The translations under genes were made by a program, and so were the position numbers. From the IMG/VR virus record IMGVR_UViG_3300028920_000068, positions 1 through 64,000 of that record: a stretch of DNA of 64,000 nt, one strand, 5' to 3'. The DNA is from a virus. Of this stretch, positions 1 through 64,000 are shown piece after piece. The notes beneath the pieces are model-generated. The model was not told the origin of the DNA. It searched no databases and saw nothing but the letters and a program-made list of their open reading frames with translations. Numbering within the stretch: the stretch's first letter is position 1; every line of letters begins with the position of its first letter.

Positions 1-1
1 T

Positions 2-124
2 AAATATATTCACATTGTAAAACGGTTATGGCGATTCCGTTTTTCATATTATTTTTTAAAGGCTGGTTCTGAGAGTAAAAGAAAAAGAACAATTCGCTTA
101 GAATATACTGAAGGATGGGAATAA
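2..124 (+). CDS. C-terminal end of an unidentified protein (partial)
   Basis: An open frame enters from the left edge and reads about 40 codons to a TAA that directly abuts the ATG of the next gene, as in tight phage operons. The visible end is basic (SESKRKRTIRLEYTEGWE). Its start lies outside the window, so the family cannot be judged. Confidence 0.5.
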   Translation, partial: KYIHIVKRLWRFRFSYYFLKAGSESKRKRTIRLEYTEGWE

Positions 125-289
125 ATGTGGAAGCAATTTTTAAACACGAATTTCTTTATATTTAGTGTAGGTTTATTACAGGCTTTGGGAGCCATTAAAT
201 TTTTAAAAGATGGTTCACCAAAGTTTGCGTTATTATATTTTTTATATGCTTTAACAAATTTTGTGTTATGGGCTTGTAAGGGAGAATAA
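125..289 (+). CDS. small two-helix membrane protein, unknown function
   Basis: This 54-residue ORF begins MWKQFLNTNF and has two hydrophobic stretches (about residues 9-24 and 33-50) separated by a short polar loop, so it is probably an inner-membrane protein. An AAGGA-type ribosome site lies just upstream, and the ATG follows the preceding stop with no gap. It sits immediately before the DNA polymerase gene. I do not recognise the family. Confidence 0.6.
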   Translation: MWKQFLNTNFFIFSVGLLQALGAIKFLKDGSPKFALLYFLYALTNFVLWACKGE

Positions 290-301
290 AAGGAGTTTTC
301 G

Positions 302-2827
302 ATGTTAAGATGTAAAGAATGTAGTTTTCACAAACAATCCTGTAAAGGTTTTATCGAAACTAATTTTACTTCTGGTCGGGGTAGAAAAGATTCAGAAGTA
401 ATGCTTATTTTTGATTCACCTTTTTTGAATGATCTTCAAGCGGAAAATATTGCAACGGATAAAGAATACAATAATTATCTAAATCGGTATTTAGAAAAAA
501 TTGATCTTAATTTGGATTCAATTTATGTGACCACGTTTATTAAATGTTTTATCTCTGATAAGAAAAAGAAGCCCACAAAGCCCATGAAGCAAAAATGTTA
601 TGAACTTTACCTAAAGCAAGAGATTGAAAAAATTAAACCTAAAGTAATCATCCTTATTGGCCGAATGGTTACTCAATGGTTTATTCCAGATATGGGCCCA
701 AAGGTTCCTCTAAAACAGATCATAGGAAAAAATTTCTATACTGCCGAATATGATTGTCAATTAGTCCCGGTATATGATATGTTTTATTTGACTAATTTTA
801 CTAATAGATCATTACAGGTAAGAAAAACGGAGCAGGCTTTTGCAAAGGTTCGGGCTTTATTAAATAAAGAAGAGGCTCAGAAAACTCCAAGAATACCTTA
901 TTCACATGATCTGAAGGATCTCAAAAATTTAGGCGAATATATTAGTGCTGATTTAGAAACAACGGGTTTAAATCCTTTTAAAGATAAGATTATTACCTTG
1001 GCTTTGACAGATATTAAGACTAAAAAAACAGTTGCTTTTGATGCGGAATCTTATGGAGCTTTAGTCCCCTGTACTAATAAAAATTGTAAAGAAGGGCAAA
1101 TTCCTAATCCTAAAAGGTTAGAAAAATTGCAGAAAGCCAAAACAGATAAGCAAAAAGAGGTTGCCCATAAATTACCCGAAACAATCGAATGTCCTAAATG
1201 TCATGGTAATGGAAAGATGCTATCAAAAAATTTGCAGAAGAATAAATTCTTTAAAGAAGTACTTCCAGTATGTGCTCGGGCCATGAAAACAAGGAAATTA
1301 GTATTTCACAATGGCAGTTTTGACCTTCAATTTCTTTTGGCTGAAGGATACGATTTATTTGATAATTTAATTTCGGATACTAGAATGATGCAATTTTTAA
1401 TAAATCCTTTAGGGGCCAATAGTTTGGGCTTTTTAGTACAGCTTTATTACGGAGTAGCTTATAAAGAAGAGATTGACCGGGCCCATATTCTTGCCATGAA
1501 TATGGAAGATCGAAGATATTATGGTGCTGAGGATACTTATTATACAGCTCGATTATTTATAGATTTGTATAAAAAATTAAAGGCCCAAGGAAGTTTGACT
1601 TCTAATAAAATTATGACTGATACCATTAAAATTATCGCTTCTGATTTGGAATCTTTCGGTATTAGGGCGAAGGAAGAATTGATTACTGAAATTATTGATT
1701 ATTATCAAGCAGAAAAAGATAAGTGCGTGGTTAAGTTTAAAAAGCGGTTTAAATTACCAGATGAATTTAATTTGAATTCATCTAAACAATTAACAAAATT
1801 ATTATATGAAGATTTAGAATTACCTGTTACAGTGACTACGGCCTCGGGAAATCCTTCTTGTAATGAAGAGGCTATTAGAAAACTGGCGAGTAAAAGACCT
1901 GCGTTAAATACACTTGTAAATTATCGAACCGTTAAAGGTCATATTGAAAAACTTCGTGGGTATAAAAAGGCCATTGGTGAAGACGGTCGTATACATGGAA
2001 GTTTTAATATCTTTTCTCCAGACTCTTCTCGATTAATGAGTTCAAAACCAAATATTCAAAATGTTCCTAGACAAAGTAGATTAAAGGAAGTTTTTGTTTC
2101 GGCTCCCGGATATAGCTATTTATATTATGATTATTCTCAAATAGAATTTAGAACTTGGTTACATTTATCAAATGATAGTAAAGGAATTGATTTTGTGAAT
2201 AAAGGCCGGGATATTCATGCTTTTATTGCCAGCCAATTTTATCGAGAACCAGAAGAAAAATTTCTAAATAAAAAAGATGCCGAATATGCGGAGAAGCGGA
2301 ATAAAGTTAAGGCCATTGTTTATGGGTCTATGTATGGCCGTACTCCTGAAGGGATCGTTGCCGAACATGGTGGGTCATTAGAAGAGGCCAAGGAAATTCA
2401 AAATATCTTTTTTCAATTATGCCGGGAAGGTTGGATGTGGCTGCAACAAATTGAACAAAAAGTATTTTCTAAAAAGAAATTAATAACTCCTTTTGGGACA
2501 ATTAGGCTATTCCCCGATATTGAGTTGGCCCGGGGCCGAAAACGGGAAGAGATTGTAAGACAGGCTAAATCTTTTATTGTGCAAAGTTGGGCTGTAGAGA
2601 TGGTATTTATTGGAATGTATAAAGTTTGGAAAGCTATTCGAGAAAAGAATTTGGACGCTCATTATGTCCACCAAATACATGATGGTATGATTTTGGAAGT
2701 AAAAGACGAGCATTTGACTGAGGTAAAAAAATTGGTAGAAGAAAAGGCTCAATCGCCTTATTCAAAATTAAAGGTTCCTTTAACTGCCGATTTTAAAATT
2801 GGTAAAAGTTGGCAGGAGGTAGCATAA
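302..2827 (+). CDS. family A DNA polymerase with N-terminal uracil-DNA-glycosylase-like domain
   Basis: Replicative Pol I-type polymerase of 841 aa. Residues 1-165 resemble a family 4/5 uracil-DNA glycosylase fold (Cys-rich start, YVTTFIKC, ILIGRMVTQW). The 3'-5' exonuclease begins at D217/E219 (SADLETTG) and carries an inserted Cys-x4-Cys ... CPKC zinc-type knuckle at about 257-300. The palm has motif A YDYSQIEFR (D610), motif B RNKVKAIVYGSMYG (K670, Y674, Y678) and motif C QIHDG (D794). Tyr674 aligns with E. coli Phe762, and motif C reads HDG where HDE is usual. There is no 5' nuclease domain. UDG-like/PolA fusions are known in SPO1-like phages. An AAGGAG site precedes the ATG, and the stop overlaps the next start by one base. 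Confidence 0.93.
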   Translation: MLRCKECSFHKQSCKGFIETNFTSGRGRKDSEVMLIFDSPFLNDLQAENIATDKEYNNYLNRYLEKIDLNLDSIYVTTFIKCFISDKKKKPTKPMKQKCYELYLKQEIEKIKPKVIILIGRMVTQWFIPDMGPKVPLKQIIGKNFYTAEYDCQLVPVYDMFYLTNFTNRSLQVRKTEQAFAKVRALLNKEEAQKTPRIPYSHDLKDLKNLGEYISADLETTGLNPFKDKIITLALTDIKTKKTVAFDAESYGALVPCTNKNCKEGQIPNPKRLEKLQKAKTDKQKEVAHKLPETIECPKCHGNGKMLSKNLQKNKFFKEVLPVCARAMKTRKLVFHNGSFDLQFLLAEGYDLFDNLISDTRMMQFLINPLGANSLGFLVQLYYGVAYKEEIDRAHILAMNMEDRRYYGAEDTYYTARLFIDLYKKLKAQGSLTSNKIMTDTIKIIASDLESFGIRAKEELITEIIDYYQAEKDKCVVKFKKRFKLPDEFNLNSSKQLTKLLYEDLELPVTVTTASGNPSCNEEAIRKLASKRPALNTLVNYRTVKGHIEKLRGYKKAIGEDGRIHGSFNIFSPDSSRLMSSKPNIQNVPRQSRLKEVFVSAPGYSYLYYDYSQIEFRTWLHLSNDSKGIDFVNKGRDIHAFIASQFYREPEEKFLNKKDAEYAEKRNKVKAIVYGSMYGRTPEGIVAEHGGSLEEAKEIQNIFFQLCREGWMWLQQIEQKVFSKKKLITPFGTIRLFPDIELARGRKREEIVRQAKSFIVQSWAVEMVFIGMYKVWKAIREKNLDAHYVHQIHDGMILEVKDEHLTEVKKLVEEKAQSPYSKLKVPLTADFKIGKSWQEVA

Positions 2828-3249
2828 TGGAAAATATATTTAAACAACTCGGTATCAAACCAGAAGAATATTTTTTAACAGGGAGTCGGGCTCTTGATAC
2901 AGAAGATTTTAAAGTAAGTTCCGAGCAATCCGATTATGATTATGTTTTATTAGTCACCAATAGACATACATTATTACAGTATGTGAATGATACAAAATTA
3001 AAAATTGAATTTTCTTGTTATAATGGTGGATTTAAAGTATATCTTGATGATAAAATATATAATATAATTACACCAATCTTTATTGAGTTTATGGCGTGGC
3101 GAGAAGCTTTAAATATTATACAGAATCTTATTAAAATAGATGATCGTTATAAACAAGCAATAAAAACAAAGATGGGGAGGTATTGTTTATATGAACAATT
3201 GAGAGGATTAATTAAATCTACATTATTCATTGGTGAATTACAAAAATAA
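2827..3249 (+). CDS. nucleotidyltransferase-like protein
   Basis: A 140-residue protein whose N-terminal half has the signature of the Pol-beta-like nucleotidyltransferase superfamily: GSRALDT (G19-S20) followed by SDYDYVLLV (D36, D38), then a helical C-terminal half. Such proteins transfer a nucleotide to a protein, RNA or small molecule; the substrate here is unknown. I chose the ATG at 2827 because GGAGG lies seven bases upstream and it forms a TAATG overlap with the polymerase stop. It is the last gene before a strong promoter. Confidence 0.6.
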   Translation: MENIFKQLGIKPEEYFLTGSRALDTEDFKVSSEQSDYDYVLLVTNRHTLLQYVNDTKLKIEFSCYNGGFKVYLDDKIYNIITPIFIEFMAWREALNIIQNLIKIDDRYKQAIKTKMGRYCLYEQLRGLIKSTLFIGELQK

Positions 3250-3251
3250 AC

Positions 3252-3280
3252 TTGACAAATGGTAAAAAATATGGTATACT
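3252..3280 (+). promoter_or_regulatory. sigma-70 promoter with extended -10
   Basis: TTGACA at 3252-3257 and TATACT at 3275-3280 are separated by 17 bp, with TGG directly before the -10 (extended -10). It would start transcription about 40 bases before the zinc-ribbon/RecA operon. Three other promoters in this window share nearly the same TATGGTATACTT core, so this is a recurring host-polymerase promoter. Confidence 0.88.
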
Positions 3281-3321
3281 TGTTATAGGAGAAAACTCTA
3301 ATTAATAAAAAGGAGAAAGAA

Positions 3322-3966
3322 ATGGCAGAAAAACCTCAAGCGTTTAAGTCTTCAAAAAAGGGTTATAAGGCAGTAAAGAAAGGTAAATATTGGAAATTTA
3401 CCTGTGCTTGTGGCTCTGAAATGTGGGACAATCGGTTTAAAAAGAAAACAGCTAAGTCTCCTGATTTACGCTGTAAAGATGAGAATTGTCCTAAAGGTGA
3501 AGATGGATTCCCTCATTCCGTTTGGTTGACTAAAGATGAGAAGAAACGTCTTGGTATGAAAACGGATTATCAAAAGGGTGGTTCAACAAATTCCAATAGC
3601 GGGGATCGCTATGGTAATAATGTTCCTCCTTCTATGTATGCTGCGTGGGCCAAGGACATGGCTATTTATTTGGCTCAAGCCACTGGAATAAAAGAACATG
3701 ATGAATTGGACGCTCTTTGGAGAACTTGTTTAAAGAATACCGAGCAAACTTTGGCTTGGTATCAAAAAGAAATGGCGAAAAAGAATACTCCAGAGGATCA
3801 AAAAGTTAAGGATGTAGATGAAGATGATTCTACGGATATTGATTCAGAAAATATTGATGAGCCCGAAGATATTAATGAAGAGTCTTTGGATGATGTAGAC
3901 GAATCTTCAGAGGAGTCTAAAGAAGTAGAGGAAGATTTTTCTGATCTCGAAGATGTTGAGCTTTAA
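3322..3966 (+). CDS. zinc-ribbon protein with acidic tail, candidate single-stranded DNA-binding protein
   Basis: A 214-residue protein. A zinc-ribbon-like region has Cys28-x-Cys30 and Cys51-x4-Cys56 in a lysine-rich N-terminus. The last 60 residues are almost entirely acidic, ending DFSDLEDVEL. A basic nucleic-acid-binding front with an acidic, partly hydrophobic tail is the general plan of phage and bacterial SSB proteins, and the gene lies directly before recA in a strongly promoted operon. There is no recognisable OB-fold signature, so SSB is inference from layout and context. A basal transcription or recombination mediator is the alternative. Confidence 0.5.
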   Translation: MAEKPQAFKSSKKGYKAVKKGKYWKFTCACGSEMWDNRFKKKTAKSPDLRCKDENCPKGEDGFPHSVWLTKDEKKRLGMKTDYQKGGSTNSNSGDRYGNNVPPSMYAAWAKDMAIYLAQATGIKEHDELDALWRTCLKNTEQTLAWYQKEMAKKNTPEDQKVKDVDEDDSTDIDSENIDEPEDINEESLDDVDESSEESKEVEEDFSDLEDVEL

Positions 3967-3985
3967 TATAAGAGAGGAGTAATTC

Positions 3986-5080
3986 ATGGGCCGGAAGAAA
4001 AAGGCAGACCCAAAAAAGTCTGAACCGAAAGTACAATCGGAAATAAATATTGAGGACATACCTAAATTAAAAACACCAACGGCACAGGAAGAAAAAGACT
4101 TTAAGAAATCTCTATCTGTGATGGAAAAACAGTTTGGTGAGGGTGTTATTGCTTCGGCTGAAGAGATCTTGGATGTAGAAAAAATTCCTACTCGAAATCT
4201 GCTTTTAGATATTCTTACCGAAGGAGGTCTGCCTAAAGGGTCTATTTCTCTCTTTTTTGGAGAAGAAAGTTCGGGTAAATCTGCACAGGCTTATGCTTTA
4301 GCTGCGGTATTTACTTCTCAAGGTATTCCTGTTTTAGATATTGCTTGTGAGGGTGATATAGATAAAACATGGATTAAGAAGCTCGGTAATGATCTGAAGC
4401 ATTTTTATATTGCTCGTCCAGATGATTTAGAAAAAGCTATTGATCTGGCGGATGTTGCTGTTAGGAGTCGTAAATATGGTTTAGTTATTTTTGATTCTGT
4501 TACAGCAGGTATTCCCAGAGAAGCGGTTGATAAACAAACAGAAAAAGATCAATATGCTTTACAGGCCCGGCGAAATGGTAAACTGGTACAAAAATTAACT
4601 TCTGGGTTACAGCCCGCCAATCTTAAAAATCCTGATGAGTATAATAATACTGTTGTAATTTTAATTGCTCATGTTCGAGAAAAGGTTGGGATTGTTTATG
4701 GAAATCCTGAAACTATCCCCGGGGGCCATGCGTTACGCCATCATTCTGCCTATATTGTTAAATATCGACGAGGAGCTAAGTTGACGAAGAATGATGAAGT
4801 AGTCGGTAGGGAAATGCGAGTAATGATTGACAAAGCTAAATTTTCTGTGCCCTTGGTTAAGGGCGTGACTGAGTTTTATTTTTCTCCACCGAAATTTAAT
4901 AATGCAAAAGTATTAATGACTTATGCAATTCAATATGGTTTCATTGACAGAGCTGGAGCTTATTATTCTTATGGTGATATTAAGGTTCAGGGACAAAAAG
5001 AATTATTGACGACCTTAAAAGAACAGAAATTGTTACCTGAATTAAAACAAAAATTAATCCAGAGGTTTGGTAATGAGTAG
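3986..5080 (+). CDS. recA: RecA/UvsX-type recombinase
   Basis: A 364-residue strand-exchange ATPase. Residues 1-45 form a charged N-terminal extension. Walker A is GEESSGKS (92-99), followed by VIFDSVTAG as Walker B, and the region around EKVGIVYGNPETIPGGHALRH matches RecA loop L2 and its flanks. It forms filaments on ssDNA for recombination-dependent replication and repair, working with the SbcC/SbcD, RuvC-like and exonuclease genes downstream. The start follows GAGAGGAG. It is somewhat longer at the N-terminus and shorter at the C-terminus than bacterial RecA. Confidence 0.93.
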   Translation: MGRKKKADPKKSEPKVQSEINIEDIPKLKTPTAQEEKDFKKSLSVMEKQFGEGVIASAEEILDVEKIPTRNLLLDILTEGGLPKGSISLFFGEESSGKSAQAYALAAVFTSQGIPVLDIACEGDIDKTWIKKLGNDLKHFYIARPDDLEKAIDLADVAVRSRKYGLVIFDSVTAGIPREAVDKQTEKDQYALQARRNGKLVQKLTSGLQPANLKNPDEYNNTVVILIAHVREKVGIVYGNPETIPGGHALRHHSAYIVKYRRGAKLTKNDEVVGREMRVMIDKAKFSVPLVKGVTEFYFSPPKFNNAKVLMTYAIQYGFIDRAGAYYSYGDIKVQGQKELLTTLKEQKLLPELKQKLIQRFGNE

Positions 5081-5102
5081 AGAATTGTTTGGAGGAGAAA
5101 AA

Positions 5103-6239
5103 ATGAAAAAATTTCTAATTAATACTTTATTTATTGGGTTATGTTTAGTTAGTCCTGTATTAGCCCAATATATGAATCCACAGGCTTTAAATTATTGGTG
5201 TATAACAGAAACTTCTTATATTTCAGACCAAGATCAATTTGGGGTATTAGAATATTATCAGAGCCCGGAAGAATTTGTCAAAAATAAACAGGGTGATTGT
5301 GAGGATTATGGTATTTATATTAATCATTATTTAACTCAGTTAAATTATGAAACCAAAATGTATGTAGTCCAGTGTCCAAAATATAATGGGCGGACGCATA
5401 TTATTAATGTCTTTAAACAAAAAAATGTTTATTTAATCTTTAGTAATGGCTATCTATATGATACAGATAAGACAGATCCTATTGAGGCGATAAAAGAAAT
5501 TTATCCTACTTGGGTTATGATAGGTGAATTTTATCCAAAAAAATATGGGCCTATTCATTGGTGGGAAAAATTTGGGGAAGTAAAAACTCTTCTTCGCAGA
5601 AGATCACTGAAGAAAGAAAAATCTTTTAGTTTGATTCATGGGTATGATTTATATCAGAAAAAGCAGATTAAAGATTTAAAGGAATCTGTTATTAAAGAAA
5701 AAATTTCAGAATCAGTACAATCCCATACTGTGAGCATCTTTGGTATGGGTCAGGGATTTGGCTTTTGTTCTGGGGTTATTATAGGCGAAAATTCGAAATA
5801 TACTTATGTGCTTACTTGTAAACATTGTGTCCACCCCACAGAAGAAGTACTGGTTGAAAATACTCAGGCCGATGCTGTGATTGCTTTAATGAATGAGGAT
5901 TTAGCATTAGTACTAATTAAAGGAAGCCTTCCCGGAAAAAGTCCTTCATCTTTAGCTTCTGAAAAACCAAAAAAAGATCAAGAACTAATTCATATCGGCT
6001 ATCCTAAATTTGATTTATACGAATCTTGGGGTAAAGTTTTGCGTACTTCAAAGGATTGGCAATGGGCTTCTTTTGAATCTCAAGGAGGTTGTTCTGGCGG
6101 CGGTGTTTATAATCGTCAAAAACAATTGGTTGGAATTCTCTGGGGTGGGCTCGGTTATAATCCTATCAGTATTTATGAGCCTATTGATGATATAAGACTA
6201 TTTTTGAATAAGATTCAACAATATATTCACATTAAATAA
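5103..6239 (+). CDS. secreted fusion of transglutaminase-like and trypsin-like protease domains
   Basis: A 378-residue exported protein. Residues 1-21 are a Sec signal peptide (MKKFLINTLFIGLCLVSPVLA, cut before QYM). Residues about 55-125 look like a transglutaminase/Cys-protease-like fold: Cys66 in QGDCEDYG, His99 in GRTHI, Asp120 in YLYD. Residues about 205-370 are a chymotrypsin-like serine protease: His241 in LTCKHCV, Asp266 in NEDLALV, Ser331 in GGCSGGGV. I chose the ATG at 5103 because GGAGGAG lies five bases upstream and it starts a clean signal peptide; an earlier ATG at 5073 would add ten residues. It presumably acts in the periplasm, at the surface or outside the cell. I know no phage protein with this arrangement, so the biological role is open. 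Confidence 0.75.
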   Translation: MKKFLINTLFIGLCLVSPVLAQYMNPQALNYWCITETSYISDQDQFGVLEYYQSPEEFVKNKQGDCEDYGIYINHYLTQLNYETKMYVVQCPKYNGRTHIINVFKQKNVYLIFSNGYLYDTDKTDPIEAIKEIYPTWVMIGEFYPKKYGPIHWWEKFGEVKTLLRRRSLKKEKSFSLIHGYDLYQKKQIKDLKESVIKEKISESVQSHTVSIFGMGQGFGFCSGVIIGENSKYTYVLTCKHCVHPTEEVLVENTQADAVIALMNEDLALVLIKGSLPGKSPSSLASEKPKKDQELIHIGYPKFDLYESWGKVLRTSKDWQWASFESQGGCSGGGVYNRQKQLVGILWGGLGYNPISIYEPIDDIRLFLNKIQQYIHIK

Positions 6240-6253
6240 TTGGATGAGTTATT

Positions 6254-6874
6254 ATGATCGGTGATCCCATAATATTGTCTAATAAAGATTTTGATCGAGC
6301 ACAGAAAGTCCTAAAATCTAATCAAGGACATAAGGTTCTTTTAATCGGTGGTGGCTCCGGTACAAATAAAAGTGAATTGGCTTATTGTTTACAGAAATTA
6401 TTATTTGACAAAAAGAAGTCAAGCTTTATTGTATCCCTTGATGATTATTATTTAGTCCATGCCACAATCAGGGCTGTAAACAGGAAGAAACTTGGTTTAG
6501 ACTGTGTGGGTCTATCTGAGATTGATTGGGAATCTTTGAAACGTATTTATGAAGATTTTGAGGAACAGCGAGAAATACATTTTAAGAGAACGCATAGATT
6601 TTTAGAGTCTATTGAACATAACACCATAGAAAGTTCTGAGATTGATTATTTGATTATTGAGGGCTTATACGCAAATTATTTGAAAAAGTTTTATTCAAAT
6701 AACTTTAGTGTCTTTTTAGAGGGTAATCCAAAACAGACTTTTAAATTTAGAAAGATGCGGGGCAAAGAAGACGAATTAGATGCTTTTCGTAAAAAGGTTG
6801 TGAAAAAAGAATATAATGTTGTTGTCCAGCTTAAGCGATATGCTGATTTAACAATTCCATTTAAGGAGGACTAG
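6254..6874 (+). CDS. P-loop kinase, uridine kinase/phosphoribulokinase-like
   Basis: A 206-residue P-loop protein. Walker A is GGGSGTNKSE (32-41), followed by SLDDYY (62-66), the aspartate-tyrosine motif of the uridine kinase/PRK family, and LIIEGLYANYL at the position of the family's second conserved strand. A basic lid-like stretch (KFRKMRGKE) follows. It probably phosphorylates a nucleoside or other small hydroxyl substrate. Its neighbours include two nucleoside deoxyribosyltransferase-like genes and a dNTP diphosphohydrolase-like gene, which supports a nucleotide-pool role. The exact substrate cannot be read from sequence. Confidence 0.72.
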   Translation: MIGDPIILSNKDFDRAQKVLKSNQGHKVLLIGGGSGTNKSELAYCLQKLLFDKKKSSFIVSLDDYYLVHATIRAVNRKKLGLDCVGLSEIDWESLKRIYEDFEEQREIHFKRTHRFLESIEHNTIESSEIDYLIIEGLYANYLKKFYSNNFSVFLEGNPKQTFKFRKMRGKEDELDAFRKKVVKKEYNVVVQLKRYADLTIPFKED

Positions 6875-7435
6875 ATGTTTAAATTTGGCGATAAAAAGGA
6901 AAACTCTATGAAAAAAACAATTTTAATTTTTTTAACTTGTTTAATGTTAAGTGGATGTGCAGGTATTATTCCTAGAATAACTACAGACACGCCAAATACC
7001 GTTCCGCAAGTTACTCAAAAGTCTAAAGCAAAAGAAATTTGTAAAGGAAAAGCAGAATGGGACGAAATGGGTAACATCCTTTCTTGTTCTAAGGGATATT
7101 TTAGATATGATTATGGATATAATAAACAAGAAAGACGAATGACTATTATTGAACGAGTAAGAAGTTGGTTTAATGCTATTCTTGCTTGGGGTATTCCGGG
7201 TCTTATAGTTCTCTTTATTTTCTTTCCTAGCATATTTATGGCAGTCGGTACACTTATTGGAAAATTGATTGAAAGAGCTTATGGTTCCGCTTCAATTGCT
7301 CTAAAAAGAGTAGTAAAGGCTGTTCAAAAAACTCGTAAAGAAGGTAAGGATTTGAATCAAGCATTGGAAGCAGAGCTTGATATAAAAGATAAAGATTACA
7401 TTGCTAAAGTTAAAAAAGAGGAGAAGATTAAATGA
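6875..7435 (+). CDS. predicted lipoprotein with a second membrane segment
   Basis: Up to 186 residues. A hydrophobic signal ends in the lipobox LSGC, giving an N-terminal lipidated Cys, and a second strongly hydrophobic stretch (AILAWGIPGLIVLFIFF) lies near residues 105-125, followed by a charged helical tail. Two starts are possible: 6875 has GGAGG at a good distance and touches the preceding stop, whereas 6908 (MKKTILIFLT) gives a classical signal peptide and has AAGGA seven bases upstream. A lipoprotein that also spans the membrane is unusual. It could be a spanin-like or superinfection-exclusion factor, but I cannot assign a function. Confidence 0.65.
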   Translation: MFKFGDKKENSMKKTILIFLTCLMLSGCAGIIPRITTDTPNTVPQVTQKSKAKEICKGKAEWDEMGNILSCSKGYFRYDYGYNKQERRMTIIERVRSWFNAILAWGIPGLIVLFIFFPSIFMAVGTLIGKLIERAYGSASIALKRVVKAVQKTRKEGKDLNQALEAELDIKDKDYIAKVKKEEKIK

Positions 7436-7941
7436 TGATAGTTGATACTCCTAGAGTTTTAAAAATTTATTTGGCCGGATATATGTCTGGGTCTTGTTTA
7501 GATAAATGTTTGGCATGGAGAAAGCGAATCCGGGATCATTATGGAAATTGGAAAGATGCGGGACTCCCGTATCCGGTAACTTTTCTTGATCCTTTTAATG
7601 GCCCTGAGATCAGTACTATTTCAAAGGATGGTTTAAAATCTGAAGTACCACCAAAGGCGATTCTTATGGGCGATTATATGTCGGTAAAAGAGGCAGATCT
7701 CTTAATTGTTAATTGGGATACCTTTGGAGAAAAAAGAGCCTCGGTGGGAACGCCCTCTGAGATGGCATGGGCTTGGCAATTAGGAAAGCCGATTATTACA
7801 ATCATTAAAGACTCAGAAAATATGAAACACCATCCATTTATCGGCGGCTTTACAACTATTTTTGTAGAGTCGGTAGAAGAATTATTAAACTCTAAACATA
7901 TAAACTATTTTTATAAAAGAGTCAACCATGCAAATTATTAA
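7432..7941 (+). CDS. nucleoside 2-deoxyribosyltransferase-like protein (copy 1)
   Basis: A 169-residue protein with the fold pattern of nucleoside 2-deoxyribosyltransferases: IYLAGYMSG at the N-terminus, DYMSVKEADLLIVNWD in the middle, then GTPSEMAWAWQLGKPIITI containing the catalytic-type Glu. The family swaps bases on deoxyribonucleosides or cleaves deoxynucleoside monophosphates. It overlaps the lipoprotein gene by four bases (ATGA) and is followed by a second, divergent copy. In phages this family often sits in nucleotide salvage or modified-base modules. Confidence 0.75.
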   Translation: MMIVDTPRVLKIYLAGYMSGSCLDKCLAWRKRIRDHYGNWKDAGLPYPVTFLDPFNGPEISTISKDGLKSEVPPKAILMGDYMSVKEADLLIVNWDTFGEKRASVGTPSEMAWAWQLGKPIITIIKDSENMKHHPFIGGFTTIFVESVEELLNSKHINYFYKRVNHANY

Positions 7942-8521
7942 TGATTGGATTAAAACTTATTTAATCGGGCCGATGGAAGCCACTAAAGCTAAGGACGGTG
8001 GGCGTGGCTGGCGTAGTGAAGTTCGAAAAGAATTAAAAAAGAGGGTAGATAAAAATGGAAATCCGGTATATATTTTTGATCCTACATTAGAAGAACAGAA
8101 CAAAACTGGTATGGAAGCTGAAACTTTACATAAAAAAATAAAGGGGTGGTTGGCTTCCGGCCATAATGCAAAGGTTAAAAAGAATGGTAAATTAATTTGG
8201 AAGGGTAAAACTTATATTGAAAAAACTGAAGAAGGAAAGGCCCGTCTGGTTCATATTATGGGCGATATTGATTATGTGAGAAATTCCAATTTTTTAATTG
8301 CTCGTATGGAGCCCGGAGATGATCCTTGTGGTACGTTTGGTGAAGGAGGGATAGCGTTAGAACATGATATTCCTATTTATGTAATTCAGACCATGCCTAG
8401 GACACACTATAAGGGAAGTTTTACTCAATGGGTTTATGCAAGTGAGGGTGGATTTTTTAATTCAATTGCAGAGTTGATGGTATTTTTAGACAAAAAATAT
8501 CAGTTAAAAATTAAGAAGTAA
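7928..8521 (+). CDS. nucleoside 2-deoxyribosyltransferase-like protein (copy 2)
   Basis: A 197-residue relative of the preceding protein. It has the same ordered landmarks: TYLIGPMEA, then DIDYVRNSNFLIARM and GTFGEGGIALEHDIPIYVI. A lysine-rich insertion of about 40 residues (roughly 70-110) separates the first two. The genes overlap by 14 bases, so they are translated together. Tandem divergent copies suggest different substrates or a heteromeric enzyme. The Glu in GTFGEGG aligns with the catalytic Glu of the family, but activity is not proven. Confidence 0.68.
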   Translation: MQIINDWIKTYLIGPMEATKAKDGGRGWRSEVRKELKKRVDKNGNPVYIFDPTLEEQNKTGMEAETLHKKIKGWLASGHNAKVKKNGKLIWKGKTYIEKTEEGKARLVHIMGDIDYVRNSNFLIARMEPGDDPCGTFGEGGIALEHDIPIYVIQTMPRTHYKGSFTQWVYASEGGFFNSIAELMVFLDKKYQLKIKK

Positions 8522-8531
8522 AGGATGTGCT

Positions 8532-8798
8532 ATGGAAGTTCACTATTGTGATCTATGTCCTAATGTGCTTAAAAAAGAACGCCATATTGTAGTTATAATC
8601 CACGATCAGGAATTCAGTAGAGGAAAACAACAATATCGCCAGCAACAACCGCAAGCGAGTTATGAAATCTGTGATTCTTGTTATCAATTAATAATGAAAA
8701 TTTTTTCTCATAAAACCTATAAGATTGATGAAATAAAAAAATGGATCAATAAAACTTATGAATTACCTAAAGAGGAGCAAAATAAAGATGGAGAATAA
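8532..8798 (+). CDS. small zinc-finger protein
   Basis: An 88-residue protein with two Cys pairs, YCDLC near residue 6 and ICDSC near residue 47, which would form one treble-clef or ribbon zinc site. A glutamine-rich linker lies between them. The C-terminal third is helical and charged. The function is unknown; a nucleic-acid or protein adaptor is possible. It sits between nucleotide-metabolism genes, and its 3' end overlaps the next start. Confidence 0.6.
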   Translation: MEVHYCDLCPNVLKKERHIVVIIHDQEFSRGKQQYRQQQPQASYEICDSCYQLIMKIFSHKTYKIDEIKKWINKTYELPKEEQNKDGE

Positions 8799-9249
8799 TT
8801 CTAAGGACACTAATCCAAAAGATGCCGTAGGAACAAAAAAGGTTCCTATCTCAGTTGTACCTTTACCTGTAATTGGTGAAGTTGGTTGTGCTATGTTGGA
8901 GGGAGCCAGAAAATATGGTCGCCATAATTATAGAGAGGCTGGAGTCCGAGCCAGTGTTTATATTGATGCTGTTATTATGAGGCATTTAGCCCCGTTTTGG
9001 GAGGGTGAAGATATTGACCCGGATTCTGGTATTCATCATATTGTCAAGGCTATTGCAGGTTTGATGGTGTTAAGAGATAGTATGATTCAGGGAAATTGGG
9101 TAGATGATCGGCCACCGAAATCTCCTGATGGTTGGAAAGATGAATTAAATAAAAAAGCTGCGGCAATTATTGAAAAATATCCTAACGCAAAGGAACCCTA
9201 TACGGAATTAGGACAACAGGGAAATAAGAATAATGGCAAAACAACCTAA
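8788..9249 (+). CDS. dATP/dGTP diphosphohydrolase N-terminal-domain protein
   Basis: A 153-residue protein matching the phage family annotated as dATP/dGTP diphosphohydrolase, N-terminal. Landmarks are NPKDAVGTKKVPISVVP at the start, AMLEGARKYGRHNYREAGVRAS, MRHLAPFWEGEDIDPDSG and HIVKAIAGLMVLRD, all typical in order and spacing. Relatives hydrolyse purine dNTPs to monophosphates, and the cyanophage S-2L member works in the 2-aminoadenine pathway. No PurZ-like gene is visible here, so a general pool-control role is the safer reading. The ATG at 8788 is preferred because GAGGAG lies ten bases upstream and Met-Glu-Asn-Asn begins the conserved block. Confidence 0.78.
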   Translation: MENNSKDTNPKDAVGTKKVPISVVPLPVIGEVGCAMLEGARKYGRHNYREAGVRASVYIDAVIMRHLAPFWEGEDIDPDSGIHHIVKAIAGLMVLRDSMIQGNWVDDRPPKSPDGWKDELNKKAAAIIEKYPNAKEPYTELGQQGNKNNGKTT

Positions 9250-9538
9250 ATGGTTTAACCAAGAAAAATCTATTAAGAAAAAAGCCAATGAAAAAGAAGA
9301 GCGGCTTTATAAGCATTTTCTGTCCGGGGCCCTTTCATGGAAGGGTGATTTTAGTGATGATACTACCTGCATTGATTTAAAATCCACGAAGCATAAATCA
9401 ATTCGAGTAACCACAGAGATGCTGGATAAACTTCAAAAGGATTCATTAGAGATGGGAAAACCGGATTCAATCTTAGTATTAGAATTACCGAAATATTATG
9501 TGATGTGTAAAGTGATACGAAAGGCGGATATGGAATGA
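9233..9538 (+). CDS. PD-(D/E)XK nuclease-like protein, possible Holliday-junction resolvase type
   Basis: A 101-residue protein. An N-terminal Glu-rich helix (KEERLYKHF) is followed by ALSWKGDFSDDTTCIDLKST, which fits the E ... GD ... xDxK core of small phage PD-(D/E)XK resolvase-like nucleases, and then KSIRVTTEMLDKLQKDSLEMGKPDSILVLEL, whose pattern recurs in that family. It lies near recombination genes. Activity is inferred from motif order only. It overlaps its upstream neighbour by 17 bases and the next tiny gene by four. Confidence 0.6.
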   Translation: MAKQPKWFNQEKSIKKKANEKEERLYKHFLSGALSWKGDFSDDTTCIDLKSTKHKSIRVTTEMLDKLQKDSLEMGKPDSILVLELPKYYVMCKVIRKADME

Positions 9539-9669
9539 TCTATAACATACTTTATTCTATGATGTTAATTGGATTTGCCGGCTGTTCTGCTTATGCTCCG
9601 GGTTGGAGAATGAAAATTGTAGGTCTGCTTTTAACGGGTGTTAATGCTCTATTATTTTTGAGAGGTTAA
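9535..9669 (+). CDS. 44-residue membrane peptide
   Basis: The ATGA overlap with the preceding stop and a second hydrophobic stretch support a real tiny gene. The product reads MIYNILYSMMLIGFAGCSAY, then a short polar turn (APGWRMK), then VGLLLTGVNALLFLRG. It is predicted to cross the membrane twice. Function unknown. Confidence 0.5.
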   Translation: MIYNILYSMMLIGFAGCSAYAPGWRMKIVGLLLTGVNALLFLRG

Positions 9670-9670
9670 A

Positions 9671-10057
9671 ATGAAAAAATTTTGTGTTGATTTAGAAATA
9701 GCAAAAGAATTAAATAAAAATAGTTTTCCTCAAAGTAAATTTTGTTGGTATAGATGCTATTCTAATAATAAATTAAAATGGTTTCATGGATTATTTGATG
9801 AGAATGATAAAGTTAATAAACAAATTTTTGCCCCAACTTCTGATGAAATTTTAAAAGAATTGCCAAAACAAATTGTTTGCGGTGGAAAAATTTATACGTT
9901 AATAATTGACTGCCATCTTACCCGATATGAAATCCAATACGTCAATTATTTAGGAGCCCCTATAAACTTGTTATTCGATTTTATAGAAGATCCCAAATTA
10001 GTAAACGCTCTCGCAAAGTGTTGGCTGTATCTTAAAAAAGAAGGGTGTATAAAATGA
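9671..10057 (+). CDS. conserved-looking phage protein of unknown function
   Basis: A 128-residue soluble protein starting MKKFCVDLEIAKELNKNSFPQ. It is rich in aromatics and Cys (FCWYRCYS) and ends in a helical segment. No catalytic motif or domain is recognised. It starts one base after the previous stop and overlaps the following basic peptide by four bases, so it belongs to the same translational chain. Confidence 0.6.
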   Translation: MKKFCVDLEIAKELNKNSFPQSKFCWYRCYSNNKLKWFHGLFDENDKVNKQIFAPTSDEILKELPKQIVCGGKIYTLIIDCHLTRYEIQYVNYLGAPINLLFDFIEDPKLVNALAKCWLYLKKEGCIK

Positions 10058-10164
10058 AACAAAGAAATAAAGTAAAGAGACTTCAAAGACGGATCAAAGC
10101 TTACGAAGAATTGGATAGTCGAGATAAAAAGGATCGAAGAAAACCCGGGAGTTTTAAAAGATGA
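10054..10164 (+). CDS. 36-residue basic peptide
   Basis: A very short ORF linked by ATGA-type overlaps on both sides. The product (MKQRNKVKRLQRRIKAYEEL, then DSRDKKDRRKPGSFKR) is one highly basic amphipathic helix with a basic tail. It may bind nucleic acid, but it is too small for family assignment. Confidence 0.5.
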   Translation: MKQRNKVKRLQRRIKAYEELDSRDKKDRRKPGSFKR

Positions 10165-10616
10165 TTGAATTTTATCTTGCCAAACTTGCATATTTTTTAA
10201 TGATACTTGGTAAAATGTGTCTAGCTTGTGGTATAGGTATGGTTATTGGTCGAGAACGAAAACGTAACGATAAGCCCGGCGGTTCTAGGACATTTGCTTT
10301 AATTTGTTTAGGGGCCTGTAACATTGCTATATTAACCCAAAAAATTGCGCTTTTAAATCCAGCTATACATAATTTTACCAGATTAATGTCATACGGTTTA
10401 GCAAGTATTGGATTTATTGGTAGTGGGGTTATTATTCATTTAAAGGATAAGGTTGAGGGTATCACTACGGCAGCAACTCTATGGGCTATTGTTTTAGTGG
10501 GATATTTAATTGGTTTAGAATATTTCCTTTGGGCCGGAACAACGGCTTTTCTTATGTGGCTAATCTTAGAGGCTAAATATAGAGATTTTTTTGGAGGATA
10601 TGATGAAGAAGACTAA
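10161..10616 (+). CDS. MgtC/SapB-family membrane protein
   Basis: A 151-residue protein with four to five transmembrane segments. It carries the MgtC family landmarks: GIGMVIGRERKRNDKPGGSR after the first helix, TFALICLGAC, and GFIGSGVIIHLKDKVEGITTAATLW. The cytoplasmic soluble tail of Salmonella MgtC is absent, leaving only a short acidic end. Bacterial MgtC tunes membrane ATP synthase and phosphate uptake during magnesium limitation and in macrophages. In a phage it may adjust host energetics during infection, which is inference. The start overlaps the upstream stop (ATGA). Confidence 0.82.
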   Translation: MIEFYLAKLAYFLMILGKMCLACGIGMVIGRERKRNDKPGGSRTFALICLGACNIAILTQKIALLNPAIHNFTRLMSYGLASIGFIGSGVIIHLKDKVEGITTAATLWAIVLVGYLIGLEYFLWAGTTAFLMWLILEAKYRDFFGGYDEED

Positions 10617-10908
10617 GTTTAAATTAGGACAAAAGGTTTGGGTTGTTTATGAATTAAAAGGGGCACTTATTAGAGGCGAGATTAACTCTATTGATGTACC
10701 TAAATTAAATAATCCAAATTATGAGTATAGTATATTATGTCCTGAGTCAAATTTTCTTTTACCCGGAGTTCCAGAATATGTAATCGGTAAGACTAAAAAA
10801 GAAGCTTTAAAATTATATGAAGAAATTTGGAAAGGCACAGAATCATGGCGGTCAAAAGAAGTAACAAAAAGAACACTAAAAAGCGCAAAGAAAAATATCC
10901 TGCGTTAA
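10603..10908 (+). CDS. small protein with SH3-like beta front, unknown function
   Basis: About 102 residues. The start MKKTKFKLGQKVWVVYELKG followed by RGEINSIDVPK resembles the short beta-barrel (KOW/SH3-like) small proteins common in phages, and the tail is helical and basic. Two adjacent ATGs exist; the second, at 10603, lies five bases after GGAGG and is preferred. It overlaps the following phosphoesterase gene by 64 bases. Confidence 0.55.
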   Translation: MKKTKFKLGQKVWVVYELKGALIRGEINSIDVPKLNNPNYEYSILCPESNFLLPGVPEYVIGKTKKEALKLYEEIWKGTESWRSKEVTKRTLKSAKKNILR

Positions 10909-11804
10909 GAGAAAAGATTCTAATTATCGGAGATCCTCATTGTAATCAGGGCCGTGAAAAGGCTTGGGATTATGCTAAGCGGAGTTTATTTAAAGTTATC
11001 GCCAAGGAATCTTTTGATAAAGCAATTATTACAGGAGATTTATTTGATAAGACCCCTACCATTAAAGAGCGGGTAATGATGGCTAATTTTCTCCAGCAAC
11101 TCTCTAAACACAGAAAATGTAAGGAGATTATTTTAATTAAAGGAACCGATTCCCATGAAATGACTAACGGTTATTATAATTTTGAAGACATAACTGTTTT
11201 AACAAATATTCAGGCTTGGAAAGAATTGGCTTTGGGTAAATATGTTTTTGGTCATTATGAGGTCAAAGGAACCCGGTATATTAATGGTCATTTATCTGAA
11301 AGCAATCGTAAAGTAGATCCACAATTAATTTATGTTTTGGGACACATTCACCAACCTGTATGTTCATTTAAAAATGTAAATTATGTGGGCTCTTTATACA
11401 AGGTTTCTTTTTCAGAGATCGAAGATCAAAAACGAATAGGCATTATTGAAAACAATAAATTAAAATGGAAACAGATTGATTCTCGGCCTATGTATGAAAT
11501 TAATCTTATTGGAGAGGGGGGTAAAGTTAAAGGTTCTGGATTAAAAAAGCTTCAGTCTAATAAAGAAACAGACATAGATTTAAAAATCAAGGCTATAACA
11601 GATACGGTTTCTGTTGGAGAAATTCATCGAGCAATTAATAAAATCCGAAAACAATATAAGGTTGAATATTATAAAGAAGAGATAAAAGTCAAGGAAATTA
11701 AAACCGATATTCCCGAAGACTTGAATCAAGAGGAATTATTGAAAAAATATTGCGAGCTTAAAAAAGTGTCCTATGCTATTATTAATAAGGAGTTATCGAA
11801 ATGA
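10845..11804 (+). CDS. sbcD: SbcD/gp47-like nuclease subunit
   Basis: A 319-residue calcineurin-like phosphoesterase of the Mre11/SbcD/T4 gp47 type. Metal-site motifs appear in order: IIGDPHCNQG, ITGDLFDK, IKGTDSHE (in place of GNHD), VFGHYE and LGHIHQP, followed by a helical capping region. With the SbcC-like ATPase at 13057-14487 it would form the nuclease complex that processes DNA ends for recombination. I chose the ATG at 10845 (MAVKRSNKK); an upstream TTG in the same frame has no better ribosome site. The change of GNHD to GTDSHE keeps the metal-binding His and Asp types. Confidence 0.85.
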   Translation: MAVKRSNKKNTKKRKEKYPALREKILIIGDPHCNQGREKAWDYAKRSLFKVIAKESFDKAIITGDLFDKTPTIKERVMMANFLQQLSKHRKCKEIILIKGTDSHEMTNGYYNFEDITVLTNIQAWKELALGKYVFGHYEVKGTRYINGHLSESNRKVDPQLIYVLGHIHQPVCSFKNVNYVGSLYKVSFSEIEDQKRIGIIENNKLKWKQIDSRPMYEINLIGEGGKVKGSGLKKLQSNKETDIDLKIKAITDTVSVGEIHRAINKIRKQYKVEYYKEEIKVKEIKTDIPEDLNQEELLKKYCELKKVSYAIINKELSK

Positions 11805-11995
11805 AAACCGATCAATTACCCAAAGTAGTTGAGCAGTTAAAACTTGACTTACATAAAAGAGTTCAGCAATTTAATAAAGAAACGGGTTTAGAGATTAGCG
11901 GAGTAATCGTTGAAGGTATTTATACGGATGCTCCTGTGGCAGATCAGAACCCTATTTTAAAAACTTATCGTGTTGGAGTGAATATAGAATTATGA
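11801..11995 (+). CDS. 64-residue protein of unknown function
   Basis: A small acidic-basic mixed protein: an N-terminal helix (LPKVVEQLKLDLHKRVQQFN) followed by two or three predicted strands ending YRVGVNIEL. It overlaps both neighbours by four bases, placing it between the SbcD-like and RuvC-like genes. No motif is recognised; it may be an accessory factor of recombination. Confidence 0.55.
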   Translation: MKTDQLPKVVEQLKLDLHKRVQQFNKETGLEISGVIVEGIYTDAPVADQNPILKTYRVGVNIEL

Positions 11996-12618
11996 GTGCC
12001 TTATCTTTTGACTTAGATGAAATTTGTAGTATTTTGGATAAAGAAATTCGGCCTAATACTATGTCTTTGGGTGTAGATGGGGCCCAAAAGAAAACCGGGA
12101 TTTGTTTATTACGGACAACGAAAACTAAATTTTATGTTGAAGGATTTTATGAGATTCAGATGAAAGGCGTAGGTAAGGGAAATTTACATAAGAAATTACC
12201 GGAATATCTTTCTTACTGTAAAAATGTTTGTGCCGATTTACCCTTGTGGTCTAAATATGATAGAAGGTTAATTATTGAAGATTGTTATTATGGTATGTCT
12301 ATTTGGACAACTAAAGTTTTGGCGAAATATGCGGTGGTATCTTTCTTTGCATTTAAAAAATGGGCTACAGATATACCTGAGCCTATTCAACCTATTACAG
12401 CTAGAAAGAAAGTAGGTTTTGTGGCAGATTCGGGAAAATTCCATTATGAATTGCGTACTGTGGCTGGAGAACAGAAGCGAAAGAAAATTTGGGATCGGAA
12501 ACCGTTACCGTTAAAAGATCAAATTATTAATTATGTCGAGGAAAATTTTAACATTGAATTAGACTCGGATGATTTTGCAGACGCTTTCATCCTTGCCCTA
12601 TCGGGATTAATTGAATAA
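11992..12618 (+). CDS. RuvC-like Holliday-junction resolvase
   Basis: A 208-residue RNase H-fold protein. Acidic active-site candidates are D29 (SLGVDGAQ), E96 (RRLIIEDCYYG) and D193/D194/D197 (DSDDFADAFILAL), which match the spacing of phage RuvC-like resolvases. It would resolve branched recombination intermediates before packaging. It is flanked by SbcD and SbcC genes, consistent with the recombination module. Basic residues around 138-172 could contact DNA. Confidence 0.8.
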   Translation: MSALSFDLDEICSILDKEIRPNTMSLGVDGAQKKTGICLLRTTKTKFYVEGFYEIQMKGVGKGNLHKKLPEYLSYCKNVCADLPLWSKYDRRLIIEDCYYGMSIWTTKVLAKYAVVSFFAFKKWATDIPEPIQPITARKKVGFVADSGKFHYELRTVAGEQKRKKIWDRKPLPLKDQIINYVEENFNIELDSDDFADAFILALSGLIE

Positions 12619-13079
12619 TGTATAAACATTGTTATAAAGCACAGGATTTTGTGGACGAATGGACAACTCGGTTAGGGTTGCCAACAGTATTCGTGAAGGA
12701 ATACTCGAAGAAGAAATTTACTGCGGGTATTATTCCAACTGCGAGTACAGTTCTTTTCAATCCAAAAGAGATTAATGATAGACAGATTTTTGTTGTTTCT
12801 CTATTACATGAGCTTTGTCATTGGTGGTTTTATTGGAATCATACAGATGAAAGTTATGCTGATGAATCAAAAGTAATTCCAATGACAGTGGAATGGATTA
12901 AGAAATATTATCCGAGTTATTTTCAAGCACTCTTAACTCGCTATGCTCGGATCATTCGGCGTTGTGAAAAATATATTTCAGAAGATTTAGTGATGAGAAA
13001 GACAGAACATTATTATGGATTTATTAAAGTATTAGTCAAGTATGGAGTAATTACAAATGTTAAAAAAGTTACACAATAA
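12618..13079 (+). CDS. HExxH zinc metallopeptidase-like protein (HELCH)
   Basis: A 153-residue protein with LLHELCHWWFYWNH near residues 57-70, the HExxH zinc-binding helix, and an acidic ESYADESK just after it that could supply the third ligand. The arrangement resembles SprT-like or ImmA-like small metallopeptidases. It is the first of four different HExxH proteins in this window. Substrate unknown. It overlaps the SbcC start by 23 bases. Confidence 0.62.
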   Translation: MYKHCYKAQDFVDEWTTRLGLPTVFVKEYSKKKFTAGIIPTASTVLFNPKEINDRQIFVVSLLHELCHWWFYWNHTDESYADESKVIPMTVEWIKKYYPSYFQALLTRYARIIRRCEKYISEDLVMRKTEHYYGFIKVLVKYGVITNVKKVTQ

Positions 13080-14487
13080 AAATTTTGGAATTCATAAAGA
13101 TTTAACTGTTAAGTTTAGAGAGGGTATTAATGCTGTCATTGGCCCCAATCGAACAGGCAAGACTCAATTGATGGAAAGTATATGCTTCGGCCTCTACGGA
13201 AAAACCCAGAATTCCAAGCTGGAAAAAATCATTAACTTTGATGCGGATAAAGCTCAGGTCGATTTATCTTTATCTGAATTTGATATATCCCGGAATAGAA
13301 CAAAAACGGGTTCTTCTATGTCAGGCATTAAAAAATTAGAATTAGATACCAAATTAAATTTGGATTATCAAGAATTTTTAAGTATCTTTTATATTTCTTC
13401 CCATGAACAAAAGAGTTTATTTGATCCTTCGTATTTAAGACAATTTCTTATTTCAATTTTTGATCTGGATAAATATTCTCGGAAACATCAAGAACTTAAG
13501 GCCGAATATCGGGGATTAAAAGCGGTAGATGTTGAAATTAAGAAACCAAACATTCCCTTATTGAAACACAGATTTGCTAGAGTTAAAAAAATTGTTGAAA
13601 GAGAAAAGATAAACTTAGAAAAATATGAAACGATTTCTAAAAAAATTACTAAAGCTTTAACTCAGCTTGCCTCAAAAGAGGGTGAGTTAAACACAAAGAA
13701 AAGAATTATCAAAAAGAAATATGTTTTATTGAAATCGGGTAAGTGTCCTGAGTGCTCCCGGCCCTATGATAAGAAACACATCGAAGAGGGGCTTAAAAAG
13801 GCAAAAATTAATTTTGATAAAATTCAGCAATATGAAAAGAGTTTTGCTATCAAAAGACGAGAGTATGAAAGTAAAGAAGAAAAATGTGATACATTGATTA
13901 ATCAAATCATGGCCCGTATTAATCGAGGCAGAAGAATTTTAACTATTCTCAAGGAACGCTCTCGGGAAACGGTGGTTAAGACAAATAAAGAGCGCATTAA
14001 GGAACTGGAAAAAATTATCCCCATTTTCGATCCAAAGGGTTTTCCCTCTTATTTGTTGCAGGTTTATGTGCCTGTAATTACTCAGACAGCTAATAATCTT
14101 TTAAGTGTTATTTTTCCAGATACTATAGTAGATATTCGCACAGAGCGGCCCGAGTCTAATCGACCAGATTTTAAACCTTTTATTCATCGGGGCGAAGAAA
14201 TATTGGAGATGAAAGATCTCTCTGGTTCGGAGAGAGTTTTAGTTAATCTCTGTTTTCGTTTGGGTATTATGGTAATTTTTAAACGCTTGTGTAATACCTG
14301 TATTGATTTTATGTTAATAGATGAAGGATTAGAAAAGGTTGATGATAACAACTGTTTAAGAATACTCGATCTCTTTGAAAATTTTATGAATTTGGGTTTT
14401 TTGAAACAGGTTGTTATGGTAACGCATAAAGATATTTTAAAGAAACAAGAGCAGGTAAATTATGTTGAATTAATGGTACAAAGGTAA
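13057..14487 (+). CDS. sbcC: SbcC/gp46-like SMC-family ATPase
   Basis: A 476-residue ABC-type ATPase with a short coiled coil. Walker A is GPNRTGKT (29-36), the zinc hook is CPEC (230-233) between two coiled-coil arms, the signature is DLSGSERV (387-394) and Walker B is FMLIDE (D422, E423). Bacterial SbcC is about twice as long and T4 gp46 is 560 aa, so the arms are reduced. It partners the SbcD-like protein. Its last seven codons lie inside one copy of a 43-bp direct repeat, so the natural C-terminus may have been altered by recombination. Confidence 0.88.
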   Translation: MLKKLHNKNFGIHKDLTVKFREGINAVIGPNRTGKTQLMESICFGLYGKTQNSKLEKIINFDADKAQVDLSLSEFDISRNRTKTGSSMSGIKKLELDTKLNLDYQEFLSIFYISSHEQKSLFDPSYLRQFLISIFDLDKYSRKHQELKAEYRGLKAVDVEIKKPNIPLLKHRFARVKKIVEREKINLEKYETISKKITKALTQLASKEGELNTKKRIIKKKYVLLKSGKCPECSRPYDKKHIEEGLKKAKINFDKIQQYEKSFAIKRREYESKEEKCDTLINQIMARINRGRRILTILKERSRETVVKTNKERIKELEKIIPIFDPKGFPSYLLQVYVPVITQTANNLLSVIFPDTIVDIRTERPESNRPDFKPFIHRGEEILEMKDLSGSERVLVNLCFRLGIMVIFKRLCNTCIDFMLIDEGLEKVDDNNCLRILDLFENFMNLGFLKQVVMVTHKDILKKQEQVNYVELMVQR

Positions 14488-14511
14488 AATGAAAGACGGC
14501 TTATATCAAGT
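14469..14511 (+). repeat. 43-bp direct repeat, copy 1
   Basis: This 43-base segment is identical to 15323-15365. It covers the last codons of the SbcC-like gene and the first seven codons (MKDGLYQ) of a truncated small ORF. After the repeat the two copies diverge but keep partial similarity for about 18 more bases. Confidence 0.92.
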
Positions 14512-14560
14512 AACATATATGGGAATTTTATCTTGCATTAATAACCATAATTCTTGTTAG
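14489..14560 (+). pseudogene. truncated remnant of the 47-aa gene at 15343, joined to a small membrane-protein remnant
   Basis: The frame starts MKDGLYQV exactly as the gene at 15343 does but stops after 23 codons. In another frame, bases 14514-14592 read HIWEFYLALITIILVSGIIF then IGLNNL and a stop, which looks like the 3' end of a small membrane protein without a start. The stretch therefore looks like a recombination scar between two former genes. The short peptide could still be translated. Confidence 0.5.
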
Positions 14561-14608
14561 TGGTATTATATTTATAGGTTTAAATAATTTATAAGGAGAA
14601 TGGAAAAA

Positions 14609-14947
14609 ATGAAATCCTTTAAATATTTTATTGAGATAATCGTACTAAGTCTTCTTGTTGCTTATGTAACTACAGCTTGTTTTCTTTATTTCGAAAAAAG
14701 GAATAAAGAATATTACGATAATTCTCAGATGTGGATAATGAGTCAAATTGATGATTTGAAAAATAGAACAAAACAAGCAAATGGTTGTATAAATATAAAG
14801 GGTAGCGATTCTTTATATGCAATTAAATATTTGTTGAATGAAGGTTATTGCGTTCAAAAAGAATTGTCTTCGCAAGATTCCGACTCGTCAAACAATATAG
14901 TAGCTGTTTTAACTGCTATAAAAAATGTTCAAAAGGAGAATAAATAA
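14609..14947 (+). CDS. membrane-anchored small protein
   Basis: About 112 residues with one N-terminal transmembrane helix (YFIEIIVLSLLVAYVTTACF) and a soluble, helical, mostly polar remainder with two cysteines (GCINIKG, GYCVQKE). The ATG at 14609 is preferred because AAGGAG lies ten bases upstream; an ATG at 14600 is too close to that site. It is the first gene in the segment bounded by the 43-bp repeats. Function unknown. Confidence 0.6.
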   Translation: MKSFKYFIEIIVLSLLVAYVTTACFLYFEKRNKEYYDNSQMWIMSQIDDLKNRTKQANGCINIKGSDSLYAIKYLLNEGYCVQKELSSQDSDSSNNIVAVLTAIKNVQKENK

Positions 14948-15150
14948 TGACTTCAGATGATCTTAAAAGAGAAATGTTAATAGAGTTTAGTGTTAGTATG
15001 TTGATTTTATTTTTACTTGTTTCAATACCATGCTGGATAATATATGGAATGGATAAAATAACTTATATTGAGTATATTCAAAATGGTTGGAGTTATTGTT
15101 GGGGCGTTAGTATTGATTGGGTTAAACATTTTTTATCAAGATTAATTTAA
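14947..15150 (+). CDS. 67-residue membrane protein
   Basis: It starts in an ATG overlapping the previous stop. One long hydrophobic helix (FSVSMLILFLLVSIPCWIIY) is followed by an aromatic-rich amphipathic segment with five Trp or Tyr residues and a short C-terminal helix. Probably an inner-membrane peptide; role unknown. It lies inside the repeat-bounded segment. Confidence 0.55.
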   Translation: MTSDDLKREMLIEFSVSMLILFLLVSIPCWIIYGMDKITYIEYIQNGWSYCWGVSIDWVKHFLSRLI

Positions 15151-15160
15151 GGAGTTAATT

Positions 15161-15346
15161 ATGAAATTTAATAAAAAACAATGGATTATTAACCAATGGC
15201 TTCCACCAAATATTGTAAAAGAAATTAAAAATCATGAGGGTTGGTTGCACTTATCTACGACGATTCCGAATAATGAGGATGGAACAATTGAAATATCACC
15301 TATAAAGGGATGTCAATATTTTATTAATGGTACAAAGGTAAAATGA
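15161..15346 (+). CDS. 61-residue protein of unknown function
   Basis: Preceded by AAGGAG. The product (MKFNKKQWIINQWLPPNIVK onward) is soluble, with a predicted beta-rich C-terminal half ending YFINGTKVK. That end is encoded by copy 2 of the 43-bp repeat in a different frame from the SbcC end in copy 1. The stop overlaps the next ATG. Confidence 0.55.
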   Translation: MKFNKKQWIINQWLPPNIVKEIKNHEGWLHLSTTIPNNEDGTIEISPIKGCQYFINGTKVK

Positions 15347-15365
15347 AAGACGGCTTATATCAAGT
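15323..15365 (+). repeat. 43-bp direct repeat, copy 2
   Basis: Identical to 14469-14511, 854 bases away. Here it covers the end of the 61-aa gene and the start of the intact 47-aa gene. The pair bounds a segment with three small genes and offers a site for loss or gain of that segment by homologous recombination. Confidence 0.92.
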
Positions 15366-15486
15366 TAATTATAAAGGAATTTGTGCAGGTTTTGAAATAA
15401 AAAATGGGAAAGTAATTAATATTGCCCCAATTTTAAAGAAGAAATTTAATTTTTGGAAAACAATAGCAAAGAGGATAAAATCCTAA
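15343..15486 (+). CDS. 47-residue protein, intact counterpart of the remnant at 14489
   Basis: It begins MKDGLYQVNYKGICAGFEIK and ends in a basic hydrophobic helix (FNFWKTIAKRIKS). The first seven codons come from the 43-bp repeat. Stop and next ATG overlap (TAATG). The N-terminal half looks like a small beta hairpin similar to other phage KDG-Y start peptides, but no function can be given. Confidence 0.55.
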   Translation: MKDGLYQVNYKGICAGFEIKNGKVINIAPILKKKFNFWKTIAKRIKS

Positions 15487-16652
15487 TGAAAGGATCAATA
15501 ATGGCTTCGATAAAAATTAAAAAAGATGGTAATTCAACTCTGGTTGGTACAGTGGTTCCTGTGGGCTCCAGACATGAACCAGATAATATCAAGGGCATTT
15601 CTCATTTACTCGAACACATGATGTTTAAAGGGACTGGAAAACGGGATAAGAATGAGCTCAAGCAAGCCTTAGACAGATATGGGGCGGAGTTTAATGCTTG
15701 GACATCAGAAGAACATACGTTTTATTATGCGGTTATTAGTAAACAATATGCGGAGATGGCTCGGGAAATTATTGATGATATGGTTAATCATTCTATTATT
15801 CCCGCTAATGAATTAGACAAAGAAAAACAGGTTGTTCTTCAAGAATTGGAAATGGGAGAAGATGATCCCGGGAGTCATATTTTTGAAGTAGCTAAACAGC
15901 AGATTTTTAATAAAGGTTCTGGTTTACACATTCCAATTATCGGTACTCGAGAAACTGTTCAGTCAATTGATCGACAGACTTTATTGGATTATTATTCGAC
16001 TAAGTATAAAACTAAAATGAATTTGGATATTGGCGGAGTATTAAGAGAAGAACGGAATAGAGTTTATTTAGGAAATTCATTTTCTCGGGAACAAAATACC
16101 TATAATACAGACGATTATATTTTGCCAAGAAAAGGTATTAATCAAGCAAATATAGTTATGACCGGATCTTTTTCCGTTAATAGTATTAAGGAACGCTTTT
16201 TGCTAAATTTATGGAAGACAATTTTAAATGGGTTTTCCGGGAGATTTTTTGATGTCATTAGAGAACAACATAATTTAGTTTATCATACCAGCTTTTATAC
16301 AGAAACACATAGCTGTGGAACGACCCAATATTATGGTTATGCTGGATTAATGCCAGAAAAAATTGCTCTTGCAAAAAAATTAATGTTAGAACTTTTGACA
16401 AAACCTGTTACAGAAGAAGAACTACAATTCGCTAAGGGGAAGTATTTGGGCCAATATCAATTGGGCTTGGATAATAAAACTAAGATAGCCCAAATATTAA
16501 TTAATACGACCTTGGCTGAGATAGATTATGAGGCTTATCTTAGACATTATGAGAAATATATTAATGGTGTAACGCTCTCTGATCTAAATCGTTTTATTAA
16601 AAAAGCTGCTTTTGATAAGAGTAAACTCGTTGCCATTGTACCAGAAAAATAA
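15486..16652 (+). CDS. M16-family zinc peptidase (insulinase/processing-peptidase type)
   Basis: About 388 residues. The inverted zinc motif HLLEH is at 40-44 (GISHLLEHMMFKGTGKR) and the distal ligand is E120 in VVLQELEMGEDDPGS, at the 76-residue spacing of active M16 enzymes. The following GSGLHIPIIGTRETVQSI and the C-terminal QANIVMTGSF ... YYGYAG regions match the two repeated M16 half-domains. M16 peptidases cut peptides or leader sequences inside a closed chamber. They are rare in phages. Alternative starts are 15486 (TAATG overlap, chosen) and 15501 (MASIKIKK, with AAGGA). Target unknown. Confidence 0.85.
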   Translation: MKGSIMASIKIKKDGNSTLVGTVVPVGSRHEPDNIKGISHLLEHMMFKGTGKRDKNELKQALDRYGAEFNAWTSEEHTFYYAVISKQYAEMAREIIDDMVNHSIIPANELDKEKQVVLQELEMGEDDPGSHIFEVAKQQIFNKGSGLHIPIIGTRETVQSIDRQTLLDYYSTKYKTKMNLDIGGVLREERNRVYLGNSFSREQNTYNTDDYILPRKGINQANIVMTGSFSVNSIKERFLLNLWKTILNGFSGRFFDVIREQHNLVYHTSFYTETHSCGTTQYYGYAGLMPEKIALAKKLMLELLTKPVTEEELQFAKGKYLGQYQLGLDNKTKIAQILINTTLAEIDYEAYLRHYEKYINGVTLSDLNRFIKKAAFDKSKLVAIVPEK

Positions 16653-16660
16653 GGCTTATT

Positions 16661-17080
16661 ATGATAAAGAAAAGAAAAGGTATACAATTTTTTAGGCAAG
16701 TATTAAAGGACTTGTTTTATGAGTATAAGTCTAAAATGCGTCTTAATAAAAACTGGGATATTAAATTCCGGGTAGAGAAAAAGAAAGATATTTATGCAGA
16801 AGTTGAATATGCCTATGAAGATCGAGACTTTACTGTTAAAATTAATGATGAAATGAATGAAACGATTCACTCATTAAGGGACTCTATTATCCATGAATTT
16901 TGGCATATTTTATTGTCACCTATGAAGGATCGCTTTGAACGAACCTTAGATAAGATTGAGCAAGGGAAACCGATTAATATTAAAAGACTCAGAAAACAAA
17001 TTAAAAATGAAGATGAACGGCTCGTCCGTAAGTTTACTCGAATGATTACAGATTTAGAAAAGAGAAAAAATGCAAATTGA
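16661..17080 (+). CDS. HExxH zinc metallopeptidase-like protein (HEFWH)
   Basis: A 139-residue protein with IIHEFWHILLSP near residues 77-88, preceded by a predicted beta sheet (AEVEYAYEDRDFTVKIND) as in SprT/WSS1-like or ImmA-like minimal peptidases. A possible third ligand is in NEDERLVRKF. The C-terminal tail is basic. It follows the M16 gene by eight bases and overlaps the next nuclease gene by eleven. Substrate unknown. Confidence 0.62.
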   Translation: MIKKRKGIQFFRQVLKDLFYEYKSKMRLNKNWDIKFRVEKKKDIYAEVEYAYEDRDFTVKINDEMNETIHSLRDSIIHEFWHILLSPMKDRFERTLDKIEQGKPINIKRLRKQIKNEDERLVRKFTRMITDLEKRKNAN

Positions 17081-17765
17081 AAGATATAAAAAAGGTATTT
17101 ATAGGTTCTATAATATTGAGAGTATCGGTGAATTACCTTCTGTGACAACCATTTTAGGAATGTTACCTAAGCCAAAAATTGTATTATGGGCGGTCTTACA
17201 AACCATTAAATTCCTAAAGGAAAGAGGAGATCTTTCTCGAACATCAACATCTTTAGGGTCTGTATTTTATAAGAGATTACTATCTTTATTGGCAAAAGAA
17301 GGAACCAATAGTCACGAACTTATTGAAGCTTATGCTCTACGAGGTGAAGACTCCGATCACGATGCTGTTAAACGATACAAAAAATTCGAGGCTCAATCTG
17401 GTTTCGTTTGTGAAAAAGCAGAATTTGTTGTTTGGGATGCAGAAGATTATAGGAGTGCTGGAACTGGGGACTTATTTGGTAAATGCTCGCATATTCCGAT
17501 TTTATGGGATTTAAAGACTTCCAAAAATATTTATCTTTCACATAAAATTCAAGCCTGTATCTATAAAGATATGTATTGTAAAATGAATGGTCTTGATCCA
17601 AAAACTGTAAAATCAGGGGTGCTCTTAATCCCTCGGGATAAAAAAAGAAGCTGGAAATCTTATATTAATTCTGAAGAGGAAGAAGAAACTTATCGGAAAA
17701 TTTTTAGGCTATTAAGTAGCTTGTTTCATACCCTATTAGAAATCGGTGACTTAGACTTATGTTAA
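17070..17765 (+). CDS. PD-(D/E)XK exonuclease, Cas4/RecB-like
   Basis: A 231-residue nuclease. The early PSVTTILGMLPKP motif is typical of phage RecB-like exonucleases. The core is an H-E helix (NSHELIEAY), then GTGDLFGKCSHIPILWDLKTSK, giving the D and D-x-K active site, then HKIQACIYKDMY as the QxxxY motif. It probably trims DNA ends for RecA-dependent recombination. No Fe-S cysteine cluster is evident. The gene ends just before a promoter. Confidence 0.8.
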   Translation: MQIERYKKGIYRFYNIESIGELPSVTTILGMLPKPKIVLWAVLQTIKFLKERGDLSRTSTSLGSVFYKRLLSLLAKEGTNSHELIEAYALRGEDSDHDAVKRYKKFEAQSGFVCEKAEFVVWDAEDYRSAGTGDLFGKCSHIPILWDLKTSKNIYLSHKIQACIYKDMYCKMNGLDPKTVKSGVLLIPRDKKRSWKSYINSEEEEETYRKIFRLLSSLFHTLLEIGDLDLC

Positions 17766-17863
17766 AATTATGTAATCGTTGTAAACAATTAAAAAGTGAA
17801 AAAACACTTGACAAATCAATAAAAATATGGTATACTTATAATAGGAGGAATTTTAATGACTAG
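17759..17863 (+). CDS. possible 34-residue Cys-pair peptide (doubtful)
   Basis: An ATG overlapping the preceding stop opens a frame MLKLCNRCKQLKSEKTLDKS that carries one CxxC pair and then runs straight through the downstream promoter and ribosome site. The first 20 residues look like the start of a zinc-finger protein, so this may be a truncated gene interrupted by the promoter. It may also be chance. Confidence 0.25.
   Translation: MLKLCNRCKQLKSEKTLDKSIKIWYTYNRRNFND
17808..17836 (+). promoter_or_regulatory. sigma-70 promoter with extended -10
   Basis: TTGACA (17808-17813) and TATACT (17831-17836) are 17 bp apart, with TGG before the -10. The 3' part is nearly the same as in the promoters at 3252 and 26031. 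It drives the glycosylase, RNase H and phosphoesterase genes. The -10 region lies 20-25 bases before the ATG, so the leader is very short. Confidence 0.88.
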
Positions 17864-18515
17864 ATTAAAAGAATTAAAAAAATATATTCAAGAAAATAGA
17901 GAAACTGGATTAGCGTATTGCTCTCAGATTTTTAATCTGACCCGCTTAAATGAGCCTGATCTCTTTTATCATTTGGTGTTTTGTTTATTGGTTCCTGCGG
18001 GTAATGCTAGAAAAACCGATCAAGCCGTAAAATTATTAAAGGAAAGAAATTATTTGAATAAGTACATAGATGATATTTCCTTATATTATCTTATTCGGTC
18101 TTATGTTCGGTTTCCTAGACAAAAAGCTGTAAGACTCCACAGTTTTAAAGCAACCGCTAAGAGTTTTATTAAAGGTTTAAAATCTATGCTTGAGGGAAAC
18201 ACAGAGGCTTCTGAACTCAGAGATTACTTGAGAAATCGGGTAAAGGGTATGGGTTATAAAGCCTCCAGTCATTTCTTACGAGATATTGGGGTCTTAAACT
18301 TGGCTATACTTGATACCCATGTATTAAAGTATAAACCATATTTTATGCCAAAAAATAAACAAGATTATGAACCGGGAAGAGCTAAACATTATTTAGAAAT
18401 GGAAAAATATTTTTCTAAATGGGCTCGAAAAGAATTTGATATGGCCCCGGCACACCTTGACTGGTTTGTTTGGTGTAAAGAATCTGGAAATCCTATAACT
18501 GCACTGGAGTATTAA
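17856..18515 (+). CDS. Ogg2/AGOG-type 8-oxoguanine DNA glycosylase/lyase
   Basis: A 219-residue HhH-GPD protein matching the N-glycosylase/DNA lyase family of Thermotoga and archaea. The helix-hairpin-helix GMGYKASSHFLRDIG carries catalytic Lys135, and LAILDTHVLKY supplies Asp153. It would remove oxidised guanine and cut the abasic site. It is unusual for a phage to carry this bifunctional enzyme. It is transcribed from its own promoter together with RNase H. GGAGG lies eight bases before the ATG. Confidence 0.82.
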   Translation: MTRLKELKKYIQENRETGLAYCSQIFNLTRLNEPDLFYHLVFCLLVPAGNARKTDQAVKLLKERNYLNKYIDDISLYYLIRSYVRFPRQKAVRLHSFKATAKSFIKGLKSMLEGNTEASELRDYLRNRVKGMGYKASSHFLRDIGVLNLAILDTHVLKYKPYFMPKNKQDYEPGRAKHYLEMEKYFSKWARKEFDMAPAHLDWFVWCKESGNPITALEY

Positions 18516-18516
18516 A

Positions 18517-18924
18517 ATGTTAGAGGTTTATATTGATGGTAGTTGTAGAGGGAATGGCACAGAAAAGGCGGTTGGTGGTTTAGGTGTCATATCTTATAAA
18601 GATGGGGTTAAATATGCTTCTATGCAATTACGTTTATTAAAGCCCGTTACAAATAATGAGGCTGAATATGCGGCCCTTATGTATGCTCTTAATTTAATCG
18701 TGGGTTTAAAAGATAAAATTATTATTTATTCAGATAGTAAATTAGTAGTTAATCAAGTGAATAAAAAATGGAGAATTAAAACAGAACATTTGCGTAAACC
18801 TTGTGAGGTTTGTCAAGAAGGTATGGCTTGCTTTAAGGATATAACTCTTCAATGGCTGCCTCGACAAAAAAATCAAGAGGCAAATGATCTAGCTCAATCA
18901 ATAACGGAGGTTTCTAATGACTAA
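18517..18924 (+). CDS. rnhA: ribonuclease HI
   Basis: A 135-residue RNase H with the expected acidic residues: YIDGSCRGNG (first Asp), NNEAEYAAL (Glu), YSDSKLVVNQ (second Asp) and NQEANDLAQ (last Asp). It degrades RNA in RNA-DNA hybrids, for example Okazaki primers made by the primase-helicase. A two-Cys insertion (PCEVCQEGMAC) near residue 90 is unusual and may be structural. It overlaps the next gene by eight bases. Confidence 0.9.
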   Translation: MLEVYIDGSCRGNGTEKAVGGLGVISYKDGVKYASMQLRLLKPVTNNEAEYAALMYALNLIVGLKDKIIIYSDSKLVVNQVNKKWRIKTEHLRKPCEVCQEGMACFKDITLQWLPRQKNQEANDLAQSITEVSND

Positions 18925-20062
18925 AAAGGTCTGGACTGGGGATAAATTAACATCATTAATTATTGGTCTTAAATTTGGGGCTTCGAATCAAGACTTAGCC
19001 AAAGAATTTAAAACCACACCAAAAGCTATTGAGAGAGCGGTAAGTAATTATGGTCTAGCTAAATATAGAGATCATCGAGTAACTCCGGTAAAAGATGAAA
19101 TCTTGGTTAAAGAAGTTAAGAGAAAAAAAGTAACTAAGAGTGAGATGAAAGAGCTTATTAAATATTTAGGGGCCGAAATTTATAATAATTATCAAATAGT
19201 TAAATTACCAGAACCTAAAACGCAGAAAGCAAAAAGCGGTAGAGAAGAAATTTCTATTTTAGATATAAGTGATGTGCATGTTGGAATGATTAATGAAACC
19301 TTTGACAATCGGAGTGCTAAAAAAGTGGTTACTTATAATTATGAGGTGTTTTTAAAAGAACTCGGTAATTTACAGAGTGCTATTTTTGATATTCATAAAA
19401 TTTTAGAACCCTCATATCGGTTGAAAAAGATTGTTATTAATTTCCTTGGGGACATTATTACCAATGACCGAATTTTTGAAGAGCAGGTTTTTGAAATTGA
19501 AGAATGTGTTGGAAGACAGATTTGGAAAGCCATTCCTGTATTTGCTAATTTCTTTGTAAATTTATTGAATATTTATGAAGAGGTTGAGGTTAATTGTGTG
19601 GTTGGGAATCACGGACGTTCTCAAAATCAGTATAATGAACCAGTGGAAAACAACTTTGAATATTTTATTTATAAGACATGGGAAAAACAATTTCAAGATA
19701 GTAAGCGAATCAAGATTAATGTCCCGGATTCCCGTAGAGCTATTATCAATATTGGCCCTTGGCGGCATTTATTGGAGCATGGGGACTCTATTAGGGGCTT
19801 TTCAGAAAATGCTATTGAAAAGCAGATTAATAATCTTCATCGGGAAATGGGTGGTTTTGATGTCATGCACTTCGGCCATCTCCATAAATTAAAAGAAAGA
19901 GAAATTTCTGATAAAGTTATCGTTAAACAGAATGGTTGCTGGATTTGGAAAGATGATTATGCTTTCAAATATTTCAAAACCTACTCTGTACCGAAGCAGC
20001 ATTTCTTTGGTTGTAATGATAAGCGGGTGGAAACTTGGAATTATAAGCTGGATCTTCGTTAA
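18917..20062 (+). CDS. helix-turn-helix plus calcineurin-like phosphoesterase fusion
   Basis: A 381-residue protein. Residues about 15-50 form a helix-turn-helix (ASNQDLAKEFKTTPKAIERA), and from about residue 110 there is a metallophosphoesterase: ISDVHVGM, FLGDIITND, VVGNHGR, LEHGD and FGHLHK give the full set of metal-binding positions. DNA-targeted nuclease or nucleotide-phosphatase activity is plausible. It is a second phosphoesterase, distinct from the SbcD-like one. The N-terminal domain suggests binding to specific DNA, which is inference. Confidence 0.72.
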   Translation: MTKKVWTGDKLTSLIIGLKFGASNQDLAKEFKTTPKAIERAVSNYGLAKYRDHRVTPVKDEILVKEVKRKKVTKSEMKELIKYLGAEIYNNYQIVKLPEPKTQKAKSGREEISILDISDVHVGMINETFDNRSAKKVVTYNYEVFLKELGNLQSAIFDIHKILEPSYRLKKIVINFLGDIITNDRIFEEQVFEIEECVGRQIWKAIPVFANFFVNLLNIYEEVEVNCVVGNHGRSQNQYNEPVENNFEYFIYKTWEKQFQDSKRIKINVPDSRRAIINIGPWRHLLEHGDSIRGFSENAIEKQINNLHREMGGFDVMHFGHLHKLKEREISDKVIVKQNGCWIWKDDYAFKYFKTYSVPKQHFFGCNDKRVETWNYKLDLR

Positions 20063-20092
20063 TTATTAAAATGCTCTAAATTGTATTTAATA
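20061..20092 (+). promoter_or_regulatory. putative late promoter (AAATTGTATTTAATA motif), plus-strand copy
   Basis: The 15-base core AAATTGTATTTAATA at 20078-20092 is identical to two minus-strand sites at 53083-53097 and 61522-61536. Upstream bases ATT-x-T and G-x-x-C recur at the same distance in all three. It lies 19 bases before the ATG of a phosphatase gene and begins the run that leads to terminase and portal. No TTGACA-type -35 is present. Confidence 0.65.
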
Positions 20093-20111
20093 AAAGGAGT
20101 TTTTATATAAA

Positions 20112-20564
20112 ATGGCTAAAAAATTCTTAATTTTAAGCCGGGCCCGAGCAGAACAATATTGTCCTCAAGTGCCCCATGTCGCTATTTCCGTGCGTGATCC
20201 TAACTCATATAAGGCTCGCCTGCCTAAAAACAGGGAAAGATTGGCTGCTCTCTATTTGAGTTTTGATGATTTAGACTTTAGGCCAGATAGTGTTGGTGAT
20301 CGAAAAGTTGTGTTATTTAACACCAAACAAGCTAAACGAATTCTTAAATTTTATGAACAGTGGCGGGAGCAAGTATCGGTCTTTATAATTAATTGTGAGG
20401 CTGGAATTAGTCGAAGTGCCGCTATTGGAGCAGCTTTATGTAAAATTTCGGGACAAACAGATACAGACTTCTTCAGGAATTATTTACCTAATCGGTTCAT
20501 TTATAGAAAAATTTTGGGGGCAAAATACGGTGGTTATGAAGAAACAGAAAAAGATAAAAATTAG
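20112..20564 (+). CDS. tyrosine/dual-specificity phosphatase-like protein
   Basis: A 150-residue protein with the Cys-x5-Arg loop INCEAGISRSAAIGAAL (Cys95, Arg101), the catalytic signature of protein tyrosine phosphatases. A general acid could come from DDLDFRPD (about 52-59), although its spacing is not canonical. It is the first gene after the late-type promoter motif and may act on host or phage phosphoproteins or on phosphorylated nucleotides or RNA. The assignment to the PTP superfamily is fairly firm; the substrate is unknown. Confidence 0.7.
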   Translation: MAKKFLILSRARAEQYCPQVPHVAISVRDPNSYKARLPKNRERLAALYLSFDDLDFRPDSVGDRKVVLFNTKQAKRILKFYEQWREQVSVFIINCEAGISRSAAIGAALCKISGQTDTDFFRNYLPNRFIYRKILGAKYGGYEETEKDKN

Positions 20565-20709
20565 TTCTTTACAAGTGAATAAACAGACCAGAAAAGTGTG
20601 GCTAATCAATCCAAAAACTCGGGTAAAGCCCTCAGATAAGAAATATAAACGAAGTAAAGCCAAGCGTAAATTTCGTAAAAAATTGAGAGAAGAGTATGAT
20701 ATTGATTAA
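20536..20709 (+). CDS. 57-residue basic protein
   Basis: It starts inside the phosphatase gene (overlap of 29 bases) at MKKQKKIKISSLQVNKQTRK and is about one-third Lys and Arg, with a short acidic end (EEYDID). Possibly a nucleic-acid-binding or virion DNA-condensing protein, judged only from charge. The stop overlaps the next small gene. Confidence 0.5.
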   Translation: MKKQKKIKISSLQVNKQTRKVWLINPKTRVKPSDKKYKRSKAKRKFRKKLREEYDID

Positions 20710-20848
20710 AAAATTTATTGGATTAGTTTTTATGATTATCGGTTCTTTAATAATGACTCCGATTGTATTAGCAGTTATTAGTGGAATATTAATTTTTTTT
20801 GGTGGAATATATCTCTTTTTAATCGGATTGAACTTATGGGAGTTTTGA
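20696..20848 (+). CDS. 50-residue membrane peptide
   Basis: Overlaps the previous stop by 14 bases. The product (MILIKKFIGLVFMIIGSLIM onward) is almost wholly hydrophobic with two predicted helices and no charged residue after Lys6 until the penultimate Glu. A holin-like role is conceivable but unsupported. Function unknown. Confidence 0.5.
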   Translation: MILIKKFIGLVFMIIGSLIMTPIVLAVISGILIFFGGIYLFLIGLNLWEF

Positions 20849-20849
20849 T

Positions 20850-21611
20850 ATGAGCTTAGACTCTATGCCAAAAATTGTTAAAGATTATGCTAAATATATT
20901 GAATATACTAATCTAAAATCCCCGAACTCTAAACAAATTAAAAAAATTGTGCAAACAGCCAATGAGAGAGGTTATCTTGGTTTATGTTTACAGCCGGGAG
21001 ATCTAGGTGTAGCGATTAAATATAAACGACCTAAATTAAAATTAATTACGGTAGCTGGATTTCCACCAATCCATTCTTTTAATTTATTCGCAGATAACCG
21101 AAATAAACGATTGCATTTCGTACTGGGTTTCTATCGAAAGAAGGATATTGAAGAAATTAATACAATTATTGATAATGGTATCGCTGATGAATTAGATCTG
21201 GTTTTCCCTATGTATTGGTATGCCCGGGGAAAGTTTACTCGAATCTATAAGTTTCTTTCTGGAATTAAAAAAAGATATAGAAAACCAGTTAAGGTTATTA
21301 TTGAGCTTGGAACAATCCTGAATCGAGATGTGGTACTCTATGAGGTTATTGATTTACTAAAACAATCTAGTGTAGATTATCTTAAAACCAATACAGGCTT
21401 AATTAAACAGCCATTTAAAAATTTATATGCTTCAATTTTTCATACTAAATTATTGATGCGTGATATGAATATCCAGATTCCAATTAAGGCTTCTGGAGGA
21501 ATTCGGACAGAAGAAGAGGTGCAGAAATTAATTCAAGCAGGCGTACATAGAATTGGGACAAGTTCTGTCCCTAAAGTCACACAAAAAGACGAGGTAAAGA
21601 AAAATGATTAA
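20850..21611 (+). CDS. deoC: deoxyribose-phosphate aldolase
   Basis: A 253-residue class I aldolase of the DeoC family. Active-site positions are present: D116 in ADELDLVF, Schiff-base Lys179 in VDYLKTNTG and Lys213 in IKASGGIRT, followed by AGVHRIGTSS, the phosphate-binding end. It splits deoxyribose 5-phosphate into glyceraldehyde 3-phosphate and acetaldehyde, or runs in reverse. In a phage it may recycle deoxyribose released by the deoxyribosyltransferase-like enzymes. It is near the usual length. One base separates it from the upstream stop. Confidence 0.85.
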   Translation: MSLDSMPKIVKDYAKYIEYTNLKSPNSKQIKKIVQTANERGYLGLCLQPGDLGVAIKYKRPKLKLITVAGFPPIHSFNLFADNRNKRLHFVLGFYRKKDIEEINTIIDNGIADELDLVFPMYWYARGKFTRIYKFLSGIKKRYRKPVKVIIELGTILNRDVVLYEVIDLLKQSSVDYLKTNTGLIKQPFKNLYASIFHTKLLMRDMNIQIPIKASGGIRTEEEVQKLIQAGVHRIGTSSVPKVTQKDEVKKND

Positions 21612-21879
21612 AGACATTCCAAAAGAAGTTCAAGAAATAATGAGTTATCTAGCACATGATTTTGCCCGATCAATGAAAGATCCGGTACAGGATGAACAAG
21701 ATTTGTATAATGATATGGTAGTCTTATACTTAGAAAATAAACAGACAAAAAAAGTAAAAGACCCTACGGATAAAAATCAGTGGTTCGTTTTCTTTAAAAG
21801 CCAAATGTTAAATAAATACAAAAAATTGGCCGCCGAAAGACGGGGCCTTGATCGTTTAAAGAAATTATCACGGATTTAA
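21604..21879 (+). CDS. sigma-70 region 2-like small protein (candidate half of a split sigma factor)
   Basis: A 91-residue all-helical protein. DPVQDEQDLYNDMVVLYLEN matches the ECF-sigma region 2.1-2.2 pattern of an acidic turn then the core-binding helix (compare D-x-E-D-L-x-Q-E-x-x-L), and FFKSQMLNKYKKLAAERR matches region 2.3-2.4, which melts and reads the -10. It has no region 4, but the next gene, one base downstream, looks like one. T4 gp55 and bacterial SigO/RsoA show that sigma functions can be split. The assignment rests on pattern reading and needs profile searching. Confidence 0.5.
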   Translation: MIKDIPKEVQEIMSYLAHDFARSMKDPVQDEQDLYNDMVVLYLENKQTKKVKDPTDKNQWFVFFKSQMLNKYKKLAAERRGLDRLKKLSRI

Positions 21880-21880
21880 T

Positions 21881-22264
21881 ATGACAGCTAAACGTAAGAA
21901 ACCTAAAAAATATCGCAAGAGGGAAAAAGTTAAACCTATTAGGGAGATTCAATTTAATCTTCCTCGAGCATTAAAAACATACTTAAATGATAAAGAAATA
22001 TTATTGTTAAAGGGTATGTTGGCAAATTATACAATTCAAGATATGGCTGTAATTACGGGATATAATCGTAAAAATATTATGGAACGCTTAATTGATCTTG
22101 GTAGAGCATTACACGCTTTTGAATTAGCAGAACAAAAAATATTTCCCGAAAATGTGCCAAGTGCGGATTATTTGGTAGGGTTTAATGATTGTAAACGATT
22201 AATTAGGAGGTTAATTAATGAGCGGCTCAACTGGCGGAAGACCGTCAAAAACAGAAATCCATGA
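21881..22264 (+). CDS. sigma region 4-like helix-turn-helix protein (candidate other half of a split sigma factor)
   Basis: A 127-residue protein with a very basic N-terminus (KRKKPKKYRKREK) and a central segment LNDKEILLLKGMLANYTIQD then MAVITGYNRKNIMERLIDLG. That has the length and spacing of sigma region 4 (LxxxExxxLxLxxxxxxxxxEIAxxxGxSxxxVxxRLxxxxxxL). It lies one base after the region 2-like gene and just before terminase. Together they could replace or modify host sigma for late transcription. A plain DNA-binding regulator is the alternative. Confidence 0.5.
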   Translation: MTAKRKKPKKYRKREKVKPIREIQFNLPRALKTYLNDKEILLLKGMLANYTIQDMAVITGYNRKNIMERLIDLGRALHAFELAEQKIFPENVPSADYLVGFNDCKRLIRRLINERLNWRKTVKNRNP

Positions 22265-23021
22265 ACGTAGAGAAAAAACTCGAGAACTTTTTTTAAAAGG
22301 TAAAACACCGCATCAAATTTCAAAGGCTTTGAGGATTCATTATAATACAGCCCTTGCTGATGTGCAATATTTACAGGCTCGGTATACTTCTCTTATTGTT
22401 AAAAATTCTCAGCTTGCGAAAAGACAGTTGGCTCGAGTAGAGCAGTTACTTGATGAAGTAGGTATTCTTAAAGAAAATTATTGGGAACTCTATAAAGAAA
22501 TTCAGGAAAAAGTAAAAGAAAATAAGCGAAAGCTTAAAGAGTGGGAAAGGGAGGTTAAGGCTGTAAAAGCCGAATTAAAAGAAGCAGAAGAACAATATGC
22601 GGAAAATCGTTTTGATAAAGAGGCCCGTATTCGGGCCCGAGAATTAAGAAAGAAATTTGATTTAATTTCCCGGGAACCTCGGTATCCAGCCTATATTACT
22701 GCTCGAATTGATGCGTTAAAGGCTATTTTAGATAGAGTGGATAAAGAATCTAAACTTTTAAACCTATTTAATCCACAAGCTTTAATTGATAAGAATTATG
22801 TTTCTGTTGAAGTATTGAAAAGTGTTATGAAAATTTTCCAAAGTATCATTACCGATCTCATTCCTGAAGAAAAAAGACGATATGCTTTTAAACGATTAAA
22901 AACCATTGATATACAAAGCCTTGGTGGAGAAGAGGTTATAAATGCTGAATTCACTGAGAGCCGTCCCAAGAAACCAAAGAAAGTTAAGAAATCATCTGAT
23001 GATGAGGAGATTGATATTTAA
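22218..23021 (+). CDS. small terminase subunit-like protein
   Basis: A 267-residue protein. An N-terminal helix-turn-helix (REKTRELFLKGKTPHQISKA) is followed by a long charged coiled coil (about 75-145), a helical core and an acidic/basic tail. This is the usual plan of phage TerS, which recognises packaging sites and hands DNA to the large subunit. The position directly before terL (ATGG overlap) supports it. A TTAGGAGG site precedes the ATG, which lies inside the previous gene by 47 bases. Confidence 0.72.
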   Translation: MSGSTGGRPSKTEIHERREKTRELFLKGKTPHQISKALRIHYNTALADVQYLQARYTSLIVKNSQLAKRQLARVEQLLDEVGILKENYWELYKEIQEKVKENKRKLKEWEREVKAVKAELKEAEEQYAENRFDKEARIRARELRKKFDLISREPRYPAYITARIDALKAILDRVDKESKLLNLFNPQALIDKNYVSVEVLKSVMKIFQSIITDLIPEEKRRYAFKRLKTIDIQSLGGEEVINAEFTESRPKKPKKVKKSSDDEEIDI

Positions 23022-24790
23022 TGGAAGACGATTATAAAAATACATGGTCAACTTTTTGGGAAGATGCGGAGCAAAAAGAAGCACAGCAATCTGGAACTTT
23101 TTCACAAATACCTGTATCTCCCGAAATCTTTTTTCGGGATTGGTTAGAAACGCCACTTTTCCCCCGCCAACAAAAGGCTGTTAATGCGGCTTTTAATCCA
23201 AAGGCCACTATGCTTAGTGACAAATTTGCTGAATTTGTTTTAGCTTGGGGTAAGGGTTCTGGTAAGGATTTGACTATAGCCTGTCTCTTGTGTTATACTA
23301 TTTATTGGCTCAGTTGTTTGAATGATCCACAAGAAACTTTGGGTATTAAGAGCGGAGAACCTATTGATGTAGTCAATGTTGCTTTTGATGGAGATCAAGC
23401 TAAATCAGTCTTCTTTGAAAAATTTATTCGCATGGTTCGAAATACCGTTGATCCTATGACAGGTAAAAATTTCTTTGAAGAAATGGGGATGAACATTGAT
23501 CGGGACATTATTCGTAATCATGTTCTGTTTCCTAAAAATATCCGGGCATGGTCTTTGAATTCTAAGGAACATAAGGCTGAAGGTAAAAATGTAATCTTGG
23601 GTATTTTTGATGAGATTGGATCTTTTCGATTTGACCAAGCAGAAAATATTCGAAAGCATATCCGAACTTCGGCCCGGACAAGATGCCCGAAATATTATAA
23701 GTTGTTTTATATTTCTTATCTAACATCACCCAATGATTATATGGCCTACCTTATTGATAGGGCCGAAGAGGGGCAGATGGGGAGAACATATTTTGATAGG
23801 GCGGCCACATGGGATGTACGCTCTACTAAAAAATGTCCCAAGAATCTTTTAAAATATGTTGTTCATAAAGAAACTTATCAGGAAGAATATGACGAAGATC
23901 CAGCTACGGCTATGTTAATGTATGAATGTAAAATTCCAAAGTATCGGGCTAATAATTTTATTAAGCGAGCCGATAGAATTACTGAATGTATTTCTTATGA
24001 TAGACCCTCTCCAATGATTTTACAAGACTATCCAGATGAGGATGGTTATTCTAGTTTCTGGACAAGAGATATTGCTTCAGAAGAGTTTGAGCACTGGTTT
24101 CGTCCATTTCATACTTATGAGATTGAGGTAATGGAACGGGAATATGAAAAGAATCCTTCTGAGGATTTAGAGAATCGCATTAAAATTGAAAAAGAAAGAC
24201 ATTCGGCGGCTCAGTATTATATTCATATCGACCTTTCTCGAGGTGTAGTGGATGGTGCTGGCTTAGTAATGGGACATACTTACCGTATTTTGGATAAGAC
24301 TAAAATTTATGTAGATTTAATGTTACAGATTAGAGCTCCCCGTTCAGTTGATGGAAAACCAAAAGAAATTGATTTGAACGATATTTTAGAATTTGTCATT
24401 GAAAATTTACAGAAAAAATTAAAATTCCCTATTGTTAAGATTACCGCAGACGGTTGGAACTCTGCTTTATTTTTAAATATCTGCGAGAAAAATGGTATTG
24501 AGGCCAAGTTAATTTCATTAGAAAAAAATACTGGGCCGTATGATACACTCAAAGATTTCATATACAGAAAGGATATTTCTTATTATTTATATCCCACAGC
24601 TATTCGAGAATTAACTGAGTTGATTGTTACCGAAAAAAAGAAAATTGACCATCCAAGAAAAAGTAAGTGGCGTATGAGAGAAGAGGGTGTCAACTTAGGG
24701 AGTAAAGATATTTCAGATTGCTTGGCTGGAATTGTAGCCAGCATAACCGAAGAATCCGACGGAGAACCCTTAGCCGTCGCAGGTAAATAA
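23021..24790 (+). CDS. terL: terminase large subunit
   Basis: A 589-residue packaging motor. The ATPase has Walker A GKGSGKD (77-83), with Asp instead of the usual Thr/Ser, and Walker B VILGIFDE (D197, E198), with a coupling motif SYLTSPN at about 236. The RNase H-fold nuclease has YIHIDLSRG, VKITADGW and KDISDCLAG as acidic positions. It cuts and translocates DNA into proheads through the adjacent portal. It is on the plus strand although the capsid and tail genes are on the minus strand far to the right. Confidence 0.9.
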   Translation: MEDDYKNTWSTFWEDAEQKEAQQSGTFSQIPVSPEIFFRDWLETPLFPRQQKAVNAAFNPKATMLSDKFAEFVLAWGKGSGKDLTIACLLCYTIYWLSCLNDPQETLGIKSGEPIDVVNVAFDGDQAKSVFFEKFIRMVRNTVDPMTGKNFFEEMGMNIDRDIIRNHVLFPKNIRAWSLNSKEHKAEGKNVILGIFDEIGSFRFDQAENIRKHIRTSARTRCPKYYKLFYISYLTSPNDYMAYLIDRAEEGQMGRTYFDRAATWDVRSTKKCPKNLLKYVVHKETYQEEYDEDPATAMLMYECKIPKYRANNFIKRADRITECISYDRPSPMILQDYPDEDGYSSFWTRDIASEEFEHWFRPFHTYEIEVMEREYEKNPSEDLENRIKIEKERHSAAQYYIHIDLSRGVVDGAGLVMGHTYRILDKTKIYVDLMLQIRAPRSVDGKPKEIDLNDILEFVIENLQKKLKFPIVKITADGWNSALFLNICEKNGIEAKLISLEKNTGPYDTLKDFIYRKDISYYLYPTAIRELTELIVTEKKKIDHPRKSKWRMREEGVNLGSKDISDCLAGIVASITEESDGEPLAVAGK

Positions 24791-24804
24791 AGGAGGATAT
24801 AATA

Positions 24805-26028
24805 ATGGCTAGAAAAAAAACAACAAGAACCCCTAAAATTGGCCGGAAAACGAAAAGTGCTGTTCGTTTAAAGGGGACAGAACAAGTCCGTGATAGAAAA
24901 CGGGAGGCGGTAGGTTTTGGATCTAAGGCGGCAACCTATCAACCATACAGTAGCCTTTCCATTTCTCAGTTACGGAATTTAATTTTAAGTACTATTTGGG
25001 CGGAAACCTGTGTTGAAACTATTGTTGATGAAGTCGTAAAATATAGGTTTCGTACAGATCCCGGGGCTAGTGATATTAATGGTTTGTTGAGTTATCCCTC
25101 ATTGAAAGAGCCTTTATTTATGATACGAAAACAGTATCTTAAAGACATGCTTTTATGGGGTAATGGTGCTTGTATTATCGAATATAAACAAAATAAGCCG
25201 AATCAGTTGGTTGTTACTCCGGGCTATACTTTGAGAATTACAGATGATAATCCGCCAAAGTATAAACTTTTAAAGCTCGGGAGTAATTCTGAATTTGTGC
25301 AAAAGAAAGGTAAAGATCTGATCTTAGAAAATAAAGAGGTCATGCACTTTTGTATAAATAAAGACAGCGATTCTACTCTAGGAAGATCTCCATTAGAGCG
25401 GGCTTATAATGATATTGTGTCCGATCAGGAGTCTGCTAAGAAAATGGTTGCTTTTGTTAAAAGAGGTTTTACAAAACCTTCATTTATTTCTTTTAAGAAA
25501 GGTTCTTCTGTGAGCAAAAATGAGCTCATAGATTTTGTGGAATATTTGAACGGTCTTTTAACTGAAGGGGCCAAGGTTTTGGGGATCAATAAAGATGTAG
25601 ATCTGAAGGAGATCCCTTATTGGGAAGCTAAGGAAATTATTGACCTTCAAAAATGGATTGGATTAAAGGTTGCTTCTGTTTATAAAGTCCCGCCTTTTAT
25701 GCTTAACTTAGTTCAGGATGTCGGTTCTCTTAATGCTAGAGAACAGAAAGCCCGGTTTTTAGAAAATGTGGTTATGCCAATTTTAGAGTATGAGGCATTT
25801 CTTTATACTAATATTTTGGTACGCAAGGGCTATAAAAAACTTGATACTGTTATTACTTCCAATGTTTTGGGTACTCGTTTGAATTATGACCGGGCCCGAA
25901 TTGCAAATCTTTTAGTTGGTTCAGAGGAAGGAATCTTAACAGTGGATGAGGCCCGCAGATTATTTTTTGGCCTTAACCCGAAAGGTGAAGAAACTAAACC
26001 GCCGATAGTCGAAGAACCCGGAGCATAA
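24805..26028 (+). CDS. portal protein, HK97 type
   Basis: A 407-residue portal. Landmarks of the HK97-like portal family appear in order: ETCVETIVDEVVKYRF, YLKDMLLWGNGACIIEY, EVMHFCINKDSDSTLGRSPLE, LKEIPYWEAKEIIDLQKWIG and ASVYKVPPFMLNL, then a long helix toward the C-terminus. It forms the twelve-subunit ring at the capsid vertex. The Lys/Arg-rich first 35 residues may contact DNA. It ends the terminase operon; the next promoter follows at once. Confidence 0.87.
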   Translation: MARKKTTRTPKIGRKTKSAVRLKGTEQVRDRKREAVGFGSKAATYQPYSSLSISQLRNLILSTIWAETCVETIVDEVVKYRFRTDPGASDINGLLSYPSLKEPLFMIRKQYLKDMLLWGNGACIIEYKQNKPNQLVVTPGYTLRITDDNPPKYKLLKLGSNSEFVQKKGKDLILENKEVMHFCINKDSDSTLGRSPLERAYNDIVSDQESAKKMVAFVKRGFTKPSFISFKKGSSVSKNELIDFVEYLNGLLTEGAKVLGINKDVDLKEIPYWEAKEIIDLQKWIGLKVASVYKVPPFMLNLVQDVGSLNAREQKARFLENVVMPILEYEAFLYTNILVRKGYKKLDTVITSNVLGTRLNYDRARIANLLVGSEEGILTVDEARRLFFGLNPKGEETKPPIVEEPGA

Positions 26029-26030
26029 CC

Positions 26031-26059
26031 TTGACAAATGACAATTTTTATGGTATACT
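26031..26059 (+). promoter_or_regulatory. sigma-70 promoter with extended -10
   Basis: TTGACA (26031-26036), a 17-bp spacer and TATACT (26054-26059) preceded by TGG. It starts two bases after the portal stop and would drive the helical 157-aa gene, tRNA-Asn and the primase-helicase run. The sequence continues CTTGTTATA as in the promoter at 3252. Confidence 0.88.
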
Positions 26060-26098
26060 TGTTATACATAAATTTTAACCATTGACCGGAGGATAATT

Positions 26099-26572
26099 AT
26101 GAGTTTAGAAAAGACTATTCAACAATTTAAAAAGGATGATAGCAAAGCCTTAGCTAAGGTAGAAAAGATCGTTGAATCATCTTGTAAAGCTATTTCCACA
26201 GCCAAGAAATTAATGTTGAAGTTAAACGTGAACAATGTTTCTCAGATCAAGGAATTGGAGAAGGATATGACCGCTCATTTCCTTATTTTAGAGGAGTGGT
26301 ATCAGAAAGTCAATTCTTTAAAAAAGAATAAGGAATATGCTTATTACCAAGCCTTAAAAAATGCCGCCGAAGAAAATAATGAAAAGTTTGTTTCTGCTCC
26401 ATCAGAAAAAGAAGCGGCCCTATACGTTGCTGCCGAAAGAAAACTCAGGGATAAAATTCTGGGTTCAAAAAACGGTGCTGTAGAGGCTATGAAAACCTGT
26501 CGTAATTTAATTAACAATCAAGAATTGTCAACCCAAACCTCAAAGAAAGATGATCTTGAGGAAATAGAATAA
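26099..26572 (+). CDS. all-helical protein of unknown function
   Basis: A 157-residue protein predicted to be almost entirely alpha-helical with heptad-like stretches (KALAKVEKIVESSCKAISTA, IKELEKDMTAHFLILEEWYQ). It is the first gene after a strong promoter and has a GGAGG ribosome site, so it is probably well expressed early. It ends three bases before tRNA-Asn. No family is recognised; a host-takeover role is only a guess. Confidence 0.6.
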   Translation: MSLEKTIQQFKKDDSKALAKVEKIVESSCKAISTAKKLMLKLNVNNVSQIKELEKDMTAHFLILEEWYQKVNSLKKNKEYAYYQALKNAAEENNEKFVSAPSEKEAALYVAAERKLRDKILGSKNGAVEAMKTCRNLINNQELSTQTSKKDDLEEIE

Positions 26573-26574
26573 AA

Positions 26575-26649
26575 TATAGTGTAGTGTTAATGGTAGCACG
26601 CTTGACTGTTAATCAAGAAGTGGTGGTTCGAATCCACCCATTATAGCCA
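26575..26649 (+). tRNA. tRNA-Asn (anticodon GTT)
   Basis: A 75-nt cloverleaf including an encoded CCA. Acceptor TATAGTG pairs with CATTATA, the D arm is GTGT/GCAC, the anticodon arm is CTTGA-CTGTTAA-TCAAG with GTT, and the T arm is GGTGG-TTCGAAT-CCACC. It is co-transcribed from the promoter at 26031. Confidence 0.93.
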
Positions 26650-26665
26650 TTAAAAAGGAATCATT

Positions 26666-26884
26666 ATGCCTACTTATCAATATATTTGTAAAAAATGTGG
26701 ACATGCTTTTGACGATATGAAGACTATATCAAAAAGAAATGAATCCATGTGTCCAAAATGCGGTAATACGGATAATGATCGCTTGATTGGAACTGGTGGT
26801 GGATTTGTCTTTAAAGGTGACGGTTTTTATGAATCTAGTAAAAAACAGTCCGAAATGTATCAACCTATGGACGGGAAGGATTAA
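26666..26884 (+). CDS. FmdB-type zinc-ribbon protein
   Basis: A 72-residue protein starting MPTYQYICKKCGHAFD, the hallmark of the FmdB family putative regulatory zinc ribbon, with the second pair MCPKCGN and a flexible C-terminus. Zinc binding by four Cys is clear; the role is not. Such proteins are frequent in phages and are sometimes suggested as transcription regulators. It sits between tRNA-Asn and a gene of unknown function. Confidence 0.75.
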   Translation: MPTYQYICKKCGHAFDDMKTISKRNESMCPKCGNTDNDRLIGTGGGFVFKGDGFYESSKKQSEMYQPMDGKD

Positions 26885-26886
26885 AT

Positions 26887-27291
26887 ATGCTTCCGCAAGA
26901 AATGAATATGGTCTGTAAAGAGGCCTTTTTAGAATTAGTTTTTCAAACGTCAAAATATCGGGAAAAAACTTGGTGCTATTTTAATCCGTTTCGTGGAAAG
27001 AATCCTTCTTATCATATTACTATTGCGGATAAAGCTACAGGTTATGCTTCTGTGATTCCTTTAGATCCGAAATCAGCAATGCTTTTAGATAAGAATGGAA
27101 TGAAACAAATTTATGTAAAAATTTTGGATGGTTTATTATTGGCTTCTAAAAAACATCAAAAACATGCCAAGCCAGTTGATTATAAACAATATCCGATTAA
27201 AGCTGAGGGTCGAGAGAGCCGTCTTGAACACATTGAAAAAAATGATAAAGTGACAGTCGAAATTTATGGCTGGTCTAAGTTAATTGTTTAA
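26887..27291 (+). CDS. protein of unknown function
   Basis: A 134-residue protein of mixed alpha/beta type. The first half contains TWCYFNPFRGKNPSYHITI and ATGYASVIPLDPKSAMLLD, and the end is beta-rich (VTVEIYGWSKLIV). It starts two bases after the zinc-ribbon gene. No catalytic motif or domain is recognised. Confidence 0.55.
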   Translation: MLPQEMNMVCKEAFLELVFQTSKYREKTWCYFNPFRGKNPSYHITIADKATGYASVIPLDPKSAMLLDKNGMKQIYVKILDGLLLASKKHQKHAKPVDYKQYPIKAEGRESRLEHIEKNDKVTVEIYGWSKLIV

Positions 27292-27303
27292 TAAGGAAAT
27301 AAC

Positions 27304-27849
27304 GTGACTAAAAAGTGTAAGCATAAAAATATAGGCCAGAAGTATATTCACACGAAAAAATATGATGAACCTATTTTGGTGAATGTTACTTACTGTACGA
27401 ATTGTGGTGAGGTTTTTAAAGGCTCGGTGTCTTTTGTGAAGCCTATAACATTACCAGAATCTCAACCACAAATTATTAATACTCTGCCTGCCAAGAAGTC
27501 TCAAAATATTCAAACCCAATCAAGAAGTTCTGTTTCCCGGGAAGCGGCTACCAAAGCTGCTCGAAATTCAAAGTCTAAATCTAAGAAGAAAAAATCAAAA
27601 GAGAAAGTTATTAATCCACACCCTCCCCGAGGAGATGCTGAATTAAGAAAAAATAGTCGGAAACCTTCGGCCACACCAGCACCAAAGGGGTCTAATTTGG
27701 CGGATATTGTAAGAGCTAAATATAAAATTAAAGAAAATCCAAAACCAAAACCATCTATAAAGAGTACTACTAAGACGAAATATCGTGCAAGAGATCCTTA
27801 TGAAGGTGAACCTGATGAGGGTGGCGATCCTAAAGTATTTTTGAAATAA
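27304..27849 (+). CDS. zinc-finger protein with long basic disordered tail
   Basis: A 181-residue protein starting at GTG after a TAAGGA site. The N-terminus has KKCKHKN and YCTNCGE, a possible Cys/His zinc site. Residues from about 65 onward are low-complexity Ser/Lys/Pro-rich and probably disordered, ending in acidic DPYEGEPDEGGDP. It precedes the primase-helicase directly and may be a replication accessory, which is inference from position and charge. Confidence 0.52.
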   Translation: MTKKCKHKNIGQKYIHTKKYDEPILVNVTYCTNCGEVFKGSVSFVKPITLPESQPQIINTLPAKKSQNIQTQSRSSVSREAATKAARNSKSKSKKKKSKEKVINPHPPRGDAELRKNSRKPSATPAPKGSNLADIVRAKYKIKENPKPKPSIKSTTKTKYRARDPYEGEPDEGGDPKVFLK

Positions 27850-27868
27850 GCCGAAAGGATTTTATTTT

Positions 27869-30076
27869 ATGCGGATAAAAGATTTAAGTAAAGTCAAGGA
27901 GTTGATTCGTTCTAAGCTCCCAGAATATTTACATGATATTGGTTGTAAAACTAACGGAACAAAGGTTCAATGTCCGAATACTGAGGCCCATGAACATGGT
28001 GATGAAGAGAAACTTTCGGCGGCCTTTTTACCCGACTCTCAGAATAAATTAATTTATTGTTTTGTAGAGGAACGATCTTGGGATATTTTTGATATTCATG
28101 CACTTAAAATGGGTGTTGAACTTAAGGGCCAGAAATTTTTTACAGTTTTAAAAGATCTAGCGCAGAAATACAATATTCCCATTGAAGAGGAGTATGAATA
28201 TTCAGCAAAGGAAAAGGCCAATTTCCGGCAGCGGAACTTTTTAGAGAAATTACATAAACTTTCTTGTACGGGAGGTCGCCCGAAAAAGGCAGTTTCTCTT
28301 TATAAGAAGCGTAATATTTCTAAAGAAAAATTAGTCACATGGCGCATTGGTTATTTATCTCCAGAAGATATTTCACCTGAGTTAAATAAAGAATGTAAAA
28401 TGCTTTTTGATTACCGTCTATTGACTGTTTTTCATAAGCCGGGATTGGTGATACCTATTTTAGATGAGAATAAACAATATTCCGGGGTTATTATCCGCAT
28501 GTTTAATACAAATGATAATGATCCTTATATTAAAATTTGTATCAAAGGGAGTAATTTATTTAATGTAGAGCGTGTTCGGGGTAAAGAACAATTGACTATT
28601 GTAGAAGGAGTCTTCGATGCAATAGCTTTACACCCAGAGCAGAATGTTGTTGCTTGTTTAACGAATGTTGTGAATGATGCCAATTTGGAAAAGATTGCTA
28701 AAATGGATATGAAAAAAATCCGTTTGGCTCTTGATCCAGATAATATGTATAAAGGGACAGCCCGGGATGGTTTTCTGAGAACGATTCTTCGGATGAAGAA
28801 TTTAGATACCGAAATTTCTGTTATAAAAATGCCTGTGATTGAGGGTGAACCTAAACCCGATCCAGATGAGTATATGAAAAAACATACTCTGGAAGAGTTT
28901 AATGGTTTACCAAAAATTGAAGCCATTAATTATTTGATTAATAACTATCAAAAAGGTTTAATTAAAGCAGATGTTCTATATGACTTCATTGCAGGGTGTC
29001 CAAATTTAATCCGTAAAGAACGATATATTAATATTTGTGCTAAAGCTCTGGATATTGGTAAAAGACAATTAACACAATCTATTGATGGTATCTCTGAGAA
29101 AAAAGATTCCTTTAATATGATTCAATATGTTCAGGAAAAGGATTCTTATGATGAACTCTTAGAAGGTTTTACTGAATTGGCGTGGAATAAAAATTTCTCA
29201 GGAATTCCTTCAGGGTATCCGCTCTTTGATAAAAAATTTGGCGGCTTTGAGGATACACTTTATTTATTCGCCGGATTTCCAGAGATGGGAAAGACATCCT
29301 TCCTAATAAATTTTGTTTATCATTTAGCTACCTATGAAAATACTTTTGTGGCCTTTTATTCCTTAGATGATGGGGCAAAGAGAGCCATTATTCCCCGGTT
29401 AATGAGTATTACTTCAGATCTCACTTCTCGACAGGTACGACAGCCAGAAAAATCTTATGAAAAACAATGGTTTTCTGGTATGAAAAACTTGAAAAAGATG
29501 AAAGAGAATATGATTATTAAAGACGGGGCGGATATTCGTACTGTTGATGATTTGGATAATTTTATAAAAATTCATTCAACTATTGCAGAAGAGCGGGGTA
29601 AGAAATTTATTATCGTTATTGATAACCTCCATGATCTTAATGCGTCTACCAAGCGAGATTTAGAGGCCACACAGAACGCCCAAAGAGTAGCCTCTTATTT
29701 AAAAAGATTACCGCAAAGAATGAACTGTCCGATTCTCGCTACCGCAGAGGTTCCAAAATCTTCCAGCAATAAACCCACTGGAAAAGATATTAAAGAATCC
29801 ATTGATCTTTGGTATGCGGCACGGTTCGTTGCGGGAATTTATTCAAATTTCCATGAAGTTAAAAATAAAAATGAATCTAACCTGCATTGGGTGGATGAAA
29901 ATGGAAAATATCATCCTATTATGGAATTATTTATCTCCAAAAATCAGACGGGCGAAGCCGAACATGGGACTTTATTTTATAAGTTTAACTTTAAAAATAA
30001 TCAATTAATTGAATGTACGGAAAGAGAAACCGAAGTTCTTAGCGGCGGCGGGTTTCTCACCTATATGGAGGAATAA
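27869..30076 (+). CDS. primase-helicase (DnaG/DnaB-type fusion)
   Basis: A 735-residue bifunctional replication protein like T7 gp4. Residues 20-90 form a CHC2-like zinc region (GCKTNGTKVQCPNTEAHEHG ... YCFVEE) in which the last Cys of the canonical pair is replaced. A Toprim primase has LTIVEGVFDAIAL and LALDPDN. From about residue 430 a DnaB-family helicase has Walker A GFPEMGKTS (469-477) and Walker B FIIVIDNLHD. It unwinds DNA at the fork and lays primers for the Pol I-type polymerase. Confidence 0.88.
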   Translation: MRIKDLSKVKELIRSKLPEYLHDIGCKTNGTKVQCPNTEAHEHGDEEKLSAAFLPDSQNKLIYCFVEERSWDIFDIHALKMGVELKGQKFFTVLKDLAQKYNIPIEEEYEYSAKEKANFRQRNFLEKLHKLSCTGGRPKKAVSLYKKRNISKEKLVTWRIGYLSPEDISPELNKECKMLFDYRLLTVFHKPGLVIPILDENKQYSGVIIRMFNTNDNDPYIKICIKGSNLFNVERVRGKEQLTIVEGVFDAIALHPEQNVVACLTNVVNDANLEKIAKMDMKKIRLALDPDNMYKGTARDGFLRTILRMKNLDTEISVIKMPVIEGEPKPDPDEYMKKHTLEEFNGLPKIEAINYLINNYQKGLIKADVLYDFIAGCPNLIRKERYINICAKALDIGKRQLTQSIDGISEKKDSFNMIQYVQEKDSYDELLEGFTELAWNKNFSGIPSGYPLFDKKFGGFEDTLYLFAGFPEMGKTSFLINFVYHLATYENTFVAFYSLDDGAKRAIIPRLMSITSDLTSRQVRQPEKSYEKQWFSGMKNLKKMKENMIIKDGADIRTVDDLDNFIKIHSTIAEERGKKFIIVIDNLHDLNASTKRDLEATQNAQRVASYLKRLPQRMNCPILATAEVPKSSSNKPTGKDIKESIDLWYAARFVAGIYSNFHEVKNKNESNLHWVDENGKYHPIMELFISKNQTGEAEHGTLFYKFNFKNNQLIECTERETEVLSGGGFLTYMEE

Positions 30077-30078
30077 TT

Positions 30079-30255
30079 ATGAACAAAGAATCGGTTTTAA
30101 AAAGTTTAAAAGCTGCTTGTGTTAGTCCTATGAAACATATTCTCGATATTATTTTAAGCCGAGATAGTGCTCAAATGAAACTGCGAGCTATTGAACTTTA
30201 TTGTCGAAAAACTTTAGAAATCATTAATAAAACGGCAGAGGAAAAATTAAAATGA
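30079..30255 (+). CDS. 58-residue helical protein
   Basis: Follows the helicase stop with a GGAGG site five bases before ATG. The product (MNKESVLKSLKAACVSPMKH onward) is wholly helical with a conserved-looking mid-segment RDSAQMKLRAIELYCRKTLE, which resembles short adaptor peptides found beside phage terminase or helicase genes. The function is not assigned. The stop overlaps the next start (ATGA). Confidence 0.55.
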   Translation: MNKESVLKSLKAACVSPMKHILDIILSRDSAQMKLRAIELYCRKTLEIINKTAEEKLK

Positions 30256-30389
30256 TCTTGGTAATATTAATAATTTCACTTTCAATGATACCTATTTATG
30301 GGCGTGTATTTAAACAATTCATAGCGCATACCACGTCAAACATTATTCGAGAAGCCGAAAATATATTAAAAGGAGAAAAGTATGATTGA
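30252..30389 (+). CDS. 45-residue membrane peptide
   Basis: Joined to both neighbours by overlaps. It has one N-terminal hydrophobic helix (MILVILIISLSMIPIYG) and an amphipathic tail with IIREAENILKGEKYD. Probably membrane-anchored with the tail in the cytoplasm. Unknown role. Confidence 0.48.
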   Translation: MILVILIISLSMIPIYGRVFKQFIAHTTSNIIREAENILKGEKYD

Positions 30390-30573
30390 AGTACAACCGA
30401 AATATAAAGCTAATGAGCGGGTTTACATCCCCAGTATTGGTTATTCTGGTGTAGTCATAAGTTGTCGTAAAGCACAGCATATTCGTTCTTACGAATATTT
30501 AATTATAACTTACCCGGATAATAAACAACGAATCCTCCCGGAATCGGCTTTAAAAGAATGTTCTGGAGCTTAG
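30382..30573 (+). CDS. 63-residue SH3/KOW-like small protein
   Basis: The pattern PKYKANERVYIPSIGYSGVV followed by YEYLIITYPDNKQRILPESAL suggests a small five-strand beta-barrel, like the hypothetical protein at 10603. The ribosome site is AAAGGAGAA. No function is known. About 40 bases without a gene follow. Confidence 0.52.
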   Translation: MIEVQPKYKANERVYIPSIGYSGVVISCRKAQHIRSYEYLIITYPDNKQRILPESALKECSGA

Positions 30574-30611
30574 ATATAACTAAACTATTAAACATATTTT
30601 GGAGGTAATAA

Positions 30612-30881
30612 ATGTATCAGCAAACTTCATTTTTAGCGTATCAGGAATTAGTTACAACGGGTCAAATTAGTCGGAGACAGGGCCAGATATTGAAAGCTAT
30701 AATTGAACATCCATTTCCGCTAACTAATTTAGAGATCTCAGAAATAACTAAACTTCCGATCAATTCTGTTACTGGTCGAGTTAAAGAGCTCAGAGATAAA
30801 GGTTTGGTTCAAAAAGCTTATGTGAAAAAAGAACCGAGAGCTTCAATCGCTTGGAAAGTTGCTTACGATATAGCCCTGTAA
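30612..30881 (+). CDS. winged helix-turn-helix protein
   Basis: An 89-residue DNA-binding protein. QISRRQGQILKAIIEHPFPL then TNLEISEITKLPINSVTGRV forms a classic winged-helix core with a recognition helix at about 50-62, followed by KELRDKGLV as the start of the wing. It is probably a transcriptional regulator of phage or host genes. It has its own GGAGG site after a 38-base gap. Confidence 0.68.
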   Translation: MYQQTSFLAYQELVTTGQISRRQGQILKAIIEHPFPLTNLEISEITKLPINSVTGRVKELRDKGLVQKAYVKKEPRASIAWKVAYDIAL

Positions 30882-30890
30882 AGGAATTTT

Positions 30891-31844
30891 ATGATTGATT
30901 TTTCTAATAAAAAAATTCTAGTCCTTGGAGATATAATTTTAGACGAATATATTGAAGGAGAGGTGTCCCGTATTTCTCCTGAAGCCCCTATACCCATTCT
31001 GGATAAACATAAACAATATTATCGTCTTGGTGGGGCGGCTAATGTGGCTCGGAATATAGCCAGTTTAGGGGCTAAGGTATGGCTTATAGGCCGTATTGGT
31101 AATGATTCTGCTGGAAAGAGAGTTATAAAATTACTTACCAAAGATAATATTTATGTGGATCTTTTATTGAAAGATTCAAAGATTCCAACTATTTTAAAGA
31201 CCCGATATGTGGCAAATAACCAGCAGCTTCTTAGGGTGGATTATGAGGATCGAACTTCGGTAATTCAAAATAAAAAATTTCAAAAATTATTAAACCAAGA
31301 TCTTGATCGACACATGCGATATTTTGATGGTATGATTATTTCCGATTACAACAAAGGAGTTGTTTATCCTAAGCTTTTACAACATATAAGTTGTATCCAA
31401 AAAAAATATCAGAAAATTCTTACCGCAGATACACATAAAATCGACTGGACTCCTTTTAAGGGTTTTACATGCCTTACGCCAAACCTTAAAGAATTTCAGA
31501 CAGCGTGTAATGTATTTGTAAACGGACTCCATTTATTATCCCGTTACGGCAAACAGTATTTAAAAAAGTATCGTTTAAAACAATTATTAATTACTTTAGG
31601 TCAGAATGGAATGTTATTGGTGTCCGAAAAAAGAACGAAATATTTAGCCTCACAGAAAAGATCTATTATTGATGTAACTGGTGCAGGCGATACTGTAATT
31701 GCCACCTATACACTGGGTTTGGCTGCGGGATTACCCCCGTTAAAAGCAGCTATTCTGGCAAATCGAGCAGCCGGAATTGTAGTAACAAAACCCGGAACCG
31801 CCACCGTCACTACGGAGGAATTATGGTCAAAGAAAAAGATCTAA
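30891..31844 (+). CDS. PfkB-family sugar kinase, HldE N-domain-like (heptose 7-phosphate kinase type)
   Basis: A 317-residue ribokinase-fold protein. The opening VLGDIILDEYIEGEVSRISP then EAPIPIL and YRLGGAANVARNIASLGAKV is characteristic of the kinase domain of HldE (RfaE), which phosphorylates D-glycero-D-manno-heptose 7-phosphate at C1. The catalytic anion hole DVTGAGDTVIA is intact. The adenylyltransferase domain of HldE is absent. A separate cytidylyltransferase-type gene lies at 54463 near heptosyltransferase-like genes, so a shared glycan pathway is possible, though the two are on opposite strands. Confidence 0.8.
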   Translation: MIDFSNKKILVLGDIILDEYIEGEVSRISPEAPIPILDKHKQYYRLGGAANVARNIASLGAKVWLIGRIGNDSAGKRVIKLLTKDNIYVDLLLKDSKIPTILKTRYVANNQQLLRVDYEDRTSVIQNKKFQKLLNQDLDRHMRYFDGMIISDYNKGVVYPKLLQHISCIQKKYQKILTADTHKIDWTPFKGFTCLTPNLKEFQTACNVFVNGLHLLSRYGKQYLKKYRLKQLLITLGQNGMLLVSEKRTKYLASQKRSIIDVTGAGDTVIATYTLGLAAGLPPLKAAILANRAAGIVVTKPGTATVTTEELWSKKKI

Positions 31845-32098
31845 ATTTTATTCAAGATCACTTATTATATATTAATAGTAAGGGTAAAAAAGTCCGGCGT
31901 TTACCGAAAAAATGTCTTGGTGGGTTTTATTTTTTAGAGGCGGCCTATAAAAATCTCCTTCAAGGATACTTTGGTTATGTACCGCCAACTTTAATAAAAG
32001 ATAAAAAAGCTATTCAAGCCTGTCGTCAAGGGCTTTTAAATAAAATCCTAAAAGAATTAAATGGAGTAGATAATGCAAGCAAAGAAAAAAGATCCTAA
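31823..32098 (+). CDS. 91-residue protein of unknown function
   Basis: Overlaps the kinase end by 22 bases; an ACGGAGG site lies inside the kinase. It is basic at the front (KKVRRLPKKCLGGFYFLEAA) and helical at the end (QACRQGLLNKILKELNG). No motif is recognised. It overlaps the following small gene by 26 bases. Confidence 0.52.
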   Translation: MVKEKDLNFIQDHLLYINSKGKKVRRLPKKCLGGFYFLEAAYKNLLQGYFGYVPPTLIKDKKAIQACRQGLLNKILKELNGVDNASKEKRS

Positions 32099-32243
32099 AA
32101 CTTTAGCTTTTGAACTTGAATTGAATCAATTATTGGTAAAATATGGTTTTTTAACCTCAACTGTTCAGGCTCATTCTATAATTGTATCTACTTCAGTTAT
32201 GGAAAATCCAGTAATTTCGATTGTTGCTGTTGGAAAGAATTAA
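32073..32243 (+). CDS. 56-residue protein of unknown function
   Basis: The frame MQAKKKDPKTLAFELELNQL then LVKYGFLTSTVQAHSIIVST and SVMENPVISIVAVGKN fits a helix plus two strands. The ribosome site is AATGGAG. One base separates it from the next gene. Likely real from its overlaps and even codon use; role unknown. Confidence 0.5.
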   Translation: MQAKKKDPKTLAFELELNQLLVKYGFLTSTVQAHSIIVSTSVMENPVISIVAVGKN

Positions 32244-32244
32244 T

Positions 32245-32784
32245 ATGAAGATAACTGCCGATATAATTAAAACTGCTGTTTTATCATATTATAGATACCA
32301 AAGACAAATGATCTGTACTGATGAGTGTTGGTGTGGAATTTCTGGGGAAACTTGTGATGTCTTAGTGGATTCAGGAAAATATTTTTATGATATTGAAATT
32401 AAAATTAATAAATATGATTTATGGAAAGGCGAAGCCAAAAAACGAAAACATTATATATATAATCGAGCTATTATAAGCGATCATTTACACCACCCAAATT
32501 ATTTTTTAATTTGTGTTCCGTCTTCCTTAATAAACGAGGCCCAAAAATGGGTACAAGAAACGAATACCAATTATGGTATAATTGAATTCTCCGAAGATCT
32601 TTGGAATCGTATGGGTAAAGCTAAATGCTTTTGGCGATTTGAAGATTTGATTCGAATAAAGCGCAACCCCAAAAAACTCCGGGAAAATAGGGGTACTAGA
32701 TTATCTGAAGCTTTAGTAAAGAGATTATGCTCTGCTTATACAACATTACGACAGAAAAATTTAAGAAAAGGGGTCTGTGGCTGA
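32245..32784 (+). CDS. PD-(D/E)XK nuclease-like protein overlapping a tRNA
   Basis: A 179-residue protein starting MKITADIIKTAVLSYYRYQR. The segment CDVLVDSGKYFYDIEIKINK has the D ... E-x-K strand pattern of restriction-endonuclease-like folds, with a helix and Cys-rich loop (CTDECWCGISGETC) before it. The MmcB-like DNA-repair family has a similar layout. Its last 14 bases, including the stop, lie inside tRNA-Tyr, which is unusual. The start at 32245 follows the previous stop by one base. Confidence 0.6.
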   Translation: MKITADIIKTAVLSYYRYQRQMICTDECWCGISGETCDVLVDSGKYFYDIEIKINKYDLWKGEAKKRKHYIYNRAIISDHLHHPNYFLICVPSSLINEAQKWVQETNTNYGIIEFSEDLWNRMGKAKCFWRFEDLIRIKRNPKKLRENRGTRLSEALVKRLCSAYTTLRQKNLRKGVCG

Positions 32785-32858
32785 GTGGTTAAAAGTAACG
32801 GTCTGTAAAACCGTCGGGTCTTTGCCCTTCGTAGGTTCAAATCCTACCGGGCCCACCA
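32771..32858 (+). tRNA. tRNA-Tyr (anticodon GTA)
   Basis: An 88-nt cloverleaf with a long class II variable arm and encoded CCA. Acceptor GGGTCTG pairs with CGGGCCC, the anticodon arm is ACGGT-CTGTAAA-ACCGT with GTA, the variable arm is CGGGTCTTTGCCCTTC and the T arm is GTAGG-TTCAAAT-CCTAC. The 5' end overlaps the upstream CDS by 14 bases. Confidence 0.93.
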
Positions 32859-32872
32859 TTTTTATCTCAGCC

Positions 32873-32901
32873 TTGACATAGAGCTATCTTTGTGGTATAC
32901 T
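32873..32901 (+). promoter_or_regulatory. sigma-70 promoter with near-extended -10
   Basis: TTGACA (32873-32878), a 17-bp spacer and TATACT (32896-32901), preceded by TGTGG so the -10 context is TGG as in the other copies. It lies 15 bases after tRNA-Tyr and drives a membrane peptide and a DnaQ-like exonuclease. Confidence 0.87.
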
Positions 32902-32919
32902 TATTAAGGTGGTACTTTA

Positions 32920-33087
32920 ATGAAACAATTTTTCTTAACAGTATTTGGAGCCGCCACAGCGAATATTTTAACCTTCCTTTTTTATCAAGGATTTGTTAAA
33001 AGTTATTGGGGCCGCAATGCCAGAGAAGAAATTACTCGTTGGTTTGATCGTATGTCTAAACACATGAGGAAAAAGAAAAATGACTGA
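32920..33087 (+). CDS. 55-residue membrane-anchored peptide
   Basis: First gene after the promoter. One hydrophobic helix (FFLTVFGAATANILTFLFY) is followed by a basic amphipathic tail (WGRNAREEITRWFDRMSKHM). The ribosome site is AAGGTGG. Unknown function. It overlaps the next start by eight bases. Confidence 0.52.
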   Translation: MKQFFLTVFGAATANILTFLFYQGFVKSYWGRNAREEITRWFDRMSKHMRKKKND

Positions 33088-33643
33088 TCGAAATTTTATG
33101 ACTTTAGATTTAGAAATGAATCAGCCCTCTGGTAAAATTATTCAGATCGGTGCTGTAATTGGAAATTTAGCTTCAGGCAAAATTATTGCCGAATACTTAT
33201 GCCATATTAAAGTCCATGAAATGATCTCAGATTATATTCATAATTTAACAGGCATTTCTCAAGAAGACGTTAAACATGGAATTACTTTAGACCAAGCTTA
33301 TCGAAGTTTATCACAGCTTCATAAAAGATACGAATGTTTCCGTAATCCAATTACATGGGGTGGTGGAGATTCATTAGAACTACGCAATCAACTTGGCTGG
33401 CCGACAGATGAGATGTTTCTTTTTGGTCGCCGTTGGATTGATGCTAAAACATTATTCGTTTCTTTAAGGTTCGCCCGGGGACAGCAGCATCAAGCAGGCC
33501 TTGCCCGGGCCTTAAGAAAATTTAATATGGAATTTCAAGGAAAGAAACACTGTGCTGTAGACGATGCTCGGAATACTTTTCTAATTTATCGTCGCATGTT
33601 ACAGGAATTACGAACCCAAAATCTTGGAGAAAATAATGAGTGA
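33080..33643 (+). CDS. DnaQ-like 3'-5' exonuclease
   Basis: A 187-residue DEDD exonuclease. ExoI is TLDLEMNQ (D-x-E), ExoII-like residues lie in the WGGGDSLELRNQ region, and ExoIII is KKHCAVDDARNT (H-x4-D type). IIQIGAVI after ExoI is the normal beta-strand. It may act as a proofreading or RNA/DNA-trimming enzyme in addition to the exonuclease domain in the polymerase. It overlaps both neighbours. Confidence 0.78.
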   Translation: MTDRNFMTLDLEMNQPSGKIIQIGAVIGNLASGKIIAEYLCHIKVHEMISDYIHNLTGISQEDVKHGITLDQAYRSLSQLHKRYECFRNPITWGGGDSLELRNQLGWPTDEMFLFGRRWIDAKTLFVSLRFARGQQHQAGLARALRKFNMEFQGKKHCAVDDARNTFLIYRRMLQELRTQNLGENNE

Positions 33644-34118
33644 ATCAAAATTCAAGACATTACGCCACATTGAAACTGTCCGTAATTACCTGAATTTTGC
33701 GGCTATGGAATTACTGAGACGGGGAACTAAACATGACCAGTCTAAATTAGAGAGCCCGGAATTAGAAATTTTTGAAGAATATACGCCTAAATTACGGGAT
33801 CTTACCTATGATTCACCAGAGTATCGGGCTTGTTTAGAAGAAATGGATGTTGCCATTAAACATCATCATTCCAATAATAGCCATCATCCAGAACATTATG
33901 CTAACGGTATTGAAGATATGGATCTTTTTGATATACTTGAAATGGTCTGTGATTGGAAAGCTGCCGGGATGCGCCAGAATGATGGAAATATTTTAAAGAG
34001 TTTGGAAGTCAACCGGAAAAAGTTTAAGATCAATAAACAGCTTTATGAAATCCTTAAGAATACTGTTGAACGATACATTCAGACATGGGATGTTCCGAAT
34101 AAAGCAAGGGAATCTTAA
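33636..34118 (+). CDS. DUF5662-like phage protein
   Basis: A 160-residue protein with the pattern HIETVRNYLNFAAMELLRRG then TKHDQSKLESPELEIFEEYT and the His cluster IKHHHSNNSHHPEHY, which I recognise as the DUF5662 family common in phages. The His/Asp arrangement resembles an HD-type metal site, so phosphohydrolase activity is possible. The ATG at 33636 follows GGAG by six bases. Confidence 0.7.
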   Translation: MSESKFKTLRHIETVRNYLNFAAMELLRRGTKHDQSKLESPELEIFEEYTPKLRDLTYDSPEYRACLEEMDVAIKHHHSNNSHHPEHYANGIEDMDLFDILEMVCDWKAAGMRQNDGNILKSLEVNRKKFKINKQLYEILKNTVERYIQTWDVPNKARES

Positions 34119-34324
34119 TGAATTTAAAAGAGTCTTTAGAGTCTTATGGATACGATTTATCGGAATTTACTGAAGCACAAATTGAACAGGTTCTAAATAT
34201 AATAGAACGAAAGAATATTTTTCTAGGTATGACGACTAGCGAAATTATAGGTAATTTAGTGAACTTAATTAAAGAAAAACAAACTATACAGGAGGTATCA
34301 AATGGAGCTTACATTCAAAGATAG
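34118..34324 (+). CDS. 68-residue helical protein
   Basis: Starts at an ATG overlapping the previous stop. The product is a helix-rich peptide (FTEAQIEQVLNIIERKNIFL, TTSEIIGNLVNLIKEKQ) without charged clusters or motifs. It overlaps the following gene by 23 bases. Unknown role. Confidence 0.5.
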   Translation: MNLKESLESYGYDLSEFTEAQIEQVLNIIERKNIFLGMTTSEIIGNLVNLIKEKQTIQEVSNGAYIQR

Positions 34325-34637
34325 GTTAGTTTTTGGAAGCCTATATCCGGCCAAAGGTTCTATATTAATCCAAACAATCGTTTCAGATATTCAGGATAAG
34401 GTTAGTCTTTCTCAAGATGATATGGTTAAAGCTAATCTTCGCCTTGAAAATAAACAGTATAAATGGGATACCACAAAGGTAAAACCTATTGAGGTCGAAT
34501 TTACTCATGCTGAATTAAATTTCCTTAAAGAACGGGTTCAGGAATTAGATAAAAAAGAAGAGGTTGAATTTGACTGTTTAGCTTTATTTAAAAAGATCCA
34601 AACCGAACCTTTAAAAAAGAAAAAAGTTAAAAAATAA
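34302..34637 (+). CDS. 111-residue protein of unknown function
   Basis: A GGAGG site lies inside the previous gene. The N-terminal half is beta-rich (LTFKDRLVFGSLYPAKGSIL) and the C-terminal half is a charged helix ending in a Lys tail (KKKKVKK). The arrangement of FTHAELNFLKERVQELDKKE resembles small phage regulators, but no family is certain. Stop and next ATG overlap by one base. Confidence 0.52.
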   Translation: MELTFKDRLVFGSLYPAKGSILIQTIVSDIQDKVSLSQDDMVKANLRLENKQYKWDTTKVKPIEVEFTHAELNFLKERVQELDKKEEVEFDCLALFKKIQTEPLKKKKVKK

Positions 34638-35281
34638 TGCGCTTAAAACAAATCTACTCCGGCCTTTATTTTCTAAAGTTTCCAAATCAGTATGAATTAA
34701 CTATGACTATGATTCGGCTTCAGGAATTTTATGAGAGCCCTTATTTAAAAATCCGAGGAAAAGTTTTTACTTTAGAAGAATTCATGGATATTTATGCTAA
34801 GAATACAGGAAACTTTACCTATTGTACGGACTGGAATGGCTTCAATATTCCCGGAGAAATAATTATTGATTTCTATTTGACTTATTGGGATGATCTCCGA
34901 GAAAAAGAGAAACAATTGTGGAGTCAAATTGATGATATAGTTTTAAATAACTATTCTTATTTTATTGCTGGTTGTGATAATACTGTTTTGGCCCATGAAA
35001 CCGCTCATGGTTTATTTTATCTTAATGAGAATTATCGTAAACAAATATTGGAATTAATTAAAACTATGCCTGCGGGTTTTATATATCGCTTTCAACAAGC
35101 TTTAAAAAAACGGGGCTATTGTAAAAAAGTTTATGCAGATGAAATTCAAGCATATTGTATAGATAATATTATTAGTGGCTGTAATCAGCTTGATACTTTA
35201 AAAGTGTTACCGGGTGAAAAAATCCTTTGGAAACAATTTTATAAAATTTTTAAGAAATATTATAGAGAGAAATTAAAATGA
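34637..35281 (+). CDS. HExxH zinc metallopeptidase-like protein (HETAH)
   Basis: A 214-residue protein with VLAHETAHGLFYL at about 117-129 and a downstream acidic helix (YADEIQAYCIDN, about 173-184) that can give the third ligand Glu. This spacing resembles metzincin-distant or M78/ImmA-like peptidases. It lies in a group with another HExxH gene at 35523. Substrate unknown; no signal peptide, so it is cytoplasmic. Confidence 0.62.
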   Translation: MRLKQIYSGLYFLKFPNQYELTMTMIRLQEFYESPYLKIRGKVFTLEEFMDIYAKNTGNFTYCTDWNGFNIPGEIIIDFYLTYWDDLREKEKQLWSQIDDIVLNNYSYFIAGCDNTVLAHETAHGLFYLNENYRKQILELIKTMPAGFIYRFQQALKKRGYCKKVYADEIQAYCIDNIISGCNQLDTLKVLPGEKILWKQFYKIFKKYYREKLK

Positions 35282-35541
35282 CACCATCTTTTATTCCGTC
35301 TGAATATTTATTAATTACAAGAGGTATACAATCACCTTCTAAAAAAACTATGACTCTTATAATTTCTGCTAAATCTACAGGAGATTATTTGGGTGTCATT
35401 AAATGGTACGGGGCTTGGAGACGATATTGTTTTTATCCAGCAAATATGACTGTATTTTCTTCTGGATGTCTTAAAGATATTCAAAACTGTTTAGATAAAT
35501 TGATGAATGAAAGAAAAACCAAATGCGAAACAAAAAATTAG
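35278..35541 (+). CDS. 87-residue protein of unknown function
   Basis: Overlaps the preceding gene by four bases (ATGA). The central part is beta-rich and aromatic (TGDYLGVIKWYGAWRRYCFY) with a short helical end (KDIQNCLDKLMNERKTK). It resembles small phage ssDNA- or RNA-interacting proteins only in general character. It lies between two HExxH genes. Confidence 0.5.
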   Translation: MTPSFIPSEYLLITRGIQSPSKKTMTLIISAKSTGDYLGVIKWYGAWRRYCFYPANMTVFSSGCLKDIQNCLDKLMNERKTKCETKN

Positions 35542-35930
35542 AAAAGTACGTTAAACGCTATACCGGGGTTTCCTTAAAAGTCATTACTCAAAAATGGTTC
35601 TGGGGTGGTTACGGGGCTAAATATCAATCTAAAGGAATTTTGTATATTCGAGAAGATCTTTTAAATTTTAAACCTTTAATTTGGCATGAAATGGGACATC
35701 TTATGGATGGAGCAGAAGATTGGGTTGAAAATGAAGTCAAAGCTCAACTCGCTGTTTTTAAAAAATTGAAGGATCTTGGTTATGAAAAAATTTATCGAGA
35801 TTCCTTAATGTGGGTAACTGTTCGTTGGGGCAATCAAAACAATGAAAATAACAGAAATTATGCCAAGGCCCGAAAAAGAATTCTCGCCGCTATTATTCAA
35901 AATCCAAAAAAATATGCTTTCTTTGATTAA
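35523..35930 (+). CDS. HExxH zinc metallopeptidase-like protein (HEMGH)
   Basis: A 135-residue protein with LIWHEMGHLMDGAEDWVENE at about 55-74, a textbook HExxH helix followed by Glu residues that may complete the zinc site. The N-terminus is basic with a YTGVSLKVIT strand. A tail of aromatic and Lys residues follows (NPKKYAFFD). It is the fourth such peptidase-like protein in the plus-strand block. Target unknown. Confidence 0.62.
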   Translation: MRNKKLEKYVKRYTGVSLKVITQKWFWGGYGAKYQSKGILYIREDLLNFKPLIWHEMGHLMDGAEDWVENEVKAQLAVFKKLKDLGYEKIYRDSLMWVTVRWGNQNNENNRNYAKARKRILAAIIQNPKKYAFFD

Positions 35931-35944
35931 GGATCTTTAAAATA

Positions 35945-36202
35945 ATGAAAACTCGAGTCGTTCATTGCAAACGTGAACCCTATGATGTCTATATTGGCCG
36001 ACCCTCTAAATGGGGCAACCCCTTTATTATCGGCAAAGACGGGTCTCGAGAAGAAGTGATCCAGAAATATCGTACCTACCTTTTATCCCATCCAAATCTT
36101 CTAAAAGATCTTCTAAGTCTTAAAGGCAAGGTTTTAGGGTGCTGGTGTGCGCCAAAGCCCTGTCATGGTGATGTTTTAGTAGAAATCTTAGAATCTCTCT
36201 GA
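35945..36202 (+). CDS. DUF4326 protein
   Basis: An 85-residue protein with the full DUF4326 pattern: VVHCKREPYDVYIGRPSKWG, NPF, a helix, then LKGKVLGCWCAPKPCHGDVL. The conserved CWCxPxxCHG motif suggests metal or nucleotide chemistry, but the family has no proven function. It is the last plus-strand gene before the convergent junction. Confidence 0.8.
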   Translation: MKTRVVHCKREPYDVYIGRPSKWGNPFIIGKDGSREEVIQKYRTYLLSHPNLLKDLLSLKGKVLGCWCAPKPCHGDVLVEILESL

Positions 36203-36247
36203 GAGCCTCTGTAAGCCGTTTTCTTATTATAAGCCACCCAGTACTGG

Positions 36248-36283
36248 AAAAAGCCCTGATCGTCTGTCTCAGACGAACTGGGC
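36248..36283 (-). terminator. intrinsic terminator, minus strand (distal)
   Basis: On the minus strand a hairpin GCCC-a-G-t-TCGTCTG / CAGACGA-t-C-a-GGGC with an AGA loop is followed by TTTTT (A-run at 36248-36252 on the plus strand). It would stop transcription that reads past the first terminator into the plus-strand block. The seven-base inner stem TCGTCTG/CAGACGA is perfect. Confidence 0.7.
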
Positions 36284-36411
36284 CTCAACCATACCATAAA
36301 TTGACCGGAATGGGGCCACAGTACTGTAATCACCCGGCTGACAGAGCCGGGAGAGCCGAGGGCCGGGGAAACCCCGGGCCGAGGCTGTCTCACGGAAGAG
36401 TTTCTGGTAAT
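36284..36411. other. GC-rich structured intergenic segment
   Basis: Far richer in G+C than its surroundings. Perfect hairpin CCCGGCT-GACAG-AGCCGGG at 36333-36351, a GGCCGGGG-AAA-CCCC hairpin at 36361-36380 with one bulge, and two copies of the palindrome CAGTACTG at 36239-36246 and 36319-36326. No convincing ORF. It lies between two minus-strand terminators, so a small RNA, packaging site or replication element are all possible. Confidence 0.55.
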
Positions 36412-36465
36412 AAAAAAGCCCGGGTATTCCTACTTTACGGTCTAGCCGTATTTCAGATCCCGAGC
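36412..36465 (-). terminator. intrinsic terminator, minus strand (proximal)
   Basis: On the minus strand GCTCGGG pairs with CCCGGGC (one G-T pair), enclosing an inner hairpin TACGG-CTAGA-CCGTA, and is followed directly by TTTTTT (A-run at 36412-36417). It lies 25 bases after the last minus-strand gene, so it should end the late leftward transcript. Confidence 0.75.
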
Positions 36466-36485
36466 TCCGAGCAGGTATTCCTACT
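36423..36485 (+). repeat. 12-bp direct repeat pair GGTATTCCTACT
   Basis: GGTATTCCTACT occurs at 36423-36434 and again at 36474-36485, flanking the inner terminator hairpin. Short, but identical, in a non-coding region. It may be part of the terminator structure or a protein-binding site. Confidence 0.6.
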
Positions 36486-36489
36486 CCAA

Positions 36490-36675
36490 TTATACATTAA
36501 ACATTCTTTGGGCCTGCAAGTCATTTGGATGTTTTTCCATGTGCCGTGCCCGTCTTTTTCTTTTATTATCCTCAGTTCTTGCTCGCTGGCGGACATATTT
36601 ACCAGTAGCTTGATTATGAGCTTGACGGCGTGCTTTGGCTTTATTTCCAAATCTTGCCTTTTGTCTATGCGCCAT
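36490..36675 (-). CDS. 61-residue basic protein
   Basis: Very basic product beginning MAHRQKARFGNKAKARRQAH and continuing NQATGKYVRQRARTEDNKRK, the pattern of small phage proteins that bind nucleic acid. GGGAGGTG lies eight bases before the ATG, a strong ribosome site. It is the last gene of the long minus-strand transcript. Function unknown; a ribosome- or DNA-associated peptide would fit the charge. Another frame over the same bases has no good start. Confidence 0.6.
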   Translation of the reverse strand: MAHRQKARFGNKAKARRQAHNQATGKYVRQRARTEDNKRKRRARHMEKHPNDLQAQRMFNV

Positions 36676-36698
36676 GATGTGTCACCTCCCTTCAGTAA

Positions 36699-36731
36699 CT
36701 ACATCACGGCAAAACCTCCTGTTAAAATCAT
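36699..36731 (-). CDS. possible 10-residue leader peptide
   Basis: Between two genes a minus-strand ATG preceded by GAGGAGG opens MILTGGFAVM and stops. A second AGGAGG lies inside it and a third GGAGG precedes the next gene. Three consecutive ribosome sites in about 60 bases are unusual and could couple translation. It may equally be chance. Confidence 0.25.
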   Translation of the reverse strand: MILTGGFAVM

Positions 36732-36743
36732 ACGACCTCCTCT

Positions 36744-36938
36744 TTATTTCTTTCCCGATCCCGGACGTTCTTTTCTTCGCATTTCTCCACCACATTTAGG
36801 ACATTTAATATCCTTACAATGCTTTGAAGTCTTCTTTGTATGACCACAATCCACACATTCACAATTATGTGTTTCCCTTAAATCCTGATAAGGTCTACGC
36901 TTTTTAATAATATTAGTAAAAAATTTTTCAGCACTCAT
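36744..36938 (-). CDS. zinc-ribbon protein with RRPY motif
   Basis: A 64-residue protein. The first part EKFFTNIIKKRRPYQDLRE is followed by a four-Cys zinc ribbon (CECVDCGH ... CPKCGGE) and a basic end. The motif FFxxxIKxRRPYxDxR is also the C-terminal end of the protein at 52272-52601, suggesting a common origin or partner. Function unknown. Confidence 0.6.
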   Translation of the reverse strand: MSAEKFFTNIIKKRRPYQDLRETHNCECVDCGHTKKTSKHCKDIKCPKCGGEMRRKERPGSGKK

Positions 36939-36953
36939 TTAATTCCCCTTATT

Positions 36954-37142
36954 TTAAGAATTTAATTTTTCAATATCTACTGTTAAAAGTTTTTTCTTAT
37001 CCTCAACCGATTTTGAAAGAAGTTGCTTATCTACCGATTCTCTAATTTGATTTTCTGCAATCTTTTTTAAATAAGCCTCAATATCAGATAAACCTAAATC
37101 CATTAAGGCCTGAATTTCTTCTTGAGTTAAATTAATTTCCAT
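36954..37142 (-). CDS. 62-residue helical protein
   Basis: Start MEINLTQEEIQALMDLGLSD then IEAYLKKIAENQIRESVDKQ: a two-helix, charged peptide. A GGGGGTG-type site precedes the ATG. It lies between the fibre gene and the zinc-ribbon gene and could be a fibre chaperone by position, which is only a guess. Confidence 0.52.
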   Translation of the reverse strand: MEINLTQEEIQALMDLGLSDIEAYLKKIAENQIRESVDKQLLSKSVEDKKKLLTVDIEKLNS

Positions 37143-37160
37143 TTTTACACCCCCTTAAAG

Positions 37161-38894
37161 TTATGATAAAGCATAATAAGGAACCGCTTTTTGTCCTCCA
37201 TCAATAGTCATACCAAGAAATCCATCAGGAGCATCTGTTGTTGGATCTTTCGTTGAAGATACCGTACATCCATCAAATCTTATACATCTTCCTGAGCCGT
37301 CAACAGGAGTACCGTTATTATCTAAATAAAGTATATATTTTCCACTTGCTAAATTTCCATTTTGTTTCAAATGCAACAAATTACCAATTCCATCGGCCTC
37401 TAATAATGTATTATCAGCAGTTGCCAAACTACTATCCTGCATTACATATAAAAGAGGATTATTTACTTGTGGTGCATTTGAATATATTAAACAGGCCGCA
37501 GTAAGCGTCCCGGATTTGATAACACCTGCCGAAACAATTTCTACAACAGTACCTGTTCCCACATTATCAAAACGTGCCATATTAGCTGTCGACGATGAAT
37601 TATTATTCCGAATATTTACGAGATAAGAATTAATCTGTATTGCATTACTATAAATATACAAAGCATATCTATTCGCAGCCAAAACACCGTTTTGAGTAAG
37701 AAGTAAGTTCGTTCCAGAACCATCATTATATATTTCTACCACACCTGCTGTAGACGAAACATGATCTTGAACAATTCTGGCTAACAAAGAATCATTATTT
37801 TGTATAGCACTAGAAGAAAGATCAAAAGCATACCTCCCAGAATCAAGAACTCCACCAACAAGAATATTTAAACATCTCCCTCTACCACCACCACTTATTC
37901 GTACTACATCACTGAGAGAATTAGCATGTGTTAATTGAAACATTGCTAATTGTGCATCCCCATCTGTTTGTTCAACATCAGACAATGCAAATAATCCTCG
38001 CTTGCCTGAAGCCAAAGCAACATCTATTTTAATATATACACCATGCTTATCGGATAAAGCATTTACAATATTCAATCTCCCATCGGGATTATCGGTTCCT
38101 ATCCCAACCTTACCTTCCTTTAAAACTAGTGTATTTACAACAGCAGAGGCAGCAACAGATTGAAAAACTGCAACTGAATTTTGATTAATAGAAACATTAT
38201 CGCTTCCATCAACAGCAACTACACCAGAATCTAATTGTGTATCTGTATTTTGACTATGCTTTAATGAAATAGCACTCGCTATATCCGCATCAGCCTTTAC
38301 TGTTGCTAATGATACCGAATTTTCTTCGACACCATCTAATTTATTTTTTAAATCCGTAGTAAAAGCCTCTTCAATAGCATCTAAAGTTCCTTTATTACTA
38401 TGGGTATGCTCATTAGCTACAGCATCCGTTGTATCTAAATTAGGAACATTAGATAATCCAACATCTATCTTATCTACGCCATGAGGATTATTCAAATCTT
38501 CTATATGATCTTTAACTTCTTCTGCTGTTTTACTATTGCCCTCACCATCATCCAAACTTTCGGCCTTATCTACAATACCATCATCATCAGTATCATATAC
38601 TGATTTTTTCATATCACCAGCAGATGCGCTAAATTCTTTTCTTCCTTCTAAAGAATAAGAAATCACCGCTGTACCAGTCGAGGCTTTAAATCGGATCTTA
38701 GTACAGTCATAATTATCCGTAAGAACATCTCCAGAATTACCCGTCTGTTGACGTACCCACGAAGTATCATCGTAAACTTCCACAATAACACTACCAGAAA
38801 TAATATGCAGACCCCATTCACTAATAACAAAATCTGGCTCCACAACTGTATAAGTAGTAGTTAAATTTTCTGTATTATCTCTTAAAAACCGCAT
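37161..38894 (-). CDS. tail fibre-like structural protein
   Basis: A 577-residue protein. The first 95 residues form a beta-domain, then a linker with VDKIDVGLSNVPNLDTTDAV and a segment LKHSQNTDTQLDSGVVAV typical of phage fibre shafts, then GKVGIGTDNPDGRLNI as in fibre or adhesin trimers, and a long beta-rich C-terminus with repeated NxxxxNNxSSSTANMARFDN-type units. It probably binds the host surface at the tail tip. The KHSQNTD unit also occurs in the protein at 61591-63354. Confidence 0.72.
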   Translation of the reverse strand: MRFLRDNTENLTTTYTVVEPDFVISEWGLHIISGSVIVEVYDDTSWVRQQTGNSGDVLTDNYDCTKIRFKASTGTAVISYSLEGRKEFSASAGDMKKSVYDTDDDGIVDKAESLDDGEGNSKTAEEVKDHIEDLNNPHGVDKIDVGLSNVPNLDTTDAVANEHTHSNKGTLDAIEEAFTTDLKNKLDGVEENSVSLATVKADADIASAISLKHSQNTDTQLDSGVVAVDGSDNVSINQNSVAVFQSVAASAVVNTLVLKEGKVGIGTDNPDGRLNIVNALSDKHGVYIKIDVALASGKRGLFALSDVEQTDGDAQLAMFQLTHANSLSDVVRISGGGRGRCLNILVGGVLDSGRYAFDLSSSAIQNNDSLLARIVQDHVSSTAGVVEIYNDGSGTNLLLTQNGVLAANRYALYIYSNAIQINSYLVNIRNNNSSSTANMARFDNVGTGTVVEIVSAGVIKSGTLTAACLIYSNAPQVNNPLLYVMQDSSLATADNTLLEADGIGNLLHLKQNGNLASGKYILYLDNNGTPVDGSGRCIRFDGCTVSSTKDPTTDAPDGFLGMTIDGGQKAVPYYALS

Positions 38895-38903
38895 ATAAAC
38901 CCC

Positions 38904-38957
38904 TTAATAAATATAAATAATAGCCCAACCACATGCCCCTAAAATACCAACCCACAT
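38904..38957 (-). CDS. possible 17-residue hydrophobic peptide
   Basis: Between two structural genes a minus-strand ATG with AGAGG upstream opens MWVGILGACGWAIIYIY. It fills most of the gap and would be a tiny membrane peptide. Support is weak. Confidence 0.3.
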   Translation of the reverse strand: MWVGILGACGWAIIYIY

Positions 38958-38958
38958 A

Positions 38959-41493
38959 TTATCGCCTCTTATATCTTTCGGTTTCATCAATTAAGCTTAA
39001 TTTAGACAAAACCTCATTTTCACTACTAGACCGTTCTCTCATAATATCGAAGAAAGGTAAGGCCCCATAAACTTTATTTGACAATTCAACCACAGTTCTT
39101 TTTTCAGGAACCCGATAAGTAATACCATAACAAATTAAATTATTTGTCTCCGTAGAACTTAAATCGGTTCCGGCAATAGATACTTTAGACAATAAATAAA
39201 TTTCAGTATCTAAACCATCTAACAATAATGTTCCACCATAGACGGGTTTATAAAAAGACTTGATTTGTTCTATATACTGTCTCATTAAAACAGTATCGTC
39301 TATAGAACCCAAAGGACTAATTACTTTTTTAAATTCTGGCCGTTTAATCACCTCTGTCCCACCAAATAAACCCGTATCCTTAATGACTTGTATAGGCTCT
39401 AAACTTCTCTTTGCATACGTTACGGAAAAGGTAAATGTAGTGTTACCCGGATCAGATAAATCTTTTGGTAAAATAGTCCCCGTAGGTAATTGATTCAAAT
39501 CAAAATAAGATAAAATCTTACTCCCGGATACCGAAGACTGAAAATAACTTATAGGTAATTCAATGTTCGTTGTAGATATTACTCCAGAAGATAATTTTGT
39601 AGAAATAGTCACCGATACTTTAGCCGAAGCCCCTTGATCGGACAATAATTTTTCCAAAAAAGGTTCTACTGAAGAAAAAGAAAAATAATAAAATTTAGTA
39701 TAACCATAAATATTAACATCTTTATAATACCAATAAAAACCCGTACCAGCATTTTCAGGATTAACCGGGCCCACAGCCCTATATTTACCAATAGCTGTTC
39801 TTTCCTCTAAACCATAGCTGCCCGTAAGTACAAGCCTACTCCTAGAGCGAGACACATCAGCAATCGGCTCAAATCTTTCAATGGATACCTCTTCCAATTT
39901 ATCGCCTACAGTATATGTTTTTACATTAGAGAGAGAATCCGTAGCTCGCACATTTAATCTACCATGACGGTCTATATAATAGACATACTTTCCAAAAAAT
40001 TTCACAACCCATTCTAATACACCCCGCAAATCTTGATAAATCCATTCAGTTGGCGGAGCCGCATAATTTGGAATATCAACAATAGCGTCAGGTAAACCAC
40101 CAATATTTAAAATCTCTTTTAAAACTCGATCATAAGTTTTAAATGTTCCCGTTTGGCCGGGCTGAGGCGGCTGGTATAAATAATAAGACGGGCTATATAA
40201 TTGATCTAAGAAATAAGATAGATCTCGACATTCATAAACTATTTCTTTAGTCTGCCCCGTTAAACGTCGTCTACGTCCAATTACAAAACCTGTAAAAATA
40301 GGTTGACTATAATTATTTTCATTAAAAATATAGGCATAAATTTTCTCGCTCAACGCCAGTGATGGAACCGCATCATATTCTACGACCTCCACTACAGTCA
40401 TAGAACTTCCTTCCACATCTAAACGAATTTCTTCAATATAAATAGAATCACTCTTAGGAAAAACACCCGAAGCAGTAACCACTCCGCTTCCAGCAGAAAC
40501 TAAACTATTATAATTTGATCCAGTTAAATAAATAGAATCAAATGGAAGCCTAGTATTTCCGTATAAAGTGTTTATTGGGTTTGAGCCTTGAGAAGTGGAA
40601 CCTGATCCGGTTGACCCCGAAGTGCCGCTAAAACCTTCCGTATCCTCTAAATCTGGAAGTTGAGGACTTTCTTCCACCACAGTTTCTTCTGGGTTAGTTA
40701 AAACACCTGTTCTGGGAAATACCCAGACTTTTAAATACATAGGAATAGATCTTGAGTTAGACGTACAAGTATTTAAAGATAAATCATGCGCCGTTTCATT
40801 AAAATTTAATCCGGCATCATCATCTGTTATTCCATCTATTGTCCATGTATTAGTATATTGAAATGGAATATTAGAACCGCCCGGGCCATAAGGTACTAAT
40901 CTTTCATAAGAAGTCTGTTCTTTATTAAAAGACCATAAATCTCCGGTAATTTCTTCACCAGTATGGCTCGTATCTCTATAATAATTATTCAACTCATCTA
41001 AATCAATAATACCTTCGCTAACCAAATCTATACAATTATCACCAATACTATTACAAAATCTTACAGCCAAAATATCATAATCGGCGGCAGGATAAGTGGC
41101 CCTCACTTGAACCATAGTATCTTCCCAATCAATTTCTGGTGTAACATCAGTCAATTGCCAAGCCACCTCACCAGAAACATGAACATAATTCCATGAAAGA
41201 TATGGGCGATAAATAGCCGCAAAAGATCTTCTAAAGAAAAAACCAGAACCATTCTGCCATTTACAGACCTGCCTACTCACAGAAGTACTACCGCCATTAG
41301 TCCAAGCCCCTAAAGATTCTGAAGTCCCGGGTGTGGCTACCGAAGAAACATTAGAAACTAAATCCTCTGGCGAAGTTAATAAAATAGATGTGATAGTTTT
41401 AGATCTCCATCTTAGCGTAGCAATAACAGGATTCGCTAAAAAAGTTCTAAAACCAGAATTTTCTTGTGATAAATCAGTTTTTACTTCAGACAT
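38959..41493 (-). CDS. large tail/baseplate protein
   Basis: An 844-residue structural protein. From about residue 310 it has a signature of tail-tip or hub proteins: LRDVEGSSMTVVEV-like segments, a core around YECRDLSYFLDQLYSPSYYL, and RGVLEWVVKFFGKYVYYIDR then HGRLNVRATD. Residues 285-310 form a Gly/Ser-rich linker (GFSGTSGSTGSGSTSQGS). The C-terminal helix is charged (SSSENEVLSKLSLID). It probably sits at the distal tail downstream of the tape measure gene. The exact homologue is not known to me. Confidence 0.6.
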   Translation of the reverse strand: MSEVKTDLSQENSGFRTFLANPVIATLRWRSKTITSILLTSPEDLVSNVSSVATPGTSESLGAWTNGGSTSVSRQVCKWQNGSGFFFRRSFAAIYRPYLSWNYVHVSGEVAWQLTDVTPEIDWEDTMVQVRATYPAADYDILAVRFCNSIGDNCIDLVSEGIIDLDELNNYYRDTSHTGEEITGDLWSFNKEQTSYERLVPYGPGGSNIPFQYTNTWTIDGITDDDAGLNFNETAHDLSLNTCTSNSRSIPMYLKVWVFPRTGVLTNPEETVVEESPQLPDLEDTEGFSGTSGSTGSGSTSQGSNPINTLYGNTRLPFDSIYLTGSNYNSLVSAGSGVVTASGVFPKSDSIYIEEIRLDVEGSSMTVVEVVEYDAVPSLALSEKIYAYIFNENNYSQPIFTGFVIGRRRRLTGQTKEIVYECRDLSYFLDQLYSPSYYLYQPPQPGQTGTFKTYDRVLKEILNIGGLPDAIVDIPNYAAPPTEWIYQDLRGVLEWVVKFFGKYVYYIDRHGRLNVRATDSLSNVKTYTVGDKLEEVSIERFEPIADVSRSRSRLVLTGSYGLEERTAIGKYRAVGPVNPENAGTGFYWYYKDVNIYGYTKFYYFSFSSVEPFLEKLLSDQGASAKVSVTISTKLSSGVISTTNIELPISYFQSSVSGSKILSYFDLNQLPTGTILPKDLSDPGNTTFTFSVTYAKRSLEPIQVIKDTGLFGGTEVIKRPEFKKVISPLGSIDDTVLMRQYIEQIKSFYKPVYGGTLLLDGLDTEIYLLSKVSIAGTDLSSTETNNLICYGITYRVPEKRTVVELSNKVYGALPFFDIMRERSSSENEVLSKLSLIDETERYKRR

Positions 41494-41501
41494 ATTAATT
41501 C

Positions 41502-44318
41502 CTATTCCGTTGGCCCATCAGGATTAGCTCCCCAATCCTCTGATGAAACCGCTAAATTTAAAGAATCACTTTGATGGATTTCTCCCGATTCCAAAGTTAT
41601 TTCAGCCACAGCCGTTTGATCGACTCCACCAATAGATTCTCTTAATTCAATTTCTTTAACCTGTACTTCAGCACCACCAGAACTATCCGTAACATAGAGC
41701 CTATAAAAAGCATACGCCGTTGCATTTAAAAACGAGTATACTTTAGGCCCATCATCCGTCCAAGATTCCCCACTAACTGTATGTATATCAGTCCAATTAA
41801 CGGCATCATTCGAACCTTGAATTTTAAAATCTTTTGGAGTTCGGTTTACATCTCCAGAATATCTGGAAGTAATAGCTACTTCGACAATTACCCTTCTATC
41901 ACTTTGACCAAATTCATAACGAGTCCAAGCGGGCAATCCAGCAGATCCCCAAAAAGTAGAACCATTATCATCCCAAGCAGCCGAAGCTATGCCACTATCA
42001 GAGATAGTATTATCTCGAGTCACTGCCAATGTACGCCAGATATTATAGACAACTTTCTGATAATCTAAATCAAAACTTATATCCCGACCCGCTACATCAA
42101 AAATTTTAATTTCTATATCTTTATCAGAATCCAAGAGTACCCGAACCTTATTATCTTCAAATAAAGATTTTGCCCCACTATTTACCGCTATAGTATAAGA
42201 GCCAAAATCAGCAGAAGTCGTGTTCATAGAAAAATCTACCGCCCACAGGCGGATTAAATCTGGAAATAAATCAGAATAATCCCCAAAACCCGGGGTATCA
42301 TTTACAATAATCTTCATTACAAAATCACTTAATAAAGTATCAAAACCAAAAATCGCTTTATATTGAGTAGCATAACTATATTCAGCAAAATCAAAATCAG
42401 CTAAAGAATAAGAAGACCCGGCGTATTCAAAAGCCTCTCCATTCCAAAAAAACGTGCCTGCGGCAATATCTATTTCCTTATTTCCAGTATCCAAAGAAAA
42501 AGAATCCAAACCATCTACAACAGGAATATAAACAGTATCTTTTAATACAGCGTCCTCATAAACCTCAATTCTATCCAAAGGAACCACATCATTATAAGTC
42601 ACTTCAGCATATTCACCCCGCCATAATACAGAGGCATCAATTGGATCAGTTAAATACAACAGACTTATATCTTCCTCTATAATTTCATTCTCAATTTGAT
42701 ATTGAATCTTTATATTAACTGTGCCATGAGACTGTCCAGAAAAATCCACTGTGATATTTTGTCCAGACAATCCACTCCAATCAGACCAAGAACTTCCGCT
42801 ATCAAAACTATACCGATAAGCCGTAGGAGAAATGTATACTTTCATATCCTGAGAAGTCGTAGTTACATATCTTGGATACTCAGCCAATGCTGGCGCAACT
42901 TTAGGTTTTAATTTAAAAGAATGATATTTATCTTGATAATCCTGAACTTGAATCTCTAAAGACTGTGCTAAATTAGTCACATAAGGATTAATCTTCAATC
43001 TACTATTTAGAAAAATTCCATCTTCGATAGAATAGGTAGCGTCCGTATATTCCTGATTAATATCTAAAATTTTGGCATAAGCCACTGATTTAATTGGTTG
43101 ATTAAAATCTATAGTCCAATAATCCGCAGTTTCAAATAAGTATTCTTTATTAATACCGAAAAACCAAATATCATTTAAAAGATTAGAATAAAATAACTCT
43201 TCCATTTCAAAAGGAAAAGTCATTAAATACATATTAACTTTTAAATCCTCGGCTCCAGTTGCTACCGACGTTACTTTTATCTGAAAAGTTTCGGTTGGAT
43301 CAAGCATCTGAGTTAAATCAAAATATTTAATTTTCTGATAGTTAGACCCATCCGCAGATACAGTAATAGTATCTTTTAATACCTCATTGGCATAAATTTC
43401 AATAATAGTATTACCAGAAGATCCGGTATCTTTTAAATAAATAGAATAACCTACGGTACACCCAGAAATAGTCATAGGAACACTACTGTCTATGACACCG
43501 GGCTCAGAAAAATAAAAAGGATAATTAATAATATTAGGTAAGAATTTAGATGGTAAAAGAGCTTTCCATTGAAGCTCTGGGGATAACGAAACCGTATTGA
43601 CTGTCTCCCATTGTAAAGCTGGAGTTAAAGTCTGCTCACCAATAGCATACCATTCTAAAGAGGGGTTTTTTTGAAGCCGATCATAACCAAATTCTTGAGT
43701 GGTTGGCGTAAAGTCACTGGTATAACGGGCAACATTACTAACTCTAATTTCATCCATCCAACCATTATAAAACTGAGAGGGAGCCGTAACCTCAGCACCA
43801 ACCATAATCCCATTAGCATGATTAGGCGTACCAATAGATCGACCATCTGTGGTTGAACCTTTAGACACACCATCAATATAGATTGTCCAAGTATTACCAC
43901 TACGAACAAAAGCAATATGCTGCCAAGTACCTGTACTTAAGCCGGAAGAAGTTGTCGCTAAAACAATGGAAGTTGCGCCCCAAATTCGGGCCTCTCCAGA
44001 ACTAATAAAAAACTGCCAAGCACCAGCAGCCGTACTAAACGCCCAAATATTACCATTCGAAGAAATATTATTAGGATGAATAAACGCTTCTATAGTAAAG
44101 TCACTTGTACCAAAGGCAAAATCGGCATGATTATTTAATTTCAAACGAGCATCAGAGCCATTAAATAAACCAGAGGCCCCCTGAAACTTATATTGTGCTG
44201 TATCAATCTGTACCGCACCCTGAGCAACCACAGTCCTACCGTAATTAGAGGCATCTGGAAAAGACGTAGAACCGTCCAAACCATTATTATGTAATAATAC
44301 TAAGGTATTATTATCCAT
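41502..44318 (-). CDS. tail adhesin with LamG and discoidin (F5/8C) domains
   Basis: A 938-residue structural protein. Residues 1-215 form a LamG/concanavalin jelly-roll (LVLLHNNGLDGSTSFPDAS, FGTSDFTIEAFIHP, YNGWMDEIRVSNVARYTSDF). The middle is a series of beta-sandwich repeats. At about 770-905 a discoidin/F5/8C fold appears (DNTISDSGIASAAWDDNGST, KDFKIQGSNDAVNWTDIH, AYAFYRLYVTDS). Both ends are carbohydrate- or surface-binding folds, so it is likely a host-recognition protein. GAAAGG precedes the ATG. Confidence 0.75.
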   Translation of the reverse strand: MDNNTLVLLHNNGLDGSTSFPDASNYGRTVVAQGAVQIDTAQYKFQGASGLFNGSDARLKLNNHADFAFGTSDFTIEAFIHPNNISSNGNIWAFSTAAGAWQFFISSGEARIWGATSIVLATTSSGLSTGTWQHIAFVRSGNTWTIYIDGVSKGSTTDGRSIGTPNHANGIMVGAEVTAPSQFYNGWMDEIRVSNVARYTSDFTPTTQEFGYDRLQKNPSLEWYAIGEQTLTPALQWETVNTVSLSPELQWKALLPSKFLPNIINYPFYFSEPGVIDSSVPMTISGCTVGYSIYLKDTGSSGNTIIEIYANEVLKDTITVSADGSNYQKIKYFDLTQMLDPTETFQIKVTSVATGAEDLKVNMYLMTFPFEMEELFYSNLLNDIWFFGINKEYLFETADYWTIDFNQPIKSVAYAKILDINQEYTDATYSIEDGIFLNSRLKINPYVTNLAQSLEIQVQDYQDKYHSFKLKPKVAPALAEYPRYVTTTSQDMKVYISPTAYRYSFDSGSSWSDWSGLSGQNITVDFSGQSHGTVNIKIQYQIENEIIEEDISLLYLTDPIDASVLWRGEYAEVTYNDVVPLDRIEVYEDAVLKDTVYIPVVDGLDSFSLDTGNKEIDIAAGTFFWNGEAFEYAGSSYSLADFDFAEYSYATQYKAIFGFDTLLSDFVMKIIVNDTPGFGDYSDLFPDLIRLWAVDFSMNTTSADFGSYTIAVNSGAKSLFEDNKVRVLLDSDKDIEIKIFDVAGRDISFDLDYQKVVYNIWRTLAVTRDNTISDSGIASAAWDDNGSTFWGSAGLPAWTRYEFGQSDRRVIVEVAITSRYSGDVNRTPKDFKIQGSNDAVNWTDIHTVSGESWTDDGPKVYSFLNATAYAFYRLYVTDSSGGAEVQVKEIELRESIGGVDQTAVAEITLESGEIHQSDSLNLAVSSEDWGANPDGPTE

Positions 44319-44330
44319 TAATCACCTTTC

Positions 44331-44717
44331 TTATAAAGACTTCACAAACTTAAACAAAAAACTGTTTGATTTCTGATCCTCTCCCGACGGAGTAAAACTT
44401 TCAAGATAACAATCCGCCAAAGTCATTGTACCATTTTCATCAGATATTTTCAAATCGCCTTTTTCAGCCAAAGTAAATTGAGTATTCAAATTATAAAAAA
44501 ATTGTTCCAGAGCAAATCTACTATCTTTAGCAACAAAAGCATTAACTGTAATGATCCAATAACCGCCACCTAAATCATCCGTACTTCTAATCTTTACACC
44601 TGTAGCTTCTGGAATAATCCTTACTTCATTATTCCCTTGATATTCAAAATTAACATAAGCATAATCGCCCACATCAATATCTTTCCATTTAACCCTTTTA
44701 GTTGCGCCAACCGACAT
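44331..44717 (-). CDS. tail structural protein
   Basis: A 128-residue protein, beta-rich with one helix (RFALEQFFYNLNTQFTLA). VKWKDIDVGDYAYVNFEYQG at the front and DGTMTLADCYLESFTPSG-like segments at the back resemble distal tail or tube-associated proteins. It lies directly downstream of the tape measure gene, where distal tail proteins are usually found. Assignment by position and fold type only. Confidence 0.55.
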   Translation of the reverse strand: MSVGATKRVKWKDIDVGDYAYVNFEYQGNNEVRIIPEATGVKIRSTDDLGGGYWIITVNAFVAKDSRFALEQFFYNLNTQFTLAEKGDLKISDENGTMTLADCYLESFTPSGEDQKSNSFLFKFVKSL

Positions 44718-44732
44718 AATAATAATCCTTTA

Positions 44733-47039
44733 TTATTTTAAAGCCTTTGTATTCATCTGATAAGCCCTTCGAACAGCGGCCTCAGAATTTCTCAAAGCTT
44801 TTTCAGATTTTTGATTACTCATTTCTGTTGCTTTTAAAAAGTTATTGGAAGCTCGTTCTACATCTGTAAAAATCTGAGTCATATCTGTCCCACCTTTTTC
44901 TAAAGCAGAAAAATCAACCTCTTGCATACCAGAACCAAAATCCACAAAAGCTTTACCCATTTTTTCTACTTTATCTTTGGTTGGGCTCTCAGTACCTAAA
45001 AGCTTATCTAAAAATTTACCAAAAATTCCCCCAGTTTCTACAGGTTTCGTTACTTCTGTCGGGGTTCTACCCTCTAATCTTTCGGCCACATTTTCAAAAT
45101 TTTGTGCTGTAGGTAACGGAATACTCATACCCAAACCTAAAGGAATTTTTTTAGGTACGCCAAGATTTTTAAACAAATCCGCTACTGCTCTTAAAATAGA
45201 GGGAAGTTCCTTAATAATACCGGAAATCATAGCCTTAACCATAGCCCCGCCAACTAAAACCCCAATATTTTCCCACATTTTCGATTTAGCCCTAAAAACC
45301 GCCTCTAAAGCATCCGCAAAAATCTGAGCCAAAAATGTAAATGCCGGAGACAATTCTCTTAAAGCCGCACCTAAAGGCTCAACCAAAGCAGAAGCCAAAG
45401 ATTTAATTAATGCCCGAAGTTTTTCTCCGACTGTTCCTTCAACTTCTTCTAAATTAACCTTAAGTTGACCCTTCTCTCCCGTTTCAAAGAAAGGAATAAT
45501 TGCGGATTTACCCGGAGTAAACACATCTTTAATCGCATCAGAAAAAGCATAACCCCAAACCTCTAACATACTCAAAATAGGACGAATTAATTCTACTACA
45601 CCCATAAAAATTCTTTTAAAAGAATCTTTATTAGCTTTTATAGAACCAAAAATACTATCCAACACAGTCTGCACTGGCGCAATTAAAGGCTGAACCGCCT
45701 CAAACAGTCCATCTGCAATCTCGCCTAAAATTGCCATAGCCGTATTTTTAATTTTCATCCAGCCAACTAATACAGTCTCTAAAAATCTCGAATACATATC
45801 CGTAGTAATACTCTGACCCCTTTCTGAAGCCTGAATATAACCCTCAATAGAGCGTTTAAATTTATCAAACTTATCTACGTCTTTTAAAAGACGCATAATA
45901 GCCTCACCACCACGAATACCAAAAGCTCTACCAATAACCTCCGCCGGGGCCCTTTCCCCTATTTCTCTTAAAATTTCTGAAAATGGCTTTAATTTACCAC
46001 CAGCTAAAGTAAACTGACGATAAACATTATCCACACCCTCTTCTAGAGTACCTAAAGTTCCATTCACATCATCTAACTGCTCTTGTAAATTTTCAAATTC
46101 TTTTGTCCCTTCTTGTCCGGCAATAACCATTTCAAATTGACGATTTTTTAATCGGTTTAATTCCTCTTCGGAATCAGCCATAGCCCTCTGACCTTTCATC
46201 AGAGTATCTAAAAATTTCTGTGATTCCGCATTAGCCCGGAATAAATTGACTCCATATTTAGTAAAAGCCGCCGTAGTTTTAGCTGTACCACCAAGTAATT
46301 TTTGAAAAGCCGCTCTTAATCGAGTCCCCGCCTTTTGTGACTGAATACCCGCATCATTCATAGTCATTAATGCTGCCGTCGTATCAACAATAGTTTCTCT
46401 GGTTTCACCAAAAGCCGTAGCCGCAACAGAAGCCACTCTTTTCAAACCAGCAAATAAACCAGAAAGACTCACATTAGATTCTGTAACCGCCGTAGTTAAA
46501 GCATCAGCAAATACTGGAATTTCAGAAAGCTCCACACCAAAAGCCCGAGTAGTACCAATCAAATCATTTAGTGTAGTCTGAAACTCTTCACCATGAGCGG
46601 TAGCTAACTGCATAGCTGTTCCGGTAATTGTTAAAGACTCCTGTAACTGTAACCCAGAACGTGCCGCCGTAATCATACCTTCCTGAATTTGCCTAGCCGT
46701 AAATCCAATCTGAGTGGACAAATCTCTGGACATAGTAAGAGCCTGTTCAAAAACAGAGGTAAATCCTATGCCACCTTTAGTAATAATTGCAGCGGTCTCA
46801 GTTGCCTTTAAACGAAGCTGTAAAAATTCCGTCCCAAGTTTTCTAATAGTCGCCTGTAAATTTGTAATAATCTGCACACCGCTACGCAAAGCGGCAAAGA
46901 AACCAGCAACAACACCTGTACGAAAGACCGCCCGTAAAGAAGACCTTAAAAGATTAAACCTTCTACTCAGAGAACCGACAGCCCGTTGTACTTGCTGTAA
47001 TCCAATACGAATTCTTATATTTAATTTTTTCTCAGCCAT
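44733..47039 (-). CDS. tail tape measure protein
   Basis: A 768-residue, mostly helical protein. The region FEQALTMSRDLSTQIGFTAR through GLKRVASVAATAFGETRETI is typical of the TP901-family tape measure core (residues about 95-275). Hydrophobic segments in the middle and a charged C-terminus follow. It sets tail length, about 115 nm by the usual 1.5 angstrom per residue rule. Two small chaperone-like genes precede it. Confidence 0.88.
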   Translation of the reverse strand: MAEKKLNIRIRIGLQQVQRAVGSLSRRFNLLRSSLRAVFRTGVVAGFFAALRSGVQIITNLQATIRKLGTEFLQLRLKATETAAIITKGGIGFTSVFEQALTMSRDLSTQIGFTARQIQEGMITAARSGLQLQESLTITGTAMQLATAHGEEFQTTLNDLIGTTRAFGVELSEIPVFADALTTAVTESNVSLSGLFAGLKRVASVAATAFGETRETIVDTTAALMTMNDAGIQSQKAGTRLRAAFQKLLGGTAKTTAAFTKYGVNLFRANAESQKFLDTLMKGQRAMADSEEELNRLKNRQFEMVIAGQEGTKEFENLQEQLDDVNGTLGTLEEGVDNVYRQFTLAGGKLKPFSEILREIGERAPAEVIGRAFGIRGGEAIMRLLKDVDKFDKFKRSIEGYIQASERGQSITTDMYSRFLETVLVGWMKIKNTAMAILGEIADGLFEAVQPLIAPVQTVLDSIFGSIKANKDSFKRIFMGVVELIRPILSMLEVWGYAFSDAIKDVFTPGKSAIIPFFETGEKGQLKVNLEEVEGTVGEKLRALIKSLASALVEPLGAALRELSPAFTFLAQIFADALEAVFRAKSKMWENIGVLVGGAMVKAMISGIIKELPSILRAVADLFKNLGVPKKIPLGLGMSIPLPTAQNFENVAERLEGRTPTEVTKPVETGGIFGKFLDKLLGTESPTKDKVEKMGKAFVDFGSGMQEVDFSALEKGGTDMTQIFTDVERASNNFLKATEMSNQKSEKALRNSEAAVRRAYQMNTKALK

Positions 47040-47047
47040 AGTTATCC

Positions 47048-47446
47048 TTAAAACTTAACGTCTTTACCCGAAGCCCACTGATCTTCGAATTTTTTACTTA
47101 AGGTTTTATATTCCTCAGCACTTAAATTTTTCTTCCCTTTAGTCCTAACCTTCATCCACATTGATTTAATTTGACCTTTCCAAGCTGCTTTATCAACTTC
47201 TGGAGTAGACCCTTCGGTATCAGTAAAAATTTTATCGAGCCTATCTAACTTACCAGCAAAACCAGCGGCACAAGCCGCACCAATTAATTTCGTCCAAAGC
47301 TTTGCATAAGTGCCTTTTCTATGGCGAATGGCGTTTAATAAACCAATAACCACATCACTGGGTAAACTTAAACAATACTCTAAACTCCAGCCATACTCAG
47401 AAGCCAATACATCTACAATGGAAAATAATTTTTTATTATCTGTCAC
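47048..47446 (-). CDS. putative tail assembly chaperone (second gene)
   Basis: A 132-residue helical protein with a GTG start and a GGAG site seven bases away. DVLASEYGWSLEYCLSLPSD and VVIGLLNAIRHRKGTY match the short C-terminal part of tail chaperone pairs, which are often made by frameshift. Here both genes have separate start sites and an 11-base gap, so no frameshift is needed. It stands just before the tape measure gene. Confidence 0.62.
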   Translation of the reverse strand: MTDNKKLFSIVDVLASEYGWSLEYCLSLPSDVVIGLLNAIRHRKGTYAKLWTKLIGAACAAGFAGKLDRLDKIFTDTEGSTPEVDKAAWKGQIKSMWMKVRTKGKKNLSAEEYKTLSKKFEDQWASGKDVKF

Positions 47447-47457
47447 TTTGATCTCCT

Positions 47458-47769
47458 TTAACGAGTCAAACCAACCACCGTACCAACTGCCGTCTGAATG
47501 ATTTTAGTACAAGCTTCGACTGTTAAAACCTTTTTCAATTCAGTCTTTTTAATATCATTATCTTCTCGTACTAATTCATAAACAACATCCACAAAAAGAT
47601 CCACCTGCTGCTTCAAAGAAGTTTTTTCAGAAATCTTCTCTAATTTCTGAATTTTAGATTCTAATTGAGCGATTGTTTCCAAACTGGCGGGATAAACCTT
47701 AAGGGTCACACCATTACGAACCTCATATTCCGTCGGTTGTGATAAAACTACTTTAGTATTCTCAGACAT
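47458..47769 (-). CDS. putative tail assembly chaperone (first gene)
   Basis: A 103-residue protein: a short beta front (YEVRNGVTLKVYPASLET) then helices with IQKLEKISEKTSLKQQVDLF. Length, position before the tape measure gene and pairing with the following small gene fit the first tail assembly chaperone. A GGAGG site precedes the ATG. Confidence 0.6.
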   Translation of the reverse strand: MSENTKVVLSQPTEYEVRNGVTLKVYPASLETIAQLESKIQKLEKISEKTSLKQQVDLFVDVVYELVREDNDIKKTELKKVLTVEACTKIIQTAVGTVVGLTR

Positions 47770-47807
47770 TGTTCTTCCTCCTTTTTGTTAGGTCACTTTA
47801 CCCAGAT

Positions 47808-48236
47808 TTATGAACTCTCATCTAAAATATAAGAATATCGAATCAAAAAATAATATTCATTTGTTTTTTCATCTATTAAGGCTCCTCGAGTAGGCGAGTC
47901 TGAACGAGTTAAATTTAAAATTTTCCATGAAGCCGTACTTAAATTAACCTCAGATTTGTTAATTAAATCATCTACTCGACCAACAATATCCATTAAAACA
48001 GAATAAGAGTTAGCCTCCCGTCGATTCACACATACTTCAATATCAAAATCATCCATCTGTCCAGCCGCATAATTCAAATCTTCTCCCGGACTACACTCAA
48101 TAATAACAGATTTAGCTGGACGATTATCTGGCTCATTTAATCCTCTAGCATAAATATTCCGTGCACTACCCAAAAGATTAACTAAAGTAGTATCACTTTT
48201 CAAATAAGCTATGACCCGTTGACCGATTACCTTCAT
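47808..48236 (-). CDS. tail terminator/completion-like protein
   Basis: A 142-residue protein. An N-terminal helix IGQRVIAYLKSDTTLVNLLG is followed by beta strands (SVIIECSPGEDLNYAAGQMD) and a C-terminal helix plus strand (YYFLIRYSYILDE). This is the usual topology of tail terminators (lambda gpU type), which cap the tail and join it to the head. It sits between connector and chaperone genes as expected. Confidence 0.62.
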   Translation of the reverse strand: MKVIGQRVIAYLKSDTTLVNLLGSARNIYARGLNEPDNRPAKSVIIECSPGEDLNYAAGQMDDFDIEVCVNRREANSYSVLMDIVGRVDDLINKSEVNLSTASWKILNLTRSDSPTRGALIDEKTNEYYFLIRYSYILDESS

Positions 48237-48238
48237 TA

Positions 48239-48769
48239 TTACCTCGCAAATAAAACTGTTCTACCAATATCTTCCAAAATTTTTGACTCATTTCTGGAAT
48301 AATATTGCTTTAAACTTTTAAAAGATTTTTCTGTATATCTACGACCTTTATATTTACCCCGAGTAACTTGAGTAAAAACAAAATAACCTCTATGGGGTAC
48401 GCCTACTGTCAACCGTTTTGCTTTTTTCCAATGCTCTGATGGAAACGTCATTCTAGGTTGACCATAAATTTTAAAACGTCTTCGAATACCATATTCAGCG
48501 GCGAACTGATATTTAATATCCGACGGTACAAAAACCATACCCTCAATATATTTATTAGTCAAAGTATACTGAGAAGAAATACTCGAAGATAATTTTCCAG
48601 TAGATCTAATACTTTTAGATTTAGAAAACTGTTTCATCTTACGTTCAGTAAAACGAGTCATTTTTCTAACCCATCGAGCACTTCTAGTTCCAACCTTTCG
48701 AGGAACGGCAGCAAGGCTCGTAATATAATGAGCTAAATCTGTATCATCTACCATAAAATCCCGAGCCAT
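48239..48769 (-). CDS. HK97 gp10-like head-tail connector/tail completion protein
   Basis: A 176-residue basic protein with RSARWVRKMTRFTERKMKQF, then STGKLSSSISSQYTL, then PSDIKYQFAAEYGIRRRF, which follows the gp10-like pattern (helix, Gly-rich loop, beta, Tyr-rich). It would help join head and tail. It overlaps neither neighbour but leaves only one or two bases on each side. Confidence 0.62.
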   Translation of the reverse strand: MARDFMVDDTDLAHYITSLAAVPRKVGTRSARWVRKMTRFTERKMKQFSKSKSIRSTGKLSSSISSQYTLTNKYIEGMVFVPSDIKYQFAAEYGIRRRFKIYGQPRMTFPSEHWKKAKRLTVGVPHRGYFVFTQVTRGKYKGRRYTEKSFKSLKQYYSRNESKILEDIGRTVLFAR

Positions 48770-48770
48770 A

Positions 48771-49115
48771 TTAATTCTCCAAATTTACTACTAATAATTC
48801 ATAATGATGGCTTTGTCCCGCCGCATCATCTACGGCCACCACTCGATATTTTTTACTTTCAAATTCTAAAATATCGTCCTCTTGAATATCAGCCGTAGGT
48901 TTCATAAAAACCATAAGTCGAGTATATAATTTCTCACCTTTTCTGGTAAACTCAATGCTCTCATCATTCTGTTGAAATAAACAAGGTTCGGCACTGGTGA
49001 CTAAAGCAATTGTCTCATCCGACGCACCCCATTCATCTACCGAAGAGGTATCTAAATTTCTACGATAAATATCACAAGTCTGCGTTAATAAATTATTAAA
49101 AATAGGATCAGACAT
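48771..49115 (-). CDS. head closure (head-tail joining) protein
   Basis: About 114 residues: LLTQTCDIYRRNLDTSSVDE then WGASDETIALVTSAEPCLFQ and DDILEFESKKYRVVAVDDAA have the beta-barrel pattern of gp16/SPP1-type head closure or HK97 gp9-like proteins. The ATG at 49115 forms a TAATG overlap with the upstream zinc-ribbon gene and has GGGGAG seven bases before it, which is why I prefer it to the ATG five codons earlier. Confidence 0.62.
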   Translation of the reverse strand: MSDPIFNNLLTQTCDIYRRNLDTSSVDEWGASDETIALVTSAEPCLFQQNDESIEFTRKGEKLYTRLMVFMKPTADIQEDDILEFESKKYRVVAVDDAAGQSHHYELLVVNLEN

Positions 49116-49249
49116 TAATCCGCTCCCCATTCTTCGTTACAAGCCTTACAAATATATTTATAACCCGTTTTTGTAGGAACCACATAAACCTTGCGTTTAC
49201 CACATTTAGGGCATTTCTTATCCTGTATATAATTACCTTCTTTAGCCAT
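49115..49249 (-). CDS. 44-residue zinc-ribbon protein
   Basis: A tiny but clear zinc ribbon: KKCPKCGKRKVYVVPTKTGY then ICKACNEEW, with two CxxC pairs 19 residues apart. The stop overlaps the next ATG. It lies inside the head-tail connector genes, where such a protein is not usual. Function unknown. Confidence 0.68.
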   Translation of the reverse strand: MAKEGNYIQDKKCPKCGKRKVYVVPTKTGYKYICKACNEEWGAD

Positions 49250-49259
49250 AAATTAATCC

Positions 49260-49841
49260 TTATAATACCTGTCCAAGGGTCATTTTACCATCGTCTTCAT
49301 TAATCAGATCAACTACCCTATCAATCTCATCATCTAAAGTTTTTTGGTAATCTTCTAAATTAGAAGAAGCAGCCCCAAATTGTTTTTGAAATTTTCCAAT
49401 CCGAACCATTTTTACTTGCTGGATTTTATCTGGAGTAAAAATAGATAACGCCTTAGCTGCTAAAATGGCTACCAAATAATCGTGAATATCTCGGTGAGTA
49501 TATCCATTAATTGTATAGGTGATTTCAACCAATTGACCACCACCAAACCCACCAGAATAATACACTAACCCGGTATCAGGATTAAACTTTAAATCAGAGA
49601 ATAAAGTAAAATCCTGTTCTTCATTATCTACCTTAATTGTATCAATAGATTTAATATTAGTGTTTTTTAATTTAAAATACAGCGTAGAAGTATTTACAAA
49701 TTTTGTGTCTGTTTTCTGTTCATCAGCTTCTTTTAATCCTGTTGACAGAAAAAATTGTTTAATCGCCCACTGATAAACAGATAAAGAAAGATCCGAATCA
49801 TTCATGTCTAACAGTGCGGCTAAATCAGATTTACTTATCAT
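49260..49841 (-). CDS. head-tail connector (adaptor) protein
   Basis: A 193-residue protein with an N-terminal helix pair (SKSDLAALLDMNDSDLSLSV), a beta region (LYFKLKNTNIKSIDTIKVDN) and a C-terminal helical region (HDYLVAILAAKALSIF). Order and size match phage adaptor proteins of the HK97 gp6/SPP1 gp15 type that bind under the portal. The following genes agree with this order. Confidence 0.62.
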   Translation of the reverse strand: MISKSDLAALLDMNDSDLSLSVYQWAIKQFFLSTGLKEADEQKTDTKFVNTSTLYFKLKNTNIKSIDTIKVDNEEQDFTLFSDLKFNPDTGLVYYSGGFGGGQLVEITYTINGYTHRDIHDYLVAILAAKALSIFTPDKIQQVKMVRIGKFQKQFGAASSNLEDYQKTLDDEIDRVVDLINEDDGKMTLGQVL

Positions 49842-49857
49842 ATTAATTAACCTCCGA

Positions 49858-52272
49858 TTAAGGAGTCTCCCAATTCAACTCCTGTTGTTTAATCTCTATC
49901 TGTGATTTATAAATAGTATATTTTTCACCATCAACATTTTCGATTTCTATTTCAATAAAAGATAATGGATTAAAATCAGTTGTCAAATCCGATGCTACCT
50001 GAATTAAAAACTTACCTTGTGACAAAACAGTATTGGCTATTTGAGTTTCTGATCCGCCAGCGGCGGTATTACCTAATTTAATTTCCTCTCCATCATTATC
50101 AAAAATTTCACACCTAATTTTATAACCAATTAAATCACCGCTTACGTCACAGGGAATATCCATAGCATCTCCCGCACTAATAGAATCCGGTAAAGTAACA
50201 GAAATTGTCAAATCCGATAATGGAGTCACACTCGTCATAACTAAGTTTACCTCAGTAGTCGCTATCTCTATCGTAACTGATTGAGATAAATCTACGAAGC
50301 CTGTTTTAGTAACCGTAGCTGTATGCGTCCCTATCAAATAAGTATAGGAATATGGGCTCGTCTGGCTAGAAGAATCTCCGCCATCTCCCGGCGTAAAAGT
50401 AGCCCCGGATAAATGGTTTCCATCAGAATCTTTAATATTAATAGTCACAGTTACTTGATTAACATTAACAACCATTGTATCTTCAGTGGCCGCATCATAG
50501 GAATCCGTAACCTTCAAATACAATGTTTTGTTTCCAGAATGAGTAGGTGTATAACTAAATGCCTGAACAGCTTCTAAAAGCGTAGAATAAACTCCTCGTG
50601 AAATTTCTGCATAAGCACCACCCTCTTCTTTCCATTCAGCTTTAACAATATTTGATTCCGCATCAGAAAATGTTGCGTCTGAAAAAGGATTCATAGCCAC
50701 ATTATAAACTACATTTTTATTTGTTCCTGCATATAATGTAGGAGCAGTATTAATAATATATCCAATTTCGTTTAAATCTAATTCAACTCTTTGAGTACCA
50801 TCTGAAATAAATATAGCTTTAACATAAATTTTATCTTCATCGGCTGGAAAATCTCCAATATTATTATTAACAACTGTAACAGAATTATAATCTGAAGCTC
50901 CAGCACTTGCCCATGCAGACCCATTCCAATATTTCCAAGTTACCGCATCTTCTGATAATTGATAAACAATTGAACCTTCATTATTAATTCCTAAAGTTTC
51001 AGTAAAAGCTATCCATTCTTCTATATTTGCAATCGAATCACCATCAGTTTTATATATTGTTGGTTTACTGGTAGGATAACCAGTGTCCATATATAAATTA
51101 GCAGTTAAAGTATCAACATAACTTTGTGTATTAGAATTATCAAAATGAATCTTAAATTGTCCATAAGTTTCGCCATCAACATCTAAATCATCAACATGGG
51201 CATTAAATGTAGCTTCATCATTAGCTTGTGCATAAGAGCCGTCAGAAGTAACCCAAGCACTTCCATTCCAATAAAGATAATTTCCACTTCGTCCAATTTG
51301 TAATGTATATCTAGGATTTCCTGATTCTACTGTAACAAAAGAATCAAAGGTTGTTAAATCTCCGGGTAAAGTGTGTTCCATTTCTGGAAGAATTACAGAG
51401 GATTCAACATAATCATATTCATAAATATTTGACCAATTAGAAGTATAATTAGAAGTATGTTGAACAGTTGAAAATACTAAAAAATCATTTATTTTAAAAT
51501 CAGAATAGGTGCTACTTCCATTATCATAATCACTTCCAATTCTTAATAATCCTATATTAGAATCTCTTAGACAGGTACTAACGCATGTAGAACCATTTTG
51601 CACACCATTTATAAATAATCTTGTTGCACCAGTAGTAAAATCCCAATTTACTTCAATTTCATATTCTGTTCCTGCAATTGGATTCCAAATTCCACAAAGA
51701 TGCTCTACTACAAAATTTCCATCTTTATCGTAAACATGAAGTCTTAAATAAGCCCCTGAATTTGAATGTCTTAATTCTATTGTGTTTTTTACATCATTAT
51801 GAGCCTTGCATATAGCAAAAAACCATCTATCTCCTGAAGGAGCGTTAGAGTAATTTGGTGTAACTTTAAATCGTATACACCCAACTTGTTGACTATCTGC
51901 ATTTCCAACTGCATTATAATCAACATATCTTCTATCTAAATGAGCTAAATCTAATTTTCCACCACTAATTGAAGCTCCACCAATAGGAGTTCCGGTTAAA
52001 ACTCCATTACCCCAATTACCATTTATATCAGAGTTATAACTAGCATAAAATGTAGCATTAGAGGGTCTTTTATCTTTCTGCTGTAATTTACCACCAGAAA
52101 ACTCTGCTAAATCTGAATCATAAATAAAGCCTGTATCATCTGCAAAATCTTCGGTAAAAGATTGAAGACTGTTTTGTAATTTTAACCGGGCAATGCCGTT
52201 TACAATTTCAATTTTATCTGAATCATAAGTATAATTTGCTGGTGTAGTATATGGTATTGAAAAATTCGGCAT
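49858..52272 (-). CDS. large surface protein with LamG-like, Ig/cadherin-like and PEGA-like domains
   Basis: An 804-residue beta-rich protein. Residues about 75-275 look like a LamG/concanavalin fold (NATFYASYNSDINGNWGNGV, GCIRFKVTPNYSNAPSGDRW, TTGATRLFINGVQNGS). The middle has repeated beta-sandwiches with ADEDKIYVKAIF-type strands. At about 610-690 VTINIKDSDGNHLSGATFTP and VTKTGFVDLSQSVTIEI form a carboxypeptidase-regulatory/PEGA-like unit. It is placed among the head and connector genes, so it may decorate the capsid or neck and bind glycans. Confidence 0.65.
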   Translation of the reverse strand: MPNFSIPYTTPANYTYDSDKIEIVNGIARLKLQNSLQSFTEDFADDTGFIYDSDLAEFSGGKLQQKDKRPSNATFYASYNSDINGNWGNGVLTGTPIGGASISGGKLDLAHLDRRYVDYNAVGNADSQQVGCIRFKVTPNYSNAPSGDRWFFAICKAHNDVKNTIELRHSNSGAYLRLHVYDKDGNFVVEHLCGIWNPIAGTEYEIEVNWDFTTGATRLFINGVQNGSTCVSTCLRDSNIGLLRIGSDYDNGSSTYSDFKINDFLVFSTVQHTSNYTSNWSNIYEYDYVESSVILPEMEHTLPGDLTTFDSFVTVESGNPRYTLQIGRSGNYLYWNGSAWVTSDGSYAQANDEATFNAHVDDLDVDGETYGQFKIHFDNSNTQSYVDTLTANLYMDTGYPTSKPTIYKTDGDSIANIEEWIAFTETLGINNEGSIVYQLSEDAVTWKYWNGSAWASAGASDYNSVTVVNNNIGDFPADEDKIYVKAIFISDGTQRVELDLNEIGYIINTAPTLYAGTNKNVVYNVAMNPFSDATFSDAESNIVKAEWKEEGGAYAEISRGVYSTLLEAVQAFSYTPTHSGNKTLYLKVTDSYDAATEDTMVVNVNQVTVTINIKDSDGNHLSGATFTPGDGGDSSSQTSPYSYTYLIGTHTATVTKTGFVDLSQSVTIEIATTEVNLVMTSVTPLSDLTISVTLPDSISAGDAMDIPCDVSGDLIGYKIRCEIFDNDGEEIKLGNTAAGGSETQIANTVLSQGKFLIQVASDLTTDFNPLSFIEIEIENVDGEKYTIYKSQIEIKQQELNWETP

Positions 52273-52601
52273 TATTTATTCCTCCGGTCTAAATAGGGTC
52301 TTCGAGTTTTAATCAAAGAACCAAAAAATTTCTTCTGTGCCTCTTCATCAGCAGCAGGTTCAAATTTAATATATTTCCAATCGTGATCTTTTAACCACTT
52401 TTTCGCTTCAGCTACAGTAAACTTTTTAGAATTAAAACGAATAGACTGAACCTCAGTCACATCCTCTTCTTCTTTAATCCCATAAATAACATGAATACCA
52501 TCACCGAATTCATTATTCTTTCTCCTAAAACGATCATATTGCCCGGGCTCTTTTATCCTCGCAGCGTGTTCATTTGGATATGGACGTTTATCTCTTCTCA
52601 T
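52272..52601 (-). CDS. conserved phage protein, EHAARIK...WLKDH type
   Basis: A 109-residue protein. PNEHAARIKEPGQYDRFRRK then FGDGIHVIYGIKEEEDVTEV and IRFNSKKFTVAEAKKWLKDH form a pattern I recognise from phage head-gene neighbourhoods, often fused to or beside protease or capsid proteins; its role is not known. The C-terminal KKFFGSLIKTRRPYLDRRNK is shared with the N-terminus of the zinc-ribbon protein at 36744. Stop overlaps the next ATG. Confidence 0.6.
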   Translation of the reverse strand: MRRDKRPYPNEHAARIKEPGQYDRFRRKNNEFGDGIHVIYGIKEEEDVTEVQSIRFNSKKFTVAEAKKWLKDHDWKYIKFEPAADEEAQKKFFGSLIKTRRPYLDRRNK

Positions 52602-53047
52602 TATTTCCTCCGATTCGAGATAATATAAAATCTCCAGTCTTCATAAGGAACTGTCCTAAAAATTTCCGCTATTGTTTTCTTATCTTCTGGCAATGCTGTT
52701 AAATATTTTTCCGGCAAATAAAGCATACCAGCAAAAGTATATGATTTATTTGTGGTAATCTTTTCAACCTTAAAATTTGGGCCAAAGAAAACCGTACCAA
52801 AAGTCTTCACTTTACGAAGAACCATTAATGGCTTAGTCCGATCTTTGTTAATATAACCCAAGACCTTATCCTGATCTATATGAAAAAGGCTTGAATTTGA
52901 AATCACGATCAAATTTTCTTTATCTGGAATAATCCGAGATAAGTCAACCCGCTCTCCGAGATATTCACAATTCTCTAAGGCGGTTTTTAGGTAGGATATG
53001 ATAACCTTATCTCCATAAGTATGCCTGCCATAAACATAAGTTTTCAT
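52601..53047 (-). CDS. protein of unknown function, first gene after a late-type promoter
   Basis: A 148-residue alpha/beta protein. KENLIVISNSSLFHIDQDKV then TFGTVFFGPNFKVEKI and YTFAGMLYLPEKYLTALPED faintly recall the middle of sugar-nucleotide transferases, but no nucleotide-binding loop is present. It starts about 36 bases after the promoter motif at 53083-53114 and leads into the connector operon, so it may be a structural or assembly factor rather than part of the sugar cassette. Confidence 0.5.
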   Translation of the reverse strand: MKTYVYGRHTYGDKVIISYLKTALENCEYLGERVDLSRIIPDKENLIVISNSSLFHIDQDKVLGYINKDRTKPLMVLRKVKTFGTVFFGPNFKVEKITTNKSYTFAGMLYLPEKYLTALPEDKKTIAEIFRTVPYEDWRFYIISNRRK

Positions 53048-53082
53048 TGTTCTACTCCTTTGTCAGCTTACATTACTCCTCT

Positions 53083-53114
53083 TATTAAATACAATTTTGC
53101 CCTAAAATATAATG
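53083..53114 (-). promoter_or_regulatory. putative late promoter (AAATTGTATTTAATA motif), tail operon
   Basis: On the minus strand the 15-base core AAATTGTATTTAATA is preceded at fixed distance by CATT-x-T-x-TTTT and G-x-x-C, shared with 61522-61553; the two 32-base sites agree at about 25 positions. It follows the end of the glycosyltransferase gene at 53117 and precedes the gene at 52601 and the whole connector/tail run. No sigma-70 -35 is seen. Confidence 0.68.
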
Positions 53115-53116
53115 TT

Positions 53117-53971
53117 TTAATATAATATAGACTCTAATTTACGCCAAAACATAAAATGAGCCTGCATAGTCATTTCTCTAAAAGTCTGATAATCCCATTC
53201 ATAAGACATTGCTCCCACCCGCTCATTTACCACTAATTTACACCCACATAAATAGGCTTCACCAACAGCACGACCAAAAGACTCATAATGACGAGGGATA
53301 TGAATGAAATAACGGTATCTATTATAATTCTCATAAATCTGCTCTTTAGGAACATAACCAATTAAATTACAATTCTTTAATATTTTTAGTTGATTATATA
53401 ATCGACCATCATGCCGTTGATAGTAAAAATCAAAAATTAAATGCGGGTTTTCTTTCGCATATTGAATAATTTCCTCTACACCTTTTCCTGTATGAATATT
53501 TCCAACAAACATAATTTTATTTATCCGAGCTTGACCTTGGTCATAAAAAGTATAGGGAATATGGGGAGGAACCAAAAAAATATTCCTAGCATCAGTTAAA
53601 AATTTATTAAAACATTCTCTGTGTAATGGAGATAAAAATATCGTCGCCACCGCTTTCTGCATCATCTCTGGCGTATCTTTTAAAACGCTCATCCATCTAC
53701 CAGAATCGTGAGAATAAACTACATAAGGTTTTTCTGCTATCACCTTATCTCTAACAGGTTTAGTAAATTCATAACAATTACTAAAAATAATCAGATCACT
53801 TTCGGTCAATAAATTAGATCTCAAACTACATGGTCTCGAAATTGTAATATCATAACCTAAAGCTCTACCTGCCTGAATCACATAAGAATCTGTAATTTCT
53901 GCTCCGCCTGCCGGAACCTCAATATTGGTGTAATCCGTAAGCCAAAGTACTTTCTTCTTTTTTAAACTCAT
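53117..53971 (-). CDS. GT-B glycosyltransferase (GT4-like)
   Basis: A 284-residue retaining-type glycosyltransferase. VLWLTDYTNIEVPAGGAEIT at the N-terminus is the acceptor-side loop, and IMFVGNIHTGKGVEEIIQYA followed by LIGYVPKEQIYENY and IHIPRHYESFGRAVGEAYLC is the donor-binding C-terminal domain with the E-x7-E type motif. It transfers a sugar from a nucleotide donor to an acceptor. It is the last gene of the modification cassette. Confidence 0.8.
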   Translation of the reverse strand: MSLKKKKVLWLTDYTNIEVPAGGAEITDSYVIQAGRALGYDITISRPCSLRSNLLTESDLIIFSNCYEFTKPVRDKVIAEKPYVVYSHDSGRWMSVLKDTPEMMQKAVATIFLSPLHRECFNKFLTDARNIFLVPPHIPYTFYDQGQARINKIMFVGNIHTGKGVEEIIQYAKENPHLIFDFYYQRHDGRLYNQLKILKNCNLIGYVPKEQIYENYNRYRYFIHIPRHYESFGRAVGEAYLCGCKLVVNERVGAMSYEWDYQTFREMTMQAHFMFWRKLESILY

Positions 53972-54456
53972 GCTTTCTTCTCCAAAATAATCTTATGATT
54001 ATATAATCCAATTTCAGGAAAATATTTTACAAGATCTAAATTTAATTTTTTCATCATTAATTTAAAAAATTCAGGAGTAAAACAAACACAATGAAAATTA
54101 GCCGAATATGTTTGGCCTCCAAAGATTAATTGAGAAAATCTTTTAGATGAATCTCCATTATGATTTTTAATAATCTTATCCCTATCTTTATAAATTCGAT
54201 CAATACTAGGAACCTGAATCTCAATCCTACCGCCCACTTTTAAGCAACGTATCCATTCAGCTAAAACATCCCAAACCTCAGAATGAGAAAAATGTTCTAA
54301 TATATCATGGGCTAAAATATAATCCACACTTCTAGTTTTAAATCTGGATAAATTAGATATATCCATACAAATATCTGGATTAATATCAGCACGAATATCT
54401 ACATTAATAAAACCTTCTAATTTTTTCTCACCGCAGCCCAAATTTAATTTAAGCAT
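53968..54456 (-). CDS. SAM-dependent methyltransferase (class I)
   Basis: A 162-residue methyltransferase of the Methyltransf_11 type. KLNLGCGEKKLEGFINVDIR is motif I with the SAM loop and acidic residue, VDYILAHDILEHFSHSEVWD is motif IV, and WIRCLKVGGRIEIQVPSIDR is motif V-VI. Such enzymes in glycan clusters methylate sugars. It overlaps the glycosyltransferase start by four bases. Confidence 0.82.
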   Translation of the reverse strand: MLKLNLGCGEKKLEGFINVDIRADINPDICMDISNLSRFKTRSVDYILAHDILEHFSHSEVWDVLAEWIRCLKVGGRIEIQVPSIDRIYKDRDKIIKNHNGDSSKRFSQLIFGGQTYSANFHCVCFTPEFFKLMMKKLNLDLVKYFPEIGLYNHKIILEKKA

Positions 54457-54462
54457 AAAGCC

Positions 54463-54864
54463 TCATTTAAAGTATTTATTTCTTAATAAAGTAGAACTAA
54501 TTCCTTTTGTTCTATTCAAATAAACCACAGGTACCCCAAGCCCCTCACCAGTAAATGTTTCTGGTGTCCAATCATTTCCAACAAAAATAACATCTGGCCG
54601 ATATTTTTCAACCAACTCTTTTTTACCACAAGATAAACTTTGAACATCTACCATATCCACATATTTTAAAGCCTCAATCATTTCTTTACGGTATTGTAAA
54701 GGAATAGAAGCACTATGATGTTTCTTTGAAGCAATATATTCATCATCACTAATACAAATAATCAATCTATCACATTTAGATTTAGCCTGACGAATCAAAT
54801 TCAAATGCCCGATGTGCCAGATTTCATAGGCACCAAATGTAATTCCTATTTTATACTTTTTCAT
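54463..54864 (-). CDS. cytidylyltransferase-like nucleotidyltransferase (TagD/RfaE2 type)
   Basis: A 133-residue enzyme. GITFGAYEIWHIGHLNLIRQ has the HxGH motif, SDDEYIASKK and LQYRKEMIEALKYVDMV follow, and VIFVGNDWTPETF with VVYLNRTKGISSTLLR closes the site (RTxGISST). The last features are closest to glycerol-3-phosphate cytidylyltransferases, but the same fold makes ADP-heptose in HldE. It would produce the activated donor or a CDP-alcohol for the adjacent transferases. Confidence 0.8.
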   Translation of the reverse strand: MKKYKIGITFGAYEIWHIGHLNLIRQAKSKCDRLIICISDDEYIASKKHHSASIPLQYRKEMIEALKYVDMVDVQSLSCGKKELVEKYRPDVIFVGNDWTPETFTGEGLGVPVVYLNRTKGISSTLLRNKYFK

Positions 54865-55552
54865 GGCAATATTCCGGTAACATTTTTTTAATTAATTGAA
54901 TTTCATTTTGATTCTCATAATAATGATGCCATAAAATAGATTTTTCCTTCGGCAAAGGAGCATATTTAGGTTGTGTTGGATAATTTTTTATATTAAACCC
55001 GGCCCATTTTACCGCCTCTAATTTAATCTTCTCATCTAATAAAAAATCCTCAAAATGAATAATCTTTATACAATCCTTATTCTTTTTCAAATTTTTCAAA
55101 TGATTATCAAAAGTTCTTCTTTGATCTAAATATTCTTGAATAAATTGTGTTACCTGAATATTTCTACCGTGCTTTAAACAAAGCTGTCTTCTCCTTAACC
55201 AAGTCGATCTTGGGTCTCTTAGAATACAAAAAACTTTAATATTATCCAATAATTCAATCCCCGGTAGAGTTAAACAAGTCACTACATTATTTAACAACAA
55301 TACCGAGCCAGTTAATTTATCACCAAATCTTTTTTCTGCCTCTTTGTGAATCTGTTGATTTAAAAGTTTTTTATAATAATCAGAATTATTAAAACTTTCT
55401 CGCCGCCATTTTAAATATAAATCCTTCCGCCATACCTGTGGTAATTCACTAACCAAAGCACAAGTCTTTTTAAAGCAACGAAAATAATCAAAAAGTGCAG
55501 ATGATCCAGAAGAGGTTGTTCCGGCAAATAAAAGTTTTCTTTTAATATTCAT
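54851..55552 (-). CDS. sulfotransferase-like protein
   Basis: A 233-residue protein. LLFAGTTSSGSSALFDYF near the start is a 5'-phosphosulfate loop, and VFCILRDPRSTWLRRRQ is the 3'-phosphate-binding motif (R-D-P-R-S) of PAPS-dependent sulfotransferases. His/Lys-rich C-terminal positions could complete the site. It would add sulfate to a sugar or protein hydroxyl. Sulfotransferases occur in some marine phages. It overlaps the cytidylyltransferase by 14 bases. Confidence 0.72.
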   Translation of the reverse strand: MNIKRKLLFAGTTSSGSSALFDYFRCFKKTCALVSELPQVWRKDLYLKWRRESFNNSDYYKKLLNQQIHKEAEKRFGDKLTGSVLLLNNVVTCLTLPGIELLDNIKVFCILRDPRSTWLRRRQLCLKHGRNIQVTQFIQEYLDQRRTFDNHLKNLKKNKDCIKIIHFEDFLLDEKIKLEAVKWAGFNIKNYPTQPKYAPLPKEKSILWHHYYENQNEIQLIKKMLPEYCHEKV

Positions 55553-55555
55553 AAA

Positions 55556-56089
55556 TTATTCCACCCTTAACCATGCCAAAGAAGTATTTTTAATTACATT
55601 AGGCTTTATATTCATTTTATTTAAAGCCTGAGTAACTTCAATATTATGATATTGACTATCTTTATTATAATCATGCCAAATAATAATTCCTCCGGGATTA
55701 ATTAAACGGTACGCAATTTTTGTATCATTAATTACAAAAGATTCTTTATGGTTTGCATCCACCAAAATTAAATCAAATCCAATTAAACCGTGACCAACAA
55801 AATCAAATATACGGGTGTCTCCCTGTAAAAACTTTATTTTTGAATATTCTGGAAGATTCACTAATTCTGGCTTATCTAAAACTTTAATATCTACCGAAAC
55901 TAACTTGGCATCTGATGGGCTAAACTTAGCCATATTAATAGTTGTCCTACCATATTTAGTTCCAATTTCTAAAATTCTTTTAGGTTTTATTTGTCTAACC
56001 AATCGACATAATTGAATCAATTCTATAATACTCATTCCAGATTTTTTATTAGAAAATAAAATCAAATCTTCTTTTATAATTGGTTTCAC
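55556..56089 (-). CDS. class I methyltransferase (Methyltransf_24/CmcI-like)
   Basis: A 177-residue enzyme. RILEIGTKYGRTTINMAKFS is motif I, KLVSVDIKVLDKPEL gives the acidic SAM contact, FDLILVDANHKESFVINDTK is motif IV and INPGGIIIWHDYNKDSQYHN follows, all typical of O-methyltransferases acting on sugars or small molecules. GTG start at 56089 overlapping the upstream stop (GTGA). Confidence 0.78.
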   Translation of the reverse strand: MKPIIKEDLILFSNKKSGMSIIELIQLCRLVRQIKPKRILEIGTKYGRTTINMAKFSPSDAKLVSVDIKVLDKPELVNLPEYSKIKFLQGDTRIFDFVGHGLIGFDLILVDANHKESFVINDTKIAYRLINPGGIIIWHDYNKDSQYHNIEVTQALNKMNIKPNVIKNTSLAWLRVE

Positions 56090-56262
56090 AATAACCCCCT
56101 AAAATATATTGAAAATATACACCTCTGGTTTAATATTGTAACTCGAATAAAATATGCTTTTTCATAATAAGTACTAAACTTTCCACAAGCCAAGCCGATA
56201 AATCTCAAAGTCTTATAAAGATGGTCGCAAAATAAATTCTCATATTCGAAATCAAGTCTCAT
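56086..56262 (-). CDS. 58-residue protein of unknown function
   Basis: An ORF that fills the gap between the heptosyltransferase-like and methyltransferase genes, with its ATG overlapping the former stop and its stop overlapping the latter start. The product (MRLDFEYENLFCDHLYKTLR onward) is aromatic and Cys-containing. Overlaps on both sides support a gene, although no clear ribosome site is visible. Confidence 0.42.
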   Translation of the reverse strand: MRLDFEYENLFCDHLYKTLRFIGLACGKFSTYYEKAYFIRVTILNQRCIFSIYFRGLL

Positions 56263-58633
56263 TTTTTAATTCCCGTAATATATTAGAATACACCCGGTAT
56301 ACCGTAATCCGATCCATATTCTTACAAGTCTGATACCCTAATTTACATTTACTACTCCAACCATGTACTGTCCACCAACAAGAAGGACAGACCCCTTGAT
56401 AAATATTTATATTATCTGGATACCCATATAACTTTGGTGTTGTGGGGCCAAATAAAACAACACCTTTTGTCCCTACAGCATGTGCCAAATGAACCAAACC
56501 ACCCTCATTACTAATGTGTAATAAACTTCTATTTAAAACATACATTAAATCAATAATATTATCACACCGTAAATACCTTGCCCCTTTTAATTCTATGTCA
56601 TATTTACCGCCCAATTGAATAATCTCATAACCCCGCTTCTTCAATCTTTCAATTAGGCTCTCCCATTTATATTCCGGCCAAAGTTTCAAAATACCAACAT
56701 TTTGGTCACAACCAGAACTCAGGGTAATATATTGATCCGGTAACTTATATTTATTTTTTAAACCACTAAATAAACCTGCCCGATCTACCATAGGAATTTC
56801 TAAATCTGAATCAATTAAATCTAAATCAGTTTTCTCAGCATAATAACGAAAAGTCTGGCTATTCCAATTATCTAAAATATATCCTGTGGATTTTTGCCAA
56901 TTATTATATAATTCAGAATTAAATTCTTGATTTAAAGATTCATCAAAATTATACCATACATAAGGATAGGGACGAAACTCATAAATAATATCATAATCAT
57001 TTTTAATCTTATCAAAAGTCCTACGCCAATTCTGAGTAGAATACTGCGCCTTAATATAAGGATAATCAAAAATAAAGACTTGTACTTGTTGAAGATCTCT
57101 TACAAAAGCATCTACTTGACTCCCTGGCCATTTACGCCTAATTGCTCGACATAAATAATTCAACATAACCGCATCTCCAAGACCACCCATCCAAAATGCG
57201 GCAATTTTTTTAGTAGGTATTTTTCTTACAGAAATAACTTTCCCCGGAAGCTTATCTTCACTAATAATTTCAGGTAATTTGACCTCTGAATTTTTAATAA
57301 CCGAAATAGTTTCTTTTTCTTGTCTCTCTCGAGTCATAAAAAATTCTCCCACATCCTTATATAACTGCTCCCAATTATGATAAGTATAACAAGATTTATT
57401 ATGACATTGCCATTCTTTCGAAGAAACAAACTGTTTACTTACACAGGGATAACAAGAAACCTTTGGCGTATATGGAACACAATTTTTATAAGTGCTACAC
57501 CGCCATTCAGGTTTAAAATAATTCATTAAACAAAAAGTTTTCTTATTAAATGCTCCGGCAATATGTAAAAAAGAAGTATCAACCGTTACCACACAATCCA
57601 TCATAGCGATTAACGAAAACAATTCCCTCACTGTCGTCTTTTTATTCAAATCAATACAATTCTGAAAACTATGTCGCCTAACCGAGGCCACAAAAATGGT
57701 ATATCCCCGAGCCTTAAAACGATTAATTACATCTTGAGTTAAATTATTTGGTAATTTAGAATCTATCCGTGCACTATCATAACCTAAAAAAATCTTCTTC
57801 TGATAAGGGCCCCATTTCCTCTGTGCATTATTCTTTTCATCTGCTGTTAAAATAATCTCCGGGCGATCTATTACTAAATCTGCGGGTTGTAGACCGCATA
57901 ATTCAGCTACCGAATAAATTCTATTTTGCTTATTAAAATCTTGACGATAATCATTCAAGAGTTGTCCAAAATTTAGATAAATTACTTTAGGAAATTTTGA
58001 AATATCTACTTCATGCCTTTTAGAATAAATACCTCTAATATAAGACAAATTTTGAAAACAGGGATTCCGATGAGCATCACATAAAACATAAACCCGTTTT
58101 CCCTTCTCAGCTAAAGTTTTTAAAGAAGGTATAGTTAATAAATGATCTCCCACCCCACCAAAAATTTCAACCAATACATTATTCTTATTATTATCAAAAT
58201 CATCCGATAATTTTTTTACATCACGTTCTTTACGAATAATAGGAATATAATATTTAGTAAATGCAGAAAAAGCCTCAGCTAAACGAATCGCAGATCGAGA
58301 ACCGTAAACTGAGGCAAACATTAAAGGATTAAAAAAGATTGTATGTAAAAACCATTTATCAGGAGTTTCAATATAATAAATATGCTGGTCATGGATAGGT
58401 TCAGATGGCATCTTATTACAAACATAAATAATACCAAGATCTTTTTTTAATGCAGATCTAATTAAAGCGGGAATCCTAGAGCCCTCGCTAACATGATTAA
58501 CGAAAGCCACAATCAAAGACTTTCCCTGTGGTCTTGGAATTACATAATTTTTTTGTTTTTGAAAATCACCTGTGATAGGATTAGGAATATAGGTAAGAAG
58601 TTCATCTGATATGAGGCGAATCGAGGATGCCAT
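56252..58633 (-). CDS. tandem two-domain heptosyltransferase-like protein (GT9)
   Basis: A 793-residue protein containing two GT9-like halves. The first (about 150-420) has VLVEIFGGVGDHLLTIPSLK, LGYDSARIDSKLPNNLTQDV and CVVTVDTSFLHIAGAFNKKT. The second (about 475-790) has AAFWMGGLGDAVMLNYLCRA, LSSGCDQNVGILKLWPEYKW and LLHISNEGGLVHLAHAVGTK then GVVLFGPTTPKLYG. Each half ends in a Cys-rich segment (CYPCVSK, CPSCWW). It may add heptose or a related sugar. A double GT9 in one chain is unusual. Residues 1-150 are a third, unassigned region. Confidence 0.75.
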   Translation of the reverse strand: MASSIRLISDELLTYIPNPITGDFQKQKNYVIPRPQGKSLIVAFVNHVSEGSRIPALIRSALKKDLGIIYVCNKMPSEPIHDQHIYYIETPDKWFLHTIFFNPLMFASVYGSRSAIRLAEAFSAFTKYYIPIIRKERDVKKLSDDFDNNKNNVLVEIFGGVGDHLLTIPSLKTLAEKGKRVYVLCDAHRNPCFQNLSYIRGIYSKRHEVDISKFPKVIYLNFGQLLNDYRQDFNKQNRIYSVAELCGLQPADLVIDRPEIILTADEKNNAQRKWGPYQKKIFLGYDSARIDSKLPNNLTQDVINRFKARGYTIFVASVRRHSFQNCIDLNKKTTVRELFSLIAMMDCVVTVDTSFLHIAGAFNKKTFCLMNYFKPEWRCSTYKNCVPYTPKVSCYPCVSKQFVSSKEWQCHNKSCYTYHNWEQLYKDVGEFFMTRERQEKETISVIKNSEVKLPEIISEDKLPGKVISVRKIPTKKIAAFWMGGLGDAVMLNYLCRAIRRKWPGSQVDAFVRDLQQVQVFIFDYPYIKAQYSTQNWRRTFDKIKNDYDIIYEFRPYPYVWYNFDESLNQEFNSELYNNWQKSTGYILDNWNSQTFRYYAEKTDLDLIDSDLEIPMVDRAGLFSGLKNKYKLPDQYITLSSGCDQNVGILKLWPEYKWESLIERLKKRGYEIIQLGGKYDIELKGARYLRCDNIIDLMYVLNRSLLHISNEGGLVHLAHAVGTKGVVLFGPTTPKLYGYPDNINIYQGVCPSCWWTVHGWSSKCKLGYQTCKNMDRITVYRVYSNILRELKNET

Positions 58634-58673
58634 ATTTAAGCTCCTATCAATTTATTTTGGATTATCAAGCTTC

Positions 58674-58706
58674 AAAAAGTAGGCCCTGATTTTGGCTCAG
58701 GGCCTA
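58674..58706 (-). terminator. intrinsic terminator after the major capsid gene
   Basis: On the minus strand a perfect ten-base stem TAGGCCCTGA / TCAGGGCCTA with a seven-base loop is followed by CTTTTTG. It lies 31 bases after the capsid stop and separates the capsid operon from the glycan-modification cassette. Confidence 0.85.
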
Positions 58707-58736
58707 AAGCCATAAATTTCAATTTTTCAGCGAGTA

Positions 58737-59675
58737 TTAGGAACTAGCTTTCTGAATGGTGATTAAACCTTCAGACTTATTGCTGCCGTTAATATAGGCC
58801 CACACGAAGTCGAACCAATATGTCACGACGAGCAAATCAGCCCGACGACCAGCCTTATGTTCCACATCCACTTCGATATTTCCGTAATATCCAGCGAAAG
58901 CACCCTTCATATTCGCCAAGATAGCTTTCTCGCCCGTAACTTGCAGTCTACGAACCAGCGGAATACCATGTATATGAACCACCCGTTTCAGACCCAGTGC
59001 CGGAACATCGTCGATGTCATAACCGACCATGTTCTTGTCAGCAGACTTCTTGGCAGCCGTAACGAAATCGGCAGAACCCAAAAGCACTGTATCTTCCACG
59101 TCTTCCTCAGATCCATAAACACCAAGGTCATTCTGGGCTTCCGCCACAGCATCCAAGATATTCTGGGAATTAGAGGTTGTGTACTCTACCGGGGAGTTGG
59201 CGGCGTTAGCCGAATTAGCCAACTTCACGATACCGTCTGCGATAGTGAGAGGATTAGTCGCACCAATAGCAGTTGTGTCACCCGTAAGGGCGATCTTATC
59301 AGCCGTGCGAGCAATAGCCCGGCTAATTTTGTTACGGAACAACTGATTCAGCTTAAGCTCAGGATACTGGGCCACCTGCTTTTTCTTCAGGTAGATATAA
59401 GTACCCAATTCGACAGGTTCCAAATCAGGCGATTTGATGTCGAAGCTCATTTCAGTCAACGTGGTAATATCAGCCGTATTATCAATCCGATAAACCTTAT
59501 CCAGATCCTCTTCACCGATAACCGGGATAGTTCCCTCGTTCACGATTTCGATCAGTTGATCCCGAGAATCGACCATCCGAAGAATCAAAGACTTTTCGAT
59601 GGCATCTTCAACAATTTTATCCACCAATTCTTTAGGCAGATTGGTTGCTGATCCAGCAGGAATTACGAAATCCAT
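58737..59675 (-). CDS. major capsid protein, HK97 fold
   Basis: A 312-residue capsid protein. SFDIKSPDLEPVELGTYIYL forms the P-domain/E-loop pattern, LFRNKISRAIARTADKIALT is the spine helix region, then AEAQNDLGVYGSEEDVEDTV and KRVVHIHGIPLVRRLQVTG in the A-domain, and the end matches other HK97-fold capsids of about 300 aa. The gene is visibly richer in G+C, with many C-ending codons, than neighbouring genes, as expected for very high expression. GGAGG precedes the ATG, and a terminator follows. Confidence 0.88.
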   Translation of the reverse strand: MDFVIPAGSATNLPKELVDKIVEDAIEKSLILRMVDSRDQLIEIVNEGTIPVIGEEDLDKVYRIDNTADITTLTEMSFDIKSPDLEPVELGTYIYLKKKQVAQYPELKLNQLFRNKISRAIARTADKIALTGDTTAIGATNPLTIADGIVKLANSANAANSPVEYTTSNSQNILDAVAEAQNDLGVYGSEEDVEDTVLLGSADFVTAAKKSADKNMVGYDIDDVPALGLKRVVHIHGIPLVRRLQVTGEKAILANMKGAFAGYYGNIEVDVEHKAGRRADLLVVTYWFDFVWAYINGSNKSEGLITIQKASS

Positions 59676-59730
59676 ATTAAGTTTCCTCCTTGTTATTGAA
59701 ACGATTTAACCTTAAACCGTAATTTTCTGA

Positions 59731-60999
59731 TTAAACACTCAAAAAATCACTAAAGAATGTTTCAGGATTCTGGCCCGGTTTTCTCTTTTGGGCTGCCTCC
59801 CGAATTTTATCTATGTTATCAACATCGAGACTTTTCTTGATGTCTTCCAAGACCTGATTAAGTTTATCCAACTCATTGATCTTTTCCGCCATCTTAGCCA
59901 CTCTCTCCGACAATTCCTGATTTCTCTGAGTGAGTTCATCGACTTTTTGTTCAAGAGCCTGTTTATCGTCTGTTTGCTCTTCGGACTCAATATCGGTGTT
60001 CTCAGCGACGGTCTCAGAGTCCTCGGTTTCATCTTCCGTTGACTCATTAGATTCGGTACTCTCCTCCATAGCCTCTTCAGTTTGCTCGGCCTCTTCACCA
60101 TCCGTCTCTTCGGCCTCTACATTATCTTCAGCAGACTCTTCTGGAGAAATCTCATCTTCCTCTGAAGTTTCTTCTGCGGCTTCCTCGGTTTCCTCTTCGG
60201 ACGATTCGGTTTCTTCTGTATTTTCTGTTTCTTCAGTCGATTCCTCTTCAGCCGTAGTCTCTTCCGTATTTTCCTCAGTGTCTTCTTCAGAAATATTAGA
60301 ATCAGTAGCCTCTTCTTGAGACTCACTGTTTTCATCTTCTGTTTGCTCTTCGGAAGTTTCCTCATCCCGTTTAAGAGCTTCCCGAATATCCAATTTTTCA
60401 GCAGATTTTTCATCCACTAAACCACGAACAACCAATTCCCGTTTAAACGCATCAGCTTTATCAGCGTTTAACGCTTCAGGATTTCCGGGCACTGGAACTG
60501 CCGAATACTCAAACAATTCCCATTTATAAATAAGATACAGACCCCATCCACCAGCATCTTTAATCTGCTCAGAAGTAATATTCAAACCATACTTCTTATT
60601 AAGGTCTTCCCTATTTTCCTCATCAAACCGTTTATACTTCAACGGCATAAAACCAATTGACCACGCATGTAAAAAACCATCCTTATAAGCATTAAAAACT
60701 TTTACCGCCAAAGGATCATTTTTATTAAATTCAGTTGTGGCTACAATTTCTTCCTCACGAATATCCAGATCAACGCATCTTCCGATAGGAATTTTAGGTG
60801 TAGCTTCGTCCATATTATGCGACCATAAAACCACCGCATTATTAAGGAAATGAGTTGCATCCACACCTTGAGGTAAAACCACAGTCCCATGACGATCCAA
60901 TACCTTAGTATTAATAGTATGGGTAATCCTATAATTTTCCTCATCCACACTACGAATGGATGTTCGGAGAAAGCCATGTCTTTTTTCACTTAAATTCAT
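59731..60999 (-). CDS. prohead protease fused to acidic scaffold
   Basis: A 422-residue fusion. Residues 1-190 are a U35/S78 prohead protease: His61 in VVLWSHNMDE, Ser114 in HAWSIGFMPL and Glu164 in WELFEYSAVPVPG. Residues about 215-350 are an extreme Glu/Thr/Ser-rich tract with many EETEE-type units, followed by a coiled coil (KQALEQKVDELTQRNQELSE) typical of scaffold. After assembly the protease digests the scaffold. The ATG at 60999 follows AAGGAGG by eight bases and is preferred to the one eight codons earlier. Confidence 0.85.
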   Translation of the reverse strand: MNLSEKRHGFLRTSIRSVDEENYRITHTINTKVLDRHGTVVLPQGVDATHFLNNAVVLWSHNMDEATPKIPIGRCVDLDIREEEIVATTEFNKNDPLAVKVFNAYKDGFLHAWSIGFMPLKYKRFDEENREDLNKKYGLNITSEQIKDAGGWGLYLIYKWELFEYSAVPVPGNPEALNADKADAFKRELVVRGLVDEKSAEKLDIREALKRDEETSEEQTEDENSESQEEATDSNISEEDTEENTEETTAEEESTEETENTEETESSEEETEEAAEETSEEDEISPEESAEDNVEAEETDGEEAEQTEEAMEESTESNESTEDETEDSETVAENTDIESEEQTDDKQALEQKVDELTQRNQELSERVAKMAEKINELDKLNQVLEDIKKSLDVDNIDKIREAAQKRKPGQNPETFFSDFLSV

Positions 61000-61027
61000 A
61001 AAATTTTCCTCCTTAAATTCCATCGTA

Positions 61028-61414
61028 TTAAGTATCAGACTGTTTACTCAAAATAACCCGGGCCTTAACCACATCACCCTGTCTTGACGTTACCGTATAC
61101 TGCACAACCACACAATTCGTATAAGTAGCTGCCGGAATTCCGCCACCACGATAACCAGCCAAAAGCTGAACCGTAACGGCTGTACCATTCTGAGCAATCG
61201 TATCAATTGCATAGGTACTATCAGCCTTATACTCTGCACAGTCAACCGTAATTGTCAACTCAGAATTACCATGAGCAACAAAAATCGGATACTGTCTATC
61301 GGCTGCAAAGTGCTTGATCGGGTTGAAATCATAATCAACTTCGATACCTTCACAGTTGGCGATTTCTTTTGATCCAACCAAAATCCGACCAACATTAGCT
61401 TTTAAATCAGCCAT
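61028..61414 (-). CDS. putative tail tube or capsid decoration protein
   Basis: A 128-residue beta-rich protein: GRILVGSKEIANCEGIEVDY then FNPIKHFAADRQYPIFVAHG and NSELTITVDCAEYKADSTY, ending TVTSRQGDVVKARVILSK. The pattern suits a small tube protein of the T4 gp19/lambda gpV type, and no other major tail protein is evident in this window. Its place before protease and capsid would also fit a decoration or stabilising protein. It is first after a late-type promoter and relatively G+C-rich, so it is probably abundant. Confidence 0.55.
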   Translation of the reverse strand: MADLKANVGRILVGSKEIANCEGIEVDYDFNPIKHFAADRQYPIFVAHGNSELTITVDCAEYKADSTYAIDTIAQNGTAVTVQLLAGYRGGGIPAATYTNCVVVQYTVTSRQGDVVKARVILSKQSDT

Positions 61415-61590
61415 ATTATTGTCCTCCTTGATTACCTTCTAGTTTCCGATAAACAAAGGATATTTGATTATGCCGTCGCAAATTTATCACTTTAATCAAT
61501 TAATATCCTCTATTTTCCTACTATTAAATACAATTTAGGGCAAAAAGAAAATGTTTTTTAAGCCCATACCAATCCAGCGGCATGGAGATA
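61415..61590 (-). promoter_or_regulatory. leader region of the capsid operon
   Basis: This 176-base gap without a gene holds the late-type promoter motif (61522-61553) and a leader of about 108 bases ending in AAGGAGGACAATA before the ATG at 61414. I see no ORF or sigma-70 sequence. A G+C-poor stretch with short inverted repeats follows the promoter. Confidence 0.55.
61522..61553 (-). promoter_or_regulatory. putative late promoter (AAATTGTATTTAATA motif), capsid operon
   Basis: On the minus strand CATTTTCTTTTTGCCCT is followed by AAATTGTATTTAATA. It is the second minus-strand copy of the 32-base motif seen at 53083-53114; the core is identical. It stands before the most highly expressed genes (tube/decoration, protease-scaffold, capsid). 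Confidence 0.7.
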
Positions 61591-63354
61591 TTAATTAACC
61601 CCTAATATTGCAGTCGCAACGATTTTCATTAATTTTTCGTTTGCTGTTACATATTTATAACGAAAATCCGTATCTGAAGGTTGAGCAGAAACATCTACAG
61701 TAGCAATTAATGTTTTCTCATTTCCTTCAAATACTGCACCATATTCTAATGTAGCTTGAGTCCAAGTTGTTCCATCATCTCTTGAAACATATAAAAGCAA
61801 ATCAGTATTCAAAGTAATAACATCAATATCTTCTTCAATACAAACAATTCTAGCTCGATCAAAAACAGAATTTAAAGAAAGAGTTTCAGAAACTAAAGTC
61901 ATGTTTTCATTATCACCAGAATATTCTACTGTTGGAGCAGTAAAGTTAGCTGTATGACGAGCAATTCCTTTAGAAATTCGAATTTCATCTAGCCATCCCG
62001 GAAAATCATTTGCACCACCTGTACCACCAATATTCAAATCCGCATCAGGATTAGCCATACTTCCAGTAGCAGATTGTTGTAATGTTAATTCTGTTCCATC
62101 AAGAAAAAATCTAAAAGTTCCAGAACATCTATTAACTTCTAAATGATACCATCGTTCAGTATCTAAAGAAGCAAGACCTGAAATAACAGATTGAGATAAA
62201 GAATTTGATGCTATCTGAAATGCACTACTTGTATATAGTAATTGCCAATATGTTCCACCAGTTAAACAAGACATAAGATAATTACTCGATAATCCACTAC
62301 TCAATCTAAATTGAAAATCAATCGTAAAATCGCCTGAACCAAATTGCCAATCAGAACGAGTTCCACTTGCTGTTATATAATCACTATCACCATCAACAAT
62401 TAATGAAGCAGAACCAAATTTTTTCTGTGCTGTATCTAATTCAGCTTGACCAGAAAAACCAATAGTATGTTCAGAAGCAGATACATCCGTTGTTGAAGTA
62501 GCTCCATCAACACCGTTTAAATGGAGCATAAGTTTTGTGTATTCATCATAACCCGAAACTGGTGTATAATAATCATCGACTGAATTATAAGTTTGATTTT
62601 CAGATTCACCAGCATCAATACCAGATTGATCTATATACCCATCAATCCAACCATTAATAATTCCAGAAATCGTTAAAGTATTTTTAATCGTAGTGCGAAC
62701 TAAAGTAACTAATTGATTAAAAACATTAATTCTTATTTCATTTGCAGAAACTTCATCATTACCACCATCATCCAATTTAGAATCTGTATCTTGCGTATGT
62801 TTTTTATCTATACTATCTTCTAAATTAGATTCAGTAATTTTTGTCGTTGCACGAACACTATCACCAACAGAACTTGGTACAGATAATCCAGTCAATTTGT
62901 GACTGTTCATATCTACATTAGATTCCATCTGCCCCAAAGATTGATCTGTTCCCTGTATATGTTTTTTATCAACAGCATCTTTTACATCAGCAACATTAAC
63001 TTCATTTGCTCCACCTTCATCAAGTTTTTGATCTGTTCCTTGAGTATGTTTTTTTGTTACCGCATCATCAATATCATCCACAGCAGAGGTCGGTTTACCA
63101 GAAATAGCCGCCCAAACCACATCAATAATATCTCCATTATCATCCCAGTCAGATAAATCACCAGAAATCTCGTCAGAAGTCCAAATATAAAGATGTCCAT
63201 TATCCGCTGAAATCCTAGCATCACCTTTTGCATTACCAGATAAAGGCAAAGCCGCTTGAGAGGCCACACCTGCTTTAATAGATACAATAGATCCATTAAA
63301 AACTTGCTGTAATAATCCGGTAAATTTATTGACTTTTGTTTTATAAAAACTCAT
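61591..63354 (-). CDS. tail fibre-like protein with LamG domain
   Basis: A 587-residue structural protein. After an N-terminal beta region there are three repeats of the type KKHTQGTDQKLDEGG (about 100-190), a shaft helix/coiled-coil, then a LamG domain (about 275-465: LMLHLNGVDGATSTTDVSAS, FGSGDFTIDFQFRLSSGLSS, FPGWLDEIRISKGIARHTA) and a beta C-terminal domain. The KKHTQGTD unit is shared with the fibre protein at 37161. Likely a receptor-binding or decoration component. Confidence 0.7.
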   Translation of the reverse strand: MSFYKTKVNKFTGLLQQVFNGSIVSIKAGVASQAALPLSGNAKGDARISADNGHLYIWTSDEISGDLSDWDDNGDIIDVVWAAISGKPTSAVDDIDDAVTKKHTQGTDQKLDEGGANEVNVADVKDAVDKKHIQGTDQSLGQMESNVDMNSHKLTGLSVPSSVGDSVRATTKITESNLEDSIDKKHTQDTDSKLDDGGNDEVSANEIRINVFNQLVTLVRTTIKNTLTISGIINGWIDGYIDQSGIDAGESENQTYNSVDDYYTPVSGYDEYTKLMLHLNGVDGATSTTDVSASEHTIGFSGQAELDTAQKKFGSASLIVDGDSDYITASGTRSDWQFGSGDFTIDFQFRLSSGLSSNYLMSCLTGGTYWQLLYTSSAFQIASNSLSQSVISGLASLDTERWYHLEVNRCSGTFRFFLDGTELTLQQSATGSMANPDADLNIGGTGGANDFPGWLDEIRISKGIARHTANFTAPTVEYSGDNENMTLVSETLSLNSVFDRARIVCIEEDIDVITLNTDLLLYVSRDDGTTWTQATLEYGAVFEGNEKTLIATVDVSAQPSDTDFRYKYVTANEKLMKIVATAILGVN

Positions 63355-63370
63355 TAATTTATCCTCCTAA

Positions 63371-63613
63371 TTAAACTTCTTGAATATTCGTATAAGTTAA
63401 ACTCGCACGCTGATCCCAAGAAGCCAATTTAAAACCACCATCAGCATATACAGCATCACCTGTACTGATAGTTTCTCTTAAAATATAACTATTACCACTT
63501 CGGTGCATAAAACCATAATAATTATAAAGCCCTTCAGCCTCTTTCTGTTTATGAAAGAAAAAGGCCCCGGGGCCTGCACCTAAGTAATCAGATACCGTTC
63601 TCTTACTACTCAT
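63371..63613 (-). CDS. 80-residue protein of unknown function
   Basis: Beta-rich protein (TVSDYLGAGPGAFFFHKQKE, GNSYILRETISTGDAVYADG). It precedes the LamG fibre gene with a good ribosome site (AAGGAGATAAATT). It may be a small head or fibre accessory. No family is recognised. Confidence 0.55.
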   Translation of the reverse strand: MSSKRTVSDYLGAGPGAFFFHKQKEAEGLYNYYGFMHRSGNSYILRETISTGDAVYADGGFKLASWDQRASLTYTNIQEV

Positions 63614-63624
63614 AATTTATCTCC

Positions 63625-63804
63625 TTACCTTTTCATAATCTGTTTTGGATTCACAGAATTATTCGGATACTTTGTTAAAATCTGTTTCCAGCCGCATGAA
63701 CAAACCAACTTTTTAATCCCAGAACTAACCATAGCCATAACCTTTCTACCACATTCAGGACATTTTCCACGCTGTCCGGCTCCAGCAGAAATTTTAAAAT
63801 CCAT
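63625..63804 (-). CDS. 59-residue zinc-ribbon protein
   Basis: KISAGAGQRGKCPECGRKVM then KKLVCSCGWKQI gives a four-ligand ribbon, with two pairs of the type CPEC and CSC. The ATG overlaps the upstream stop (TAATG). It is similar in general plan to the ribbon at 49115 but not a clear copy. Function unknown. Confidence 0.62.
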   Translation of the reverse strand: MDFKISAGAGQRGKCPECGRKVMAMVSSGIKKLVCSCGWKQILTKYPNNSVNPKQIMKR

Positions 63805-64000
63805 TATTTTTTCACTTTCTTACGAGTTTTTCTTTTAGTTGAACGACGAGTAGATCTACGCCGAGAAGTAACAGGAAAAACAGCATCATATTGTCCCTTA
63901 ATATATGAGACATCTTCACTCAATGATACCACTTTATTCTCAATATCCTCTTGCTTATGTGTTACTCCATCAAGTTTATCATTAAGATGTTTCAAATCAT
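63804..64000 (-). CDS. coiled-coil protein with basic tail (5' end outside window)
   Basis: The frame runs to the right edge without a firm start, so its N-terminus is probably missing; a TTG at 63995 is possible. The visible part has a coiled coil (LDGVTHKQEDIENKVVSLSE) and an Arg/Thr/Lys-rich end (SRRRSTRRSTKRKTRKKVKK). The tail could bind DNA or RNA. Function unknown. Confidence 0.55.
   Translation of the reverse strand, partial: DLKHLNDKLDGVTHKQEDIENKVVSLSEDVSYIKGQYDAVFPVTSRRRSTRRSTKRKTRKKVKK

Follow-up and report, generated by a model that had tools for sequence, protein, structure and literature searches.

The window, the whole 64,000-nt stretch that we analyzed, comes from a record of 70,426 bases for a bacterial virus that has been seen only in environmental DNA, and carries on its plus strand an operon (20112-26028) in which two small genes stand together with the terminase and portal genes. 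The first encodes a 91-aa product (protein 1) and the second a 127-aa product (protein 2), with an intergenic gap of 1 base. The genes around the pair follow a simple order, in which the coordinates, strand and assignment of each are as follows:

20850-21611, plus strand: DeoC-like (TIM-barrel aldolase-like) gene, the fixed upstream neighbor (51-61% identity in relatives by tblastn; also present in L049-L052)
21604-21879, plus strand: protein 1, a sigma region 2-like protein of 91 aa (family alignment A4, NCBIfam matches of the family, hhalign, AF2 model and fold matches)
21881-22264, plus strand: protein 2, a sigma region 4-like helix-turn-helix (HTH) protein of 127 aa (alignment A5, matches of the L196 ortholog, fold matches and hhalign)
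22218-23021, plus strand: HTH/coiled-coil small-terminase-like protein, the fixed downstream neighbor, kept in all relatives
23021-24790, plus strand: large terminase, same operon as the pair
24805-26028, plus strand: portal, same operon as the pair

The sequence-only reading had described two adjacent genes one base apart within the terminase operon, and both statements were borne out. In every close relative that covers this stretch, the DeoC/TIM-barrel-like gene lies directly 5' of the two genes, an odd metabolic-type gene within a packaging operon. Elsewhere in the genome, we noted a duplicated stretch around AATGAAAGACGGCTTATATCAAGT (14488-14600 and ~15380-15453), probably a partial gene duplication, and, beyond the window, an ArdC/zincin-like ORF that is possibly an antirestriction protein (L040:7578-8507) and a radical-SAM-like ORF with a CNFSCAHC motif (L040:9450-10154), the latter two judged by eye from their translations.

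Relatives were gathered by terminase-guided searches, which gave 11 distinct loci covering this stretch, the window included; a search of bacterial genomes for a relative of the terminase found none. Comparison of gene order among these phages, a check that had been proposed from the sequence, showed the pair kept between the DeoC-like gene and the small and large terminase genes, with both genes present, separate, adjacent and in the same order in 11/11 loci and a fused form in none. The spacing between the two genes is -8 to +4 bases in close relatives, and in L049-L052 they overlap by longer stretches. Identity to the window proteins ranges across the relatives from 32 to 59% for protein 1 and from 24 to 50% for protein 2, with the C-termini of both poorly conserved. 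Since both genes are kept in all loci while identity falls to 32% and 24%, the two ORFs are, on comparative grounds, maintained coding genes and not chance ORFs. A programmed frameshift that would fuse the pair into one sigma factor was also considered, and was ruled out because the second gene of L003 sits in another relative frame, showing that the frame relation is not conserved.

In the family alignment A4, residues 28-79 of protein 1 line up with ECF sigma regions 2.1-2.4. Its DLYND motif (residues 33-37) occupies the DxVQE clamp-binding position of region 2.2, and W60..FK..LxNK falls at region 2.3/2.4. The acidic/Gln motif of region 2.2 (D-L/I-x-Q-E/D) is kept throughout the family: D33 is invariant, position 36 is Q, N or H and position 37 is D or E, each in 11/11 members; the corresponding stretch of the distant homolog in L196 is DIAQEL. 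The window protein by itself matched no sigma family in the family databases, its sole match being PF25684 (Mycobacteriophage Gp53) at E 0.019. When the members were searched one by one against NCBIfam, six of the 11, the window member not among them, matched TIGR02985 (RNA polymerase sigma-70 factor), with a best E of 3.8e-4; nine of the 13 NCBIfam families matched by the members are sigma factors, including all of the top four, while ten other small window proteins searched as a control gave no sigma match (0/10). All these family scores lie below the curated cut-offs, and the members are related to one another, so that their matches are not independent. In the members with printed ranges the alignment is in register with region 2 (L051, 10-91 to 15-96 of PRK12542; also FecI, 23-92), and L050 matches phrog_354, a sigma-K factor, at E 0.006. 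Thus the helix pattern like ECF sigma region 2 that had been read from the 91-aa product finds its support in the family, and not in the window protein taken singly.

The AF2 model of protein 1 has three helices (7-23, 31-48 and 57-90) at a pLDDT of 86. Sigma2 of Mycobacterium SigH is among its best fold matches (Z 6.4-6.6 over 77-82 residues) but is tied with a tRNA-kinase domain, which is unrelated (Z 6.8, 60 residues), and Foldseek against the PDB gave nothing better than E 2.5. Helical folds of this kind give unspecific structure matches, and the two proteins might bear no relationship to sigma factors at all, being small helical DNA-binding proteins, for example packaging accessories, with a chance resemblance; the conserved packaging neighborhood would suit such a role, as would the fact that the window proteins by themselves match no sigma family. 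We consider this very unlikely in view of the enrichment of sigma models among the family matches, the clean controls, the single one of 200 column shuffles that reached the protein 1 profile score, and the distant homolog pair described below.

Protein 2 starts with a basic N-terminal tail; its HTH spans roughly residues 28-80 and is followed by a conserved C-terminal helical segment (P..DY..G...K..IRR) that is extra, in that it is absent from sigma region 4. The window protein matched no sigma family in the family databases and none of the known late-regulator families (RinA/ArpU/Ltr), and weak matches to phrog_248 (transcriptional activator) were limited to sigma4-only relatives. Direct searches of window proteins 1 and 2 against phages, viral contigs (as single sequences) and PDB sequences returned no useful match. 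AF2 modeled protein 2 as an HTH protein at a moderate pLDDT of 68.5, for which sigma4 structures (3mzy, Z 6.0; 8jzt, 5.6; 6ido, 5.5; 1ku7, 5.2) and LuxR-type domains score equally, so that the fold alone cannot decide between them. Foldseek against the PDB gave nothing better than E 0.89; in BFVD, the best match is an uncharacterised Streptomyces phage protein, and a phage 'sigma-70 region 4' protein stands at rank 9.

A link from both proteins to sigma models came from L196, a far relative whose large terminase is 34% identical. Direct hmmsearch with the protein 1 profile matched an 87-aa ORF of L196 (935-1198) at E 4.6e-4 among 1,131 ORFs; a 130-aa ORF (1199-1591) lies directly 3' of it and is followed by a homolog of the small-terminase-like gene (E 3.4e-10). 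The 87-aa protein covers positions 3-76 of the 165-position ECF sigma model TIGR02937 (E 0.026), and the 130-aa protein covers positions 99-161 of the same model (E 1.5e-5). The latter also matches phrog_351, an RNA polymerase sigma factor, at E 3.8e-6 and Sigma70_r4_2 at E 3e-4, its scores lying below the curated cut-offs where these exist. The two neighbors thus cover both ends of one sigma model in order, which is the pattern of a split sigma factor. A search of the distant phages with the A4 profile returned nothing, though direct hmmsearch finds the L196 protein, and the A4 model also matches one spurious ORF of the window at E 0.0057; for the link to L196, synteny and the NCBIfam matches, obtained independently, therefore count as well. 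As far as the domain assignments hold, regions 2 and 4 are kept together on two separate genes in 11 loci plus L196. The region 4-like segment noticed in the 127-aa product is accordingly supported through its L196 ortholog, and not through the window protein by itself.

The L196 phage holds a further region 2-like ORF besides the split pair (L218, G020:27613-27771; ~170 aa; Sigma70_r2 E 1.2e-7), and its 902-aa large terminase ORF (L196:3753-6461) contains, close to the Walker A region, an intein-like insertion that opens with CIDGGTLIKD. One-piece sigma factors are encoded elsewhere in some distant phages. Phages whose terminases are 27-34% identical encode a single Sigma70_r4-type protein (E as low as 1e-13) 1-3 genes upstream of the small or large terminase gene, with no region 2 gene beside it:

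L055:1165-1560, L198:3807-4214, L204:140-520, L211:3216-3641, and others: lone Sigma70_r4-type proteins

Profile-profile comparison by hhalign improved as the alignments became deeper. Against the bacterial ECF profile alone, the P value was weak for protein 1 (0.036) and 0.0068 for protein 2 against region 4, and of 150 concatenated decoys, 9 reached the score of the joined pair; with decoys as good, we dropped that profile as evidence in its own right and use the comparison as support only after addition of L196 and phage sigma factors, when protein 1 aligned in register at P 0.0033 and protein 2 reached P 1.3e-4 (0.00013). The protein 2 family also aligns to region 4 of SPO1 gp34 (P 0.005). 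Profile searches and structure prediction, two grounds on which the sequence-only reading could have failed, gave sigma similarity at the level of the family, a three-helix model and an HTH model, and modest fold matches; neither refuted it. Taken together, the pair likely belongs to the sigma-70 family.

Protein 2 could nevertheless have another role. Ltr/RinA regulators are basic proteins of ~130 aa encoded just upstream of late genes (PMC13123087), and protein 2 resembles them in being small, basic, HTH-containing and next to terS. In such a reading, protein 1 would be a gp55-like region 2 sigma, and protein 2 an independent late activator of RinA/ArpU/Ltr type that aids the host sigma or modulates protein 1. 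The tie between sigma4 and LuxR-type domains, the conserved C-terminal segment foreign to sigma4, and the many distant relatives in which a sigma4-like protein stands alone near the terminase genes would all fit. However, protein 2 is always accompanied by protein 1 in this phage group, in the domain order of sigma and abutting or overlapping, and the L196 pair aligns to the two halves of one sigma model; we thus hold an independent activator to be unlikely.

Two classes of motif precede operons in the window genome. Class 1 is host-like (TTGACA-N17-TATACT with a TGG extension), and the TATGGTATACT of its copy at 17808 recurs at 3250-3321 and 26029-26098. Class 2 is TAAATTGTATTTAATA with an upstream AAACATTTTC-like box; it occurs exactly at 20077 (plus) and 61537 (minus), and with one base different at 53098 (minus) and 65387 (minus, beyond the window). 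The shorter element AATTGTATTTAATA is exact at 20079 (plus), 53083 (minus), 61522 (minus) and, beyond the window, 65372 (minus), and each of the four copies precedes an operon that is encoded on its own strand; a search for one-mismatch copies of this element found none. The sites within the window are as follows:

17808-17836, plus strand: host-type promoter TTGACA-N17-TATACT with TG extension (consensus scan, 11/12)
20077-20092, plus strand: candidate late promoter with -10-like TGTATTTAATA, an exact motif copy at the start of operon 20112-26028
53083-53098, minus strand: candidate late promoter for the minus-strand operon that begins at 53047; the core is exact and a AAACATTATA box lies upstream
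61522-61537, minus strand: candidate late promoter for the capsid operon, which runs downwards from 61414; the motif is exact and a AAACATTTTC box lies upstream

The motif TGTATTTAATA differs from the host-type TTGACA/TATACT sites. Downstream of the 61522 copy, the gene at 59731-61023 has matches to major head/protease families; a virion structural gene (61591-63354) is among those that follow the 65372 copy, whereas no family was matched by the genes immediately after the 53083 copy. A recurring non-sigma-70 motif had been claimed before the terminase, capsid and tail operons; the claim held for the first two, and a tail operon at 53083 is a likely assignment.

The class 2 element also precedes the DeoC-sigma2-sigma4 operon of L004/L005. 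The core TGTATTTAA was found in four phages, three of them relatives of the window phage (G000, G012, G002 and G009), where its sense copies in upstream regions number 4, 2, 2 and 2 against 0.04-0.10 expected each, or 10 in total against ~0.3 expected, with 0 antisense. Across these sites, the invariant TGTATTTAA is followed by an ATARTAG-like stretch, and a weaker T-rich box, approximately TTTTCT, lies 14-18 bases upstream of TGTATT. In G013 and G014, in which the pair is present and more diverged, TGTATTTAA was not found upstream of genes, and a de novo motif search gave no clear cognate late motif. G013 (L143-L145) does contain a 14-mer, CGAGACATAATGAG, four times (3323, 9848, 23665 and 49474), all on the plus strand. 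The motif and the pair are linked by co-occurrence only.

Phage proteins that sit at the binding place of sigma can, by inference, block transcription instead of directing it, and both proteins might be sigma-derived and yet act as anti-sigma or polymerase-redirecting factors for host shut-off or appropriation, with no promoter recognition of their own. This is the alternative to which we give the least credence: a distinct, promoter-like motif recurs before the late operons, and models of Sigma70_r2 (PF04542) and Sigma70_r4_2 (PF08281) found no match in the phage's own record, where no other region 2 sigma was found, so that something must read the motif.

A sigma factor directs RNA polymerase to the sites at which transcription begins. 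It normally consists of one chain, and separate regions 2 and 4 working together are known from few systems. We think it probable that the two genes specify a single late-gene sigma factor of the phage, made as two pieces, sigma2 and sigma4. Protein 1 would be a free-standing sigma region 2 that docks on the beta' clamp helices of the host RNA polymerase and reads and melts the -10-like element TGTATTTAAT; protein 2 would be a free-standing sigma region 4, placing its HTH on the beta flap tip and contacting upstream DNA at the T-rich box. Together they would replace the host sigma late in infection, and the near-abutting genes suggest that their translation is coupled. What the sequences show is two conserved genes, sigma-family similarity, predicted folds and a recurring motif; polymerase binding, the partnership of the two proteins, motif recognition and autoregulation are inferred.

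The case for the last of these lies in the order of the sites. The operon starts with the class 2 motif and lies downstream of the class 1 promoter, with only a weak terminator-like site between 17808 and 20077, which suggests read-through first and self-amplification afterward. The host-type promoter at 17808 would probably supply the first transcripts through read-through, and the motif at 20077 would then amplify the pair and turn on the packaging, capsid and other late operons, so that the late sigma factor formed by the pair is probably autoregulated. On this model, transcripts would begin ~6-8 bases past TATTTAAT at each of the four motif copies. More broadly, we lean toward the view that this phage lineage has kept both sigma-derived halves as two genes over large divergence, as an obligate two-protein late sigma factor that reads a bipartite promoter class of its own and governs the operon from which both it and the terminase are expressed. 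A two-gene split with one gene per working domain is a rare layout, and the matching candidate late promoters make the reading testable: the candidate promoters, both proteins and a dozen diverged versions are at hand, including diverged pairs in phages without the motif. The system opens the questions of why the linker region is dispensable, how -10 recognition shifts, and whether split phage sigmas arose from one-piece ones.

The known systems named at the outset, SigO/RsoA and T4 gp55/gp33, are apt comparisons, both being two-part sigma systems, and the literature that we searched yielded no phage split sigma of this kind beyond these two. In Bacillus subtilis SigO/RsoA (YvrI/YvrHa), region 4 and region 2 are separate small proteins that are encoded in one operon and act jointly (PMC8103513). 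The present pair shares the two small proteins and the single operon; compared by description, it differs in that the yvrI-yvrHa system is bacterial and names the sigma4 gene first, whereas here a phage carries the sigma2 gene first, in a terminase operon. In T4, gp55, a region 2 sigma, occupies the clamp helices and reads only a -10-like element, and gp33 is a sigma4 mimic on the beta flap (PMC2988020, PMC7892883); the two have been called a split sigma, but gp33 is without sequence similarity to sigma (PMC2988020; structure in PMC7892883), whereas the protein 2 family has detectable sigma4 similarity. T4 gp33 also has no sequence-specific DNA binding, and the sliding clamp serves as the activator of the T4 system. 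SPO1 gp34 and gp33 are likewise adjacent, overlapping phage genes for late transcription, and it is region 4 of gp34 that aligns to the protein 2 family; however, gp34 aligns as one chain to the ECF profile over regions 2 to 4 (P 0.016), and gp33, which carries the annotation 'sigma factor accessory', is unlike both proteins of the pair. Mycobacteriophage Gp53 (PF25684) has a region 2.2-like EDLINDIWVWYLES that aligns to DLYNDMVVLYLEN (E 0.004-0.11 in three members; hhalign P 0.0004), but is a longer single protein in another gene context, and the sigma annotation of Rachaly gp53 is that of its depositors. RinA/ArpU/Ltr proteins are like protein 2 in size and place, but are single regulators without a region 2 partner. 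The known cases cited include no phage pair of which both halves derive from sigma. Two-part sigma factors are thus already known, and what is new here is a phage-encoded pair in a packaging operon, with the sigma2 gene first, in which both halves look sigma-derived in sequence.
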